Shown in pieces: positions 1 through 38,022 of a stretch of DNA of 38,022 bases. This DNA comes from Bacillota bacterium (GTDB taxonomy: Bacteria > Sysuimicrobiota > Sysuimicrobiia > Sysuimicrobiales > Segetimicrobiaceae): the NCBI GenBank assembly GCA_021324295.1, contig JAJPJJ010000092.1:1-38022 (forward strand), given 5' to 3'. Position 1 is the first letter of the stretch, and the number at the start of each line of letters is the position of its first letter. The notes under the pieces were generated by a model. It ran no database searches, was not told the DNA's origin, and worked only from the letters and a program-made list of their open reading frames with translations. Position numbers and translations under genes: made by a program.

Positions 1-351
1 CGGGAGTTTCTGGCGGCGCTGCGGGAGGTGGTGGAGCGCGGGGTGACGCGGAACGTGCGGCTGAACCCGCGCAGCGCCACCGGGGAGGTCATCCCCACGA
101 CGCTCAACGCCTCCGCCCTGCGGGACTCCGACGGGAGCGTGATCGGCGCCATCGGCATCCTGCGCGACATGCGGGCGTACGAGCGTGTCGTCCGCGATCT
201 GGAGAAATCCAAGCTCGAGCTGCAAGAGAAGATCCTGGAGCTCGAGAAGTTCGAAGAGGTCGTGGTCGGCCGCGAGCTCAAGATGATCGCGCTCGAGAAG
301 GAGATCGAAGGCCTGCGGAGGGAGCTCGACCGGCTCCGGGCGGAGCGGTAG
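1..351 (+). CDS. PAS-domain protein, C-terminal fragment (cut by window edge)
   Basis: The reading frame is open from the first base, so the gene begins upstream of the window. The visible part starts REFLAALREVVERGVTRNV and contains the last strands of a PAS fold (IPTTLNASALRDSDGSVIGAIGILRDM). A roughly 50-residue charged coiled coil (RDLEKSKLELQEKILELEKFEE...) then runs to the stop. This is the usual layout of a PAS sensor whose helix passes a signal to an output partner. The histidine kinase begins only 7 bases after the stop, so the two are almost certainly co-transcribed. This protein may supply the sensing that the kinase itself lacks. The ligand cannot be inferred. Confidence 0.75.
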   Translation, partial: REFLAALREVVERGVTRNVRLNPRSATGEVIPTTLNASALRDSDGSVIGAIGILRDMRAYERVVRDLEKSKLELQEKILELEKFEEVVVGRELKMIALEKEIEGLRRELDRLRAER

Positions 352-358
352 CGCGGCC

Positions 359-1552
359 ATGGCTGCCGAGCCGGAGACGGCGACCGTCCCGGTGGCCGGG
401 GGGTGGCCCGGGGAGGCCGCGGCGGGCATCGATCCCGGAGGACCGGCGGGGCGTGATCGAGAGGCCGCTCTGCGACAGCGCGTCGCCGAGCTGGAGTCGC
501 GCCTGCGCCAGCGCGACGAGCAGCGCCGCGCCCTGCTCCATATGATGGGCGACCTGCACGACCTGAACAAGCGCCTGAGCGACCAGCGCAAGGCGATGCT
601 CCACATCATGGCCGACTACGAGCACGACCGTCGGCACCTCGCCCACCAGACCGACCGGCTCGATAACTCCCGGCGCGCCCTCCTGCACATCCTGCAGGAT
701 TCCCACCAGTCCAACCTCCGCCTGGAGCGCAGCCGGAAAGCGATGATCCACATCATGAGCGACCTGCACGAGACGACCGCCGAGATCCAGCGGCGCGAGC
801 GCGAGCTGCGCGACAAGCAGGAGCAACTGGTGCAGGCCGCCAAGCTCGCCACGTTGGGGGAGCTGACGACCGGCGTCGCCCACGAGCTCAACAACCCGCT
901 CAACAACATCGGCTTGTTCATCGGCAACGCGCTCGATCTGATGGAGCTCGGCAGCGCCGACACGGAGCGCATCGTGCGCGAGCTGCGGAGCGCCCTGCAG
1001 CAGGTGCGGAAGGCGACGGAGATCATCTCGCACCTGCGGACGTTCGGGCGCGTCGCGCCCGTGGGTCGCGAGCCGGTCTCGATCAACGACGTGATCGAGA
1101 GCGCCCTGTCGCTGATGCAGGAACAGCTCCGCCTGCGCCAGATCGCGGTCGCGCTCCGGCTCAGCCCGCAGCGCCCGACCGTGGCCGGCTCGCCGATCCA
1201 GCTCGAGCAGGTCTTCATCAACCTGCTGACCAACGCCCGGGACGCCCTGCAGGACGCGCCGCGGAAGGCGATCCACATCGAGACGGCGGTGCGGGATGGG
1301 TGGGCGGACATCGTGGTCAGCGACACCGGCCCCGGGATCCCGGAGCGCCTCCAGCAGCGCATCTTCGATCCGTTCTTCACGACGAAGGAGGTCGGGAAGG
1401 GCACCGGGCTCGGGCTGTCGATCACCTACGGGATCGTCAAGGACCACGGGGGCACGATCGCGCTCCAACGCGTCCCGGAGCGCGGCGCGACGTTCCTCAT
1501 CCAGCTGCCCCTCGCGCCCGGCGGCACGCCGGCGGAGGCGGGTGCCCCGTGA
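359..1552 (+). CDS. Soluble sensor histidine kinase with heptad-phased N-terminal repeats
   Basis: 397-residue histidine kinase with no membrane segment or signal peptide. Residues 35-165 form a long coiled coil carrying four copies of a motif close to (R/K)A(L/M)LHxMxDxH, at about residues 56, 77, 105 and 126. Their spacing of 21, 28 and 21 is always a multiple of seven. The dimerisation/phosphorylation site is His175 in GVAHELNNPL. The ATPase domain follows: N box FINLLTNARDAL (Asn292), G1 box DTGPGIP (322-328), F box FDPFF (336-340) and G2 box GKGTGLGLSI (346-355). The stop overlaps the GTG of the response-regulator gene (GTGA), so the two are translationally coupled and probably cognate. 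The histidine-containing repeats might bind a metal or haem, but that is speculation. Confidence 0.9.
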   Translation: MAAEPETATVPVAGGWPGEAAAGIDPGGPAGRDREAALRQRVAELESRLRQRDEQRRALLHMMGDLHDLNKRLSDQRKAMLHIMADYEHDRRHLAHQTDRLDNSRRALLHILQDSHQSNLRLERSRKAMIHIMSDLHETTAEIQRRERELRDKQEQLVQAAKLATLGELTTGVAHELNNPLNNIGLFIGNALDLMELGSADTERIVRELRSALQQVRKATEIISHLRTFGRVAPVGREPVSINDVIESALSLMQEQLRLRQIAVALRLSPQRPTVAGSPIQLEQVFINLLTNARDALQDAPRKAIHIETAVRDGWADIVVSDTGPGIPERLQQRIFDPFFTTKEVGKGTGLGLSITYGIVKDHGGTIALQRVPERGATFLIQLPLAPGGTPAEAGAP

Positions 1553-3690
1553 CGCCGCGCGTCTCCGTGCTCGTGGTGGACGACGACCGCGCCCTCCTCG
1601 AGGCGCTGCCCGAGACGCTGCGGCTGCGCATGCCGGATGCGGACGTGGACGTGTGCGACTCCGCCTCCGCCGCGCTCGAGCGCATCCTCGCCACCGACTA
1701 CGATGTCATCGTGACCGACATCAAGATGCCGGGCATGGACGGGCTCGCGCTGCTGGACGAGATCCGCGTCCTCCGGCCCGACACGCCCACGCTGCTCGTC
1801 ACCGGGCACGGGGAGCACGACCTTGCGGTGCGATCGCTGCGCGCCGGCGCGTACGACTACATGCAGAAGCCGCTCGACCGCGAGTACCTGGTCGCGTCGC
1901 TGCGTCGCGCCGTGCAGGTCCGCCAGCTCAAGCGCCGGGTGGCCGAGCAGCAGGCGGCGCTCGAGCGCCACGCCACGGAGCTCGAGCGCGTCGTCCAGGC
2001 GCGCACACAGGAGCTCCGCGAGGCGATCGAGCGGGTCCGGGCGCTGACCGAGGTGGCCGCCGCGATCCACGCCGCGCGCGACGTGGACCAGGTCCTGCGC
2101 TCGGTGGCCGAGGCGGCGTGCCGCCTGTCCGGGGCGGCCTTCGCCATCGCCGGCTCCTTCCGGGGCCACGCCGACGCCTCGCGGCTCCCGGACGGGCGCG
2201 CGTGGGCGCTCGCGGCTGCGCGCGGGCGCGCCGCGGAGCACGTCGACACGGCCTGGATCGTCCGCGTCTTTGCGCACGTGTGCGCGCGCGGCGAGAGCGC
2301 GCGCCTCGACGGCGCCGCCCATCCGCTCCTCGCGGGCGGGGCGGCGCCGGTCGGGTCGTGCGTGGCCGCTCCGGTGCGCGCGCGCGGCGGGCAGGTCCTC
2401 GGCGCGATCGCCGTCGGCCATCCGGAGCCCCGCCGGTTCACCGCGGAGGTGCAGGCGCAGATCGAGGCCCTCGCCGGCCAGGCGGCGGTCGCCTTGGAGA
2501 ACGCGCTCCTCTACGAGCGGGAGCGCGGGATCGCCGAGACCCTCCAGCGCAGCCTGCTGCCGGAGCGGCTGCCCGAGATCCCGGGGCTCACGCTGGCCGC
2601 GCGCTACTTCCCCGCCAGCCGGGAGGCCGTCGGGGGGGACTGGTACGACGTGTTCCCGCTCCCGACCGGCCACATCGCCCTCGCGATGGGGGACGTCGCG
2701 GGGCGCGGCGTGTGGGCTGCGGCGATCATGGGGCAGTTGCGCAACGCGCTCCGGGCGTACGCGGTCGAGGGCAACCCCCCGGCGGTGGTGGCCGAGCGGC
2801 TCAACCGGCTCATCGATCCGGGGACGATGGCAACCCTCCTGTACCTCGTGTTCGATCCCGCCACCTGGGCGGTCCGCTACGTCAACCTGGGACATCCTCC
2901 GGCGCTGATCGTCACCCCGGGTGGCGGAGCGGCGTTTCTCCCCGGGGGCGCGCCCCCGCTCGGGACGCTGTACAGCCCTCCGTACGAGGAGGGGGCGATC
3001 ACGCTCCAGCCCGGATCGACCATCCTGCTGTACACGGACGGCCTGGTGGATCACCGGGGTGAGCCGGTCGACGAGGGGCTCGCCCGCGTGCGCGAGATCG
3101 TCTCGGGCAGCGCCGGGCTGGACGTCGAGGGCCTCCTCGACCGCCTGCTGCGCGAGGCGCTCCCGAACGGGGGGGCGGCGGACGACGTGGCCGCGCTCGC
3201 GCTGCGCGCCTCCGAGCTCGACCCCAGCCGCGTGACGATCCGCCTGCCGGCCGTGCCGTCGTCGCTCATCACGCTGCGCCACACCCTGCGCCGCTGGCTG
3301 GCGGCCGGACGCGTGCGGGACGAGGAGGCCTACGAGGTTCTGACCGCGTGCAACGAGGCGTGCGCCAACACGATCGAGCACGCGTACGGTCCGGCCGACG
3401 CGGTCTTTGAGCTGGACGCCACGAACGCCGCGGGCGAGATCACGGTGACGGTGCACGACAGCGGGCGGTGGCGCGAGGCCCGCGACGGCCAGGGTCGGGG
3501 GCTCGGGCTCATGCGCGCGCTGATGGATACGGTCGAGGTGACGCCGGGGCCCGGCGGGACCTCGGTCCGCATGCGACGCCGGCTGGCCCGCGACGATGCC
3601 GGGGCGCCGCGCGCCGCCCCGGCACACGGAGGCGGGACGGACGGGGCCGCGCGCGGCGCATCCACGCACGGCGAGGAGGTCGGAGGATGA
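1549..3690 (+). CDS. Response regulator fused to GAF, SpoIIE/RsbU-type phosphatase and RsbW-like kinase domains
   Basis: 713 residues from a GTG that overlaps the kinase stop; the frame is open further upstream, but the homologous region begins here (VTPRVSVLVVDDD). Domains in order: receiver (about 5-115; acidic pocket D11-D12, phosphoacceptor D57 in VIVTDIKMPGMDG, T85, K107), coiled-coil linker (120-165), degenerate GAF-like domain (170-320), PP2C/SpoIIE serine phosphatase (about 325-555; GGDWYD, GDVAGRG, LYTDGL, DDVAALAL), and a C-terminal RsbW/SpoIIAB-like HATPase (about 563-680; NEACANTIEHAYG, GRGLGL). Known logic of such families: the phosphatase dephosphorylates a STAS anti-anti-sigma, while the RsbW-like domain phosphorylates it and may bind a sigma factor. 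Having both activities and a receiver in one chain implies two-component control of a partner switch. The final 35 or so residues are low-complexity. Confidence 0.9.
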   Translation: MTPRVSVLVVDDDRALLEALPETLRLRMPDADVDVCDSASAALERILATDYDVIVTDIKMPGMDGLALLDEIRVLRPDTPTLLVTGHGEHDLAVRSLRAGAYDYMQKPLDREYLVASLRRAVQVRQLKRRVAEQQAALERHATELERVVQARTQELREAIERVRALTEVAAAIHAARDVDQVLRSVAEAACRLSGAAFAIAGSFRGHADASRLPDGRAWALAAARGRAAEHVDTAWIVRVFAHVCARGESARLDGAAHPLLAGGAAPVGSCVAAPVRARGGQVLGAIAVGHPEPRRFTAEVQAQIEALAGQAAVALENALLYERERGIAETLQRSLLPERLPEIPGLTLAARYFPASREAVGGDWYDVFPLPTGHIALAMGDVAGRGVWAAAIMGQLRNALRAYAVEGNPPAVVAERLNRLIDPGTMATLLYLVFDPATWAVRYVNLGHPPALIVTPGGGAAFLPGGAPPLGTLYSPPYEEGAITLQPGSTILLYTDGLVDHRGEPVDEGLARVREIVSGSAGLDVEGLLDRLLREALPNGGAADDVAALALRASELDPSRVTIRLPAVPSSLITLRHTLRRWLAAGRVRDEEAYEVLTACNEACANTIEHAYGPADAVFELDATNAAGEITVTVHDSGRWREARDGQGRGLGLMRALMDTVEVTPGPGGTSVRMRRRLARDDAGAPRAAPAHGGGTDGAARGASTHGEEVGG

Positions 3691-4136
3691 CGTCCGGTGT
3701 CGGGGTCACGATCGAGGAACGGGACGGGGTCCCGGTGGTCGTGCTCAGGGGAGAGATCGATATCGCGAACGCCACCGAGGTGCGCAACCGGATCCTGGCC
3801 GGCATGTCGAACGTGCTCCCGGGCCTGGTCCTCGATCTGTCCACCCTCACGTACCTGGACAGCCGCGGCGTGCAGCTCATCCTGGAGCTGGCCGAGCGGA
3901 TGAAGATCCGGCACCTGCGGTTTCGGGTCGTGATGCCGGACCGCTCCGTTGTGAAGCGGATCCTGCTGCTCACGCACGTGGACCAGGTGGTGCCGCTCGA
4001 CGAGACGGTGGAGGAGGCCCTGCGGCACGTGCGCGCGGCGGCTCGGGGTCCGGGCTCGCTGGAGGCGGGCCCGCCCTGGGCGGCGCGCGGCGGCGCGCGG
4101 CCGGAGCGGCCGGACTCCTCCGTTGACTCCGTCTGA
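3687..4136 (+). CDS. STAS-domain anti-anti-sigma factor (RsbV/SpoIIAA-like)
   Basis: 149 residues; the ATG overlaps the previous stop (ATGA), so it is translationally coupled to the phosphatase/kinase fusion. The STAS fold reads VVVLRGEIDIANATEVRNRI, LVLDLSTLTYLDSRGVQLILEL. The serine of LDSRG matches the phosphorylation site of SpoIIAA and RsbV, so it is the likely substrate of the upstream fused domains. About 35 C-terminal residues, rich in Gly, Ala, Arg and Pro, extend beyond the fold and are not conserved. No sigma factor gene is seen in the window, so the ultimate target is unknown. The end of the gene overlaps the infC promoter. Confidence 0.9.
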   Translation: MTSGVGVTIEERDGVPVVVLRGEIDIANATEVRNRILAGMSNVLPGLVLDLSTLTYLDSRGVQLILELAERMKIRHLRFRVVMPDRSVVKRILLLTHVDQVVPLDETVEEALRHVRAAARGPGSLEAGPPWAARGGARPERPDSSVDSV

Positions 4137-4152
4137 GCGGGTGTGCTATACT
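4123..4152 (+). promoter_or_regulatory. Housekeeping promoter for infC-rpmI-rplT
   Basis: The -35 is TTGACT (4123-4128), the spacer is 18 bases, and the -10 is TATACT (4147-4152) preceded by TGC, an extended -10. It lies inside the last codons of the STAS gene. Transcription would start near 4159, leaving a leader of about 160 bases before infC. Confidence 0.75.
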
Positions 4153-4182
4153 GGCCGCGCACCGCGCAGGCGCATGACAAGC

Positions 4183-4287
4183 AGAAGCCATCCGCTTCTC
4201 ACCTTGTGGCGCCGCCGGCACGGCGGCTGCCGACAAGGTCGGCGCAGAGACGAGACGTGCGGAGGGGATGGCATCGCCATCCCCTCC
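4183..4287 (+). promoter_or_regulatory. Structured leader RNA of infC operon (three hairpins)
   Basis: Three consecutive inverted repeats lie between the promoter and infC. The first is AGAAGC/GCTTCT (4183-4188 with 4194-4199). The second is ACCTTGT/ACAAGGT (4201-4207 with 4233-4239), enclosing a nested GCCGCCG/CGGCGGC. The third is a perfect 12-bp stem GGAGGGGATGGC/GCCATCCCCTCC (4261-4272 with 4276-4287) with a 3-base loop. In other bacteria, infC-rpmI-rplT leaders are bound by L20 or attenuated. The last hairpin could be an attenuator, but only a weak GTGTTTC follows it, not a clear T-run. The regulator is not identifiable from sequence. Confidence 0.55.
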
Positions 4288-4318
4288 GTGTTTCGGAGGC
4301 AAAGGGGGCTGAGCATCC

Positions 4319-4837
4319 ATCACCGCTGAGCGAGAGACACGGATCAACGACCGCATCCGGGCCCGTGAGGTCCGGGTGATCGGGGATACGGGCGAGCAAC
4401 TCGGCGTCATGCCGCTGCGCGAGGCGCTGGCGAGGGCGCGGGAGGCGGGTCTGGACCTCGTGGAGGTGGCTCCGACGGCCAACCCTCCCGTGTGCCGGAT
4501 CATGGATTTCGGGAAGTACAAGTACGAGCAGGCCAAGCGCGAGCGCGTGGCGCACAAGAAGTCCAGATCGTCGGAGTTGAAGGGCATGCGCCTGAGCCCG
4601 AAGATCGGGGAGCACGACCTGCAGGTCAAGACCCGGACCGTCGGCAGCTTTCTCAAGGACGGCGACAAGGTCCGGGTGTCGATGTGGTTTCGGGGCCGGG
4701 AGATGGCCCACCCGCAGGTCGGCGAGCAGATCCTGCGCCGGATGGCGCAGCAGCTCGCCGACGTGGGCGTGGTCGAGCGCGCGCCTCTCATGGAGGGGCG
4801 CAACATGATCATGATCCTGGCGCCCAAGAAGACCTAG
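4319..4837 (+). CDS. infC: Translation initiation factor IF-3, AUC start codon
   Basis: IF-3 binds the 30S subunit, prevents premature 50S joining and checks start codon-anticodon pairing. The in-frame sequence upstream of the first GTG (4376) still encodes conserved IF-3 N-terminus (TRINDRIRAREVRVIGD), so translation must begin earlier. The frame is closed by TGA at 4310-4312. The only plausible initiator between is ATC at 4319, giving a 172-residue protein starting (M)TAERETRINDRI. A purine-rich AAAGGGGG sits about 10 bases upstream. AUU/AUC starts on infC are a known autoregulatory device: IF-3 discriminates against its own mRNA. The N-domain, the lysine-rich linker (YKYEQAKRERVAHKKSR) and the C-domain ending NMIMILAPKK are complete. 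Confidence 0.93.
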   Translation: MTAERETRINDRIRAREVRVIGDTGEQLGVMPLREALARAREAGLDLVEVAPTANPPVCRIMDFGKYKYEQAKRERVAHKKSRSSELKGMRLSPKIGEHDLQVKTRTVGSFLKDGDKVRVSMWFRGREMAHPQVGEQILRRMAQQLADVGVVERAPLMEGRNMIMILAPKKT

Positions 4838-5022
4838 CGCAGCATCGTCACGTCGGCCGACGCGGCGGAGGGCCGGCCCCGCGGCCGGCGCGCGTCTGCC
4901 GTCGGGCTGATGAGGCCACGCCGCGGGTGGGCCCCGGCGCGGGGACGCCCGGTGGCGCGTGCCCCGCGTCCCGACCCGGCCGGTCCGCCGGGCGGACCGA
5001 TCGTGCCGAGGAGGATCCCACG

Positions 5023-5220
5023 ATGCCTAAACTCAAGACGCACCAGGGAACGGCGAAGCGCATCAAGGTCACGGGTCGCAAGAAGCTGCTGCGCGGCCGT
5101 CAGATGGGGGGCCACCTGATGGTCCACAAGCGCCCGGGCCGGCAGCGCTCCCTCGCGCAGACGCCTGAGGTCGACGCCGCGGACCGCGCGCGGGTCGAGA
5201 GGCTGATTCCATACCGGTAG
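5023..5220 (+). CDS. rpmI: 50S ribosomal protein L35
   Basis: 65 residues, [21 protein letters not shown]..., a typical bL35 with basic residues throughout and the family length. The ATG at 5023 has GAGGAGGATC just upstream. The frame is open far upstream, but only this part matches the family. The 185-base gap after infC is GC-rich and without recognisable genes. It sits in the canonical infC-rpmI-rplT order and is presumably co-transcribed from the 4.1-kb promoter. Confidence 0.97.
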
Positions 5221-5257
5221 GCTCCCGGAGCACGGGCAAGGGGGAGGGGATCCACCG

Positions 5258-5611
5258 ATGGCACGCGTGAAACGGGGAGTCGTGGCGCGCCGGCGGCACC
5301 ATAAGGTGCTCAAGCTGGCCAAGGGCTACTGGGGCAAGAAGAGCCGCTGGTTCAAGATGGCCAACCAGACGGTGCTGCGGGCGCTGGCCCAGGCGTACGC
5401 GCACCGGCGGGCGCGGAAGCGGGACTTCCGGCGCCTCTGGATCGCCCGCATCAACGCCGCGGCCCGCAACCACGGGACCTCGTACAGCAGGTTGATCTGT
5501 GCCCTCCGCCGGGCCGGGATCACGGTGAACCGCAAGATCCTCGCCGATCTCGCGGTGCGCGACGACCACGCGTTCGGGGAGCTGATCAAGCGCGCGCACC
5601 TGCACGACTAG
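5258..5611 (+). CDS. rplT: 50S ribosomal protein L20
   Basis: 117 residues, [61 protein letters not shown]..., full-length bL20 with its long basic N-terminal extension. GGGGAGGGG precedes the ATG. It is an early 50S assembly protein. In Bacillus and E. coli it also represses this operon by binding the leader or intergenic mRNA, so the hairpins upstream of infC are candidate targets. Confidence 0.97.
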
Positions 5612-5662
5612 CCCCGCGGCGCGGCCGCGCCGCGCGCGGCCGGCGCGACGCCGGGCACGGCG

Positions 5663-6466
5663 GTGAACCGGGCGGTCATCACGAGCCGCAGCAACCCGCT
5701 GATCCGCGAGCTGCGCGCCGCGCTGCGGTCCGCGCACCGGCCGCCGCTGTGCGCGGTCGAGGGCTGGCGGCTGCTGGAGGCGGCCGCGGACGCGGGCGTC
5801 CGGCTCGAGACGGTGCTGCTCATCCCCGAGGCGGCCCGGGATCCGCGGTGGGCGCGCCTCGGCGAGCGGCTTCGATCTGCCGGCGCGCGCGAGGTGATCG
5901 TGGCGCCGCGCGTCCTCTCCGCGCTCACACAGGCCGAGTCTCCGCAGGGCGTGCTCGGGGTCGCCGCGCGCCCGCCGGCGGCCGCTCCCGACGGCCTGCG
6001 CGATCCGCAGGCCCTGGCGGTGGCGCTGGACGGCGTCCAGGATCCGGGAAACGTGGGCACGATCCTGCGCACGGCGGCGGCGGCCGGGGCGACCGTGGGG
6101 CTGACTATTGGTGCGGCCGCGGACCCGTTCGGTCCGAAGGCGCTCCGGGCTTCCGCGGGTGCGGCGTTTCGCCTTCCGCTCCTGCACTTCCGCTCCGCGG
6201 ACGACGCGGCCGCGGCGCTGCGCGACGCCGGCGTGCGCGTGCTGGTGGCGGATCCGCGCGGCGAGCGGCTCCCGGCCCAGGTCTCGTTCGCGCGGCCCGT
6301 GGCGCTCGTGTTGGGCAGCGAGGGCGCGGGCGCATCCCCGATCTGGATGCGCGCGGGCGCAGCGCGCGTGCGCCTGCCGATCGCCGGACCGGTGGAGTCT
6401 CTCAACGTCGCCGCCTCGGCCGCCGTGCTGCTGTACCTCGCGGCCGGCCTCCTTTCACCGCGCTGA
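5663..6466 (+). CDS. TrmH/SpoU-family RNA 2'-O-methyltransferase
   Basis: 267 residues from a GTG start 51 bases after rplT. The N-terminal substrate-binding domain reads ITSRSNPLIRELRAAL...CAVEGWRLLEAA. The SPOUT domain has the three family motifs: LDGVQDPGNVGTILRTAAA (motif 1), LVLGSEGAGAS (motif 2) and VRLPIAGPVESLNVAASAAVLLY (motif 3, knot). Members methylate the 2'-OH of rRNA or tRNA nucleotides using S-adenosylmethionine. The position after rplT and before pheS matches Bacillus ysgA. The exact RNA target cannot be assigned. Confidence 0.92.
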   Translation: MNRAVITSRSNPLIRELRAALRSAHRPPLCAVEGWRLLEAAADAGVRLETVLLIPEAARDPRWARLGERLRSAGAREVIVAPRVLSALTQAESPQGVLGVAARPPAAAPDGLRDPQALAVALDGVQDPGNVGTILRTAAAAGATVGLTIGAAADPFGPKALRASAGAAFRLPLLHFRSADDAAAALRDAGVRVLVADPRGERLPAQVSFARPVALVLGSEGAGASPIWMRAGAARVRLPIAGPVESLNVAASAAVLLYLAAGLLSPR

Positions 6467-6510
6467 TCCGCGCGGGTCGCGCCCTCCCGCGTGTGCCACA
6501 TCCGGCTTCG

Positions 6511-6540
6511 TTGTCACCGCGCGAACGGCTATGCTATACT
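6511..6540 (+). promoter_or_regulatory. Promoter for the YqzL-like/pheST transcript
   Basis: TTGTCA (6511-6516), 18-base spacer, TATACT (6535-6540) preceded by TGC. The spacing and extended -10 are the same as in the infC promoter. It reads into the small ORF at 6632 and then the T-box leader. Confidence 0.72.
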
Positions 6541-6631
6541 AGGGCCGACCAGAACAGGCCAGACGCGGCGGTCATTCCCTTCGGGGCCTCCGATGCGCGG
6601 CGCAGCACTGGAGGGGAGGAGGAGGGGCGCG

Positions 6632-6760
6632 GTGGAGATCCCATGGACGCCGGAGTTCTTCTGGAGGCTGTTCGAGGCCACCGGTTCCATCTGGGCATAC
6701 CTGATCTACCGGCAGTTGACAGCGCGTCACCCGCACTGGGTCGTGCCGATCCTCAACTAG
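6632..6760 (+). CDS. YqzL-like mini-protein (42 aa)
   Basis: The short ORF starts at GTG after an exceptionally strong purine tract (GGAGGAGGAGGGG) and encodes VEIPWTPEFFWRLFEATGSIWAYLIYRQL plus a 13-residue tail. The pattern FxWxxFxxTGxxxxYLxYxxL is that of the small Firmicutes protein YqzL, of unknown function, usually found near recO. It lies between a good promoter and the pheS T-box, so it would be transcribed regardless of Phe-tRNA charging. Its tandem Phe codons (TTCTTC) could also suggest a leader-peptide role, but the family-like pattern argues for a real protein. Confidence 0.6.
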   Translation: MEIPWTPEFFWRLFEATGSIWAYLIYRQLTARHPHWVVPILN

Positions 6761-6819
6761 GTCTGTCCCGAGCGACGGCTCCCGCCCGGCGCGGGAGACA
6801 ACCCGAGACCGCAGGACCG

Positions 6820-7034
6820 CGATGACGGAGAGGGTGCGCGGGGCCGCGGCGGACAGGGAGGGCCGGCCGCCGACTGCAAGCCGGCCCGCTCCGCGCCGCG
6901 CACGTTCACTCCGGAGCGCGCTGCTGACACGCCGGAGTCCCGGCGCGTAGGCAGGCAGGGCTCCCGGCCCGTACCCCGGAGCGTGTCGAGCGCCGCGCCT
7001 GCGCCGCAGGCGCGGAATGAGGGTGGCACCGCGG
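6820..7034 (+). promoter_or_regulatory. T-box riboswitch (Phe) controlling pheST
   Basis: The T-box core GGGTGGCACCGCGG lies at 7021-7034, preceded by the usual AATGA. A terminator follows immediately. Upstream, GATGACGGAGAGGG (about 6820) resembles the 5' side of Stem I, with an apical loop like GACTGCAAGCC. A candidate specifier codon TTC (Phe) lies at 6905-6907, followed by the expected A. Uncharged tRNA-Phe would pair with TTC and with the UGGN bulge, stabilising the antiterminator. The acceptor-pairing base here is C (UGGC), which is odd for tRNA-Phe. The Stem I boundaries are estimates. Confidence 0.82.
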
Positions 7035-7037
7035 GAG

Positions 7038-7075
7038 GCACACTTCCGTCCCTTGGGCGGAGGTGCTTTTTTGTT
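7038..7075 (+). terminator. Intrinsic terminator of the pheS T-box
   Basis: A GC-rich hairpin (5' arm about 7038-7053, loop TT, 3' arm GGGCGGAGGTGC at 7055-7066) is followed by six T and then GTT. It directly follows the T-box core, as expected of the competing terminator. Confidence 0.85.
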
Positions 7076-7108
7076 GAGGCCCTGGCGCAGCGCAGGAGGC
7101 GCGATGCG

Positions 7109-8137
7109 ATGAGGGAGGACTTCGGGGACCTGCACGAGATCGAGCAGCAGGCGGAGCGCGAGGCGGCCGCCGCTCAGACGCCGGAGGCGCTCGAGGAGGT
7201 GCGCGTGCGCTACCTGGGCCGCCAGGGCCTCGTCACCCAGGCCTTCCGCCGCCTCGGCACCGCGGCGCCGGAGGAGCGGCCGCGGCTGGGGCAGGCCCTC
7301 AACGCGCTCCGGGCCGCGGTCTCCTCCGCCCTGGCGTCCCGCGCCGACGCGCTGGCGCGGGACGCGCGGGAGGCGCGCCTGGCCGCGGAGCGGCTCGACG
7401 TGACCCTGCCCGGGCGCCCGCTCGCCGTGGGACGGAGGCACGTGCTCACCCGCACGATGGAGGAGATCGGGGAGATCTTCCGCGGGCTCGGGTTCCAAAT
7501 CGTCGAGGGGCCCGAGGTGGAGCACGATCACGACAACTTCGAGCGGTTGAACATCCCCCCGTACCACCCCGCGCGCGACGCGCAGGACTCCTTCTACCTC
7601 GGCGGCGGCTGGCTGCTGCGGACGCACACCACCGTCGTGGACGTGCACGTGCTCGACGCCCACCGTCCGCCGGTGCGGGCACTGTCGTACGGTCACTGCT
7701 ACCGCCGCGATCCGGTGGACGCGAGCCACTCCCCGATGTTCCATCAGGTGGACGGGTTCATGGTGGACGAGGGCGTGCGGTTCTCGGACCTCAAGGGGGT
7801 GTTGATCCACTTCGCGCGGATGTTCTTCGGGCCCGACACGCGCACGCGGTTCGTGCCCTCGTACTTCCCGTTTACCGAGCCGAGCGCGGAGATGGCGATC
7901 TCGTGCGTCATCTGCGGCGGGCGCGGCTGCGCCGTGTGCAAGCGCTCGGGGTGGCTGGAGATCCTGGGGTGCGGGATGTTCCACCCGCGCGTGCTCGAGA
8001 TGGCCGGCATCGACCCGCAGCGCTACACGGCGTTCGCGTTCGGGATGGGCGTGGAGCGGCCGGCGATGCTCAAGCACCGGATCGACGACATCCGGCTCTT
8101 CTTCGAGAACGACCTGCGCTTCCTGCGACAGGTGTAG
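7109..8137 (+). CDS. pheS: Phenylalanyl-tRNA synthetase alpha subunit
   Basis: 342 residues, class II aminoacyl-tRNA synthetase catalytic subunit. The ATG at 7109 has AGGAGG 9 bases upstream; the frame is open further up but overlaps the terminator. It has the N-terminal coiled coil (to about residue 90), motif 1 around TRTMEEIGEIFRGLGFQIVEGPEVE, motif 2 (CYRRDPVDASHSPMFHQVDG), the family segment CVICGGRGCAVCKRSGWLEILGCGMFHP, and motif 3 FGMGVERPAMLKHRIDDIR. It forms an alpha2-beta2 enzyme with PheT. Expression is predicted to respond to Phe-tRNA charging through the T-box. Confidence 0.97.
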   Translation: MREDFGDLHEIEQQAEREAAAAQTPEALEEVRVRYLGRQGLVTQAFRRLGTAAPEERPRLGQALNALRAAVSSALASRADALARDAREARLAAERLDVTLPGRPLAVGRRHVLTRTMEEIGEIFRGLGFQIVEGPEVEHDHDNFERLNIPPYHPARDAQDSFYLGGGWLLRTHTTVVDVHVLDAHRPPVRALSYGHCYRRDPVDASHSPMFHQVDGFMVDEGVRFSDLKGVLIHFARMFFGPDTRTRFVPSYFPFTEPSAEMAISCVICGGRGCAVCKRSGWLEILGCGMFHPRVLEMAGIDPQRYTAFAFGMGVERPAMLKHRIDDIRLFFENDLRFLRQV

Positions 8138-8375
8138 TACGTTGCGGAAGCTCCCGGCCCGGCACGGTGCAGTGAAGGTCTGTCCCTCGGAGCCCCGGGA
8201 GCGCGTGTCCTCTCCGTTGCCCTGGGCGCCGCGTCCCGGTGCGTGCCGCGTGGTCGTGACGCCCCCGAAGGCCCTCTCCGAGGACATCCCCTCCCGGCGA
8301 CGCGGGGGCGTGGGGAGGACCTGGCCGGATGAGACGCGGCACGAGACGCGGCGAGTCGCACGCTGAGGAGGACGG

Positions 8376-10550
8376 ATGCGCGTTCCACTCGAGTGGCTGC
8401 GTGAGTTCGTTGACCTCGCCGACGTCCCGGTCGATGCGCTCGTCGACCGCCTGCCCGGCGTCGGGCTCGGCGTAGAGGCCGTCGAGCGGGTCGGGGACGA
8501 TACCGTGCTCGAGCTCGAGGTCACGCCCAACCGCCCGGACTGCCTCAGCATCCTCGGGGTGGCGCGCGAGGTGGCGCTCCTGCTCGGCCGGCCGCTCCGC
8601 GCGCCCGGCGACGCCGGGGCGAGGGGGTTGCGGAGGCTCACCCGCGGGGTCGAGCACAGCGCCGCGGCCGGCGCACGGCTGGGCGCCGCGCAGCGGGTGG
8701 CGGTGCGGATCGAGGACCCGGGCGGGTGCCCGCGGTTTGTGGCCAGCGTGATCGAGGGCATCTGGATCGGCGCCTCGCCGTCCTGGATGCAGCGCCGCCT
8801 CGAGGCCGCCGGCGTCCGCCCGATCAACAACGTGGTGGACGTCACGAACTACGTGATGCTGGAGCTGGGACAGCCGATGCATGCGTTCGACTACGAGCGG
8901 GTGAGCGACCATGCGCTCACCGTGCGGCGCGCCCGGCCCGGCGAGGCCCTGGAGACCTTGGATGGGGCGGTGCGCGCGCTCGACGAGACGATGCTGGTCG
9001 TGGCCGACGAGGAGCGTGCGATCTCCTTGGCCGGGATCCTCGGCGGCCGGTCGACCGAGATCACCCCGGACACGACGACGGTGCTGCTCGATGCCGCCCA
9101 CTGGGATCCGCCCACGATCGGGCGGACGGCGCGGCGCCTCGGGATCCGGACCGAGGCCTCGGCCCGCTTCGAGCGGGGCACCGACCCGGAGGCTCCGCCG
9201 CAGGCGCAGGCCCGCGCCGCGGAGCTGCTGACCACCCTGTACGGCGCCCGCGTGCTCCGCGGGATGGTGGACGTCTACCCGCGGCGGATCGCGCCGCGCG
9301 TGATCCGGCTGCGGCCGGAGCGGGCCGCCTCGGTGCTGGGGATCGAGATCCCGCGGGACGAGATCGTCCGCATCCTCCGTGCGCTCGGCTGCACCGCCGA
9401 GGGCGCCCGCGCCCTCACGGTCCGGGTGCCGACGCACCGGCCGGATCTCACCCTCGAGGAGGACCTGATCGAGGAGATCGCGCGAATCTACGGGTACGAT
9501 CGCGTGCCGCTCACGCTGCCCCGCGGCGACACGACGCCCGGCATCACGTCGCCCTCGCTGGTCGCCGACCGGGAGGTGCGCGAGACGCTGGCCCGGTGCG
9601 GGCTCGTCGAGGCGCTGACCCTCACGCTCACGAGGCCAGAGACGGCGGCCGAAGCCGGGGGGCGCCCCGCGCTCCTGCGGAACCCGCTGACCCGGGACCA
9701 CGCCGCGCTCCGGACGTCGTTGCTCCCCGGCCTGATCGAGGTGCTCGCCACCAACGCCGCGCGCCGGATCGGGAACGTGCAGATCTTCGAGCTCGGCCGC
9801 ATCTTCCAGAGCCGGGGCCCGGAGGACCGGCCCGAGGAGCGCCGGTCGCTCGGGATCGCGGTGATGGGGCGATGGCGCGCGGGCTGGAACGTCCCGGAGG
9901 AGCAGGTGCTCGCCGATCTGTTCCACGTGCGATGGATCCTCGATGCGCTGCTCGGGAGCCTGGGGATGGAAGGGCAGCGGGTCGCCCCGCCTGCGACGCC
10001 GCAGCCGTGGTGGCATCCCGGGCGCGCGGCAGAGGTCTCCATCGGCGAGCACGTGGTCGCGCGGTTCGGCGAGTTGCACCCGGACTACGCGCAGCGCCAC
10101 CGGTTGCCGCACCGCGCCTACCTCGCCGACGTGGACCTCGAGGCGCTGTACCGGATCTCCGCCGGCCGGGGGCGCGTGGCCCCGGGGTCGCCGGGCGCCG
10201 CGCCGGAGGCGCCGGCGGCCGCGGCGCCGCCGATCGTCCCGGCGGGGACCTACGCCGGGCTGCCGCATTTCCCCGACGTGGAACGCGATCTCGCGGCGGT
10301 CGTGCCCGCGGACCTCCCGGCGGCGCGGGTCGAGGAGATCATCCGCGCCTCCGCCGGCCCGCTGCTCGAGGCGGTGGAGCTGTTCGACGTCTACACCGGA
10401 CCCCCGGTGCCCCCCGGCCACCGCAACCTGGCCTACCGGCTACGGCTCCGCGCGCCGGATCGGACGCTCGTGGCCGGGGAGGTAGAGGAAATCGTGGAGA
10501 ATGTCCGAAATGCCCTACGGACGCGCGCCGGCGCCCAACTGCGCGTCTAG
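8376..10550 (+). CDS. pheT: Phenylalanyl-tRNA synthetase beta subunit, short form
   Basis: 724 residues, clearly shorter than the usual 790-810. The N-terminus MRVPLEWLREFVDLADVPVDAL passes within 45 residues straight into LELEVTPNRPDCLSILGVAREVA. The EMAP/OB-fold tRNA-binding insert normally found at about residues 40-150 is absent. The B3/B4 editing region (NNVVDVTNYVMLELGQPMHAFD), B5 domain, catalytic-like core and C-terminal anticodon-binding FDX-ACB domain (FPDVERDLAAVVPADLPAARVEEI...) are present. GGAGGACGG precedes the ATG. A 238-base gap after pheS contains no supportable gene. Confidence 0.96.
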   Translation: MRVPLEWLREFVDLADVPVDALVDRLPGVGLGVEAVERVGDDTVLELEVTPNRPDCLSILGVAREVALLLGRPLRAPGDAGARGLRRLTRGVEHSAAAGARLGAAQRVAVRIEDPGGCPRFVASVIEGIWIGASPSWMQRRLEAAGVRPINNVVDVTNYVMLELGQPMHAFDYERVSDHALTVRRARPGEALETLDGAVRALDETMLVVADEERAISLAGILGGRSTEITPDTTTVLLDAAHWDPPTIGRTARRLGIRTEASARFERGTDPEAPPQAQARAAELLTTLYGARVLRGMVDVYPRRIAPRVIRLRPERAASVLGIEIPRDEIVRILRALGCTAEGARALTVRVPTHRPDLTLEEDLIEEIARIYGYDRVPLTLPRGDTTPGITSPSLVADREVRETLARCGLVEALTLTLTRPETAAEAGGRPALLRNPLTRDHAALRTSLLPGLIEVLATNAARRIGNVQIFELGRIFQSRGPEDRPEERRSLGIAVMGRWRAGWNVPEEQVLADLFHVRWILDALLGSLGMEGQRVAPPATPQPWWHPGRAAEVSIGEHVVARFGELHPDYAQRHRLPHRAYLADVDLEALYRISAGRGRVAPGSPGAAPEAPAAAAPPIVPAGTYAGLPHFPDVERDLAAVVPADLPAARVEEIIRASAGPLLEAVELFDVYTGPPVPPGHRNLAYRLRLRAPDRTLVAGEVEEIVENVRNALRTRAGAQLRV

Positions 10551-10581
10551 TGTGCGTCGCCTGACGTGGTGATCATCTCCG

Positions 10582-11112
10582 ATGCCGCGCACCATCACGC
10601 TGAACTGGATGGACTGGATCACGCTGGCGATCGTGCTGGTGTCGATCCTGCGGGGGACGCGGTACGGGGCGCTGGCCGGGGTCGTGGACCTGCTCGTCCT
10701 GGTCGGCGCGTTCCTGGCCGCCGCGGCCGTCTACGCCGACGGCGCGGCGTTGCTGCGGCGGTCCCTCGCGGTGCTGCCGGCGTCGTGGGCGGCGTTCGTC
10801 GCGCTCGTGGCGATCTGGATCGGGCTCTACGTCCCGCTCGGGCTGCTGGTCCGCTGGGCGCTGGGGCGGAAGGTCGCCGCCGCCTCCCGCATGGTGGGCG
10901 GCGTGCTCGGCGGGATCCGGGGCCTCGTGCTCGCGACGATCCTGCTCGTGATCGTCCTCGCCGCGCCGTTCCGCGAGGCCATCGCGGCGGACGCGGCGCG
11001 GTCCCGTGTGGCGCCGTACCTGCTGCGCGCGAACGAACGCCTGGGGGCCCTGCTCCTCCCCGCGCTGCCGGTGCGCGTGCCCCGCATCGGGCCGGGAGGG
11101 ATCACGTTCTGA
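10582..11112 (+). CDS. CvpA-family membrane protein
   Basis: 176 residues with about four hydrophobic helices: ITLAIVLVSILRGTRYGALAGVVDLLVLVGAF, LPASWAAFVALVAIWIGLYVPLGLLV, and GGVLGGIRGLVLATILLVIVLAAP. The tight Gly-rich first turn and the overall plan match CvpA/YshB proteins, named for colicin V production but of unclear general function. Its place between pheT and polX is the Bacillus order (pheT, zapA, cvpA, polX), although zapA is missing here. Confidence 0.8.
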   Translation: MPRTITLNWMDWITLAIVLVSILRGTRYGALAGVVDLLVLVGAFLAAAAVYADGAALLRRSLAVLPASWAAFVALVAIWIGLYVPLGLLVRWALGRKVAAASRMVGGVLGGIRGLVLATILLVIVLAAPFREAIAADAARSRVAPYLLRANERLGALLLPALPVRVPRIGPGGITF

Positions 11113-11136
11113 GAGCGCCGGGCCGGCCGATCTGCC

Positions 11137-12858
11137 GTGGACGCCACCAACCTCGAGGTCGCCCGCATCTTCAATGAGATCGCCGATCTTCTGGAGATCA
11201 AGCAGGAGTCGACGTTCCGCGTCAACGCGTATCGGCGCGCCGCCCGGGCCGTCGAGAGCCTGAGCGAGGACCTGCGGACAATCGCCCAGCGGGGCGAGCT
11301 GCGCAGGATCGGCGGGATCGGTCAGAGCCTCGCGGAGAAGATCGAAGAGTACCTGCGCACCGGCGCGATCGCCTACCACGAGGAGCTGCGGGCCGCGATG
11401 CCGCGCGGCCTCGCCGAGCTGATGACGATCCCGGAGGTCGGGCCCAAGACCGCGCTCCTCCTCTACGAGCGCCTCGGCGTATCCAGCGTGGCGGCTCTGG
11501 AGGAGGCGGCGCGCGCCGGCAAGGTGCGCCAGTTGCCGCGGATGGGCGCCAAGACCGAGCAGAACATCCTCGCGGGCATCGCGCGCATGCGGGCGCAGAG
11601 CGCCCGGCAGCCGCTCGGGGCCGTCCTGCCGCACGCGCAGGCCATCGCCGGCGCGCTGCGCGGTATCTCCGGGGTCGAGGCGCTGAGCATCGCCGGCAGC
11701 ATCCGCCGGATGCGCGACACGATCGCGGACATCGACATCGTGGTGGCGACCCGCCGGTCCGATGCCGTGATGGACGCGTTCGTCGCGCTGCCCCAGGCGG
11801 AGACGGTCCTCTCCAAGGGCAGCACGCGCAGCAGCATCGTCCTCCGCCACGTCGGCGTGCAGTGCGACCTCCGCGCCGTCGAGCCGGACTCGTACGGCGC
11901 AGCGCTGCAGTACTTCACCGGCAGCAAGGACCACAACGTCCAGCTCCGGGAGCGGGCCGTGCGCCTCGGGCTCCGCGTCAGCGAGTACGGCGTGTTCCGC
12001 GTCCGCACCGACCGGCGCCTCGCCGGGCGCACCGAGGAGGACGTCTACGAGGCCCTCGGGCTGCAGTGGATCCCGCCGGAGATCCGCGAGGCGCAGGGGG
12101 AGCTCGAGCTCGCGGAGCGGCGCGCGCTCCCCGCGCTCGTCCGCGTCGGGGACATCCGAGGCGACCTGCACGTGCACACGACGTGGAGCGACGGCGCGCA
12201 CACGGCCGAGGCGATGGCGCGGGCGGCCCGGCAGCGCGGGTACGAGTATCTGTGCATCACCGATCACTCCCGCTCGCTCAAGTTTGCCGGCGGGGTCACG
12301 ATCGAGGACCTGCGGGCGCACGCCCGCGCCGTCCGCCACCTCAGCGACCGCCTCGGGATCCGGGTCCTGCTCGGCAGCGAGGTCGACATCCTCCCGGACG
12401 GCTCGCTCGACTACCCCGATGAGGTGCTGGAGAGCCTCGATCTCGTGATCGGCTCGATCCACAGCCGCTTCCGGATGCCGCGGGCGGAGCTGACGCGCCG
12501 CGTGATCCGGGCGATGGAGAGTCCCCACCTCGACATCCTGGGGCATCCGACGGGGCGGCTGGTGGGGCAGCGGGAGCCGCTCGACCTCGACATCGACGCG
12601 GTGGTGGAGGCCGCCCGCCGGACCGAGACGGTGCTCGAGATCAACGCGTCGCCGGAGCGTCTCGACCTCAAGGACACGCACGTGCGGCTCGCCCGCGACA
12701 GCGGCGCGTTGTTCTCGATCGGGACGGACGCGCACCGCACGGAACACTTCGCGTACATCGACTACGGGGTCGGCACGGCGCGGCGCGGATGGGTGGAGGC
12801 GACGCAGGTCGTGAACGCGTGGCCGCTCGCGCGGCTGCTGGACTTCCTCGCGCGGTAG
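11137..12858 (+). CDS. polX: DNA polymerase/3'-5' exonuclease PolX
   Basis: 573 residues from GTG ([21 protein letters not shown]). The N-terminal half is a family X polymerase: 8-kDa domain ([16 protein letters not shown]), helix-hairpin-helix repeats ([30 protein letters not shown]) and the palm with [20 protein letters not shown] (GSxRR and DxD metal site). The C-terminal half is a PHP domain ([45 protein letters not shown]) with manganese-dependent 3'-5' exonuclease and AP-endonuclease activity in Bacillus PolX. The role is gap-filling in base-excision repair. This fits the glycosylase gene that starts in its stop codon. Confidence 0.96.
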
Positions 12859-13493
12859 TGGCGCCGGCGGCGCGGGACCGGACGGGGCATCCTCACGGGG
12901 CGCTCCGGCGCCTGCCGCGCGCGCTGCTCGCCCGCGCGACGCTCGAGGTGGCGCCCGCGCTGCTCGGCTACTACCTCGTGCACGAGACGCCCGAGGGGCG
13001 GACCGCGGGCCGGATCGTGGAGGTGGAGGCCTATCTCGGCCCGCGGGACCCAGCCAGCCACGCGTACCGCCGCACGCAACGGAGCGAGGTGATGTGGGGC
13101 CCGCCCGGCACCGCCTACGTCTACCTGAGCTACGGCAACCACGCCTGTATGAACGTCGTGACCGAGCCGGAGGGCCGCGCCGGCGCCGTGCTGCTGCGCG
13201 CGCTCGAGCCGGTCGAGGGCATTGCGCTGATGCAGCGGCGGCGCCGCACGCAGGACCTGCACGCGCTCGCGAGCGGCCCGGGCCGGCTGACGCAGGCGAT
13301 GGGGATCACGCTCGCGCACAACCGCGCGGACCTGATCAGCGGGCCGCTGTATCTCGCGCGCGGCCGCCCACCGGCCGAGGTCGCGAGGACCGCCCGCATC
13401 GGGATCTCGAGCGCCACCGACCGGCTATGGCGCTTCGTCGAGCGGGGATCGCCGTTCCTCTCCCGGCCGGTCCCCCGGGCGACGTCGCCGTGA
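12858..13493 (+). CDS. 3-methyladenine DNA glycosylase (AAG/Mpg family)
   Basis: 211 residues from a GTG sharing one base with the polX TAG; the frame is also open upstream, but this start gives the family N-terminus [23 protein letters not shown]. Diagnostic segments are [49 protein letters not shown] and [12 protein letters not shown]. The catalytic Glu is in VEVEAY. Members flip out and excise alkylated purines. Coupling to polX suggests a base-excision-repair pair; Bacillus carries mutS2 downstream of polX instead. Confidence 0.94.
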
Positions 13494-13549
13494 CCAGCGC
13501 CGCGCGGTCGCGGTGGACGCCGCGACCGCGGGTTGTGCGAGATTGGGGA

Positions 13550-13578
13550 TTGTGGGCCGGGGCGGCATCTGGTATACT
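13550..13578 (+). promoter_or_regulatory. Promoter of the fluoride-riboswitch/Ehr operon
   Basis: TTGTGG (13550-13555), 17-base spacer, TATACT (13573-13578) with TGG just before it (extended -10). The start would be near 13585, immediately before the palindrome. Confidence 0.65.
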
Positions 13579-13588
13579 GCCGCCCGTA

Positions 13589-13622
13589 GGCTGGCCGCGC
13601 GGGACGTCCCGCGCGGCCAGCC
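13589..13622 (+). repeat. 34-bp perfect palindrome in the 5' leader
   Basis: GGCTGGCCGCGCGGGAC (13589-13605) is followed at once by its exact reverse complement (13606-13622), with no spacer. It lies between the -10 box and the fluoride aptamer. It could be an operator for a dimeric regulator or a very stable 5' RNA hairpin. Confidence 0.85.
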
Positions 13623-13628
13623 GGATGG

Positions 13629-13682
13629 TGGCGATGAGGCTCGCCATATAACCGCGCCGGAGCGCGCTGATAGCCTCTGCAG
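13629..13682 (+). ncRNA. Fluoride riboswitch (crcB motif) upstream of Ehr-type complex operon
   Basis: The stem-loop TGGCG-ATGAGGCT-CGCCA (13629-13646) is followed by ATATAACCGCGCC, a short GGAG loop, GCGCGCTGATAGCCTCTGC. Order, spacing and the invariant AACC, CTGAT and loop GATGAGGC elements match the fluoride aptamer; it is nearly base-for-base the known Thermotoga petrophila form. Loop GAGGC can pair with GCCTC (13673-13677) as the pseudoknot. The GCCTC strand is also the 5' arm of the terminator that follows, so fluoride binding should prevent termination and switch the operon on. Confidence 0.93.
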
Positions 13683-13708
13683 TGGTCGCTGCAGAGGCTT
13701 TTTGTTTT
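13673..13708 (+). terminator. Riboswitch-controlled intrinsic terminator
   Basis: A perfect 10-bp stem, GCCTCTGCAG (13673-13682) with CTGCAGAGGC (13689-13698), has a 6-base loop and is followed by TTTTTGTTTT. Its 5' arm overlaps the aptamer pseudoknot strand, so the two structures are mutually exclusive. Confidence 0.93.
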
Positions 13709-13821
13709 GCCGCGGCGATCCGGCCCGGATCCGGTCCAGGGGTGCGGACGGTGGCGACGACCGAGCGAACGCGGGGCGCTCGTCCCAGACCGGCGCGCGC
13801 ACGCGCTGTGCGGGTGCGCCG

Positions 13822-14766
13822 ATGACGAGCCGCGTCCTCACGAACCTGCTGCAGGTCGCCACGGTCCTGCTGCTCTCCCCGCTTGTGCGGGGCATCCTGG
13901 ACCGCCTCGAGGAGCGCGTGCAATCGAAGCGCGGCCCGAGCGTCTGGCAGCCCTACCGCGATCTGTGGAAGCTCTTCCACAAAGACGAGGTCGTCTCGGA
14001 GCACAGCTCGTGGATCTTTCGCGTGGCCCCCTACGTGATCTTCGTCACACCGATCTTCGTGGCGCTGCTCATCCCCGTGCTCACCGCGTACCCGCTCGCG
14101 TTCGCCTTCATGGGCGATATGCTGGGCGGCGGGTTCGTCCTGGCGCTGGGCGGGTTCTTCGCGACGCTCGCGGCCGTGGACACCGGAAACCCCTACGGCC
14201 CGATGGGGGCGAGCCGGACGCGCATGGTGGGGTTCCTCGCCGAGCCCGTGTTCATGATCGTGTTCTTCACCGTCTCGTTCGTGGCCGGCTCGACGATCCC
14301 GTACATCGTGCAGCAGCGGTGGGTCCGGCCGCTTCCCACCTTCTTCGAGCCCGCGCACGTGCTGCTGATGATGGCCTTTATCATGCTGATCCTCGCGGAG
14401 GCCGGCCGGATCCCCGTGGACAACCCGTCGGGGCACTTCGAGCTCGCGATGATCGACGAGTCCAAGGGGCTGGAGTACTCGGGCCGCGCCGCCGCGCTCG
14501 TGAAATGGGGTGGGGCGATGAAGTTCTTCGTGCTGCTCGTCATCTTCCTCAACGTGCTGGTGACGCCGTGGGGCCTGGCCACCACGCAGGCGCCGGCGCA
14601 GGTGCTGCTGGCCGTCCCTCTCGTGCTGCTGAAGATCCTCGCTTTCCTGCTGCTCCTCGTCGTGATCGAGTCGTCGCTCGCGAAGCTGCGGCTCTTTCGC
14701 ATCACCGAGTTCCTCGGCGCGGCCTTCGTGACCGCCACGGTGGCGATGATCACGCGGGTCTTCTGA
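13822..14766 (+). CDS. NuoH/HyfC-like membrane subunit of Ehr-type complex
   Basis: 314 residues, about eight transmembrane helices, homologous to complex I NuoH and hydrogenase-4/FHL subunits HyfC/HycD. Visible signatures are SPLVRGILDRLEERVQSKRGPSVWQPYRDLWKLFHK near the N-terminus and AEAGRIPVDNPSGHFELAMIDESKGLEYSGRAAAL in the middle. In the family this subunit anchors the hydrophilic arm and links redox chemistry to ion translocation. It is the first gene after the fluoride riboswitch and terminator. The ATG at 13822 is chosen because earlier in-frame codons lie in or before the terminator; the ribosome-binding site is weak. The operon continues with five co-directional genes. Confidence 0.9.
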   Translation: MTSRVLTNLLQVATVLLLSPLVRGILDRLEERVQSKRGPSVWQPYRDLWKLFHKDEVVSEHSSWIFRVAPYVIFVTPIFVALLIPVLTAYPLAFAFMGDMLGGGFVLALGGFFATLAAVDTGNPYGPMGASRTRMVGFLAEPVFMIVFFTVSFVAGSTIPYIVQQRWVRPLPTFFEPAHVLLMMAFIMLILAEAGRIPVDNPSGHFELAMIDESKGLEYSGRAAALVKWGGAMKFFVLLVIFLNVLVTPWGLATTQAPAQVLLAVPLVLLKILAFLLLLVVIESSLAKLRLFRITEFLGAAFVTATVAMITRVF

Positions 14767-14804
14767 ACCGCCGGTATGACACGCGAGAGGGGTGAGCCGT
14801 ACCC

Positions 14805-15527
14805 GTGTCTGGCATGGTCTCGTCCTTGAACGATCTCGCGGGAGGCGTGTTCCTCCTCACCGCGTTCGGCCTCATCGTGCCGTGGCAGGCCGCGCAGTCC
14901 CTCAGGCTGTTCGTGGTCCAATCGATGTGCCTGGCGGCCTCGGCGCTGCTCCTGGCGTCCGGATTGGGCGCGCCCGACCTGATCGCGGTCGGCGCGCTGA
15001 CGCTGGCGACGAAATCGCTGCTGATCCCGTGGCTCCTCCGCCGGACGGTGAGCCGGGAGATCTACACCCGCCGCGAGCTGTCCCCGGTCGTGAACGTCCC
15101 GTCCTCGTTGCTGGTCGCGCTCGCGCTCGTCGTCCTGTCGTACTTCGTCGCGGGGCCGCTGGTGGCCGCGGTCCCCCGGACGTTCGCCCGCGTGAACCTG
15201 CCGATCGGCCTCGCCGGGCTGCTGCTTGGCGCGTACCCGCTGCTGGTGAGGCGGGAGGCGATCCCGCAGGTGATCGGCATCCTGGCGATGGAGAACGGCG
15301 CGTTCTACGCGGGCGTCGCGATCGCCCCGGACCTGCCGTTGATCGCGGAGCTGGCCGCGGCCTTCGATGTGCTGGTGATCGCGCTGGTGCTGGGCCTCCT
15401 CACGCGCACGATCCACGAGCGCGTCGGCACGACCGACGTGGCGTCGCTCGCGACGCTGCGAGAGATCCGGGTGTCCGGAGCCATCCTGCGCAAGGAGAGC
15501 GGGGCACGCGAGGGGGCCGCTCGATGA
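14805..15527 (+). CDS. HyfE-like membrane subunit (NuoK-related)
   Basis: 240 residues, about seven hydrophobic helices, GTG start with AGGGGTGA 9 bases upstream; an alternative ATG lies three codons later. It matches HyfE of hydrogenase-4: an N-terminal helix block (LTAFGLIVPWQAAQSLRLFVVQSMCLAASALLLASGL), the loop SREIYTRRELSPVVNVPSSLL, and the segment VIGILAMENGAFYAGVAIAPDLPLIAEL, whose Glu in MENG corresponds to the conserved NuoK-type membrane glutamate. The stop overlaps the next ATG (ATGA), so translation is coupled. Confidence 0.85.
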   Translation: MSGMVSSLNDLAGGVFLLTAFGLIVPWQAAQSLRLFVVQSMCLAASALLLASGLGAPDLIAVGALTLATKSLLIPWLLRRTVSREIYTRRELSPVVNVPSSLLVALALVVLSYFVAGPLVAAVPRTFARVNLPIGLAGLLLGAYPLLVRREAIPQVIGILAMENGAFYAGVAIAPDLPLIAELAAAFDVLVIALVLGLLTRTIHERVGTTDVASLATLREIRVSGAILRKESGAREGAAR

Positions 15528-16969
15528 TCCTCGTGGCCATTCCGCTCTTCCCGCTGGCCGCATCCGGCCTCTCCGCGGTCCTGCCGGGCCGCCGCGCCGC
15601 GGCGGCGACCACGTTCGTGGGGGCTCTCGCGTCGCTTCTCGCATCCGGCGGCGTCGCGCTCCGGGTGGCGCGAGGGGCGCCGGTGGTCGCGGTCCCGGGG
15701 TGGCTGGCGTGCGACGGCCTGAGCGCCCTCGTGCTGGCGCTGATCGCGCTCGTGGGGACCGCCTCGGCCCTCTTCTCGTGGGGGTACATCGACGAGCGGG
15801 TGGGGGGCGGGCACGGGGGGCGGGAGCGCCTCTACTACGTCAACTTCAACCTGTTCCTCTTCTCTCTGCTCGCGGTGCCGCTGCTCCTCGAGCTGGCCCT
15901 GGTGTGGATCGCGGTCGAGCTCACCACGCTGCTCTCCGTGTTCCTCGTGAGCTTCGACAACACGCGCGAGGCACTCGAGGCGGCCTGGAAGTATGTCGTC
16001 CTGACCCTGATGGGCGCCGCGATCGCGCTATTGGGCTTCCTCCTGCTCTACTGGGGGCTGCGGGGGACCGGGGGCGGCGCCTACACCTGGGCCGGGCTCG
16101 CGGCGGCGGCCCCGCGCGTCTCGCCCGCGCTTCTCGGGACCGCCTTTCTGCTCGTCCTGGTCGGCTTCGGCGCCAAGACCGGCCTCGTCCCGCTGCACAC
16201 CTGGCTGCCCGATGCGCACAGCCAGGCCCCCGCGCCGGTGTGCGCGCTCCTCTCGGGCGTGGAGACGACGGCCGTCCTCTATACGATCCTGCGCCTCGTT
16301 CCCGTCGTGGCCGCCTCCGCCTCGTTCCGCATCGGCGCGTGGCTGGTCGCGTTCGGCCTCCTCTCGGTCGGCGTCGCCGCGTTCCTCCTGATCCAGACGA
16401 CCGACTGCAAGCGCCTCTTTGCGTACTCCACAGTCGAGCACATGGGCATCATCCTGGCCGCGGTCGGGCTCGGCGGGCCGCTTGTGGCCTACGGCGCCGC
16501 CTACCAGATCACGAGTCACGCCCTCACGAAGGCCTTCTGCTTCTTCGCATCCGGCGCGGCGCTCCTCAGCACGGGCACCCGGGAGATCGACGCGATCCGC
16601 GGGTTGATCCGGACCTCGCCGCCGGCCGGCGCGGCCCTGTTGCTGGGAGGGCTCGCGATCGCCGGGGCTCCGCCCAGCGCCGTGTTCCTGAGTGAGTTCA
16701 GCATCCTGCGGGCCGGCATCGCCGGGGGCCAGTTCCTGGCGGTCGGCCTCCTCGCGCTGTTCATCGTCGTCGCGTTCGTCGCGATCATGTTCCACGTCAA
16801 CCGCATGGTCTTCGGGTTGCCCGGCCCCGCAGCCCCGAGGGCGGGCCTCCCCGCGGCGTGCGTCATCGCGCTCGTCGCGGTCGCCGTCCCGGTCGTGCTC
16901 CTGGGCCTGTACACGCCGAGCGTGCTGCACGCCCTGCTGCAGCGCGCCGCCGCGGCCGTCGAGAGGTGA
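15524..16969 (+). CDS. HyfF-like antiporter subunit (NuoL/M/N-related)
   Basis: 481 residues, about 14 helices, from the ATG overlapping the HyfE-like stop. It carries the Mrp-type proton channel signatures: the glutamate in WIAVELTTLLSVFL, lysine in VGFGAKTGLVPLHTWLPDAHSQAPAPVCALLSG, and TTDCKRLFAYSTVEHMGII. These are the residues that pump protons or sodium in complex I and group-4 hydrogenases, so ion translocation is likely. It ends 6 bases before the large-subunit-like gene. Confidence 0.9.
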   Translation: MILVAIPLFPLAASGLSAVLPGRRAAAATTFVGALASLLASGGVALRVARGAPVVAVPGWLACDGLSALVLALIALVGTASALFSWGYIDERVGGGHGGRERLYYVNFNLFLFSLLAVPLLLELALVWIAVELTTLLSVFLVSFDNTREALEAAWKYVVLTLMGAAIALLGFLLLYWGLRGTGGGAYTWAGLAAAAPRVSPALLGTAFLLVLVGFGAKTGLVPLHTWLPDAHSQAPAPVCALLSGVETTAVLYTILRLVPVVAASASFRIGAWLVAFGLLSVGVAAFLLIQTTDCKRLFAYSTVEHMGIILAAVGLGGPLVAYGAAYQITSHALTKAFCFFASGAALLSTGTREIDAIRGLIRTSPPAGAALLLGGLAIAGAPPSAVFLSEFSILRAGIAGGQFLAVGLLALFIVVAFVAIMFHVNRMVFGLPGPAAPRAGLPAACVIALVAVAVPVVLLGLYTPSVLHALLQRAAAAVER

Positions 16970-16975
16970 TGCGCG

Positions 16976-18583
16976 ATGGTGTGTGCGGTGTCCGAGCAGG
17001 ACGGGCTCCGGGATCTGGGCGCGGCCTGCCGCGAGCGCTGGCCGCAGCGCGTCCACGCGGCCTATGAGGCGGCGCGGCGCACGTGGCGCCTGGAGTGCCG
17101 CGCCGATGCGCTCGTGGATCTTGCCTCCTGGCTCGTGGCCGAGCGCGGAGTGAGCTTTGCGGGCCTGGTTGTCGAAGAGGCGCCCGCGGAGTGGGTGCTG
17201 CGCTACCTCTTCTACGGGGACCGCGACACCGGTTGGGTCGAGATCGTCGCGCGGTGCCGCAAGCCGGCCCGCGCGATGCCGAGCATCAGCGCGCGTGTCC
17301 ACGCGGCGGACTGGCACGAGCGGGAGGCCGAGGACCTCTTCGGCCTGGTCTTCGAAGGGCACCCGCGCCTCGGGGACTTCGTCCTCCACAACGACGTCTG
17401 GCCCGAGGATGTCGGGGTGATGCGCGCGGACTACGACCCCGCGGTCCGCCGGCCTCGCCCCGAGCCGGACCCCGCCTGGCAGCCGGTGCGGCTCGTGGAG
17501 GCCCCGGGAGCGTTCTGGATGCCCGTGGGCCCGATCTACTCGGGGGTCACCGAGTCGGCCCTCTTTCTCCTGGAGACCGTGGGGGAGGACGTCATCCGCG
17601 CGTTCCCCCGGCTGTTCTACAAGTACCGCGGCATCGAGAAGATCGCCGAGAGGAGATCGGTCGACCAGGTGTTGCTCCTCGCCGAGCGGTGCGCCGCCAC
17701 CTCGGCGTTCGCCCACTCGCTCGCGTTCTGCCAGGCGGTGGAGGCGATCGCCGGGGTGGAGGTGCCGGCCCGCGCGCGCGCGCTGCGCATCGTGCTCGCG
17801 GAGCTCGAGCGCCTGCGCCACCATGTGGGGGCGATCGAGGAGATCTGCGAGTCGACGGCGCTCGCCGTCGCGGCCAGCCAGGCGTCGATCCTCGAGGAGG
17901 ATCTGCTCCGGCTCTCCGGCAGCCTCACGGGTCACCGCTATCTCTTCGGCCTCAACGTGCCCGGCGGGCTGACGCACGACCTCGCCCAGGGCGCCGTCCG
18001 CGCGGCGGCGGATGGCGCGGCGGCCGTCGTGCCGGCGCTGCGCCGCCTCCGCGAGATGCTCGGCGTGTCGAGCAGCTTCGTCGACCGGTTGGAAGGCATC
18101 GGCACGATCTCCCGCGCCGACGCGCTGGCCCACGGTCTCGTCGGGCCGGTCGCCCGCGCCTCGGGCGTGCGGCGGGATCTCCGGGTTGCGCAGCCGTACT
18201 CGGGGTACGAGTCGCTCGACGTGCTCGTCCCCGCTGAAGAGGACGGCGATGGGTATGCCCGGCTCCGGGTGCTCTTTGCCGAGGCCGAGGAGTCCGCGCG
18301 CATCCTGGCGCAACAGGCGGCGGCGCTGCCCGCGGGACCGGTCCGGGCGCCCGCCTTCCCGGTGGCGGCCGGCGCCGCGCTCGGGTGGGCCGAGGCGCCC
18401 CGCGGCGCGGCGTTCCACTGGGTCCGCATCGGCGCAGACGGCCTCGTCGCCCGGTACCGGCTCGTCACGCCGTCGTTCACCAACTGGCACGGGTTCCACC
18501 TCGCGGCCGAGAACTTTGCCTTTCAGGACTTCCCGATCATCCTGGCCAGCTTCGGGCTCTCGGCCGGCGAGGGCGACCGGTAG
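16976..18583 (+). CDS. HyfG/HycE-like NuoCD fusion lacking [NiFe] cysteines
   Basis: 535 residues: NuoC-like domain (about 30-160; ISARVHAADWHEREAEDLFGLVFEGHPRL) fused to a NuoD/hydrogenase large-subunit-like domain (about 165-535; GPIYSGVTESALFLLETVGEDVIRAFPRLFYKYRGIEK). In real [NiFe] enzymes four Cys in two CxxC motifs bind the metal. Here the first site reads ERCAATSAFAHS (residues 237-248), with no CxxC. The C-terminal site reads ASFGLSAGEGDR, where DPCxxC is expected. It therefore cannot hold a NiFe centre and is not a hydrogenase. This matches energy-converting hydrogenase-related (Ehr) complexes, whose substrate is unknown. GAGAGGTGA precedes the ATG. Confidence 0.9.
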   Translation: MVCAVSEQDGLRDLGAACRERWPQRVHAAYEAARRTWRLECRADALVDLASWLVAERGVSFAGLVVEEAPAEWVLRYLFYGDRDTGWVEIVARCRKPARAMPSISARVHAADWHEREAEDLFGLVFEGHPRLGDFVLHNDVWPEDVGVMRADYDPAVRRPRPEPDPAWQPVRLVEAPGAFWMPVGPIYSGVTESALFLLETVGEDVIRAFPRLFYKYRGIEKIAERRSVDQVLLLAERCAATSAFAHSLAFCQAVEAIAGVEVPARARALRIVLAELERLRHHVGAIEEICESTALAVAASQASILEEDLLRLSGSLTGHRYLFGLNVPGGLTHDLAQGAVRAAADGAAAVVPALRRLREMLGVSSSFVDRLEGIGTISRADALAHGLVGPVARASGVRRDLRVAQPYSGYESLDVLVPAEEDGDGYARLRVLFAEAEESARILAQQAAALPAGPVRAPAFPVAAGAALGWAEAPRGAAFHWVRIGADGLVARYRLVTPSFTNWHGFHLAAENFAFQDFPIILASFGLSAGEGDR

Positions 18584-18591
18584 GAGGCGTC

Positions 18592-19368
18592 ATGAGAGGG
18601 TGGGTGCCCGCAGGGCTGCGGACCGGGGTGCGGACGACCCGGTATCCGGACGCGGAGGAGACGGCCCCCGGCGTCTCGCCCGGGCTGCCCCGCGGCGGCC
18701 GGGCGGCGGATGGCGCGGGCGGCGCGCTCGCCGATCGCTGCCCGACCGGAGCCATCGTCACCGAGGACCACGGGATCGCCGTCGACTACCGGCGGTGCGT
18801 CCACTGTTTTCGGTGCGCGCGCGGCGTGCCGGCCCCGCCCGACTGGCAGCCCGGGTACGAATGGGCGGCGTCTGTCCGCGGGGACGCGGCGCAGCCGCTG
18901 GGCCCCGCCTTCGCCCGTTCCCTCCGGATCCTCGTCGTGGACGCCGGGGACTGCGGCGCGTGCCTGCGCGAGGTCAAGCAGCTGAGCGGCCCGTACTACA
19001 ACATGCACCGGCTCGGCTTCTTCGTCACGCCGACGCCGCGGAGCGCCGACATCCTCGTGGTCGTCGGCCCGGTGACCGCGCACATGCGCTCGCCGCTCGT
19101 CCAGGCCTACGAGGCGATGCCGGCGCCCAAGCGGGTCGTGGCCGTCGGCGCGTGCGCGCTCTCCGGCGGGGTGTTCGGGCCGAGCTTCGCGTCCGCCGGC
19201 GGGGTCGCCGGGGTGATCCCCGTGGACGTGATGGTGCCGGGCAATCCTCCGCCGCCGCTGGCGATCCTGCACGGGCTGCTCGTGGTCACCGGCCGTCGTC
19301 CCTCAGCCGCGCTGCGCTCGCCCGCGGCCGCGCCGCCCCCGGCCCCCCGGGCGGAGGGCGCGCCGTGA
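18592..19368 (+). CDS. HyfI/NuoB-like small subunit with N-terminal ferredoxin half; altered cluster ligand
   Basis: 258 residues. The N-terminal part has one ferredoxin-type [4Fe-4S] site: Cys50 (CPTGAI) with Cys69, Cys72 and Cys75 (CVHCFRC). The NuoB-like part has Cys121 and Cys124 (DCGAC) and Cys188 (GACALSGG). The usual fourth cysteine, in the family motif PGCPP, is replaced by Asn218 (VPGNPPPP; codon AAT). The N2-type cluster would thus have three Cys and perhaps one non-Cys ligand, or be lost. The Fd and NuoB domains, normally on separate subunits (HyfH, HyfI), are fused. A 25-residue Pro/Ala-rich tail closes the protein. TAGGAGG precedes the ATG. Confidence 0.85.
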   Translation: MRGWVPAGLRTGVRTTRYPDAEETAPGVSPGLPRGGRAADGAGGALADRCPTGAIVTEDHGIAVDYRRCVHCFRCARGVPAPPDWQPGYEWAASVRGDAAQPLGPAFARSLRILVVDAGDCGACLREVKQLSGPYYNMHRLGFFVTPTPRSADILVVVGPVTAHMRSPLVQAYEAMPAPKRVVAVGACALSGGVFGPSFASAGGVAGVIPVDVMVPGNPPPPLAILHGLLVVTGRRPSAALRSPAAAPPPAPRAEGAP

Positions 19369-21503
19369 TGCTGCCCCAGGCCCTGCTCGTCGCGTTCTTC
19401 CTCGCGTGCGCGGCGGGCATGGTGCTCGCGGCGGTCCTGCCCGACCGGCGCGCCCCGGCGGCGATCGCGTGGGTCGGCGCCGAGGCGGCCGCCGCCGCGC
19501 TCGCATCCGGCGGCGGGGTCCTGGCGACGGGGCACGTCGTCCAGGCGCGGCTGTGGTCGCTCGCCCCGGCCGGAACCCTCGTGCTCGCGCTCGACCGGTT
19601 CTCGGCTGTGTTCGTGGTCGTGACCGCGTGCGTGTATCTCGCGGTCTCGCTGTTCTCCGCCGGGTACCTGCCGCGGTACCTCGGGCACTACAGCCTGCGG
19701 TCGTTCGGGATCGCGTACCATGCGCTCTTCGCCTCGGTCGTCCTCGTGCTGATGGCCGCCGACGCGCTCTCGTTCCTGCTGGCCTGGGAGGCGATGGCGG
19801 TCCTCAGCTATCTCCTTGTGAACTACGAGCACGAGCGCGAGGAGACGGTGCACGCCGGGTACCTGATGCTGGCGATGGGAGAAGCGGGGACGCTCGCCGC
19901 CGCGCTCGCGTTCCTCCTCCTGGCCGTGCCCGCGGGCGGCCTCGCGTTCGCGTCGATGCGCGGCGCCGCGGCGGGCCTCGGCGCCGGCGCGCGGTGGGCG
20001 GTGTTCCTGCTGTCGTTCTTCGGATTCGGGGTGAAGGCTGGCCTCGTGCCGACGAGCACGTGGCTGCCCCGGGCCCATCCGGCCGCCCCGGGAAACGTCT
20101 CCGCGCTCCTCTCCGGGGTGATCCTGAACCTCGGGATGTACGGGATCATGCGGGTGAACCTCGATCTGCTGCCGGTCGCTTCGGTGGGCCCGGGCATCCT
20201 CGCGCTGATCGTGGGCACGCTCTCGGCGCTCGTGGGCATCCTCTACGCGACGACCCAGACCGATACGAAGACGATGCTCGCGCACAGTTCCATCGAGAAC
20301 ATGGGGATCGTCGCCGCCGCGCTCGGGGCGGGCCTGGTGTTCGCGGCCTCCGGCCGCCCGGTGCTGGCGGGGATCGCCGACGTCGTCGCGCTCTACCACC
20401 TCGGGAACCACGCGCTCTACAAGGCCCTGCTGTTCCTCGGCGCCGGAAGCGTGGATCTCGCGGCCGGCGAGCGGGATATGGACCGCCTGGGAGGCCTCAT
20501 CCGCCGGATGCCGTGGACGGCCCTCTGGTTCCTCGTGGGATCGCTCTCGATCGCGGCGATGCCGCCCACCAACGGGTTCGCGAGCGAGTGGCTCCTGCTG
20601 CAGACGCTGCTGCGCAGCGTCGAGCTGTCCGCGGTCTCCATCCGGATCGTCTTCGCGCTGTGCGGGGCGGCGCTCGCGCTCACCGCGGCGCTCGCGGTGA
20701 CCTGCTTCGTCCGGGCGTTTGCGATGAGCTTCCTCGGCATCCCCCGATCGTCCGCGAGCCGGCAGGCCACGGAGGTGCCCCGGTCGATGACCGCCGCGAT
20801 GGGCTTGCTTGCGGCCGGGTGCCTGGCCGCCGGGGTGGCGGCGACCGGCATCATCCCGGTGCTGGACGGCGCGGTCGCCCCGCTCGTGCACGCACGTGCC
20901 GCGGGGGCGCTCGTCCCGCCGTTCTTCGCGCCGGGGGCGGGAGGGCTTCCGCCGGCGTTCGTCGCCGAGTTCCGCGACCTCGGCGCCGAGGTCGGCAAGG
21001 GGATCGTCCCGGGACCGGGGCTCGTGGTCCTCCACCGCGGCGGGGCCCGGAACCCGGTCGTGTTCGCGATGTCCACCGCCTACACGCTCGCGATGCTCCT
21101 CCTGCTCCTGGGCGCGGCGGCCGGCGCGGTGGCGATCGCGACACGCGCGCGCGCCGTCACGAGGCGGCGCTGCTGGGACGGAGGCCTGCCCAGGCTGCTG
21201 CCGGCGATGACGTATACCGCGACCGGGTTCTCGAATCCCGTGCGGGTGATCTTCGGCGCGGTGTTCCACCCGTCGGCACCGGAGGACACGGTCGAGGTGG
21301 TCGCCGGGCACTTCCGGACCGCGGTCAGGCGGTCGCGTCCCGAGGTGCACGTGGTCGACCGGGCCGTGTTCGACCCCGCAACCCGGGCGGCGTGGCGGGT
21401 CGCCAGGGCGCTCGCGGGCATGCACCACGGCCGCATCAACGCGTACGCGGCCTACGTCCTGGCGACCCTCCTGGCGTTCCTGGTCGCCGGGCGCCTCTTG
21501 TAG
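19368..21503 (+). CDS. HyfB/HycC-like large antiporter subunit (NuoL-related)
   Basis: 711 residues, at least 15 helices, ATG at 19368 sharing one base with the previous TGA (a GTG at 19365 is the alternative). Conserved features are ADALSFLLAWEAMAVLSYLLVNYE (channel glutamate), FGFGVKAGLVPTSTWLPRAHPAAPGNVSALLSGVI (channel lysine), TQTDTKTMLAHSSIENMGI, and the hydrogenase-type C-terminal region RRRCWDGGLPRLLPAMTYTATGFSNPVRVIFG, characteristic of HyfB/HycC. It is the last gene of the riboswitch-controlled operon. Together the six subunits form a membrane ion pump with an Fe-S arm but no NiFe site. Confidence 0.9.
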   Translation: MLPQALLVAFFLACAAGMVLAAVLPDRRAPAAIAWVGAEAAAAALASGGGVLATGHVVQARLWSLAPAGTLVLALDRFSAVFVVVTACVYLAVSLFSAGYLPRYLGHYSLRSFGIAYHALFASVVLVLMAADALSFLLAWEAMAVLSYLLVNYEHEREETVHAGYLMLAMGEAGTLAAALAFLLLAVPAGGLAFASMRGAAAGLGAGARWAVFLLSFFGFGVKAGLVPTSTWLPRAHPAAPGNVSALLSGVILNLGMYGIMRVNLDLLPVASVGPGILALIVGTLSALVGILYATTQTDTKTMLAHSSIENMGIVAAALGAGLVFAASGRPVLAGIADVVALYHLGNHALYKALLFLGAGSVDLAAGERDMDRLGGLIRRMPWTALWFLVGSLSIAAMPPTNGFASEWLLLQTLLRSVELSAVSIRIVFALCGAALALTAALAVTCFVRAFAMSFLGIPRSSASRQATEVPRSMTAAMGLLAAGCLAAGVAATGIIPVLDGAVAPLVHARAAGALVPPFFAPGAGGLPPAFVAEFRDLGAEVGKGIVPGPGLVVLHRGGARNPVVFAMSTAYTLAMLLLLLGAAAGAVAIATRARAVTRRRCWDGGLPRLLPAMTYTATGFSNPVRVIFGAVFHPSAPEDTVEVVAGHFRTAVRRSRPEVHVVDRAVFDPATRAAWRVARALAGMHHGRINAYAAYVLATLLAFLVAGRLL

Positions 21504-21657
21504 GCCGCAGGGGCTCGCTGCGTGGAGGACGGCCGGGTCGTGCGGCGCGGCCCGCCAACCCGGCTGCCGGCGTGGGCTGGTGGCTCCTCTTCGATGCCGG
21601 CGGGGGCGTCTTGCGTGGGGCCGATCGGCGTGAGAGCCCGTGGGAGGGGGCGATAGG

Positions 21658-22119
21658 ATGCCGTCCGTCAGGGTGAGCGTGGTGATCGTTCGGGACCAGG
21701 ACGTCCTTCTCATCCGCCATCGCCGGCGCGGGCGCGCCTACTGGGTGGTCCCCGGGGGACAGGTGCAGGAGTTCGAGCCCCTCGACGCCGCCGCGATCCG
21801 GGAGATCCGCGAGGAGACCGGGCTCGCGGTCCACCTGGGGCCTCTCGTTGCCGCCTTCGAGATCAACGACCGGTGGACCCGGCACGTCCTCGACCTCGTG
21901 TTCCTGGCGGAGTCGTTCACCGGGACCCTGGCCCGGCCGTCCGGGGGACCGGGGGTCGAGACGCTCGACCGCGCGGAGTTCGTCGATCCCGCCGCGCTTG
22001 CAGCGCTGGACCTCCGCCCGCCTGAGCTCCGGCCGCTGCTGGAGCAGCTCGTCTCCGGGGCCAGGCCGATCCCGCGGTATCTCGGAGACCTGACCGGGGC
22101 GCCCGCAGCGGAGCGATGA
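21658..22119 (+). CDS. Nudix hydrolase
   Basis: 153 residues; the ATG at 21658 has GGGAGGGGG 7 bases upstream. A perfect Nudix box (Gx5Ex7REUxEExGU) reads GQVQEFE PLDAAAI REIREETGL. The family hydrolyses nucleoside diphosphate-linked compounds with magnesium or manganese. The substrate cannot be predicted. It lies 154 bases after the Ehr operon in the same direction. No terminator was seen between them, so read-through is possible. The divalent-metal dependence would make it a fluoride-sensitive type of enzyme, but that is general chemistry, not evidence of a link. Confidence 0.92.
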   Translation: MPSVRVSVVIVRDQDVLLIRHRRRGRAYWVVPGGQVQEFEPLDAAAIREIREETGLAVHLGPLVAAFEINDRWTRHVLDLVFLAESFTGTLARPSGGPGVETLDRAEFVDPAALAALDLRPPELRPLLEQLVSGARPIPRYLGDLTGAPAAER

Positions 22120-22164
22120 CGCCCCGGCCCGCGCGTCCTGGACGAAACGTCGCTTCCATCAGGG

Positions 22165-23376
22165 CTACGGGTGCTGCCGGTACCGGCGGCCGACCCAGGC
22201 GAAGATCGGCACCGCCGCGAGCTGGGCGCCGGCGCAGAACGCGACCGTGGCGGCGAGCGAGAGGTCGTACAGCATCCCGATCGCGGCGCTTCCGACGAAC
22301 CAGAACACACCGTACCCGGCAGTGAACAGCCCGAAGGCGAAGGCCCGGTTCTGCGCCGGGACCATCGGCGCGACCGCCGCCGGGATGATCGACTCGTGGG
22401 CGCCCATGCCCAGTCCCCAGACGGCGGCGCCGAGCAGCGCGACCCAGAAGCCGCCGAGGAAGACCAGCGGGGCGAACAGCGCGCCGAGCAGCGTCAGCCA
22501 GATCAGCGTGGCGAACCCCACCCGGTCGAACAGGCGGCCGAAGAGCAGCGAGCCGGTGCCGCTCGTGGCCATCGCCACCGCGTAGAAGATCGCGATCCAC
22601 TCGCCCGGCACCACGCGGGTCCGGCTGAAGTGATACGCGATCAGAGGGTAGTCCGCGAAGCCCGCGGCGACCAGGATGGCGCCGGCTAGGTAGATCCAGT
22701 AGACCCGCGGCAGGCCCGGCCGGGCCGGTGCGGCCGGTGGCGCCGCCTCCAGCTCCTCCGGGCGCGGGTAAAGCCGGCGGGCCAGCAGGACGATCGCCAG
22801 GTTGGCGAGCGCCGGTGCGAGCAGCACCGCGAACGCCCGGTGGTACGCGGCGTGCTGCGCCGCCAGCACGGAGGCGACGAGCAGCGGGCCGAACATGGCG
22901 CCAAACTGATCGAGCGCCTCGTGGATGCCGAAGACCCAGCCGTATCCGCCGACGCGCCGGGCGGCGTGCGACAGCATCACGTCGCGCGGCGGGTTGCGGA
23001 TCGCCTTCCCGACGCGCTCCAGGACGATCAGCACCGCCGCGGCCGGCCAGCTGCCCGTGAGCGCGAGCGCCGGGACCGCGGTCATCTGCACCACGTACCC
23101 CGCGATCGTGATCGGCCAGACCATCCCCGTCGCGTCCGCGAGCCGTCCGGACCCCAGCCGCAGCGTGTAGCCGAGCAGCTCGCCGAGCCCGGTCACCACG
23201 CCGACCACGGTGGCGCTCGCCCGCAGCGAAGCGAGATACGGTCCCAGGATGCTGCGGGCGCCTTCGTAGGTGAAATCCGCGAAGAAGCTCAGGATGCCGA
23301 CCAGGAGGACGAACCTGAACGCCGCCTCGCTGATGCGGCCGCGCGGCCGGCCTGCGGCGCCGGCATCGGTGGTCAT
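22165..23376 (-). CDS. MFS transporter, 12 transmembrane helices
   Basis: 403 residues starting MTTDAGAAGRPRGRISEAAFRF; earlier in-frame codons give an Arg/Pro-rich unlikely extension. The major facilitator plan is clear: LVGILSFFADFTYEGARSILGPYLASL (helix 1), RLGSGRLADATGMVWP (loop 2-3) and a characteristic cytoplasmic motif VLERVGKAIRNPPRDVMLSHAARRVGGYGWVFGIHEALDQFGAMFGPLLVA. The C-terminal half repeats the six-helix unit. It is an efflux- or uptake-type permease of unassigned substrate. It is convergent with the Nudix gene, 45 bases apart. Confidence 0.88.
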   Translation of the reverse strand: MTTDAGAAGRPRGRISEAAFRFVLLVGILSFFADFTYEGARSILGPYLASLRASATVVGVVTGLGELLGYTLRLGSGRLADATGMVWPITIAGYVVQMTAVPALALTGSWPAAAVLIVLERVGKAIRNPPRDVMLSHAARRVGGYGWVFGIHEALDQFGAMFGPLLVASVLAAQHAAYHRAFAVLLAPALANLAIVLLARRLYPRPEELEAAPPAAPARPGLPRVYWIYLAGAILVAAGFADYPLIAYHFSRTRVVPGEWIAIFYAVAMATSGTGSLLFGRLFDRVGFATLIWLTLLGALFAPLVFLGGFWVALLGAAVWGLGMGAHESIIPAAVAPMVPAQNRAFAFGLFTAGYGVFWFVGSAAIGMLYDLSLAATVAFCAGAQLAAVPIFAWVGRRYRQHP

Positions 23377-23617
23377 CGTCGGATCGTCTCCGCGCTCGTG
23401 ACGAGTCCTGCGGTCGCCGGCCGGCCCCGGTGGGGTCGGCGCGCCGGCCCCGGGTGGCGGCCCACCCCCGCCTCGCGATCCCGGCGCGCGGATCCGGATC
23501 GCGACCGGCCGCCGGCGCACCGCCCGCTGTCGGGGGCCGCTGCCCCGCGCCGCACCTGGGGCGGCCGGGCCGTACCGCCTTGGTGCAGCTGTGCAGAAGT
23601 TCCGCGGCCGCTACGGT

Positions 23618-23655
23618 GGGGTGTGGGGGCTCGCCTTCGCGTGCCCCCCACACCC
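23618..23655 (-). other. Strong hairpin downstream of the CsbD-like gene
   Basis: GGGTGTGGGGGC (23619-23630) pairs with GCCCCCCACACCC (23643-23655), one bulged base, 12-base loop. No T-run follows on either strand, so it is not a classic intrinsic terminator. It may serve as an mRNA 3' end or be an intergenic palindromic repeat. The rest of the roughly 310-base gap 23377-23689 shows no gene. Confidence 0.5.
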
Positions 23656-23689
23656 GCCTCGCCTGCCTCCGAACCAACGCAACGACGCA

Positions 23690-23902
23690 CTAGCCTGTGG
23701 TTCTCTGCGCCTCCTCGACGAATCGCCCGAGCTGCATCTCGATCGCCTTGCGCGGCTCCTCGTATTTCTCCTGGATCATCCCGATCAATACCTCGGCGTT
23801 CCCCTGGACGTCGTCCAGCTCGCGATCGGTGAGCCTGCTCCAGCGCGCCTTGACGGGCCCGCGGATCGCGTCCCAGTGGCGGGCGAACTGCTCCTTGTCC
23901 AT
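23690..23902 (-). CDS. CsbD-like stress protein (UPF0337)
   Basis: 70 residues: MDKEQFARHWDAIRGPVKARWSRLTDRELDDVQGNAEVLIGMIQEKYEEPRKAIEMQLGRFVEEAQ. The order W-x-(I/L)-(R/K)-G-x-(V/I)-K-x-(R/K)-W-x-x-L-T-D-x-(E/D)-L is the CsbD signature. Members are small helical proteins induced by general stress (sigma-B in Bacillus); the biochemical role is unknown. GGAGGGGG precedes the ATG. In this window a partner-switching module of the type that drives general stress responses lies at 1-4 kb, but no direct link is visible. Confidence 0.88.
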   Translation of the reverse strand: MDKEQFARHWDAIRGPVKARWSRLTDRELDDVQGNAEVLIGMIQEKYEEPRKAIEMQLGRFVEEAQRTTG

Positions 23903-23935
23903 ATCGGCCCCCTCCCTGCCGGCGTGGTGGGCAGA

Positions 23936-24658
23936 TCAGGACGTGCCTGCGGCGGCGTCCGGGTGCCACCGCCCTTCGAACAGGGCGACCAGCTTCCGGA
24001 CCTCAGTCGGGGGGAGCGGCAGGTCGTGCAGCGCGTCCCGGAGCGGCGTCTGATCGTAGGCGCGCCGGCGGAACGTCACGCTCCCGTCCTCCCAGACCGC
24101 GTAGGCGGCCTGCGGGCCGCCGTCGCGGGGCAACCCCACGCTGCCGGGGTTGACGATCAGCGTGCCGCCGTGCCGGGAGAGGAACGGCAGGTGGGTGTGC
24201 CCCAGGACGAGCACGTCCGCCTCGAGGCCGGCGAGCTCGGCGCGCCAGACGTCCTCCGCGGTCTCGGGGGGGAGGTATCGATACAGCGGGTCGGAGGGGG
24301 CGGCGTGCACGAGCACGAAGCGCACTCCCCCGAGCGTCACCGGGGCGATGAGCGGCAGCGTGCGCAGGTAGCGGCAGTCCTCGACCGGCAGCCCGGCGTC
24401 CGTGATATCGCGGCTCAGCTCATCGAGCGCGCGCCACGGCCCGTACGCCCGGCAGTCCTCGCCGAACCCGGCGCCGTGGTCGTGGTTCCCCTGCACCACC
24501 GCGGCGGCCCGCCGGCGGATGAGGTCGATGCACGCCTCCGCCTGCGGGCCGAAGTGGACGAGGTCCCCGGCGCAGAGGATGTGGTCCGCCGGTTCTTCCA
24601 GCACCGCGGCCAGCGCCGCGGCGTTCCCGTGGATGTCCGAGCAGAGCAGCACCCGCAC
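23936..24658 (-). CDS. Calcineurin-like metallophosphoesterase
   Basis: 240 residues from a GTG (VRVLLCSDIHGNAAAL) with GGAGGAGG 8 bases upstream; an alternative start at 24685 adds an Arg-rich stretch and overlaps the pyrophosphatase relic. The binuclear-metal motifs are complete: SDIHGN, CAGDLVHFGP, VVQGNHDHG, VLVHAAP and VLGHTHLPF, followed by LIVNPGSVGLPRDG. It belongs to the YfcE/MJ0936 phosphodiesterase group. The physiological substrate is unknown. It lies 33 bases before csbD on the same strand. Confidence 0.92.
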   Translation of the reverse strand: MRVLLCSDIHGNAAALAAVLEEPADHILCAGDLVHFGPQAEACIDLIRRRAAAVVQGNHDHGAGFGEDCRAYGPWRALDELSRDITDAGLPVEDCRYLRTLPLIAPVTLGGVRFVLVHAAPSDPLYRYLPPETAEDVWRAELAGLEADVLVLGHTHLPFLSRHGGTLIVNPGSVGLPRDGGPQAAYAVWEDGSVTFRRRAYDQTPLRDALHDLPLPPTEVRKLVALFEGRWHPDAAAGTS

Positions 24659-24681
24659 GGCCCGTCGCCTCCTCCGGCGCC

Positions 24682-25060
24682 TCACGACGCTCCCGGCGTG
24701 GCCCGCTCGGCCTGCGGGGCCGCGGCGCCCGGCGCGACGGCGCTCCGCCGCTTCACGGCGACGGCAACCGCGATGCCCACGAGCGCGGCCGCGACGATGG
24801 CCCCGCGCGCCCAGGCGGAGAGCGGCAGGACGATGGGCGGGCGATGAGGATCGCGACGAAGGGTCACCATCTTGACAGTGGGGTTGAGGGCGGGGGCCGC
24901 CGTATCCTTCAAGGGATCGCCCACCGTGTCGCCGGTCACGCTCGCCTTGTGCGGTCCGTGCCCGTGCCGCCGAGGAGCCCGTCCTCGATCGTCTTCGTGG
25001 CGTTGTCCACGATCGGCGTGCCCGTGTCGGGACGCAGCACCTGCGCGCCCGGCGGCCCCG
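24682..25060 (-). pseudogene. Decayed C-terminus of membrane-bound pyrophosphatase (HppA)
   Basis: On the minus strand, [28 protein letters not shown] (codons from 24951 downwards) is the conserved C-terminal signature of proton/sodium-pumping pyrophosphatases. The preceding conserved segment [23 protein letters not shown] lies in a different frame (about 24958-25023), so there is a frameshift of about one base between them. A second break follows VTL before the last hydrophobic helix ([21 protein letters not shown]). The N-terminal 600 or so residues are missing. An in-frame ATG (25155, [11 protein letters not shown]...) overlaps the stop of the DUF4129 gene. That suggests the ancestral gene was the last cistron of the riboswitch-controlled MoxR operon. 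Confidence 0.8.
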
Positions 25061-25147
25061 TCCCCGGGCCCGCCGGGCGCGCAGGCGAGGATCGCGGCCC
25101 GCCGGCCCGCATCGATGGGAGAAAAGGCGGGCAACGCGGCGGCCGAC

Positions 25148-26716
25148 TCAGGCATCGGATCTCCCTCCTCCACGTGCGCCGTGCGGCGCTCCATCGTCAG
25201 GCCGGGCCGTCGCTGCGCCGCGGCCGTCCCGCCCTGCGCCACCGGCCCCTTCGTGCTCCGGGCGCGGCGCCTCGCGACACCGCGCAAGCGCCTCCCGGAC
25301 GGCCGCGAGGTCTGCGTCGGAGGGCGCCTCGAGCCCGTAGCGGACGCGGCCGTAGACGGCGGTCAGCGCCCCCACGCCGCGAGCGGTCTCGGGCCAGGTG
25401 GCCCCGAGCACGCCCGCGAACTCGGACGGGGTCTGGTGGGGCGCCCGGGGATGCCCGCGCGCGGCCGCAAGCCCCAGCAGCTCCGCGTACGCGCGCCGCA
25501 CCGCGGCCGCAGTCCCGCTCCCGAAATCGAGAGCCGAGGGTGCCTCGTCGGCCGGACGCGGACGCCGGCGCAGCCACGCGCCCAGGGCGGCCCGCAGGTC
25601 CGCCCACGACCACACGGACTCGTGCACCTCCTCCCCGGCCGGAGATGTGCCGACCCGGTCGTACCGGAAGACCACGCGCGCCAGCCACAGCAGGATCAGG
25701 GCGGCGACGAGCGCGGCGATCCCCCAGCGCAACGCGGTCGCAGCAGCGGGCGGCAGACCGGTCGGAGCCCCGTGGGGCGCGGCCCGCGGCCACGCCGGCG
25801 GCACAAACGGGTGGAGCGGCTGCGCGGCGCCGGCATGCAGCAGGCGGCGTACCAGCCAGATGATGCCGGCGACCACGATGCCGAGGGGCGCGGCGACGAC
25901 GTAGAGCAGATCCCACAGCAGCGGGTCGAGGAGCCGGCCGACCGCCCGCAGCACCGCGGCCGGATCGAGCCGCAGGAGGGCCCCGGCGAGCGCCGCGATC
26001 CCCAGGATCGCGACCACGGCACCTCCGACCAGCGCGTACCAGCCGCGCCCGATCGCCACGGCCTGGGGGGACGCCTGGGTGCGCTGCCGGATGCTGCGCA
26101 GCCGCGCCACGGGCAGCGCGACGAGGCCGGCGGCGAAGAACGCGATGAGCGAGGGCAGGGCGCGCATTGCGGTCGCGGCGACCGCGGGCTCCGCGTGCGC
26201 GAGCGCCGCTCCGGCGGCGAACACGCCGAGCGCGCCGAGCCCGAGGTAGAACATCGCCTCGAGATCGTAGTACTCGAGCGCCGTCCGACCGACCACGATG
26301 CCGCGTCTCCAGACCAGGCCGGCGAGCAGGAACGCCGGGATCTCCGGCCGGACGCTGCGCAGCGCCGCGTCCGCGGCGTTCCACAACGATCCGTGCGTCC
26401 TCCACCATGGGTCCCCACCGTACTGCGCGGCGACGGCCGCTCCGGCGGCGAGCGCGCCGGAGGTCGCGAGCAGCCACCTGGCCCGGGCCAGTGGCCCGCC
26501 GCGCGCGAGCAGCGCGCGGGCGAGCGTCTGCGCGCCCGCGAGGAGGAGGAAGACGGCGAGCGGAGCGAGCAGGGGGGCGCCGGGATGAGCCCACGCCGAT
26601 CCGAGGAGGAGCGTGTACGGTGCGATCCAGGCGGCGTCCATCGCGGATGCGAGCAGCGGGAGCCCCCACGCGCTCGGGTCGTGGGGAGGCCTAGAGCGCG
26701 ACGCGTTCGAGATCAC
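25148..26716 (-). CDS. Multi-spanning membrane protein with C-terminal DUF4129-like domain
   Basis: 522 residues. About eight to nine hydrophobic helices fill residues 18-350, then a cytosolic or periplasmic tail has the DUF4129 look ([59 protein letters not shown]). It is often the partner of MoxR and DUF58 proteins, where it may accompany a transglutaminase-like domain; no transglutaminase triad is seen here. The GTG start at 26716 overlaps DUF58 by 26 bases; an ATG at 26641 ([12 protein letters not shown]) is an equally possible start. It is the third gene of the operon led by the minus-strand fluoride riboswitch. Confidence 0.75.
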
Positions 26717-27920
26717 GCCACGCCTCCTCGCTACGCACGTGAAAGACCGGCATCCCGTCGGCGGCGACCGCGGGCGCCTGCGTGCCGACGAGCACGAGCC
26801 CGGCGGAGCGCCCCTCGCGCCGCACCGCCACGAGCGCGCCGAGCAGGTCCGGGTCGGCGATCGGGGTGATCGCGAGCACCGTGGTGCCCCAGGGCAGCGC
26901 GGGCGCTTCCGCGGCGAGGAGGTCGGCGAGCGGCAGGGTGGGGACCGGCATGATCGTGGCGAGCGCCTCCAGGATCGCCTGGAGCTGCTCGGGGTGCTCG
27001 CTCGGCGGCAGCGCGATCGTGGACGCGCCCTCGCCGCGGAAGCGATGTCCGTTCACGTAGAGGCCCACCGGGTGCTTCTGCTCCGCAGCCCACGCCGCGA
27101 TCGAGGTCGCGACGATCACGGATAGCTCGACGAGGAGCGGATCGTAACCGGCCCACCAGGCGTGGCCGGCGAGCGTCTGCATGTCCAGGAACAGCGCGAC
27201 GCGCGCGTGCGTCGTCGGCTCGAGCAGCTTCACCTGCAAGCTGCCCAGCCGGGCCGACGCCTTCCAGTGGATGCGACGGAGGGGATCGCCCGCCTGGTAC
27301 CCGCGGACCCCGGCCACGTACGCCGGGTCCTCCCACAGCGTGTGGGGGGTGATGAGATCGCCGAACGGTCCGTGCACGGGCAGCCCGAGCCGCTCGAGGG
27401 GGACGATCCTGGGATAGACGATCAAGCTATCCACCGCGGGCTCTTCCCGACGCTGGATCGACATCCCGAAGAGGTCGCCGGCGCGGAGCGTGGCCGGTCC
27501 GAACTCGTGGAGGCCGCGCTGCGCGCAGCGGATCCGGTACCGCCGGCGGATGCGCTCGTACCAGCGCGGCGAGCACAGGTGGACGAGGGTCCGCCGCCGG
27601 GGCTTGTACGACGACGCGAGGCGGGCGCCCGGGTAGACCAGGCCCTCCGGCACCTCGTCCTCGATCTCCAGCCAGGGCAGCGGGAGCGGCTTGCGGTTCG
27701 TGACCTCGAGCACGAGGTCGATCTCCTCGTCGAAGAACGCGCGGCGCTGGCTGAGCATGCGGCGGTACGTCACGCCGCGGAAGCAGTGCCGCTGCCACAC
27801 CCAGGAGGCGAGCGCGACGAGGAGGCTCGCCGCCGCGAACAGGAACAACAGGGCCTCGCGCAGGAAGGCGCCGAGCGCGAGCAGCAGGAACAAGACGAGC
27901 AGCCACCCCTCCGATGTCAC
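26691..27920 (-). CDS. DUF58 domain protein (MoxR-associated)
   Basis: 409 residues. Two N-terminal membrane helices (LLVLFLLLALGAFLREALLFLFAAASLLVALASWVW) are followed by a beta-rich region (VLEVTNRKPLPLPWLEIEDEVPEG) and the DUF58 signature GDPLRRIHWKASARLGSLQVKLLEPTTHARVALFLDM, a degenerate von Willebrand-A-like fold. DUF58 proteins are near-universal partners of MoxR AAA+ ATPases and are thought to assist assembly or activation of other proteins. The ATG overlaps the MoxR stop (ATGA), so the two are coupled. Confidence 0.9.
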   Translation of the reverse strand: MTSEGWLLVLFLLLALGAFLREALLFLFAAASLLVALASWVWQRHCFRGVTYRRMLSQRRAFFDEEIDLVLEVTNRKPLPLPWLEIEDEVPEGLVYPGARLASSYKPRRRTLVHLCSPRWYERIRRRYRIRCAQRGLHEFGPATLRAGDLFGMSIQRREEPAVDSLIVYPRIVPLERLGLPVHGPFGDLITPHTLWEDPAYVAGVRGYQAGDPLRRIHWKASARLGSLQVKLLEPTTHARVALFLDMQTLAGHAWWAGYDPLLVELSVIVATSIAAWAAEQKHPVGLYVNGHRFRGEGASTIALPPSEHPEQLQAILEALATIMPVPTLPLADLLAAEAPALPWGTTVLAITPIADPDLLGALVAVRREGRSAGLVLVGTQAPAVAADGMPVFHVRSEEAWRDLERVAL

Positions 27921-28894
27921 CGTCGTCCTCCCTCCGGGGGGAGCGGCGTCTCCGCCGGCACCGGCACGCCGGCCAGCACCTCGGCCAGGACGTCCTGGAG
28001 CGCGGTCCCGCGAAGACGCGTCTGCCCGGTCGGGAGCAGGCGGTGCCCGAGCACGGCGGGCGCGAGCTCCTTGACGTCGTCGGGCAGCACAAACACCCGG
28101 CCGCGCACCGCGGCCAGCGCCTGCGCCGCGCGCCGGAGCGCGAGCGCCGCGCGGGGGCTCGCGCCGAGGGCCAGCGCCGGATGCTTCCGCGTCGCCTGCA
28201 CGATCGCGACGAGGTAGTCCCGGACCGGCCCGGCCACGGTCACGCTGCGGATCGCGCGGGCCGCCGAGACGAGCGACGCCGGCTGGGTGACCGGGGTGAG
28301 GTCATCCAGCGGGTTCTCGCGCTCGAAACGGTCGAGGATCGCCCCTTCCTCCTCGGGCGTGGGATAGCCGAGGGCGATCCGCATCAGGAACCGGTCGAGC
28401 TGCGCTTCCGGCAGCGGAAACGTGCCCGCGAGCTCGATCGGGTTCTGCGTCGCGAGCACGAGGAACGGCCGGCCGAGCGGTCGCGTCTCGCCTTCCACCG
28501 TGACCTGCCGTTCCTCCATCGCCTCGAGGAGCGCGGACTGCGTGCGTGGGGTGGCGCGGTTGATCTCGTCCACGAGGAGGATCTGGCTGAAGATCGGCCC
28601 CGGGTGGAACTGGAAGGTCTGGGTCTGCGGGTTGTAGACGGAGACCCCCAGGACGTCCGCGGGCAGGAGGTCCGGCGTGCACTGGACACGGCGGAAGGTG
28701 CCCCCGATGCTGCGGGCCACCGCCTTGGCGAGCATCGTCTTCCCGATCCCCGGGACATCCTCGAGCAGCACGTGCCCCTCGCTGAGCAAGGCCACCAGCG
28801 CCAGCTCGACGACCTGGTCCTTGCCGACGATGACGCGGCGGACCTGCTGCTCGACGGCCTGCGCGAGCCGGCCGACCTCTGCGAGCGCGTCCAT
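27917..28894 (-). CDS. MoxR-family AAA+ ATPase
   Basis: 325 residues starting MDALAEVGRLAQAVEQQVRRVIVGKDQVVE, with GGAGGT 4 bases upstream. Walker A is EDVPGIGKTMLAKAVA, Walker B is ILLVDEINRATPRTQSALLEAMEE, sensor 1 is VLATQNPIE, and the C-terminal lid follows. MoxR proteins act as chaperones that insert cofactors or metals or activate partner complexes, together with DUF58/VWA proteins. It is the first gene after the fluoride riboswitch and terminator on the minus strand, 15 bases from the terminator T-run. P-loop ATPases are classical targets of metal-fluoride phosphate analogues, which may be why it is switched on by fluoride; that is inference. Confidence 0.95.
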   Translation of the reverse strand: MDALAEVGRLAQAVEQQVRRVIVGKDQVVELALVALLSEGHVLLEDVPGIGKTMLAKAVARSIGGTFRRVQCTPDLLPADVLGVSVYNPQTQTFQFHPGPIFSQILLVDEINRATPRTQSALLEAMEERQVTVEGETRPLGRPFLVLATQNPIELAGTFPLPEAQLDRFLMRIALGYPTPEEEGAILDRFERENPLDDLTPVTQPASLVSAARAIRSVTVAGPVRDYLVAIVQATRKHPALALGASPRAALALRRAAQALAAVRGRVFVLPDDVKELAPAVLGHRLLPTGQTRLRGTALQDVLAEVLAGVPVPAETPLPPEGGRR

Positions 28895-28908
28895 CGGCAC
28901 CTCCGGGC

Positions 28909-28948
28909 AAATCAAAAAGCTTCTACAGTCGCTGTGGCTGTAGAAGCT
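28909..28948 (-). terminator. Riboswitch-controlled intrinsic terminator (minus strand)
   Basis: On the minus strand AGCTTCTACAG (28948-28938), a 9-base loop, CTGTAGAAGCT (28928-28918) and a run of T (28918-28914). The 11-bp stem is perfect. Its 5' arm overlaps the aptamer pseudoknot strand GCTTC. Confidence 0.92.
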
Positions 28949-28999
28949 ATCGGCCGCTCGGTAGCCCCGCGGGCGGCGGTTCAGGCGAGCTTCATCGCC
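28938..28999 (-). ncRNA. Fluoride riboswitch (crcB motif) upstream of the MoxR-DUF58 operon
   Basis: Minus strand: GGCGATGAAGCTCGCC (28999-28984), then TGAACCGCC, a longer GC-rich P3 arm, GGCCGATAGCTTCTAC. Compared with the copy at 13.63 kb, loop GAGGC has become GAAGC, and the distant pairing strand has changed in step from GCCTC to GCTTC. This compensatory change supports the pseudoknot and hence a functional aptamer. The terminator hairpin competes for the GCTTC strand, so fluoride should allow transcription of moxR. Confidence 0.92.
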
Positions 29000-29020
29000 T
29001 TCACGTATCGACGCGCTCCT

Positions 29021-29050
29021 ATTATATGGGCGACCTCGCGGCCCCGTCAA
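29021..29050 (-). promoter_or_regulatory. Promoter of the fluoride-riboswitch/MoxR operon
   Basis: Minus strand: TTGACG (29050-29045), 18-base spacer, consensus TATAAT (29026-29021). Transcription should start near 29014, just upstream of the aptamer. Confidence 0.85.
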
Positions 29051-29378
29051 CGAAGCCGGCCGGCTCCAGGTGCCAGGTGCGACATCCCGGAAGCGCGCCG
29101 GAGGAACCAAGTCGCCGTCGTGGCGGTCGCGCGCGAGTTGGCCGGATTCGTGTGGGCGATGGCCCAGCAGTTTCCGCCGCAGAGCTCGGCGTAACGCAGG
29201 TGCTCCTCGCATAGACGGGAGGGCGTGGTGGGGAACGCGTTCTGGACCTGGAGGCGAGGCCGCGGTACGGAGCATCCTCGTCTGCGCTATGCGACTCGCA
29301 GCGTGTCGGCTGCGATGACTCGCGCCCCTAGATTGAGGCAGCTCCCGACGAAGCACAATCATGCGTGCTCTGCTCCCC
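29051..29378. other. Intergenic stretch without a supportable gene
   Basis: This stretch lies between the MoxR promoter and the end of the MutS-like operon. GC content looks lower than in surrounding genes. A minus-strand open frame with a few Cys (ELCGGNCWAIAHTNP) is present, but has no start signal or recognisable family. A weak hairpin-prone stretch sits around 29340-29390. Confidence 0.4.
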
Positions 29379-29522
29379 TCACGGGAGTAATCCGCGTATA
29401 TCAGAGTGATTCACCGTCGAGACACGCCTCGCTTCTAGGACCAGAGCGCTCCCCCCAATGCCCGAAAGGAGCAAAAACTGTGGCGCGATGATCGATGCTA
29501 CCATCTTGACAGGCTCGTCCAT
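29379..29522 (-). CDS. Possible 47-residue hydrophobic protein
   Basis: The ATG begins one base after the stop of the preceding cysteine-repeat gene. It encodes MDEPVKMVASIIAPQFLLLS followed by a Gly/Leu-rich stretch and a polar tail, with perhaps one membrane segment. The close spacing, like the coupled genes before it, is the only support besides an open frame; the ribosome-binding site is weak and no family is recognised. It may be the last cistron of the MutS-like operon or chance. Confidence 0.35.
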   Translation of the reverse strand: MDEPVKMVASIIAPQFLLLSGIGGSALVLEARRVSTVNHSDIRGLLP

Positions 29523-29523
29523 A

Positions 29524-30990
29524 TCAGCGCAGCGATCCTGAGAACCGGAGCAGCGCCCGCCGCCACGCCGTCTGCTCGGCGCCCTTGGCCTCGGGGCGGA
29601 ACTGCCAGGCGGTCTTGCGCATCGCCTCCGCGAGCTCCCACTCCAAGCTCGCGAGCCTGGCGTCCTCCACTTCGACGAGCAGCCGGCGGGTCTCCGGCTT
29701 CGGATCCCACGCAAGCGCCTGGGCGAGGTGCGCGATGCACAGGCCGTATCCGTCCGCGAAGGCCGCGCGGTGGCGGCGGTCCGCGAGCAGGGCAAGGAGC
29801 AGCGCGAGCGCCCGGTCGCGTGCCACGGCCAGGCGCTCGCAGACCGGGCACCGGAGCCCGCGCGCGAGCACGTCGCGAGCCGCCTCGACGCGCCGGCGCG
29901 GCTCCCGCAGGATACGGTGGAGTCGTTCGGTGAGGCGCTCACGCTCGGGGCGCGGCCGGGGCAGGAGCGCCCCCCGCGCCATATCCACCTCGACGAGCGC
30001 GGCTCCGAGCGCACGCCGTGCGACCGCGGCCGCGAGGGGCGGCCTGCCGTGGCGCACGAGCGGCCAGACGTGCTCGGCGCACGTGGGCAGGAGATCGGCG
30101 AGCTGCGGTTCTCCGCGCGAGGAGGCAGCGTCGAGCCACGCCGTCCATTCCAGCCACGCGCGACGCACCTCCAGGCAGAGCGGGCAGCAGTCCCGCCGCA
30201 GGCTCTCCGCGAGCTCGGCCACCGGGTCCCGCGCCCGCTCGCCGCTCCCGGCCTCGTCAGGAGAGGGATAGGGATCGAGCTCCGTGTCGTGGCCGACCGC
30301 GAGGTGCAGCGCGGGCAGGACCCTCTCGAGGAGATCCCCGCGGCTGCCTCCCGGGCGCCCAGCGGGCAACTCCTCGAGCGCCGCGGTCATCGCCGTGCCG
30401 TGCGCCGCAAGCAGGCGCCCGAACGCGGCATCGGAGACGCGCGGCGCGAGCGCCCGCAGGTGCGGGACGCAGAGCATCCCGGGCCGCCCGTAGCGCTCCT
30501 CGAATAGCGCGGGATCCTCGAGGATCCCGGCCAGCCAGGAGACGTTCCGGTCGGCGCCGCCCGCCCGGCTGTGGCACGCCGGGCAGGGGCCGGAGCGGGC
30601 GACGGTCGGCCCGCGGGGCGGCCGCCGGCCGCCCTGCCCGGCGGCGTCGGCGGCGAGCGCGAGGCGGACCCGGCGCACGAGCACGTGGTGGACGTAGGCG
30701 AGCTGCGCGGCCCCGGTCTGGGCGGAGGAGAGGACCTCCGCGTGCCCGAGGCAGAAGCCGAGGGAGCGGTGCAGTGCGTCGAGCGTGAACGACGCGTAGT
30801 AGCTCTCGTTGAAGAACCAGAAGAAGTACGAGCTGTCGACGCGCCGGCTCTCGCAGCAGATCGGACACCCGGCCTCCGCCAGCGCGTGCAGGAACCAGAG
30901 CTCCGGCTCGCCCCGCGGGCGCGCGGCGCTGCGCCGCCTCGGTCCTCGGAGGTCCGGCAGCCGCGCCCGGGCGGACCCGAGCAGCGTCAC
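29524..30990 (-). CDS. Protein of four tandem CPxC...CxxH modules (DUF6062-like)
   Basis: 488 residues from a GTG overlapping the upstream stop (GTGA). Four modules of about 45-55 residues each begin CPxC and end with CxxH: AGCPICCESRR...GFCLGHAEVL; GPCPACHSRAG...MLCVPHLRAL; DCCPLCLEVRR...PTCAEHVWPL; LRCPVCERLAV...GLCIAHLAQAL. Each provides three Cys and one His, the make-up of a treble-clef-like zinc or other metal site. I recall similar modules in DUF6062 proteins of unknown function. No signal peptide or membrane helix. It is coupled to a smaller protein with the same kind of motif and to two MutS-like ATPases, so a shared complex or pathway is likely. Function unknown. Confidence 0.7.
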   Translation of the reverse strand: MTLLGSARARLPDLRGPRRRSAARPRGEPELWFLHALAEAGCPICCESRRVDSSYFFWFFNESYYASFTLDALHRSLGFCLGHAEVLSSAQTGAAQLAYVHHVLVRRVRLALAADAAGQGGRRPPRGPTVARSGPCPACHSRAGGADRNVSWLAGILEDPALFEERYGRPGMLCVPHLRALAPRVSDAAFGRLLAAHGTAMTAALEELPAGRPGGSRGDLLERVLPALHLAVGHDTELDPYPSPDEAGSGERARDPVAELAESLRRDCCPLCLEVRRAWLEWTAWLDAASSRGEPQLADLLPTCAEHVWPLVRHGRPPLAAAVARRALGAALVEVDMARGALLPRPRPERERLTERLHRILREPRRRVEAARDVLARGLRCPVCERLAVARDRALALLLALLADRRHRAAFADGYGLCIAHLAQALAWDPKPETRRLLVEVEDARLASLEWELAEAMRKTAWQFRPEAKGAEQTAWRRALLRFSGSLR

Positions 30991-31697
30991 GGCCCGTGCT
31001 GGCCCCTGCCGCAGAGCACGAGCCAGGGTGCCCAGCCGCTGTACCAGCCGGATGCGCTCACGAGCGCCGCGCGATCCTCCGGCGTGTCGGTGCCCCGGTG
31101 GTCCCAGCGGAACGCGCGCGCGTAGCGCCGCAGGTGCCCGGTGATGGCCTCGACGAGCACGCGCTGCGCGGGCAGCTCCGCGCCGGCGCCGCCGTGGAGG
31201 AGGTCCTCGCGCAGGTGCACGCGGCAGCGCGGGGTGCTCCCGCTGCCCGCGCAGCGCCCGCACACCGCCGCGCGCCAGAACTGCTCGGTCGCCCCGGCAA
31301 AGGCACGGATCTGGCTCAGGTCGCGTCCCTGCCCGACGACGTCCGGGGGCGCGTACCGGTCGGCCGTCCGGGTGAGCCCGAGCCCGCACACGAGACACAG
31401 CCCCCCCTCGCGGAGCCGGCCGGCGATCCGGACCGCGCCGAGCGGCCCGTGGGACGCAAACGCCGCGCACGCGCGCTCCATCAGCTCCTCGTAGACGATC
31501 GCGGGCCCGTGCAGGTAACCGTGCCGGAAGGCGGCCTCGGCCGCGATCCACCCGAAGCTGTGGCGCGCGCACAGGCCCCAGGCGCGGCGCAGCGACGCGC
31601 GCGTCTCCGGGATCATGATGCTGCCCTGGATGAAGTGCCAGAGAAAGTGGATCTCGCCCGCCGAGAGCTCCAGCTCGCACCCGGCGGGAGCCGCCAT
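30987..31697 (-). CDS. Cysteine-rich protein with CxxH and CxxC motifs, partner of the four-module protein
   Basis: 236 residues; the ATG shares one base with the upstream TGA (TGATG). An earlier in-frame GTG at 31712 would overlap more. It contains the same half-module as its neighbour (ETRASLRRAWGLCARHSFGWIAAEAAF, ending CxxH) and two CxxC knuckles (GLCLVCGLG, VCGRCAGSG) at about residues 100 and 145. There is no CPxC before the first CxxH, so the first module is degenerate (AGCELELSAGEIHFLW). No known catalytic motif. It probably binds metal. The context suggests it works with the adjacent repeat protein and the MutS-like pair. Confidence 0.65.
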   Translation of the reverse strand: MAAPAGCELELSAGEIHFLWHFIQGSIMIPETRASLRRAWGLCARHSFGWIAAEAAFRHGYLHGPAIVYEELMERACAAFASHGPLGAVRIAGRLREGGLCLVCGLGLTRTADRYAPPDVVGQGRDLSQIRAFAGATEQFWRAAVCGRCAGSGSTPRCRVHLREDLLHGGAGAELPAQRVLVEAITGHLRRYARAFRWDHRGTDTPEDRAALVSASGWYSGWAPWLVLCGRGQHGP

Positions 31698-33217
31698 CAC
31701 CGTGGCGCCCACCCCGCGGCCCTGGCCTCCGCATCCGTGCCCGGGCCAAAGATCCTTCTGTAGAGGTCTTCGCCGTAGGTCGTTTGCAACGGCTCGCCCT
31801 CGATGAGCCTGAACGTTCGCCGTCCGTCGGGTTGCCTTTCGGCCCGCAGGAAGATGGCGTTCGCCAGCCTCCTCGCAAAATCGTAGAGGTGCGTCACGAA
31901 GAAGACCTTGATGCGGCGGTCCACCAAGGCCCGTGTGATCTGCCTCGCGATCTCCGAGCCCTCCCTCTCGTTCGTCGCCGCAAACGATTCATTGAATAGC
32001 ACGAGGGAGTGGGGAGCGATGTGGTCCACGATCTCGCTCATCCGGCTGAGCTCCTCGTCGAACTTCCCGCTCTGCATGGCAGGGTCTTCCTCGCGTTTGT
32101 AGTGCGTGTAGATGCCGGTACAGAGGTTGGCGCAGAAGGACTCCGCCGGGACAAACATGCCGCACTGCATCATCAATTGGGCCAGCCCAATGCTCCGCAG
32201 GAAGGTCGACTTGCCGCCCTGGTTGGCCCCCGTGATGATCACCACGTCTCGATCGTCCGCGTTGACGTCGTTCCCCACGGCCCGGTGGTCCAGGTTGAGG
32301 CTCAGGCAGACGTCGTATAGCCCCCTACAGGAGTGCCTGCGCCGCTCGGGGGCCTCGGGCACGGGGAAGCACGTCGGCTCGCCCTTTGCCGCGAGCCGCC
32401 TGTGCAGGTTCAGGCAGCCGACGTAGAAGGCCAGCTCGACCCGCAGCATCGTGAAAAAGCCGAGGATGTGATCGGTGGATTGGCCGAGCGCGTTGGCCAC
32501 CAGGTTGGTTCCCTTGTCTCGCAGCTCCGCGAGGGCCCTCGCGCCCGCTTCGTCGCGGGGATGGATGTGCACGGTGTAGACGGGTGGCCTTTGCGCGAGC
32601 AGCCGCTGCAGCCAGCTCTGCGTCTCCTCGTGCGGCTTGCGAAGGACGTAATCGATCCCCTTATTGCCTTGTCCCAATCCGGCGCTCACCAAGGCCCCGT
32701 CGTGGAATTTCAGGCGTCGGAGGTGGTCGTGGATCCGGGCGAAATACTCGTCGCTGAGCTCCTGTTGGAGCATCGCGAAGAATCTCGTAAATCCCTCCGA
32801 GCGGAATGCGCTAGCGTGCTCGTCGGCGATGCTCCGGAGCTTCCTGAGCGCACCGACAAACATCTGCAGGACGCTCACCGACCTCTGGAGGACCGCCCCG
32901 GGTGTCCTCATGAACAGTCCCCAGTAGTCCTTCCGCTCTCGCTCGATGGACTCCGTCGCGAGATCGTAGATCCGCCGCACGACGGGCTCGTTGTTCAGCG
33001 CATCTCGAAGGACGTCTTGCCGGTATCGGACCGCGTCCGGATCGGCGAGACCCGAGAGGACGGCTCTCCCAGCGACGTCGGCGAGGTAGCGGTCGCCGGC
33101 CGCCATCGCGTCGAACAGCGTGGTCAATTCCAGGTCCTGGACGAGCGCTGCTTCGTTCCACGGCAGTGGCCGCCCGAGGTCGAAATCCCGATCGCGGTAC
33201 ATGAGAAACGCCTTCAT
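31697..33217 (-). CDS. MutS-core-like ATPase, second of pair
   Basis: 506 residues; the ATG overlaps the stop of the first ATPase (ATGA). The C-terminal ATPase has MutS domain-V features: Walker A VIITGANQGGKSTFLRSIGLAQ, the following MQCGMFVPAESF, and Walker B-like HSLVLFNESFAATNEREGSEIARQI, then VFFVTHLYDFA. MutS normally has DE in Walker B; this has NE. The N-terminal 270 residues are helical and resemble only the clamp/lever part; the mismatch-binding FxE motif and connector of MutS are absent. It is therefore not a mismatch-repair MutS. The partner gene has the same NE change, suggesting an asymmetric heterodimer. Base composition is less GC-rich than flanking genes. Confidence 0.85.
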   Translation of the reverse strand: MKAFLMYRDRDFDLGRPLPWNEAALVQDLELTTLFDAMAAGDRYLADVAGRAVLSGLADPDAVRYRQDVLRDALNNEPVVRRIYDLATESIERERKDYWGLFMRTPGAVLQRSVSVLQMFVGALRKLRSIADEHASAFRSEGFTRFFAMLQQELSDEYFARIHDHLRRLKFHDGALVSAGLGQGNKGIDYVLRKPHEETQSWLQRLLAQRPPVYTVHIHPRDEAGARALAELRDKGTNLVANALGQSTDHILGFFTMLRVELAFYVGCLNLHRRLAAKGEPTCFPVPEAPERRRHSCRGLYDVCLSLNLDHRAVGNDVNADDRDVVIITGANQGGKSTFLRSIGLAQLMMQCGMFVPAESFCANLCTGIYTHYKREEDPAMQSGKFDEELSRMSEIVDHIAPHSLVLFNESFAATNEREGSEIARQITRALVDRRIKVFFVTHLYDFARRLANAIFLRAERQPDGRRTFRLIEGEPLQTTYGEDLYRRIFGPGTDAEARAAGWAPR

Positions 33218-34785
33218 GATGGGATGCGCTCCTTCAGGGACTCGTAGGTGAGCCGGTGCTTCTCCGCGATCGATAGGGCATACGCGAGCCCGTCGGCCGG
33301 CCGTCTGAGGATCTTGTAGGTTCGCAGCGCGGGGTTCTCGGGGGAGACCGTGCTGACCATGCTGACCGTCTTCTCGCTGAGGGTCGAGAGCTCGTCGATG
33401 AACGTCACGCAGACGCCGAGCGCGTCCAGGGCCATGATCTTGTCCATGATCTTCCGGCTGAGAAACACCGCGTCCTGGAGCGTGGTCGACGTGAAGATCT
33501 CGTTCATGATGATGATGCTCTCCGATGTCGCCTGATCCAGGATCTCGTGGATCCTCAACAGGTCGTCCTCGAGCTTGCCGCGGAGCGTGGTGATGTCCTC
33601 CTCTCGTTCGAAGTGCGTGAAGAGCCTGTCGAACAGAAAGGTGTGCGCCTCCCTGCCCGCGACGGGGCAGCCCAGGGCAGCCAGATAGTGCAGTTGTCCG
33701 AAGGTGCGGGCGAACGTCGTCTTGCCGCCCTGGTTGGGCCCGGAGACGACGAGGACGCGCTCGGCGTCGTCGAGGTAGAAGTCGTTGCACACGATCGACG
33801 CGCCCTCCGCGGTCAGCTTCTGGGCCAGGGCGAAATCGTACGCGTCGTAGCTCCGGACCCGCTTGACCTTGGACACCCGCGGGTAGCAGATCTCGAGCCC
33901 CGCTCGCGTGAACCTTTCCACGTAGTCCAGGTACGCGATGTAGAATTGGACCTCGCGGTCGAACGCACGGATCACGGCGTCCTGATAGTCGACGTTCTCC
34001 TCGACGAAACGGTCGAGGGCGAGGAAGGCATCCGGGTAGAGCAGGGCCACGCGGTCGAGCACCTGCGCTTCGACGTGGTTCATGTCCGGGCCGGTGGGGT
34101 ATGTCACCCTGTAGTCTTTCGCGGCGCCTTGCTTGAATTTCTCGAATGTCTGCTCCACGTCGATGCTGTAATCGGCCTCGCCCTCGTATCTGCGGACCTT
34201 GATGTTGTCGTCCCCGATCAGGAGGCAGTATTTGATCGCGGACAGCGCCGCTGTGATCCTCTTCGTCTCCCTCACAAGCGAGGCGAAGCGGTCGGACGCG
34301 ACGTACCCCCTGAGGTAGTTACGGAAGGCCAGGAGGCCCCGTGCCTTGAGGTCTGCGTGATCGAGGTCGTCGGCAAGACGGGCGACGGCCTCGCAGTAGA
34401 TGCCCACCGCATCCAGGAACCAGCGCTCCTTCTGGTATTTGTAGTAGAGCTTGTCCGCCTGGGCCAGATGGTCGCGCATGGCCCGCATTCGCTGCGCGAA
34501 CGCTCGTATCTGCGCCATCGCCGTGCCGTCTTCGAGGTCGTGCATGACCTCGTGGCGGTACTCTATCGCGCTGGTGGTGGTCAACGGGGCGTAGAAGAAC
34601 GGCTTCAAGCGGTACTCGTCCTTGCCGGCGGTGATGGCACCGACGATCTGGTCGAGGTTGAGATCGGCGAAGAAGGCGGGCTCCTCAAGCCGGTCGTCTT
34701 CCGGCCGGTCTTCGGGCCGCTCGAAGAGGACGCTGGGGAGGGCCGTGCCTCTTTCGGCCCCGATCGTCGGACGGACGCGATTCAT
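33214..34785 (-). CDS. MutS-core-like ATPase, first of pair
   Basis: 523 residues starting MNRVRPTIGAERGTALPSVLF. The N-terminal helical region (to about residue 350) includes FFADLNLDQIVGAITAGKDEYRLKPFFYAPLTT. The ATPase core has Walker A VLVVSGPNQGGKTTFARTFGQLH (MutS consensus GPNMGGKS/T), LGCPVAGREA, Walker B-like ESIIIMNEIFTSTTLQDAVFLS (NE instead of DE) and VCVTFIDELS. No mismatch-recognition domain. Four-base ATGA overlaps with the genes on both sides show a tightly coupled operon. A promoter and a fluoride-aptamer-like element lie about 300-500 bases upstream. Function unknown; MutS-like genes are reported associates of crcB-motif RNAs. Confidence 0.85.
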   Translation of the reverse strand: MNRVRPTIGAERGTALPSVLFERPEDRPEDDRLEEPAFFADLNLDQIVGAITAGKDEYRLKPFFYAPLTTTSAIEYRHEVMHDLEDGTAMAQIRAFAQRMRAMRDHLAQADKLYYKYQKERWFLDAVGIYCEAVARLADDLDHADLKARGLLAFRNYLRGYVASDRFASLVRETKRITAALSAIKYCLLIGDDNIKVRRYEGEADYSIDVEQTFEKFKQGAAKDYRVTYPTGPDMNHVEAQVLDRVALLYPDAFLALDRFVEENVDYQDAVIRAFDREVQFYIAYLDYVERFTRAGLEICYPRVSKVKRVRSYDAYDFALAQKLTAEGASIVCNDFYLDDAERVLVVSGPNQGGKTTFARTFGQLHYLAALGCPVAGREAHTFLFDRLFTHFEREEDITTLRGKLEDDLLRIHEILDQATSESIIIMNEIFTSTTLQDAVFLSRKIMDKIMALDALGVCVTFIDELSTLSEKTVSMVSTVSPENPALRTYKILRRPADGLAYALSIAEKHRLTYESLKERIPS

Positions 34786-34898
34786 CCCGTCATCACCGCG
34801 GCGCGCACCTCGGCGCGATCACGAAACCAGATGCCGAGCCCGATGACCACGCCCAGGATCACCCCGGCGGTGATCGGAGCCCATTCGCCTGGCTCGAT
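34782..34898 (-). CDS. Possible small single-span membrane protein leading the MutS-like operon
   Basis: The open frame reads IEPGEWAPITAGVILGVVIG, LGIWFRDRAEVRAAVMTG and stop. The stop overlaps the ATG of the first MutS-like gene (ATGA), the same coupling used throughout this operon. It has one hydrophobic helix followed by charged residues. No ATG or GTG lies at the natural N-terminus: a good GGGGTGA and an ATG (34903) are present but in a neighbouring frame. Either a one-base change broke the start, or translation begins at ATC (34898) or at GTG (34862). Real gene, recent pseudogene or chance cannot be separated by eye. Confidence 0.4.
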   Translation of the reverse strand: MEPGEWAPITAGVILGVVIGLGIWFRDRAEVRAAVMTG

Positions 34899-35089
34899 CG
34901 CATGTCACCCCTGCGCCCGAGCCTGGCGGGGCCTGGCGGGCATGGGGCGAGAGTCGAACGATATCCGAGGGAACGCGCGTCGGGTGGTGGGCCCGGAGGA
35001 GCATTGCGGAGGTACTGGCGAGCCGGTTCCCCGGAGCGAGCTGGGTTGGACTCCATCGGGGTTGCTGCGGTCCCGTCCCCATGCACTAA

Positions 35090-35285
35090 CCTCTATCGGG
35101 CGCGTCTCCCGCTAGAGGCTATCACCCGGGTCTAGCGCCACATCCCGGACACGTTGCCTGAGGAAGGTCCGGGGCGCCCGCGAACTGGCATCATCTCGAC
35201 GAATTCGCGGGGTGGGCTAGCCGGGGGTTCGGACGCCTGCGGCCGGAGCCGACTGGGCGCTCGGGACGAGCCTCATCTCCCGGTG
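35090..35285 (-). ncRNA. Candidate divergent fluoride aptamer with expanded middle, upstream of MutS-like operon
   Basis: Minus strand: GGGAGATGAGGCTCGTCCC (35281-35263) has the fluoride-aptamer stem-loop with the invariant GATGAGGCTC loop. The 3' partner GGGTGATAGCCTCTA (35127-35113) is the same as in the clear riboswitches. GAGGC/GCCTC pairing is retained. The middle is about 135 bases rather than 20-40; AGCGCC/GGCGCT and a GAACCC/GGGTGAT pairing could fold it into an enlarged P3. A hairpin CCTCTA-CGGG/CCCG-TAGAGG (35118-35090) competes for the GCCTCT strand as in the other copies, but lacks a T-run. A consensus promoter lies immediately upstream. Confidence 0.5.
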
Positions 35286-35296
35286 AGCCATTCAGC

Positions 35297-35326
35297 ACGG
35301 TAGCATGTGTCCGGTTTCCCTGTCAA
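35297..35326 (-). promoter_or_regulatory. Promoter driving the MutS-like operon leader
   Basis: Minus strand: perfect TTGACA (35326-35321), 18-base spacer ending TGC, then TACCGT (35302-35297). The weak -10 is compensated by the extended TGn. The aptamer-like element starts about 12-16 bases downstream. Confidence 0.6.
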
Positions 35327-35397
35327 CCGGAGCGGAGTCGGGCGGCACGAGCTCTCTGCTTGCCCGCGGAGGTGTCGGGCGCGAGACCCGCCGGGGC

Positions 35398-35426
35398 TTG
35401 CCAACGCGCGCGCGGTGTGCTTATGT
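35398..35426 (+). promoter_or_regulatory. Divergent promoter upstream of the orphan fluoride riboswitch
   Basis: TTGCCA (35398-35403), 17-base spacer ending TGC, TTATGT (35421-35426). It points away from the MutS-like promoter, with about 70 bases between the two -35 boxes. The aptamer begins about 10 bases after the -10. Confidence 0.5.
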
Positions 35427-35436
35427 AGTTCCTGGC

Positions 35437-35486
35437 GGCGATGAGGCTCGCCGGATAACCGCGTCCCAGACGCTGATAGCCTCTAC
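35437..35486 (+). ncRNA. Fluoride riboswitch aptamer (crcB motif), orphaned
   Basis: GGCGATGAGGCTCGCC (35437-35452), GGATAACCGCGTC, a short loop, GACGCTGATAGCCTCTAC. All aptamer elements are present, with P3 arms GCGTC/GACGC and pseudoknot GAGGC/GCCTC. Unlike the copies at 13.63 and 28.99 kb, no terminator hairpin or T-run follows. About 185 bases downstream an insertion sequence begins, so the gene once controlled is probably gone or displaced. Confidence 0.88.
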
Positions 35487-35670
35487 GCTCATTCCGGGTT
35501 CGGGGGCGCTCGGGCGTCGGTACGGTCTGGGAGAGCGGTGGCATGAGCCGGCGGGCGTGGAAGTCACGTCCAGGGTTGTCCACTCCGCGATCCATCCCGC
35601 GGCACCTGCATCTATCCACCCGTGCCGGGAATCTTGTCCTAGCCCATGTTTGCAGGGGACAGACTCAGAG
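35487..35670 (+). other. Remnant leader between orphan riboswitch and insertion sequence
   Basis: GC-rich sequence. A 44-codon ORF starts at an ATG near 35544 after GGGAGAGCGG, but it encodes a basic peptide (MSRRAWKSRPGLSTPRS...) of no recognisable family that runs into the IS end. Nothing else is visible. It may be the 5' end of the gene lost from the riboswitch. Confidence 0.35.
35639..35653 (+). repeat. Outer inverted repeat, left copy
   Basis: CTAGCCCATGTTTGC. Its exact reverse complement occurs at 37578-37592. The pair flanks the insertion sequence at 17 bases on the left and 50 bases on the right. It may mark the ends of an older element or a larger composite unit. Confidence 0.7.
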
Positions 35671-37398
35671 GCCTTGATTTTCCTGGATTTCTGATTTTTG
35701 TTTTCCACAACACTCCCCGGGCGGTGTGAGCTGGTGGATGCCCACAGCCCGGAGGACCGCTTGGCCGTGGGGACCCGGCCGAGTCACCAGCCGGAGGTGC
35801 TGGCCCGCGACGTTGAGTTCCACCAAGCGGATCGGGCGGAGGGCCTCCAATGCCGTATCCAGGGCCATGGTGAGTCCGGCCCGGGTGAGCGCTTTGTGCA
35901 GGGCGCAGCCCAGCAGCAAGGCCAGGTGGACCACGAACAGGTGCGCCCGCACCCGGCGCTGCGTCTGATGATAGATCGGCCGCATCTCCATCATCCCCTT
36001 GAGCTCGCGGAAGGCGCGCTCCACCATCAGGAGTTCCTTGTAGCTGGCGACGGTCTGCACGGTGTCCAACGCCCGGTCGTTGGTTTGCAGGAGATACGTG
36101 CCTTCCACCCGCCGCGCGGCGCGGAGTTTCGCGCGGTCCAGGGTGAACCGCACCTGCCCGTCCGGCTCCAGCCGCCAGGTGAAGTAGCGATGGCCGCGGT
36201 ACGCGCGGAGGATGGCCCCGGCGCGGGCGCCGATCTTCTCGGGGGTCTTGAGCCGGCCAGCGGCCACTGCGGCTTGGAGCCTGCGCAGCGCATCGCGACA
36301 GCGCGCCATGTCCTGGCGCCGCATCGCGCGTTCGAAGCCCAACCGCTCGGGGCTGTGGACGACGATGTACCGGACGGGATCCTGGGGCAACTGCACCTCG
36401 ATCGCCCGCCCGCCATCAGGGAGCGGCTGTGCGGGACGCCGCCGGGCCGCCGCGAGGACCGCTTGGGCCGTGGGATTCCGCCGCCGCTGGATCCCGACCA
36501 CGTAACGATCCTCACCGGCCGCCAGCGCGTGCAGCGCCCGCTCGCTGACCATCCCGCGATCGCACACCCACACCACGCGCCGCACGGTAAACCGCCGCCG
36601 CACATTCGCCAGCACCGCGGTGACCGTCTGCCGATCGGCCCGGTTGCCGGCGAAGACGTAGGAGGCGATGGGCCACCCGCTCGCCATCACCACGCCCACC
36701 AAGACCTGCCGATTCCGCGGCCGGCCGTCGCGCGAATGCCCACAGCGCGCGACGCGCGTCGGGCCGGTGCCTTCGAAGTAGGTACTGGTCAGATCGTAGA
36801 AGACCACCTCCACCTGCAGGCCAAACAGATCGCGCAGTCTGAGGTACAGGTCCGTTTCGATGGCCTCTTTCGCGGCGATCAGGTGATCCAACGTGCGGTA
36901 CCACTGGCGCAATTGCCGATACGCCACGCGGACCCGGCCGTGCGCCTCCCACTGCGGGAGCACACGCTGGCCGGCCTGATCCGCGACCCAGCTTTCTTCC
37001 AGCCACCAGGCCAGCGCATGCTCGCTGCCGGGATGGAGCAAGCGATGCGCGGTGAGCAAAAAGGCCGTCTCCGCCACGTCCCACCCGTCCCGGCTCGGGC
37101 AGTGGCGGCGGACCACCTCCCCGATGCCCAGCTGCGCCCACAAGCGCCGCGCGACCAGGATGGGCCCATACGTCAGCCCGTGCTCGGCGGAGATCTCGCC
37201 GGCGTGCACGACGCGCTCGCGCGTGTACGGGCGCAGGAGGGTGAGGAGCTTGTCGAGATGCGGGGCCAGCAAATCGGCGCGGCCGATGGGGGAGACGACG
37301 CGTTGCTGCACCCGCCCGCCGACGCGGCGGCCTTCGACCAGATAGAGGTACTCATAGGTCTTCTCGCCTTGGCGGCGGGTGATCGTCCGCACAAACAT
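35665..37398 (-). CDS. IS1634-family transposase (IS4-like DDE)
   Basis: 577 residues starting MFVRTITRRQGEKTYEYLYLVEGRRVGGRVQQRVVSPIG, the typical IS1634 N-terminus. DDE catalytic residues are visible: Asp in VVFYDLTSTYFEGTGP, Asp in VVWVCDRGMVSERAL, and Glu in the YREK-like segment VERAFRELKGMMEMRPIYHQT. The frame is intact and full-length, so the element may still be active. The reading frame runs through the left terminal repeat (last residues EIQENQGL) and stops 6 bases outside the element. Confidence 0.93.
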   Translation of the reverse strand: MFVRTITRRQGEKTYEYLYLVEGRRVGGRVQQRVVSPIGRADLLAPHLDKLLTLLRPYTRERVVHAGEISAEHGLTYGPILVARRLWAQLGIGEVVRRHCPSRDGWDVAETAFLLTAHRLLHPGSEHALAWWLEESWVADQAGQRVLPQWEAHGRVRVAYRQLRQWYRTLDHLIAAKEAIETDLYLRLRDLFGLQVEVVFYDLTSTYFEGTGPTRVARCGHSRDGRPRNRQVLVGVVMASGWPIASYVFAGNRADRQTVTAVLANVRRRFTVRRVVWVCDRGMVSERALHALAAGEDRYVVGIQRRRNPTAQAVLAAARRRPAQPLPDGGRAIEVQLPQDPVRYIVVHSPERLGFERAMRRQDMARCRDALRRLQAAVAAGRLKTPEKIGARAGAILRAYRGHRYFTWRLEPDGQVRFTLDRAKLRAARRVEGTYLLQTNDRALDTVQTVASYKELLMVERAFRELKGMMEMRPIYHQTQRRVRAHLFVVHLALLLGCALHKALTRAGLTMALDTALEALRPIRLVELNVAGQHLRLVTRPGPHGQAVLRAVGIHQLTPPGECCGKQKSEIQENQGL

Positions 37399-37527
37399 TT
37401 CACTCGATGAGTTCGTAGAATCGCCTGGAAGTCCTGCTAATTGGCGCCGATTCTTGTCACAATATTTTCACAACGATTTCGCGCGCGCTCGCCGCCCGGG
37501 CGCTTGAAAAGCCAAGAAAATCAAGGC
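35671..37527 (-). mobile_element. IS1634-type insertion sequence
   Basis: The element is bounded by imperfect terminal inverted repeats, GCCTTGATTTTCCTGGATTT (35671-35690) and the complement of GCCTTGATTTTCTTGGCTTT at the right end (37508-37527), 18 of 20 positions identical. It is about 1.86 kb and encodes a single minus-strand transposase. No convincing target-site duplication is seen in the few bases flanking the ends (CAGAG on the left, TTTGC on the right). Confidence 0.85.
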
Positions 37528-37577
37528 TTTGCGCGCAAGGGCCCTATCCAGTCAGGGGGTGAAATCGCCGGTTCCGC

Positions 37578-37592
37578 GCAAACATGGGCTAG
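37578..37592 (-). repeat. Outer inverted repeat, right copy
   Basis: On the plus strand GCAAACATGGGCTAG, an exact 15-base reverse complement of 35639-35653. The bases beyond it are not symmetrical. Confidence 0.7.
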
Positions 37593-37967
37593 CGACCGGT
37601 CTCAGCGTGGGCATGGCGCTGCCGTCTCGGGCCGCTCACACGGAGAGAGTGCCCGGCCTGCGCACCGCCCCGATGGTCCTTGGCTGGATGGCGATCTACC
37701 TCTGTGGCCATTCAGTCACCTCCTGGGTGGCGGGCCGAGTCGTCGGGATCCGCCTTCGCGGGTACGAGGTCGGGGGGGGGACGAGGCACTCGGAGGTCTG
37801 TCCGCCAGGCCTCTCCCGGCTGATGCGCATGCTCCCGTTGTTTGCTGCGGTGACGGACGAAGCGAGCCTGCGGGGAGCAGCCCCGCTGGGCAGGGCCACC
37901 ATGTTTGCGGCCGCCAGACCTCGACGGTGGTGTGCTCGCTCCTCGCCGCCGGGTACGCCTGGTGCGC
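37593..37967. other. Stretch without a supportable gene
   Basis: A plus-strand open frame contains a short hydrophobic segment (MVLGWMAIYLCGHSVTSWVAGRVVGIRLRG), but the ends look like debris and no family is recognised. It could be a remnant of the region originally downstream of the orphan riboswitch. Confidence 0.35.
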
Positions 37968-38020
37968 GTTTCGGCCCATCGTGATCGCCCGTTTCGGAGC
38001 ATCGTGATCGCCTGTTTCGG
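37968..38020 (+). repeat. 23-bp tandem repeats, probable end of another mobile element
   Basis: GTTTCGG recurs at 37968, 37991 and 38014, exactly 23 bases apart. Between them lie CCCATCGTGATCGCCC and AGCATCGTGATCGCCT. Multiple short direct repeats containing GTGATCG and TTTCGG are typical of IS21-family termini upstream of istA. The element itself would lie beyond the window. Confidence 0.5.
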
Positions 38021-38022
38021 TC

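Follow-up and report, generated by a model that had tools for sequence, protein, structure and literature searches.

The minus strand of the 38,022-nucleotide stretch of DNA analyzed here (the window) carries a three-gene operon headed by a MoxR AAA+ ATPase (27917..28894), whose ATG is preceded by GGAGG and whose sequence holds both the AAA_3 domain (PF07726, E=9.2e-64) and the lid (AAA_lid_2; PF17863, E=4.3e-22) of MoxR ATPases. The second gene (26691..27920, minus strand) encodes a DUF58 protein and its start overlaps the MoxR stop, as read at the junction; the match is modest in score (PF01882, E=2.6e-9) and supplies the co-encoded VWA/DUF58-type putative partner that goes with MoxR membership. 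The MoxR-DUF58 annotation of the original prediction is upheld by these matches (in round figures E=9e-64 for PF07726 and E=3e-9 for PF01882). The third gene (25148..26716, minus strand; PF13559, E=5e-14) encodes a DUF4129-domain membrane protein and is kept in two genomes of the same family, G005 and G008. Between this gene and a metallophosphatase, at 24682-24965 (-), lies what is left of the C-terminal end of a membrane H+-pyrophosphatase (PF03030, profile 605-640), possibly a pseudogene.

Upstream of the operon, the minus strand reads in the order promoter, aptamer, terminator, GGAGG and the MoxR ATG at 28894. A search with RF01734, which had been proposed as a check on the predicted fluoride riboswitch, matched the full length of the covariance model at 29008-28934 (-) with 40.9 bits (E=4e-8), as compared to a gathering score of 34 bits (cmscan of the window against Rfam), and a clade-specific model, R1, scored the same aptamer at 60.3 bits. 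The predicted TTGACG-N18-TATAAT promoter, of the sigma-70 type, is present at 29050-29021 (-), and so is the perfect 11-bp intrinsic terminator (28918..28948, minus strand), in which arms at 28948-28938 and 28928-28918 enclose a 9-nt loop and are followed by a T-run (AGCTTCTACAG-9-CTGTAGAAGCT-TTTT), ~24 nt upstream of the MoxR ATG. The 5' arm of this terminator contains the pseudoknot 3' strand GCTTC, hence the expression platform overlaps the pseudoknot, as in members of RF01734. Scanning both strands of the 38 kb for a perfect 11-bp hairpin with a T-run gave exactly two matches, 13672 (+) and 28948 (-), both of which sit at fluoride riboswitches. The span first noted, 28909-28999, includes the terminator and the greater part of the aptamer, but the complete regulatory unit extends over 29050-28892 of the minus strand. 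Judged by its sequence, the RNA preceding MoxR is a canonical member of the fluoride riboswitch family.

The second of these riboswitches (13621..13686, plus strand) precedes a complex-I/Hyf-like operon and likewise carries an 11-bp terminator; it scores 33.9 bits with RF01734, 0.1 bit under the cut-off of 34, and 53.6 bits with R1. Where the 13.63-kb copy reads GATGAGGC..AGCCTCTGC, the MoxR-leader copy reads GATGAAGC..AGCTTCTAC, and reading both copies confirmed the change from GAGGC/GCCTC to GAAGC/GCTTC by which the pseudoknot is preserved. The terminator 3' arm alters in step with the pseudoknot (CTGCAGAGGCT versus CTGTAGAAGCT); on this reading of the two copies, the pseudoknot strands and the terminator 3' arm make up a three-way compensation. 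We aligned 29 aptamers, of which one comes from a distant genome and the other 28 from the window's genome and class; scored against the known family structure, 97.9% of the cells of this alignment pair, whereas sliding the partner columns as a control left only 40-55% of the cells paired. Two-sided changes were found in 7 of 13 pairs; in the pseudoknot 100% of the cells pair and three of the five pairs changed on both sides. None of 500 shuffles reached the observed covariation score, and since the structure came from the family and was not derived from the scored sequences, the usual bias of the shuffle and slide controls is small. P1, P3 and the pseudoknot all have compensatory support, and the positions of the aptamer core are invariant across the alignment. 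Loop sizes vary and the P3 loop of the MoxR-leader aptamer is long, as could be expected if the aptamer class had shifted to another ligand and the operon answered a signal other than fluoride. Yet given the invariant core, the fit of the RF01734 model, and the aptamers of the same group that stand directly before CrcB in the sister genomes G022 and G025, we find such a shift hardly credible.

In all, cmscan detected three fluoride riboswitches in the window, within 22 kb. The third aptamer (35428..35492, plus strand; RF01734, 38.5 bits) is without a terminator and has no clear gene behind it, matches the 13.6-kb copy at 85% identity over 53 nt, adjoins a DDE transposase gene (35665-37398) and looks like an orphaned duplicate. 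With three aptamers in 22 kb, one of them orphan-like, the MoxR-leader aptamer might itself be a decayed or coincidental leftover of riboswitch duplication in the contig, in which case MoxR expression would be independent of fluoride. This is very improbable, as the pseudoknot and the terminator are compensated, the promoter and the Shine-Dalgarno sequence are intact, and the switch and operon are kept together in G005 and G008, at ~78% MoxR identity to the window, as well as in two far lineages. Elsewhere in the window's genome (G000) there is a fourth fluoride riboswitch, at C109:6803, and a fifth, weaker aptamer on the same contig (L035; 4175-4249 (-), R1 34.9 bits), which stands at the start of a gene for a 659-aa AAA_16 ATPase. 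Matches to the L20 leader, istR, T-box and S10 in an Rfam E-value search were sub-threshold and were set aside as chance.

In both G005 and G008 the riboswitch is followed by MoxR, DUF58 and DUF4129 genes. Four neighbouring riboswitches of G008 precede one operon each, namely a MutS pair, an MFS protein, the MoxR-DUF58-DUF4129 operon and a Hyf-like operon, and in G005 one riboswitch precedes the MoxR unit and another the MutS pair. The three genomes G000, G005 and G008 each encode two further strong MoxR paralogs, distinct from the switch-linked MoxR, and no riboswitch was found at 15 MoxR paralog loci of the window's class.

A domain-wide survey, in which 386 genomes were sampled and 77 sites outside the window's class examined, extended the linkage to distant lineages. 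A second domain-wide sample was for the most part a repeat of this one. In G363 and G088, which belong to another lineage, MoxR-DUF58 lies directly behind the switch, and in G234 it comes second, after a DUF6062 gene. Following up the phylum of G234 in 103 genomes, we found switch-DUF6062-MoxR-DUF58 in nine genomes (G234 included) and switch-MoxR-DUF58 in one. The genome survey for MoxR operons behind crcB RNAs that the original prediction had called for thus returned the same arrangement in G005, G008, G363, G088 and ten genomes of a third phylum. The distant genomes number 12 in total, in nine of which DUF6062 comes first, and each of the 14 linked sites beyond the window has a terminator that overlaps the pseudoknot strand. 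Under the rough assumption of 3 MoxR genes per 3000 genes, with two genes considered at each site, 0.15 MoxR sites are expected among the 77 as compared to the three that were seen, or two when G363 and G088 are counted once (P about 5e-4 and 0.01, respectively). In a tree of 110 MoxR proteins, built by a quick method with SH-aLRT support only, the 15 switch-linked proteins call for three changes, each of them forced by well-supported branches; the tree as built requires that the pairing of switch and MoxR was acquired at least three times independently in bacteria. The pairing is not universal, since most of the sampled fluoride riboswitches stand before genes other than MoxR and the majority of MoxR loci are without a switch. 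Among named genomes, 80 MoxR loci were without a credible riboswitch, the best score being 15 bits, whereas the true distant linked sites score 30-51 bits with the same model and were detected in 12 of 12 cases. Taken across these genomes, the link between operon and riboswitch is no accident.

We propose that without fluoride the 3' strand of the aptamer, GCUUC, would pair as part of the 11-bp terminator stem, so that RNA polymerase would stop before the MoxR ribosome-binding site, whereas with Mg-fluoride bound the GAAGC/GCUUC pseudoknot would form, the terminator would be blocked and the MoxR-DUF58-DUF4129 operon transcribed. This transcription-ON logic is deduced from the overlap of terminator and pseudoknot and is the logic proposed for the fluoride riboswitch class (PMC2864571). 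We consider it highly probable that the canonical fluoride riboswitch turns on transcription of the operon, fluoride binding and induction being what we infer from the leader.

Enzymes that handle Mg and phosphate are poisoned by fluoride and it is therefore plausible that a MoxR motor serves in their rescue. CbbQ belongs to the MoxR class. The AAA+/VWA pair CbbQ-CbbO releases inhibitors from rubisco (PMC4660213), RavA-ViaA bind Nuo subunits and mature complex I (PMC3893208), and NorQ-NorD inserts iron (PMC9976466). By analogy, the MoxR ATPase and its DUF58 partner could act as a chaperone, remodelling fluoride-poisoned metal-dependent enzymes or membrane complexes so as to mature or reactivate them, which we regard as quite possible though short of probable. 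The binding of Nuo subunits by RavA-ViaA would also accord with MoxR-DUF58 being a cluster-specific assembly factor for the neighbouring complex-I/Hyf-like complex, whose operon has a fluoride riboswitch of its own (13.62 kb), and in the window and in G008 the MoxR and Hyf-like operons do share a cluster, each behind its own switch. We think this unlikely, because in the G234 phylum most genomes with a switch-linked MoxR carry just one riboswitch and lack an adjacent Hyf-like operon, and because the 17 kb examined in G005 contain the MoxR unit but no Hyf-like operon. Returning to rescue from fluoride damage, we advance as a tentative suggestion that MoxR-DUF58 and, in many cases, the zinc-finger-like DUF6062 form a recurring module of the fluoride stress response, one that at least three bacterial lineages independently placed under fluoride riboswitches and that would repair fluoride-poisoned metalloenzymes by ATP-driven remodelling.

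The window has its own DUF6062 gene, an open frame with two DUF6062 modules (29524..31878, minus strand; PF19538) whose true start is uncertain, and nine distant genomes have a gene of this family between the riboswitch and MoxR. DUF6062 proteins share invariant CPxC..CxxH and CxxC..LC motifs (the window frame and L207, L225, L184, L192, L173, L210 and L035) and are a frequent first gene behind fluoride riboswitches; a structure predicted for DUF6062 (pLDDT 78) had no meaningful match in the PDB, and a literature search turned up no publication. In the domain-wide sample many fluoride riboswitches are first followed by proteins of ~560-630 aa that resemble dynamin-type GTPases (L162, L172, L176, L180, L195, L197, L202, L206, L213 and L229), in some of which a GKSSLINALL motif can be seen by eye.

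Beyond the DUF6062 frame lies the pair of MutS-domain-V proteins (31697..34785, minus strand; Pfam), which in G005 and G008 stands behind a fluoride riboswitch of its own; in the window, neither an aptamer nor a remnant riboswitch was detected before the pair. By Pfam the two proteins have no MutS domain except the ATPase domain V, and the best NCBIfam match of one is KamC, a reactivase ATPase, at a score well below the cut-off. This resemblance hints at a function outside mismatch repair and points toward rescue or reactivation for these neighbours of MoxR as well. CxxC NiFe ligands are found neither in the NuoCD-like subunit of the 13.62-kb operon (16976-18583, plus strand) nor in 15 riboswitch-linked NuoCD-like homologues, several of which are truncated by the locus end; by the CxxC motifs this operon would fall outside the formate hydrogenlyases and NiFe hydrogenases. 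Because these motifs are missing, the large subunits of riboswitch-controlled 'formate hydrogenlyase' are probably complex-I-like (Ehr-type) and not NiFe hydrogenases. No CrcB was detected in G000, which is 96% complete, and its sole CLC (C62:10495) is by eye an ordinary chloride-type CLC; no known fluoride exporter is thus evident in this genome. In the absence of a detectable CrcB, resistance may therefore be carried by other members of the fluoride cluster.

The usual picture of fluoride resistance is one of export and a few overproduced enzymes. A switch placed on MoxR-DUF58 at least three independent times suggests that the fluoride response has a repair or maturation arm, and bacteria probably make MoxR-DUF58 as a recurring element of their defence against fluoride; MoxR-DUF58 systems that are otherwise orphan thereby gain a candidate inducer and a phenotype that can be tested. 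The original prediction knew of no description of direct fluoride control of MoxR, and this agrees with our literature search, which found no report of MoxR or DUF58 as a fluoride-riboswitch target in the publications covered, a single co-mention being unrelated. What is possibly new is the regulated operon and not the RNA: the aptamer core, P1 and P3, the pseudoknot, the terminator overlapping it and the ON logic are those of the fluoride (crcB) riboswitch RF01734 (Weinberg 2010, PMC2864571). The targets named for this class in the publications covered (PMC2864571 among them) are exporters, Na+/H+ antiporters, pyrophosphatase, HAD proteins, enolase, formate hydrogenlyase and mutS, whereas here a MoxR-DUF58-DUF4129 operon is regulated instead. 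The same fluoride gene cluster also holds, as neighbours, operons of the fluoride-linked MutS and formate-hydrogenlyase kinds, but these differ from the known ones in having MutS-like proteins with MutS domain V only and Hyf-like large subunits devoid of the NiFe-hydrogenase CxxC motifs. As in RavA-ViaA, NorQ-NorD and CbbQ-CbbO, a MoxR-type ATPase is encoded together with a putative partner; unlike in those systems, the partner is a DUF58 protein and not a characterised VWA protein, and control is by a fluoride switch.
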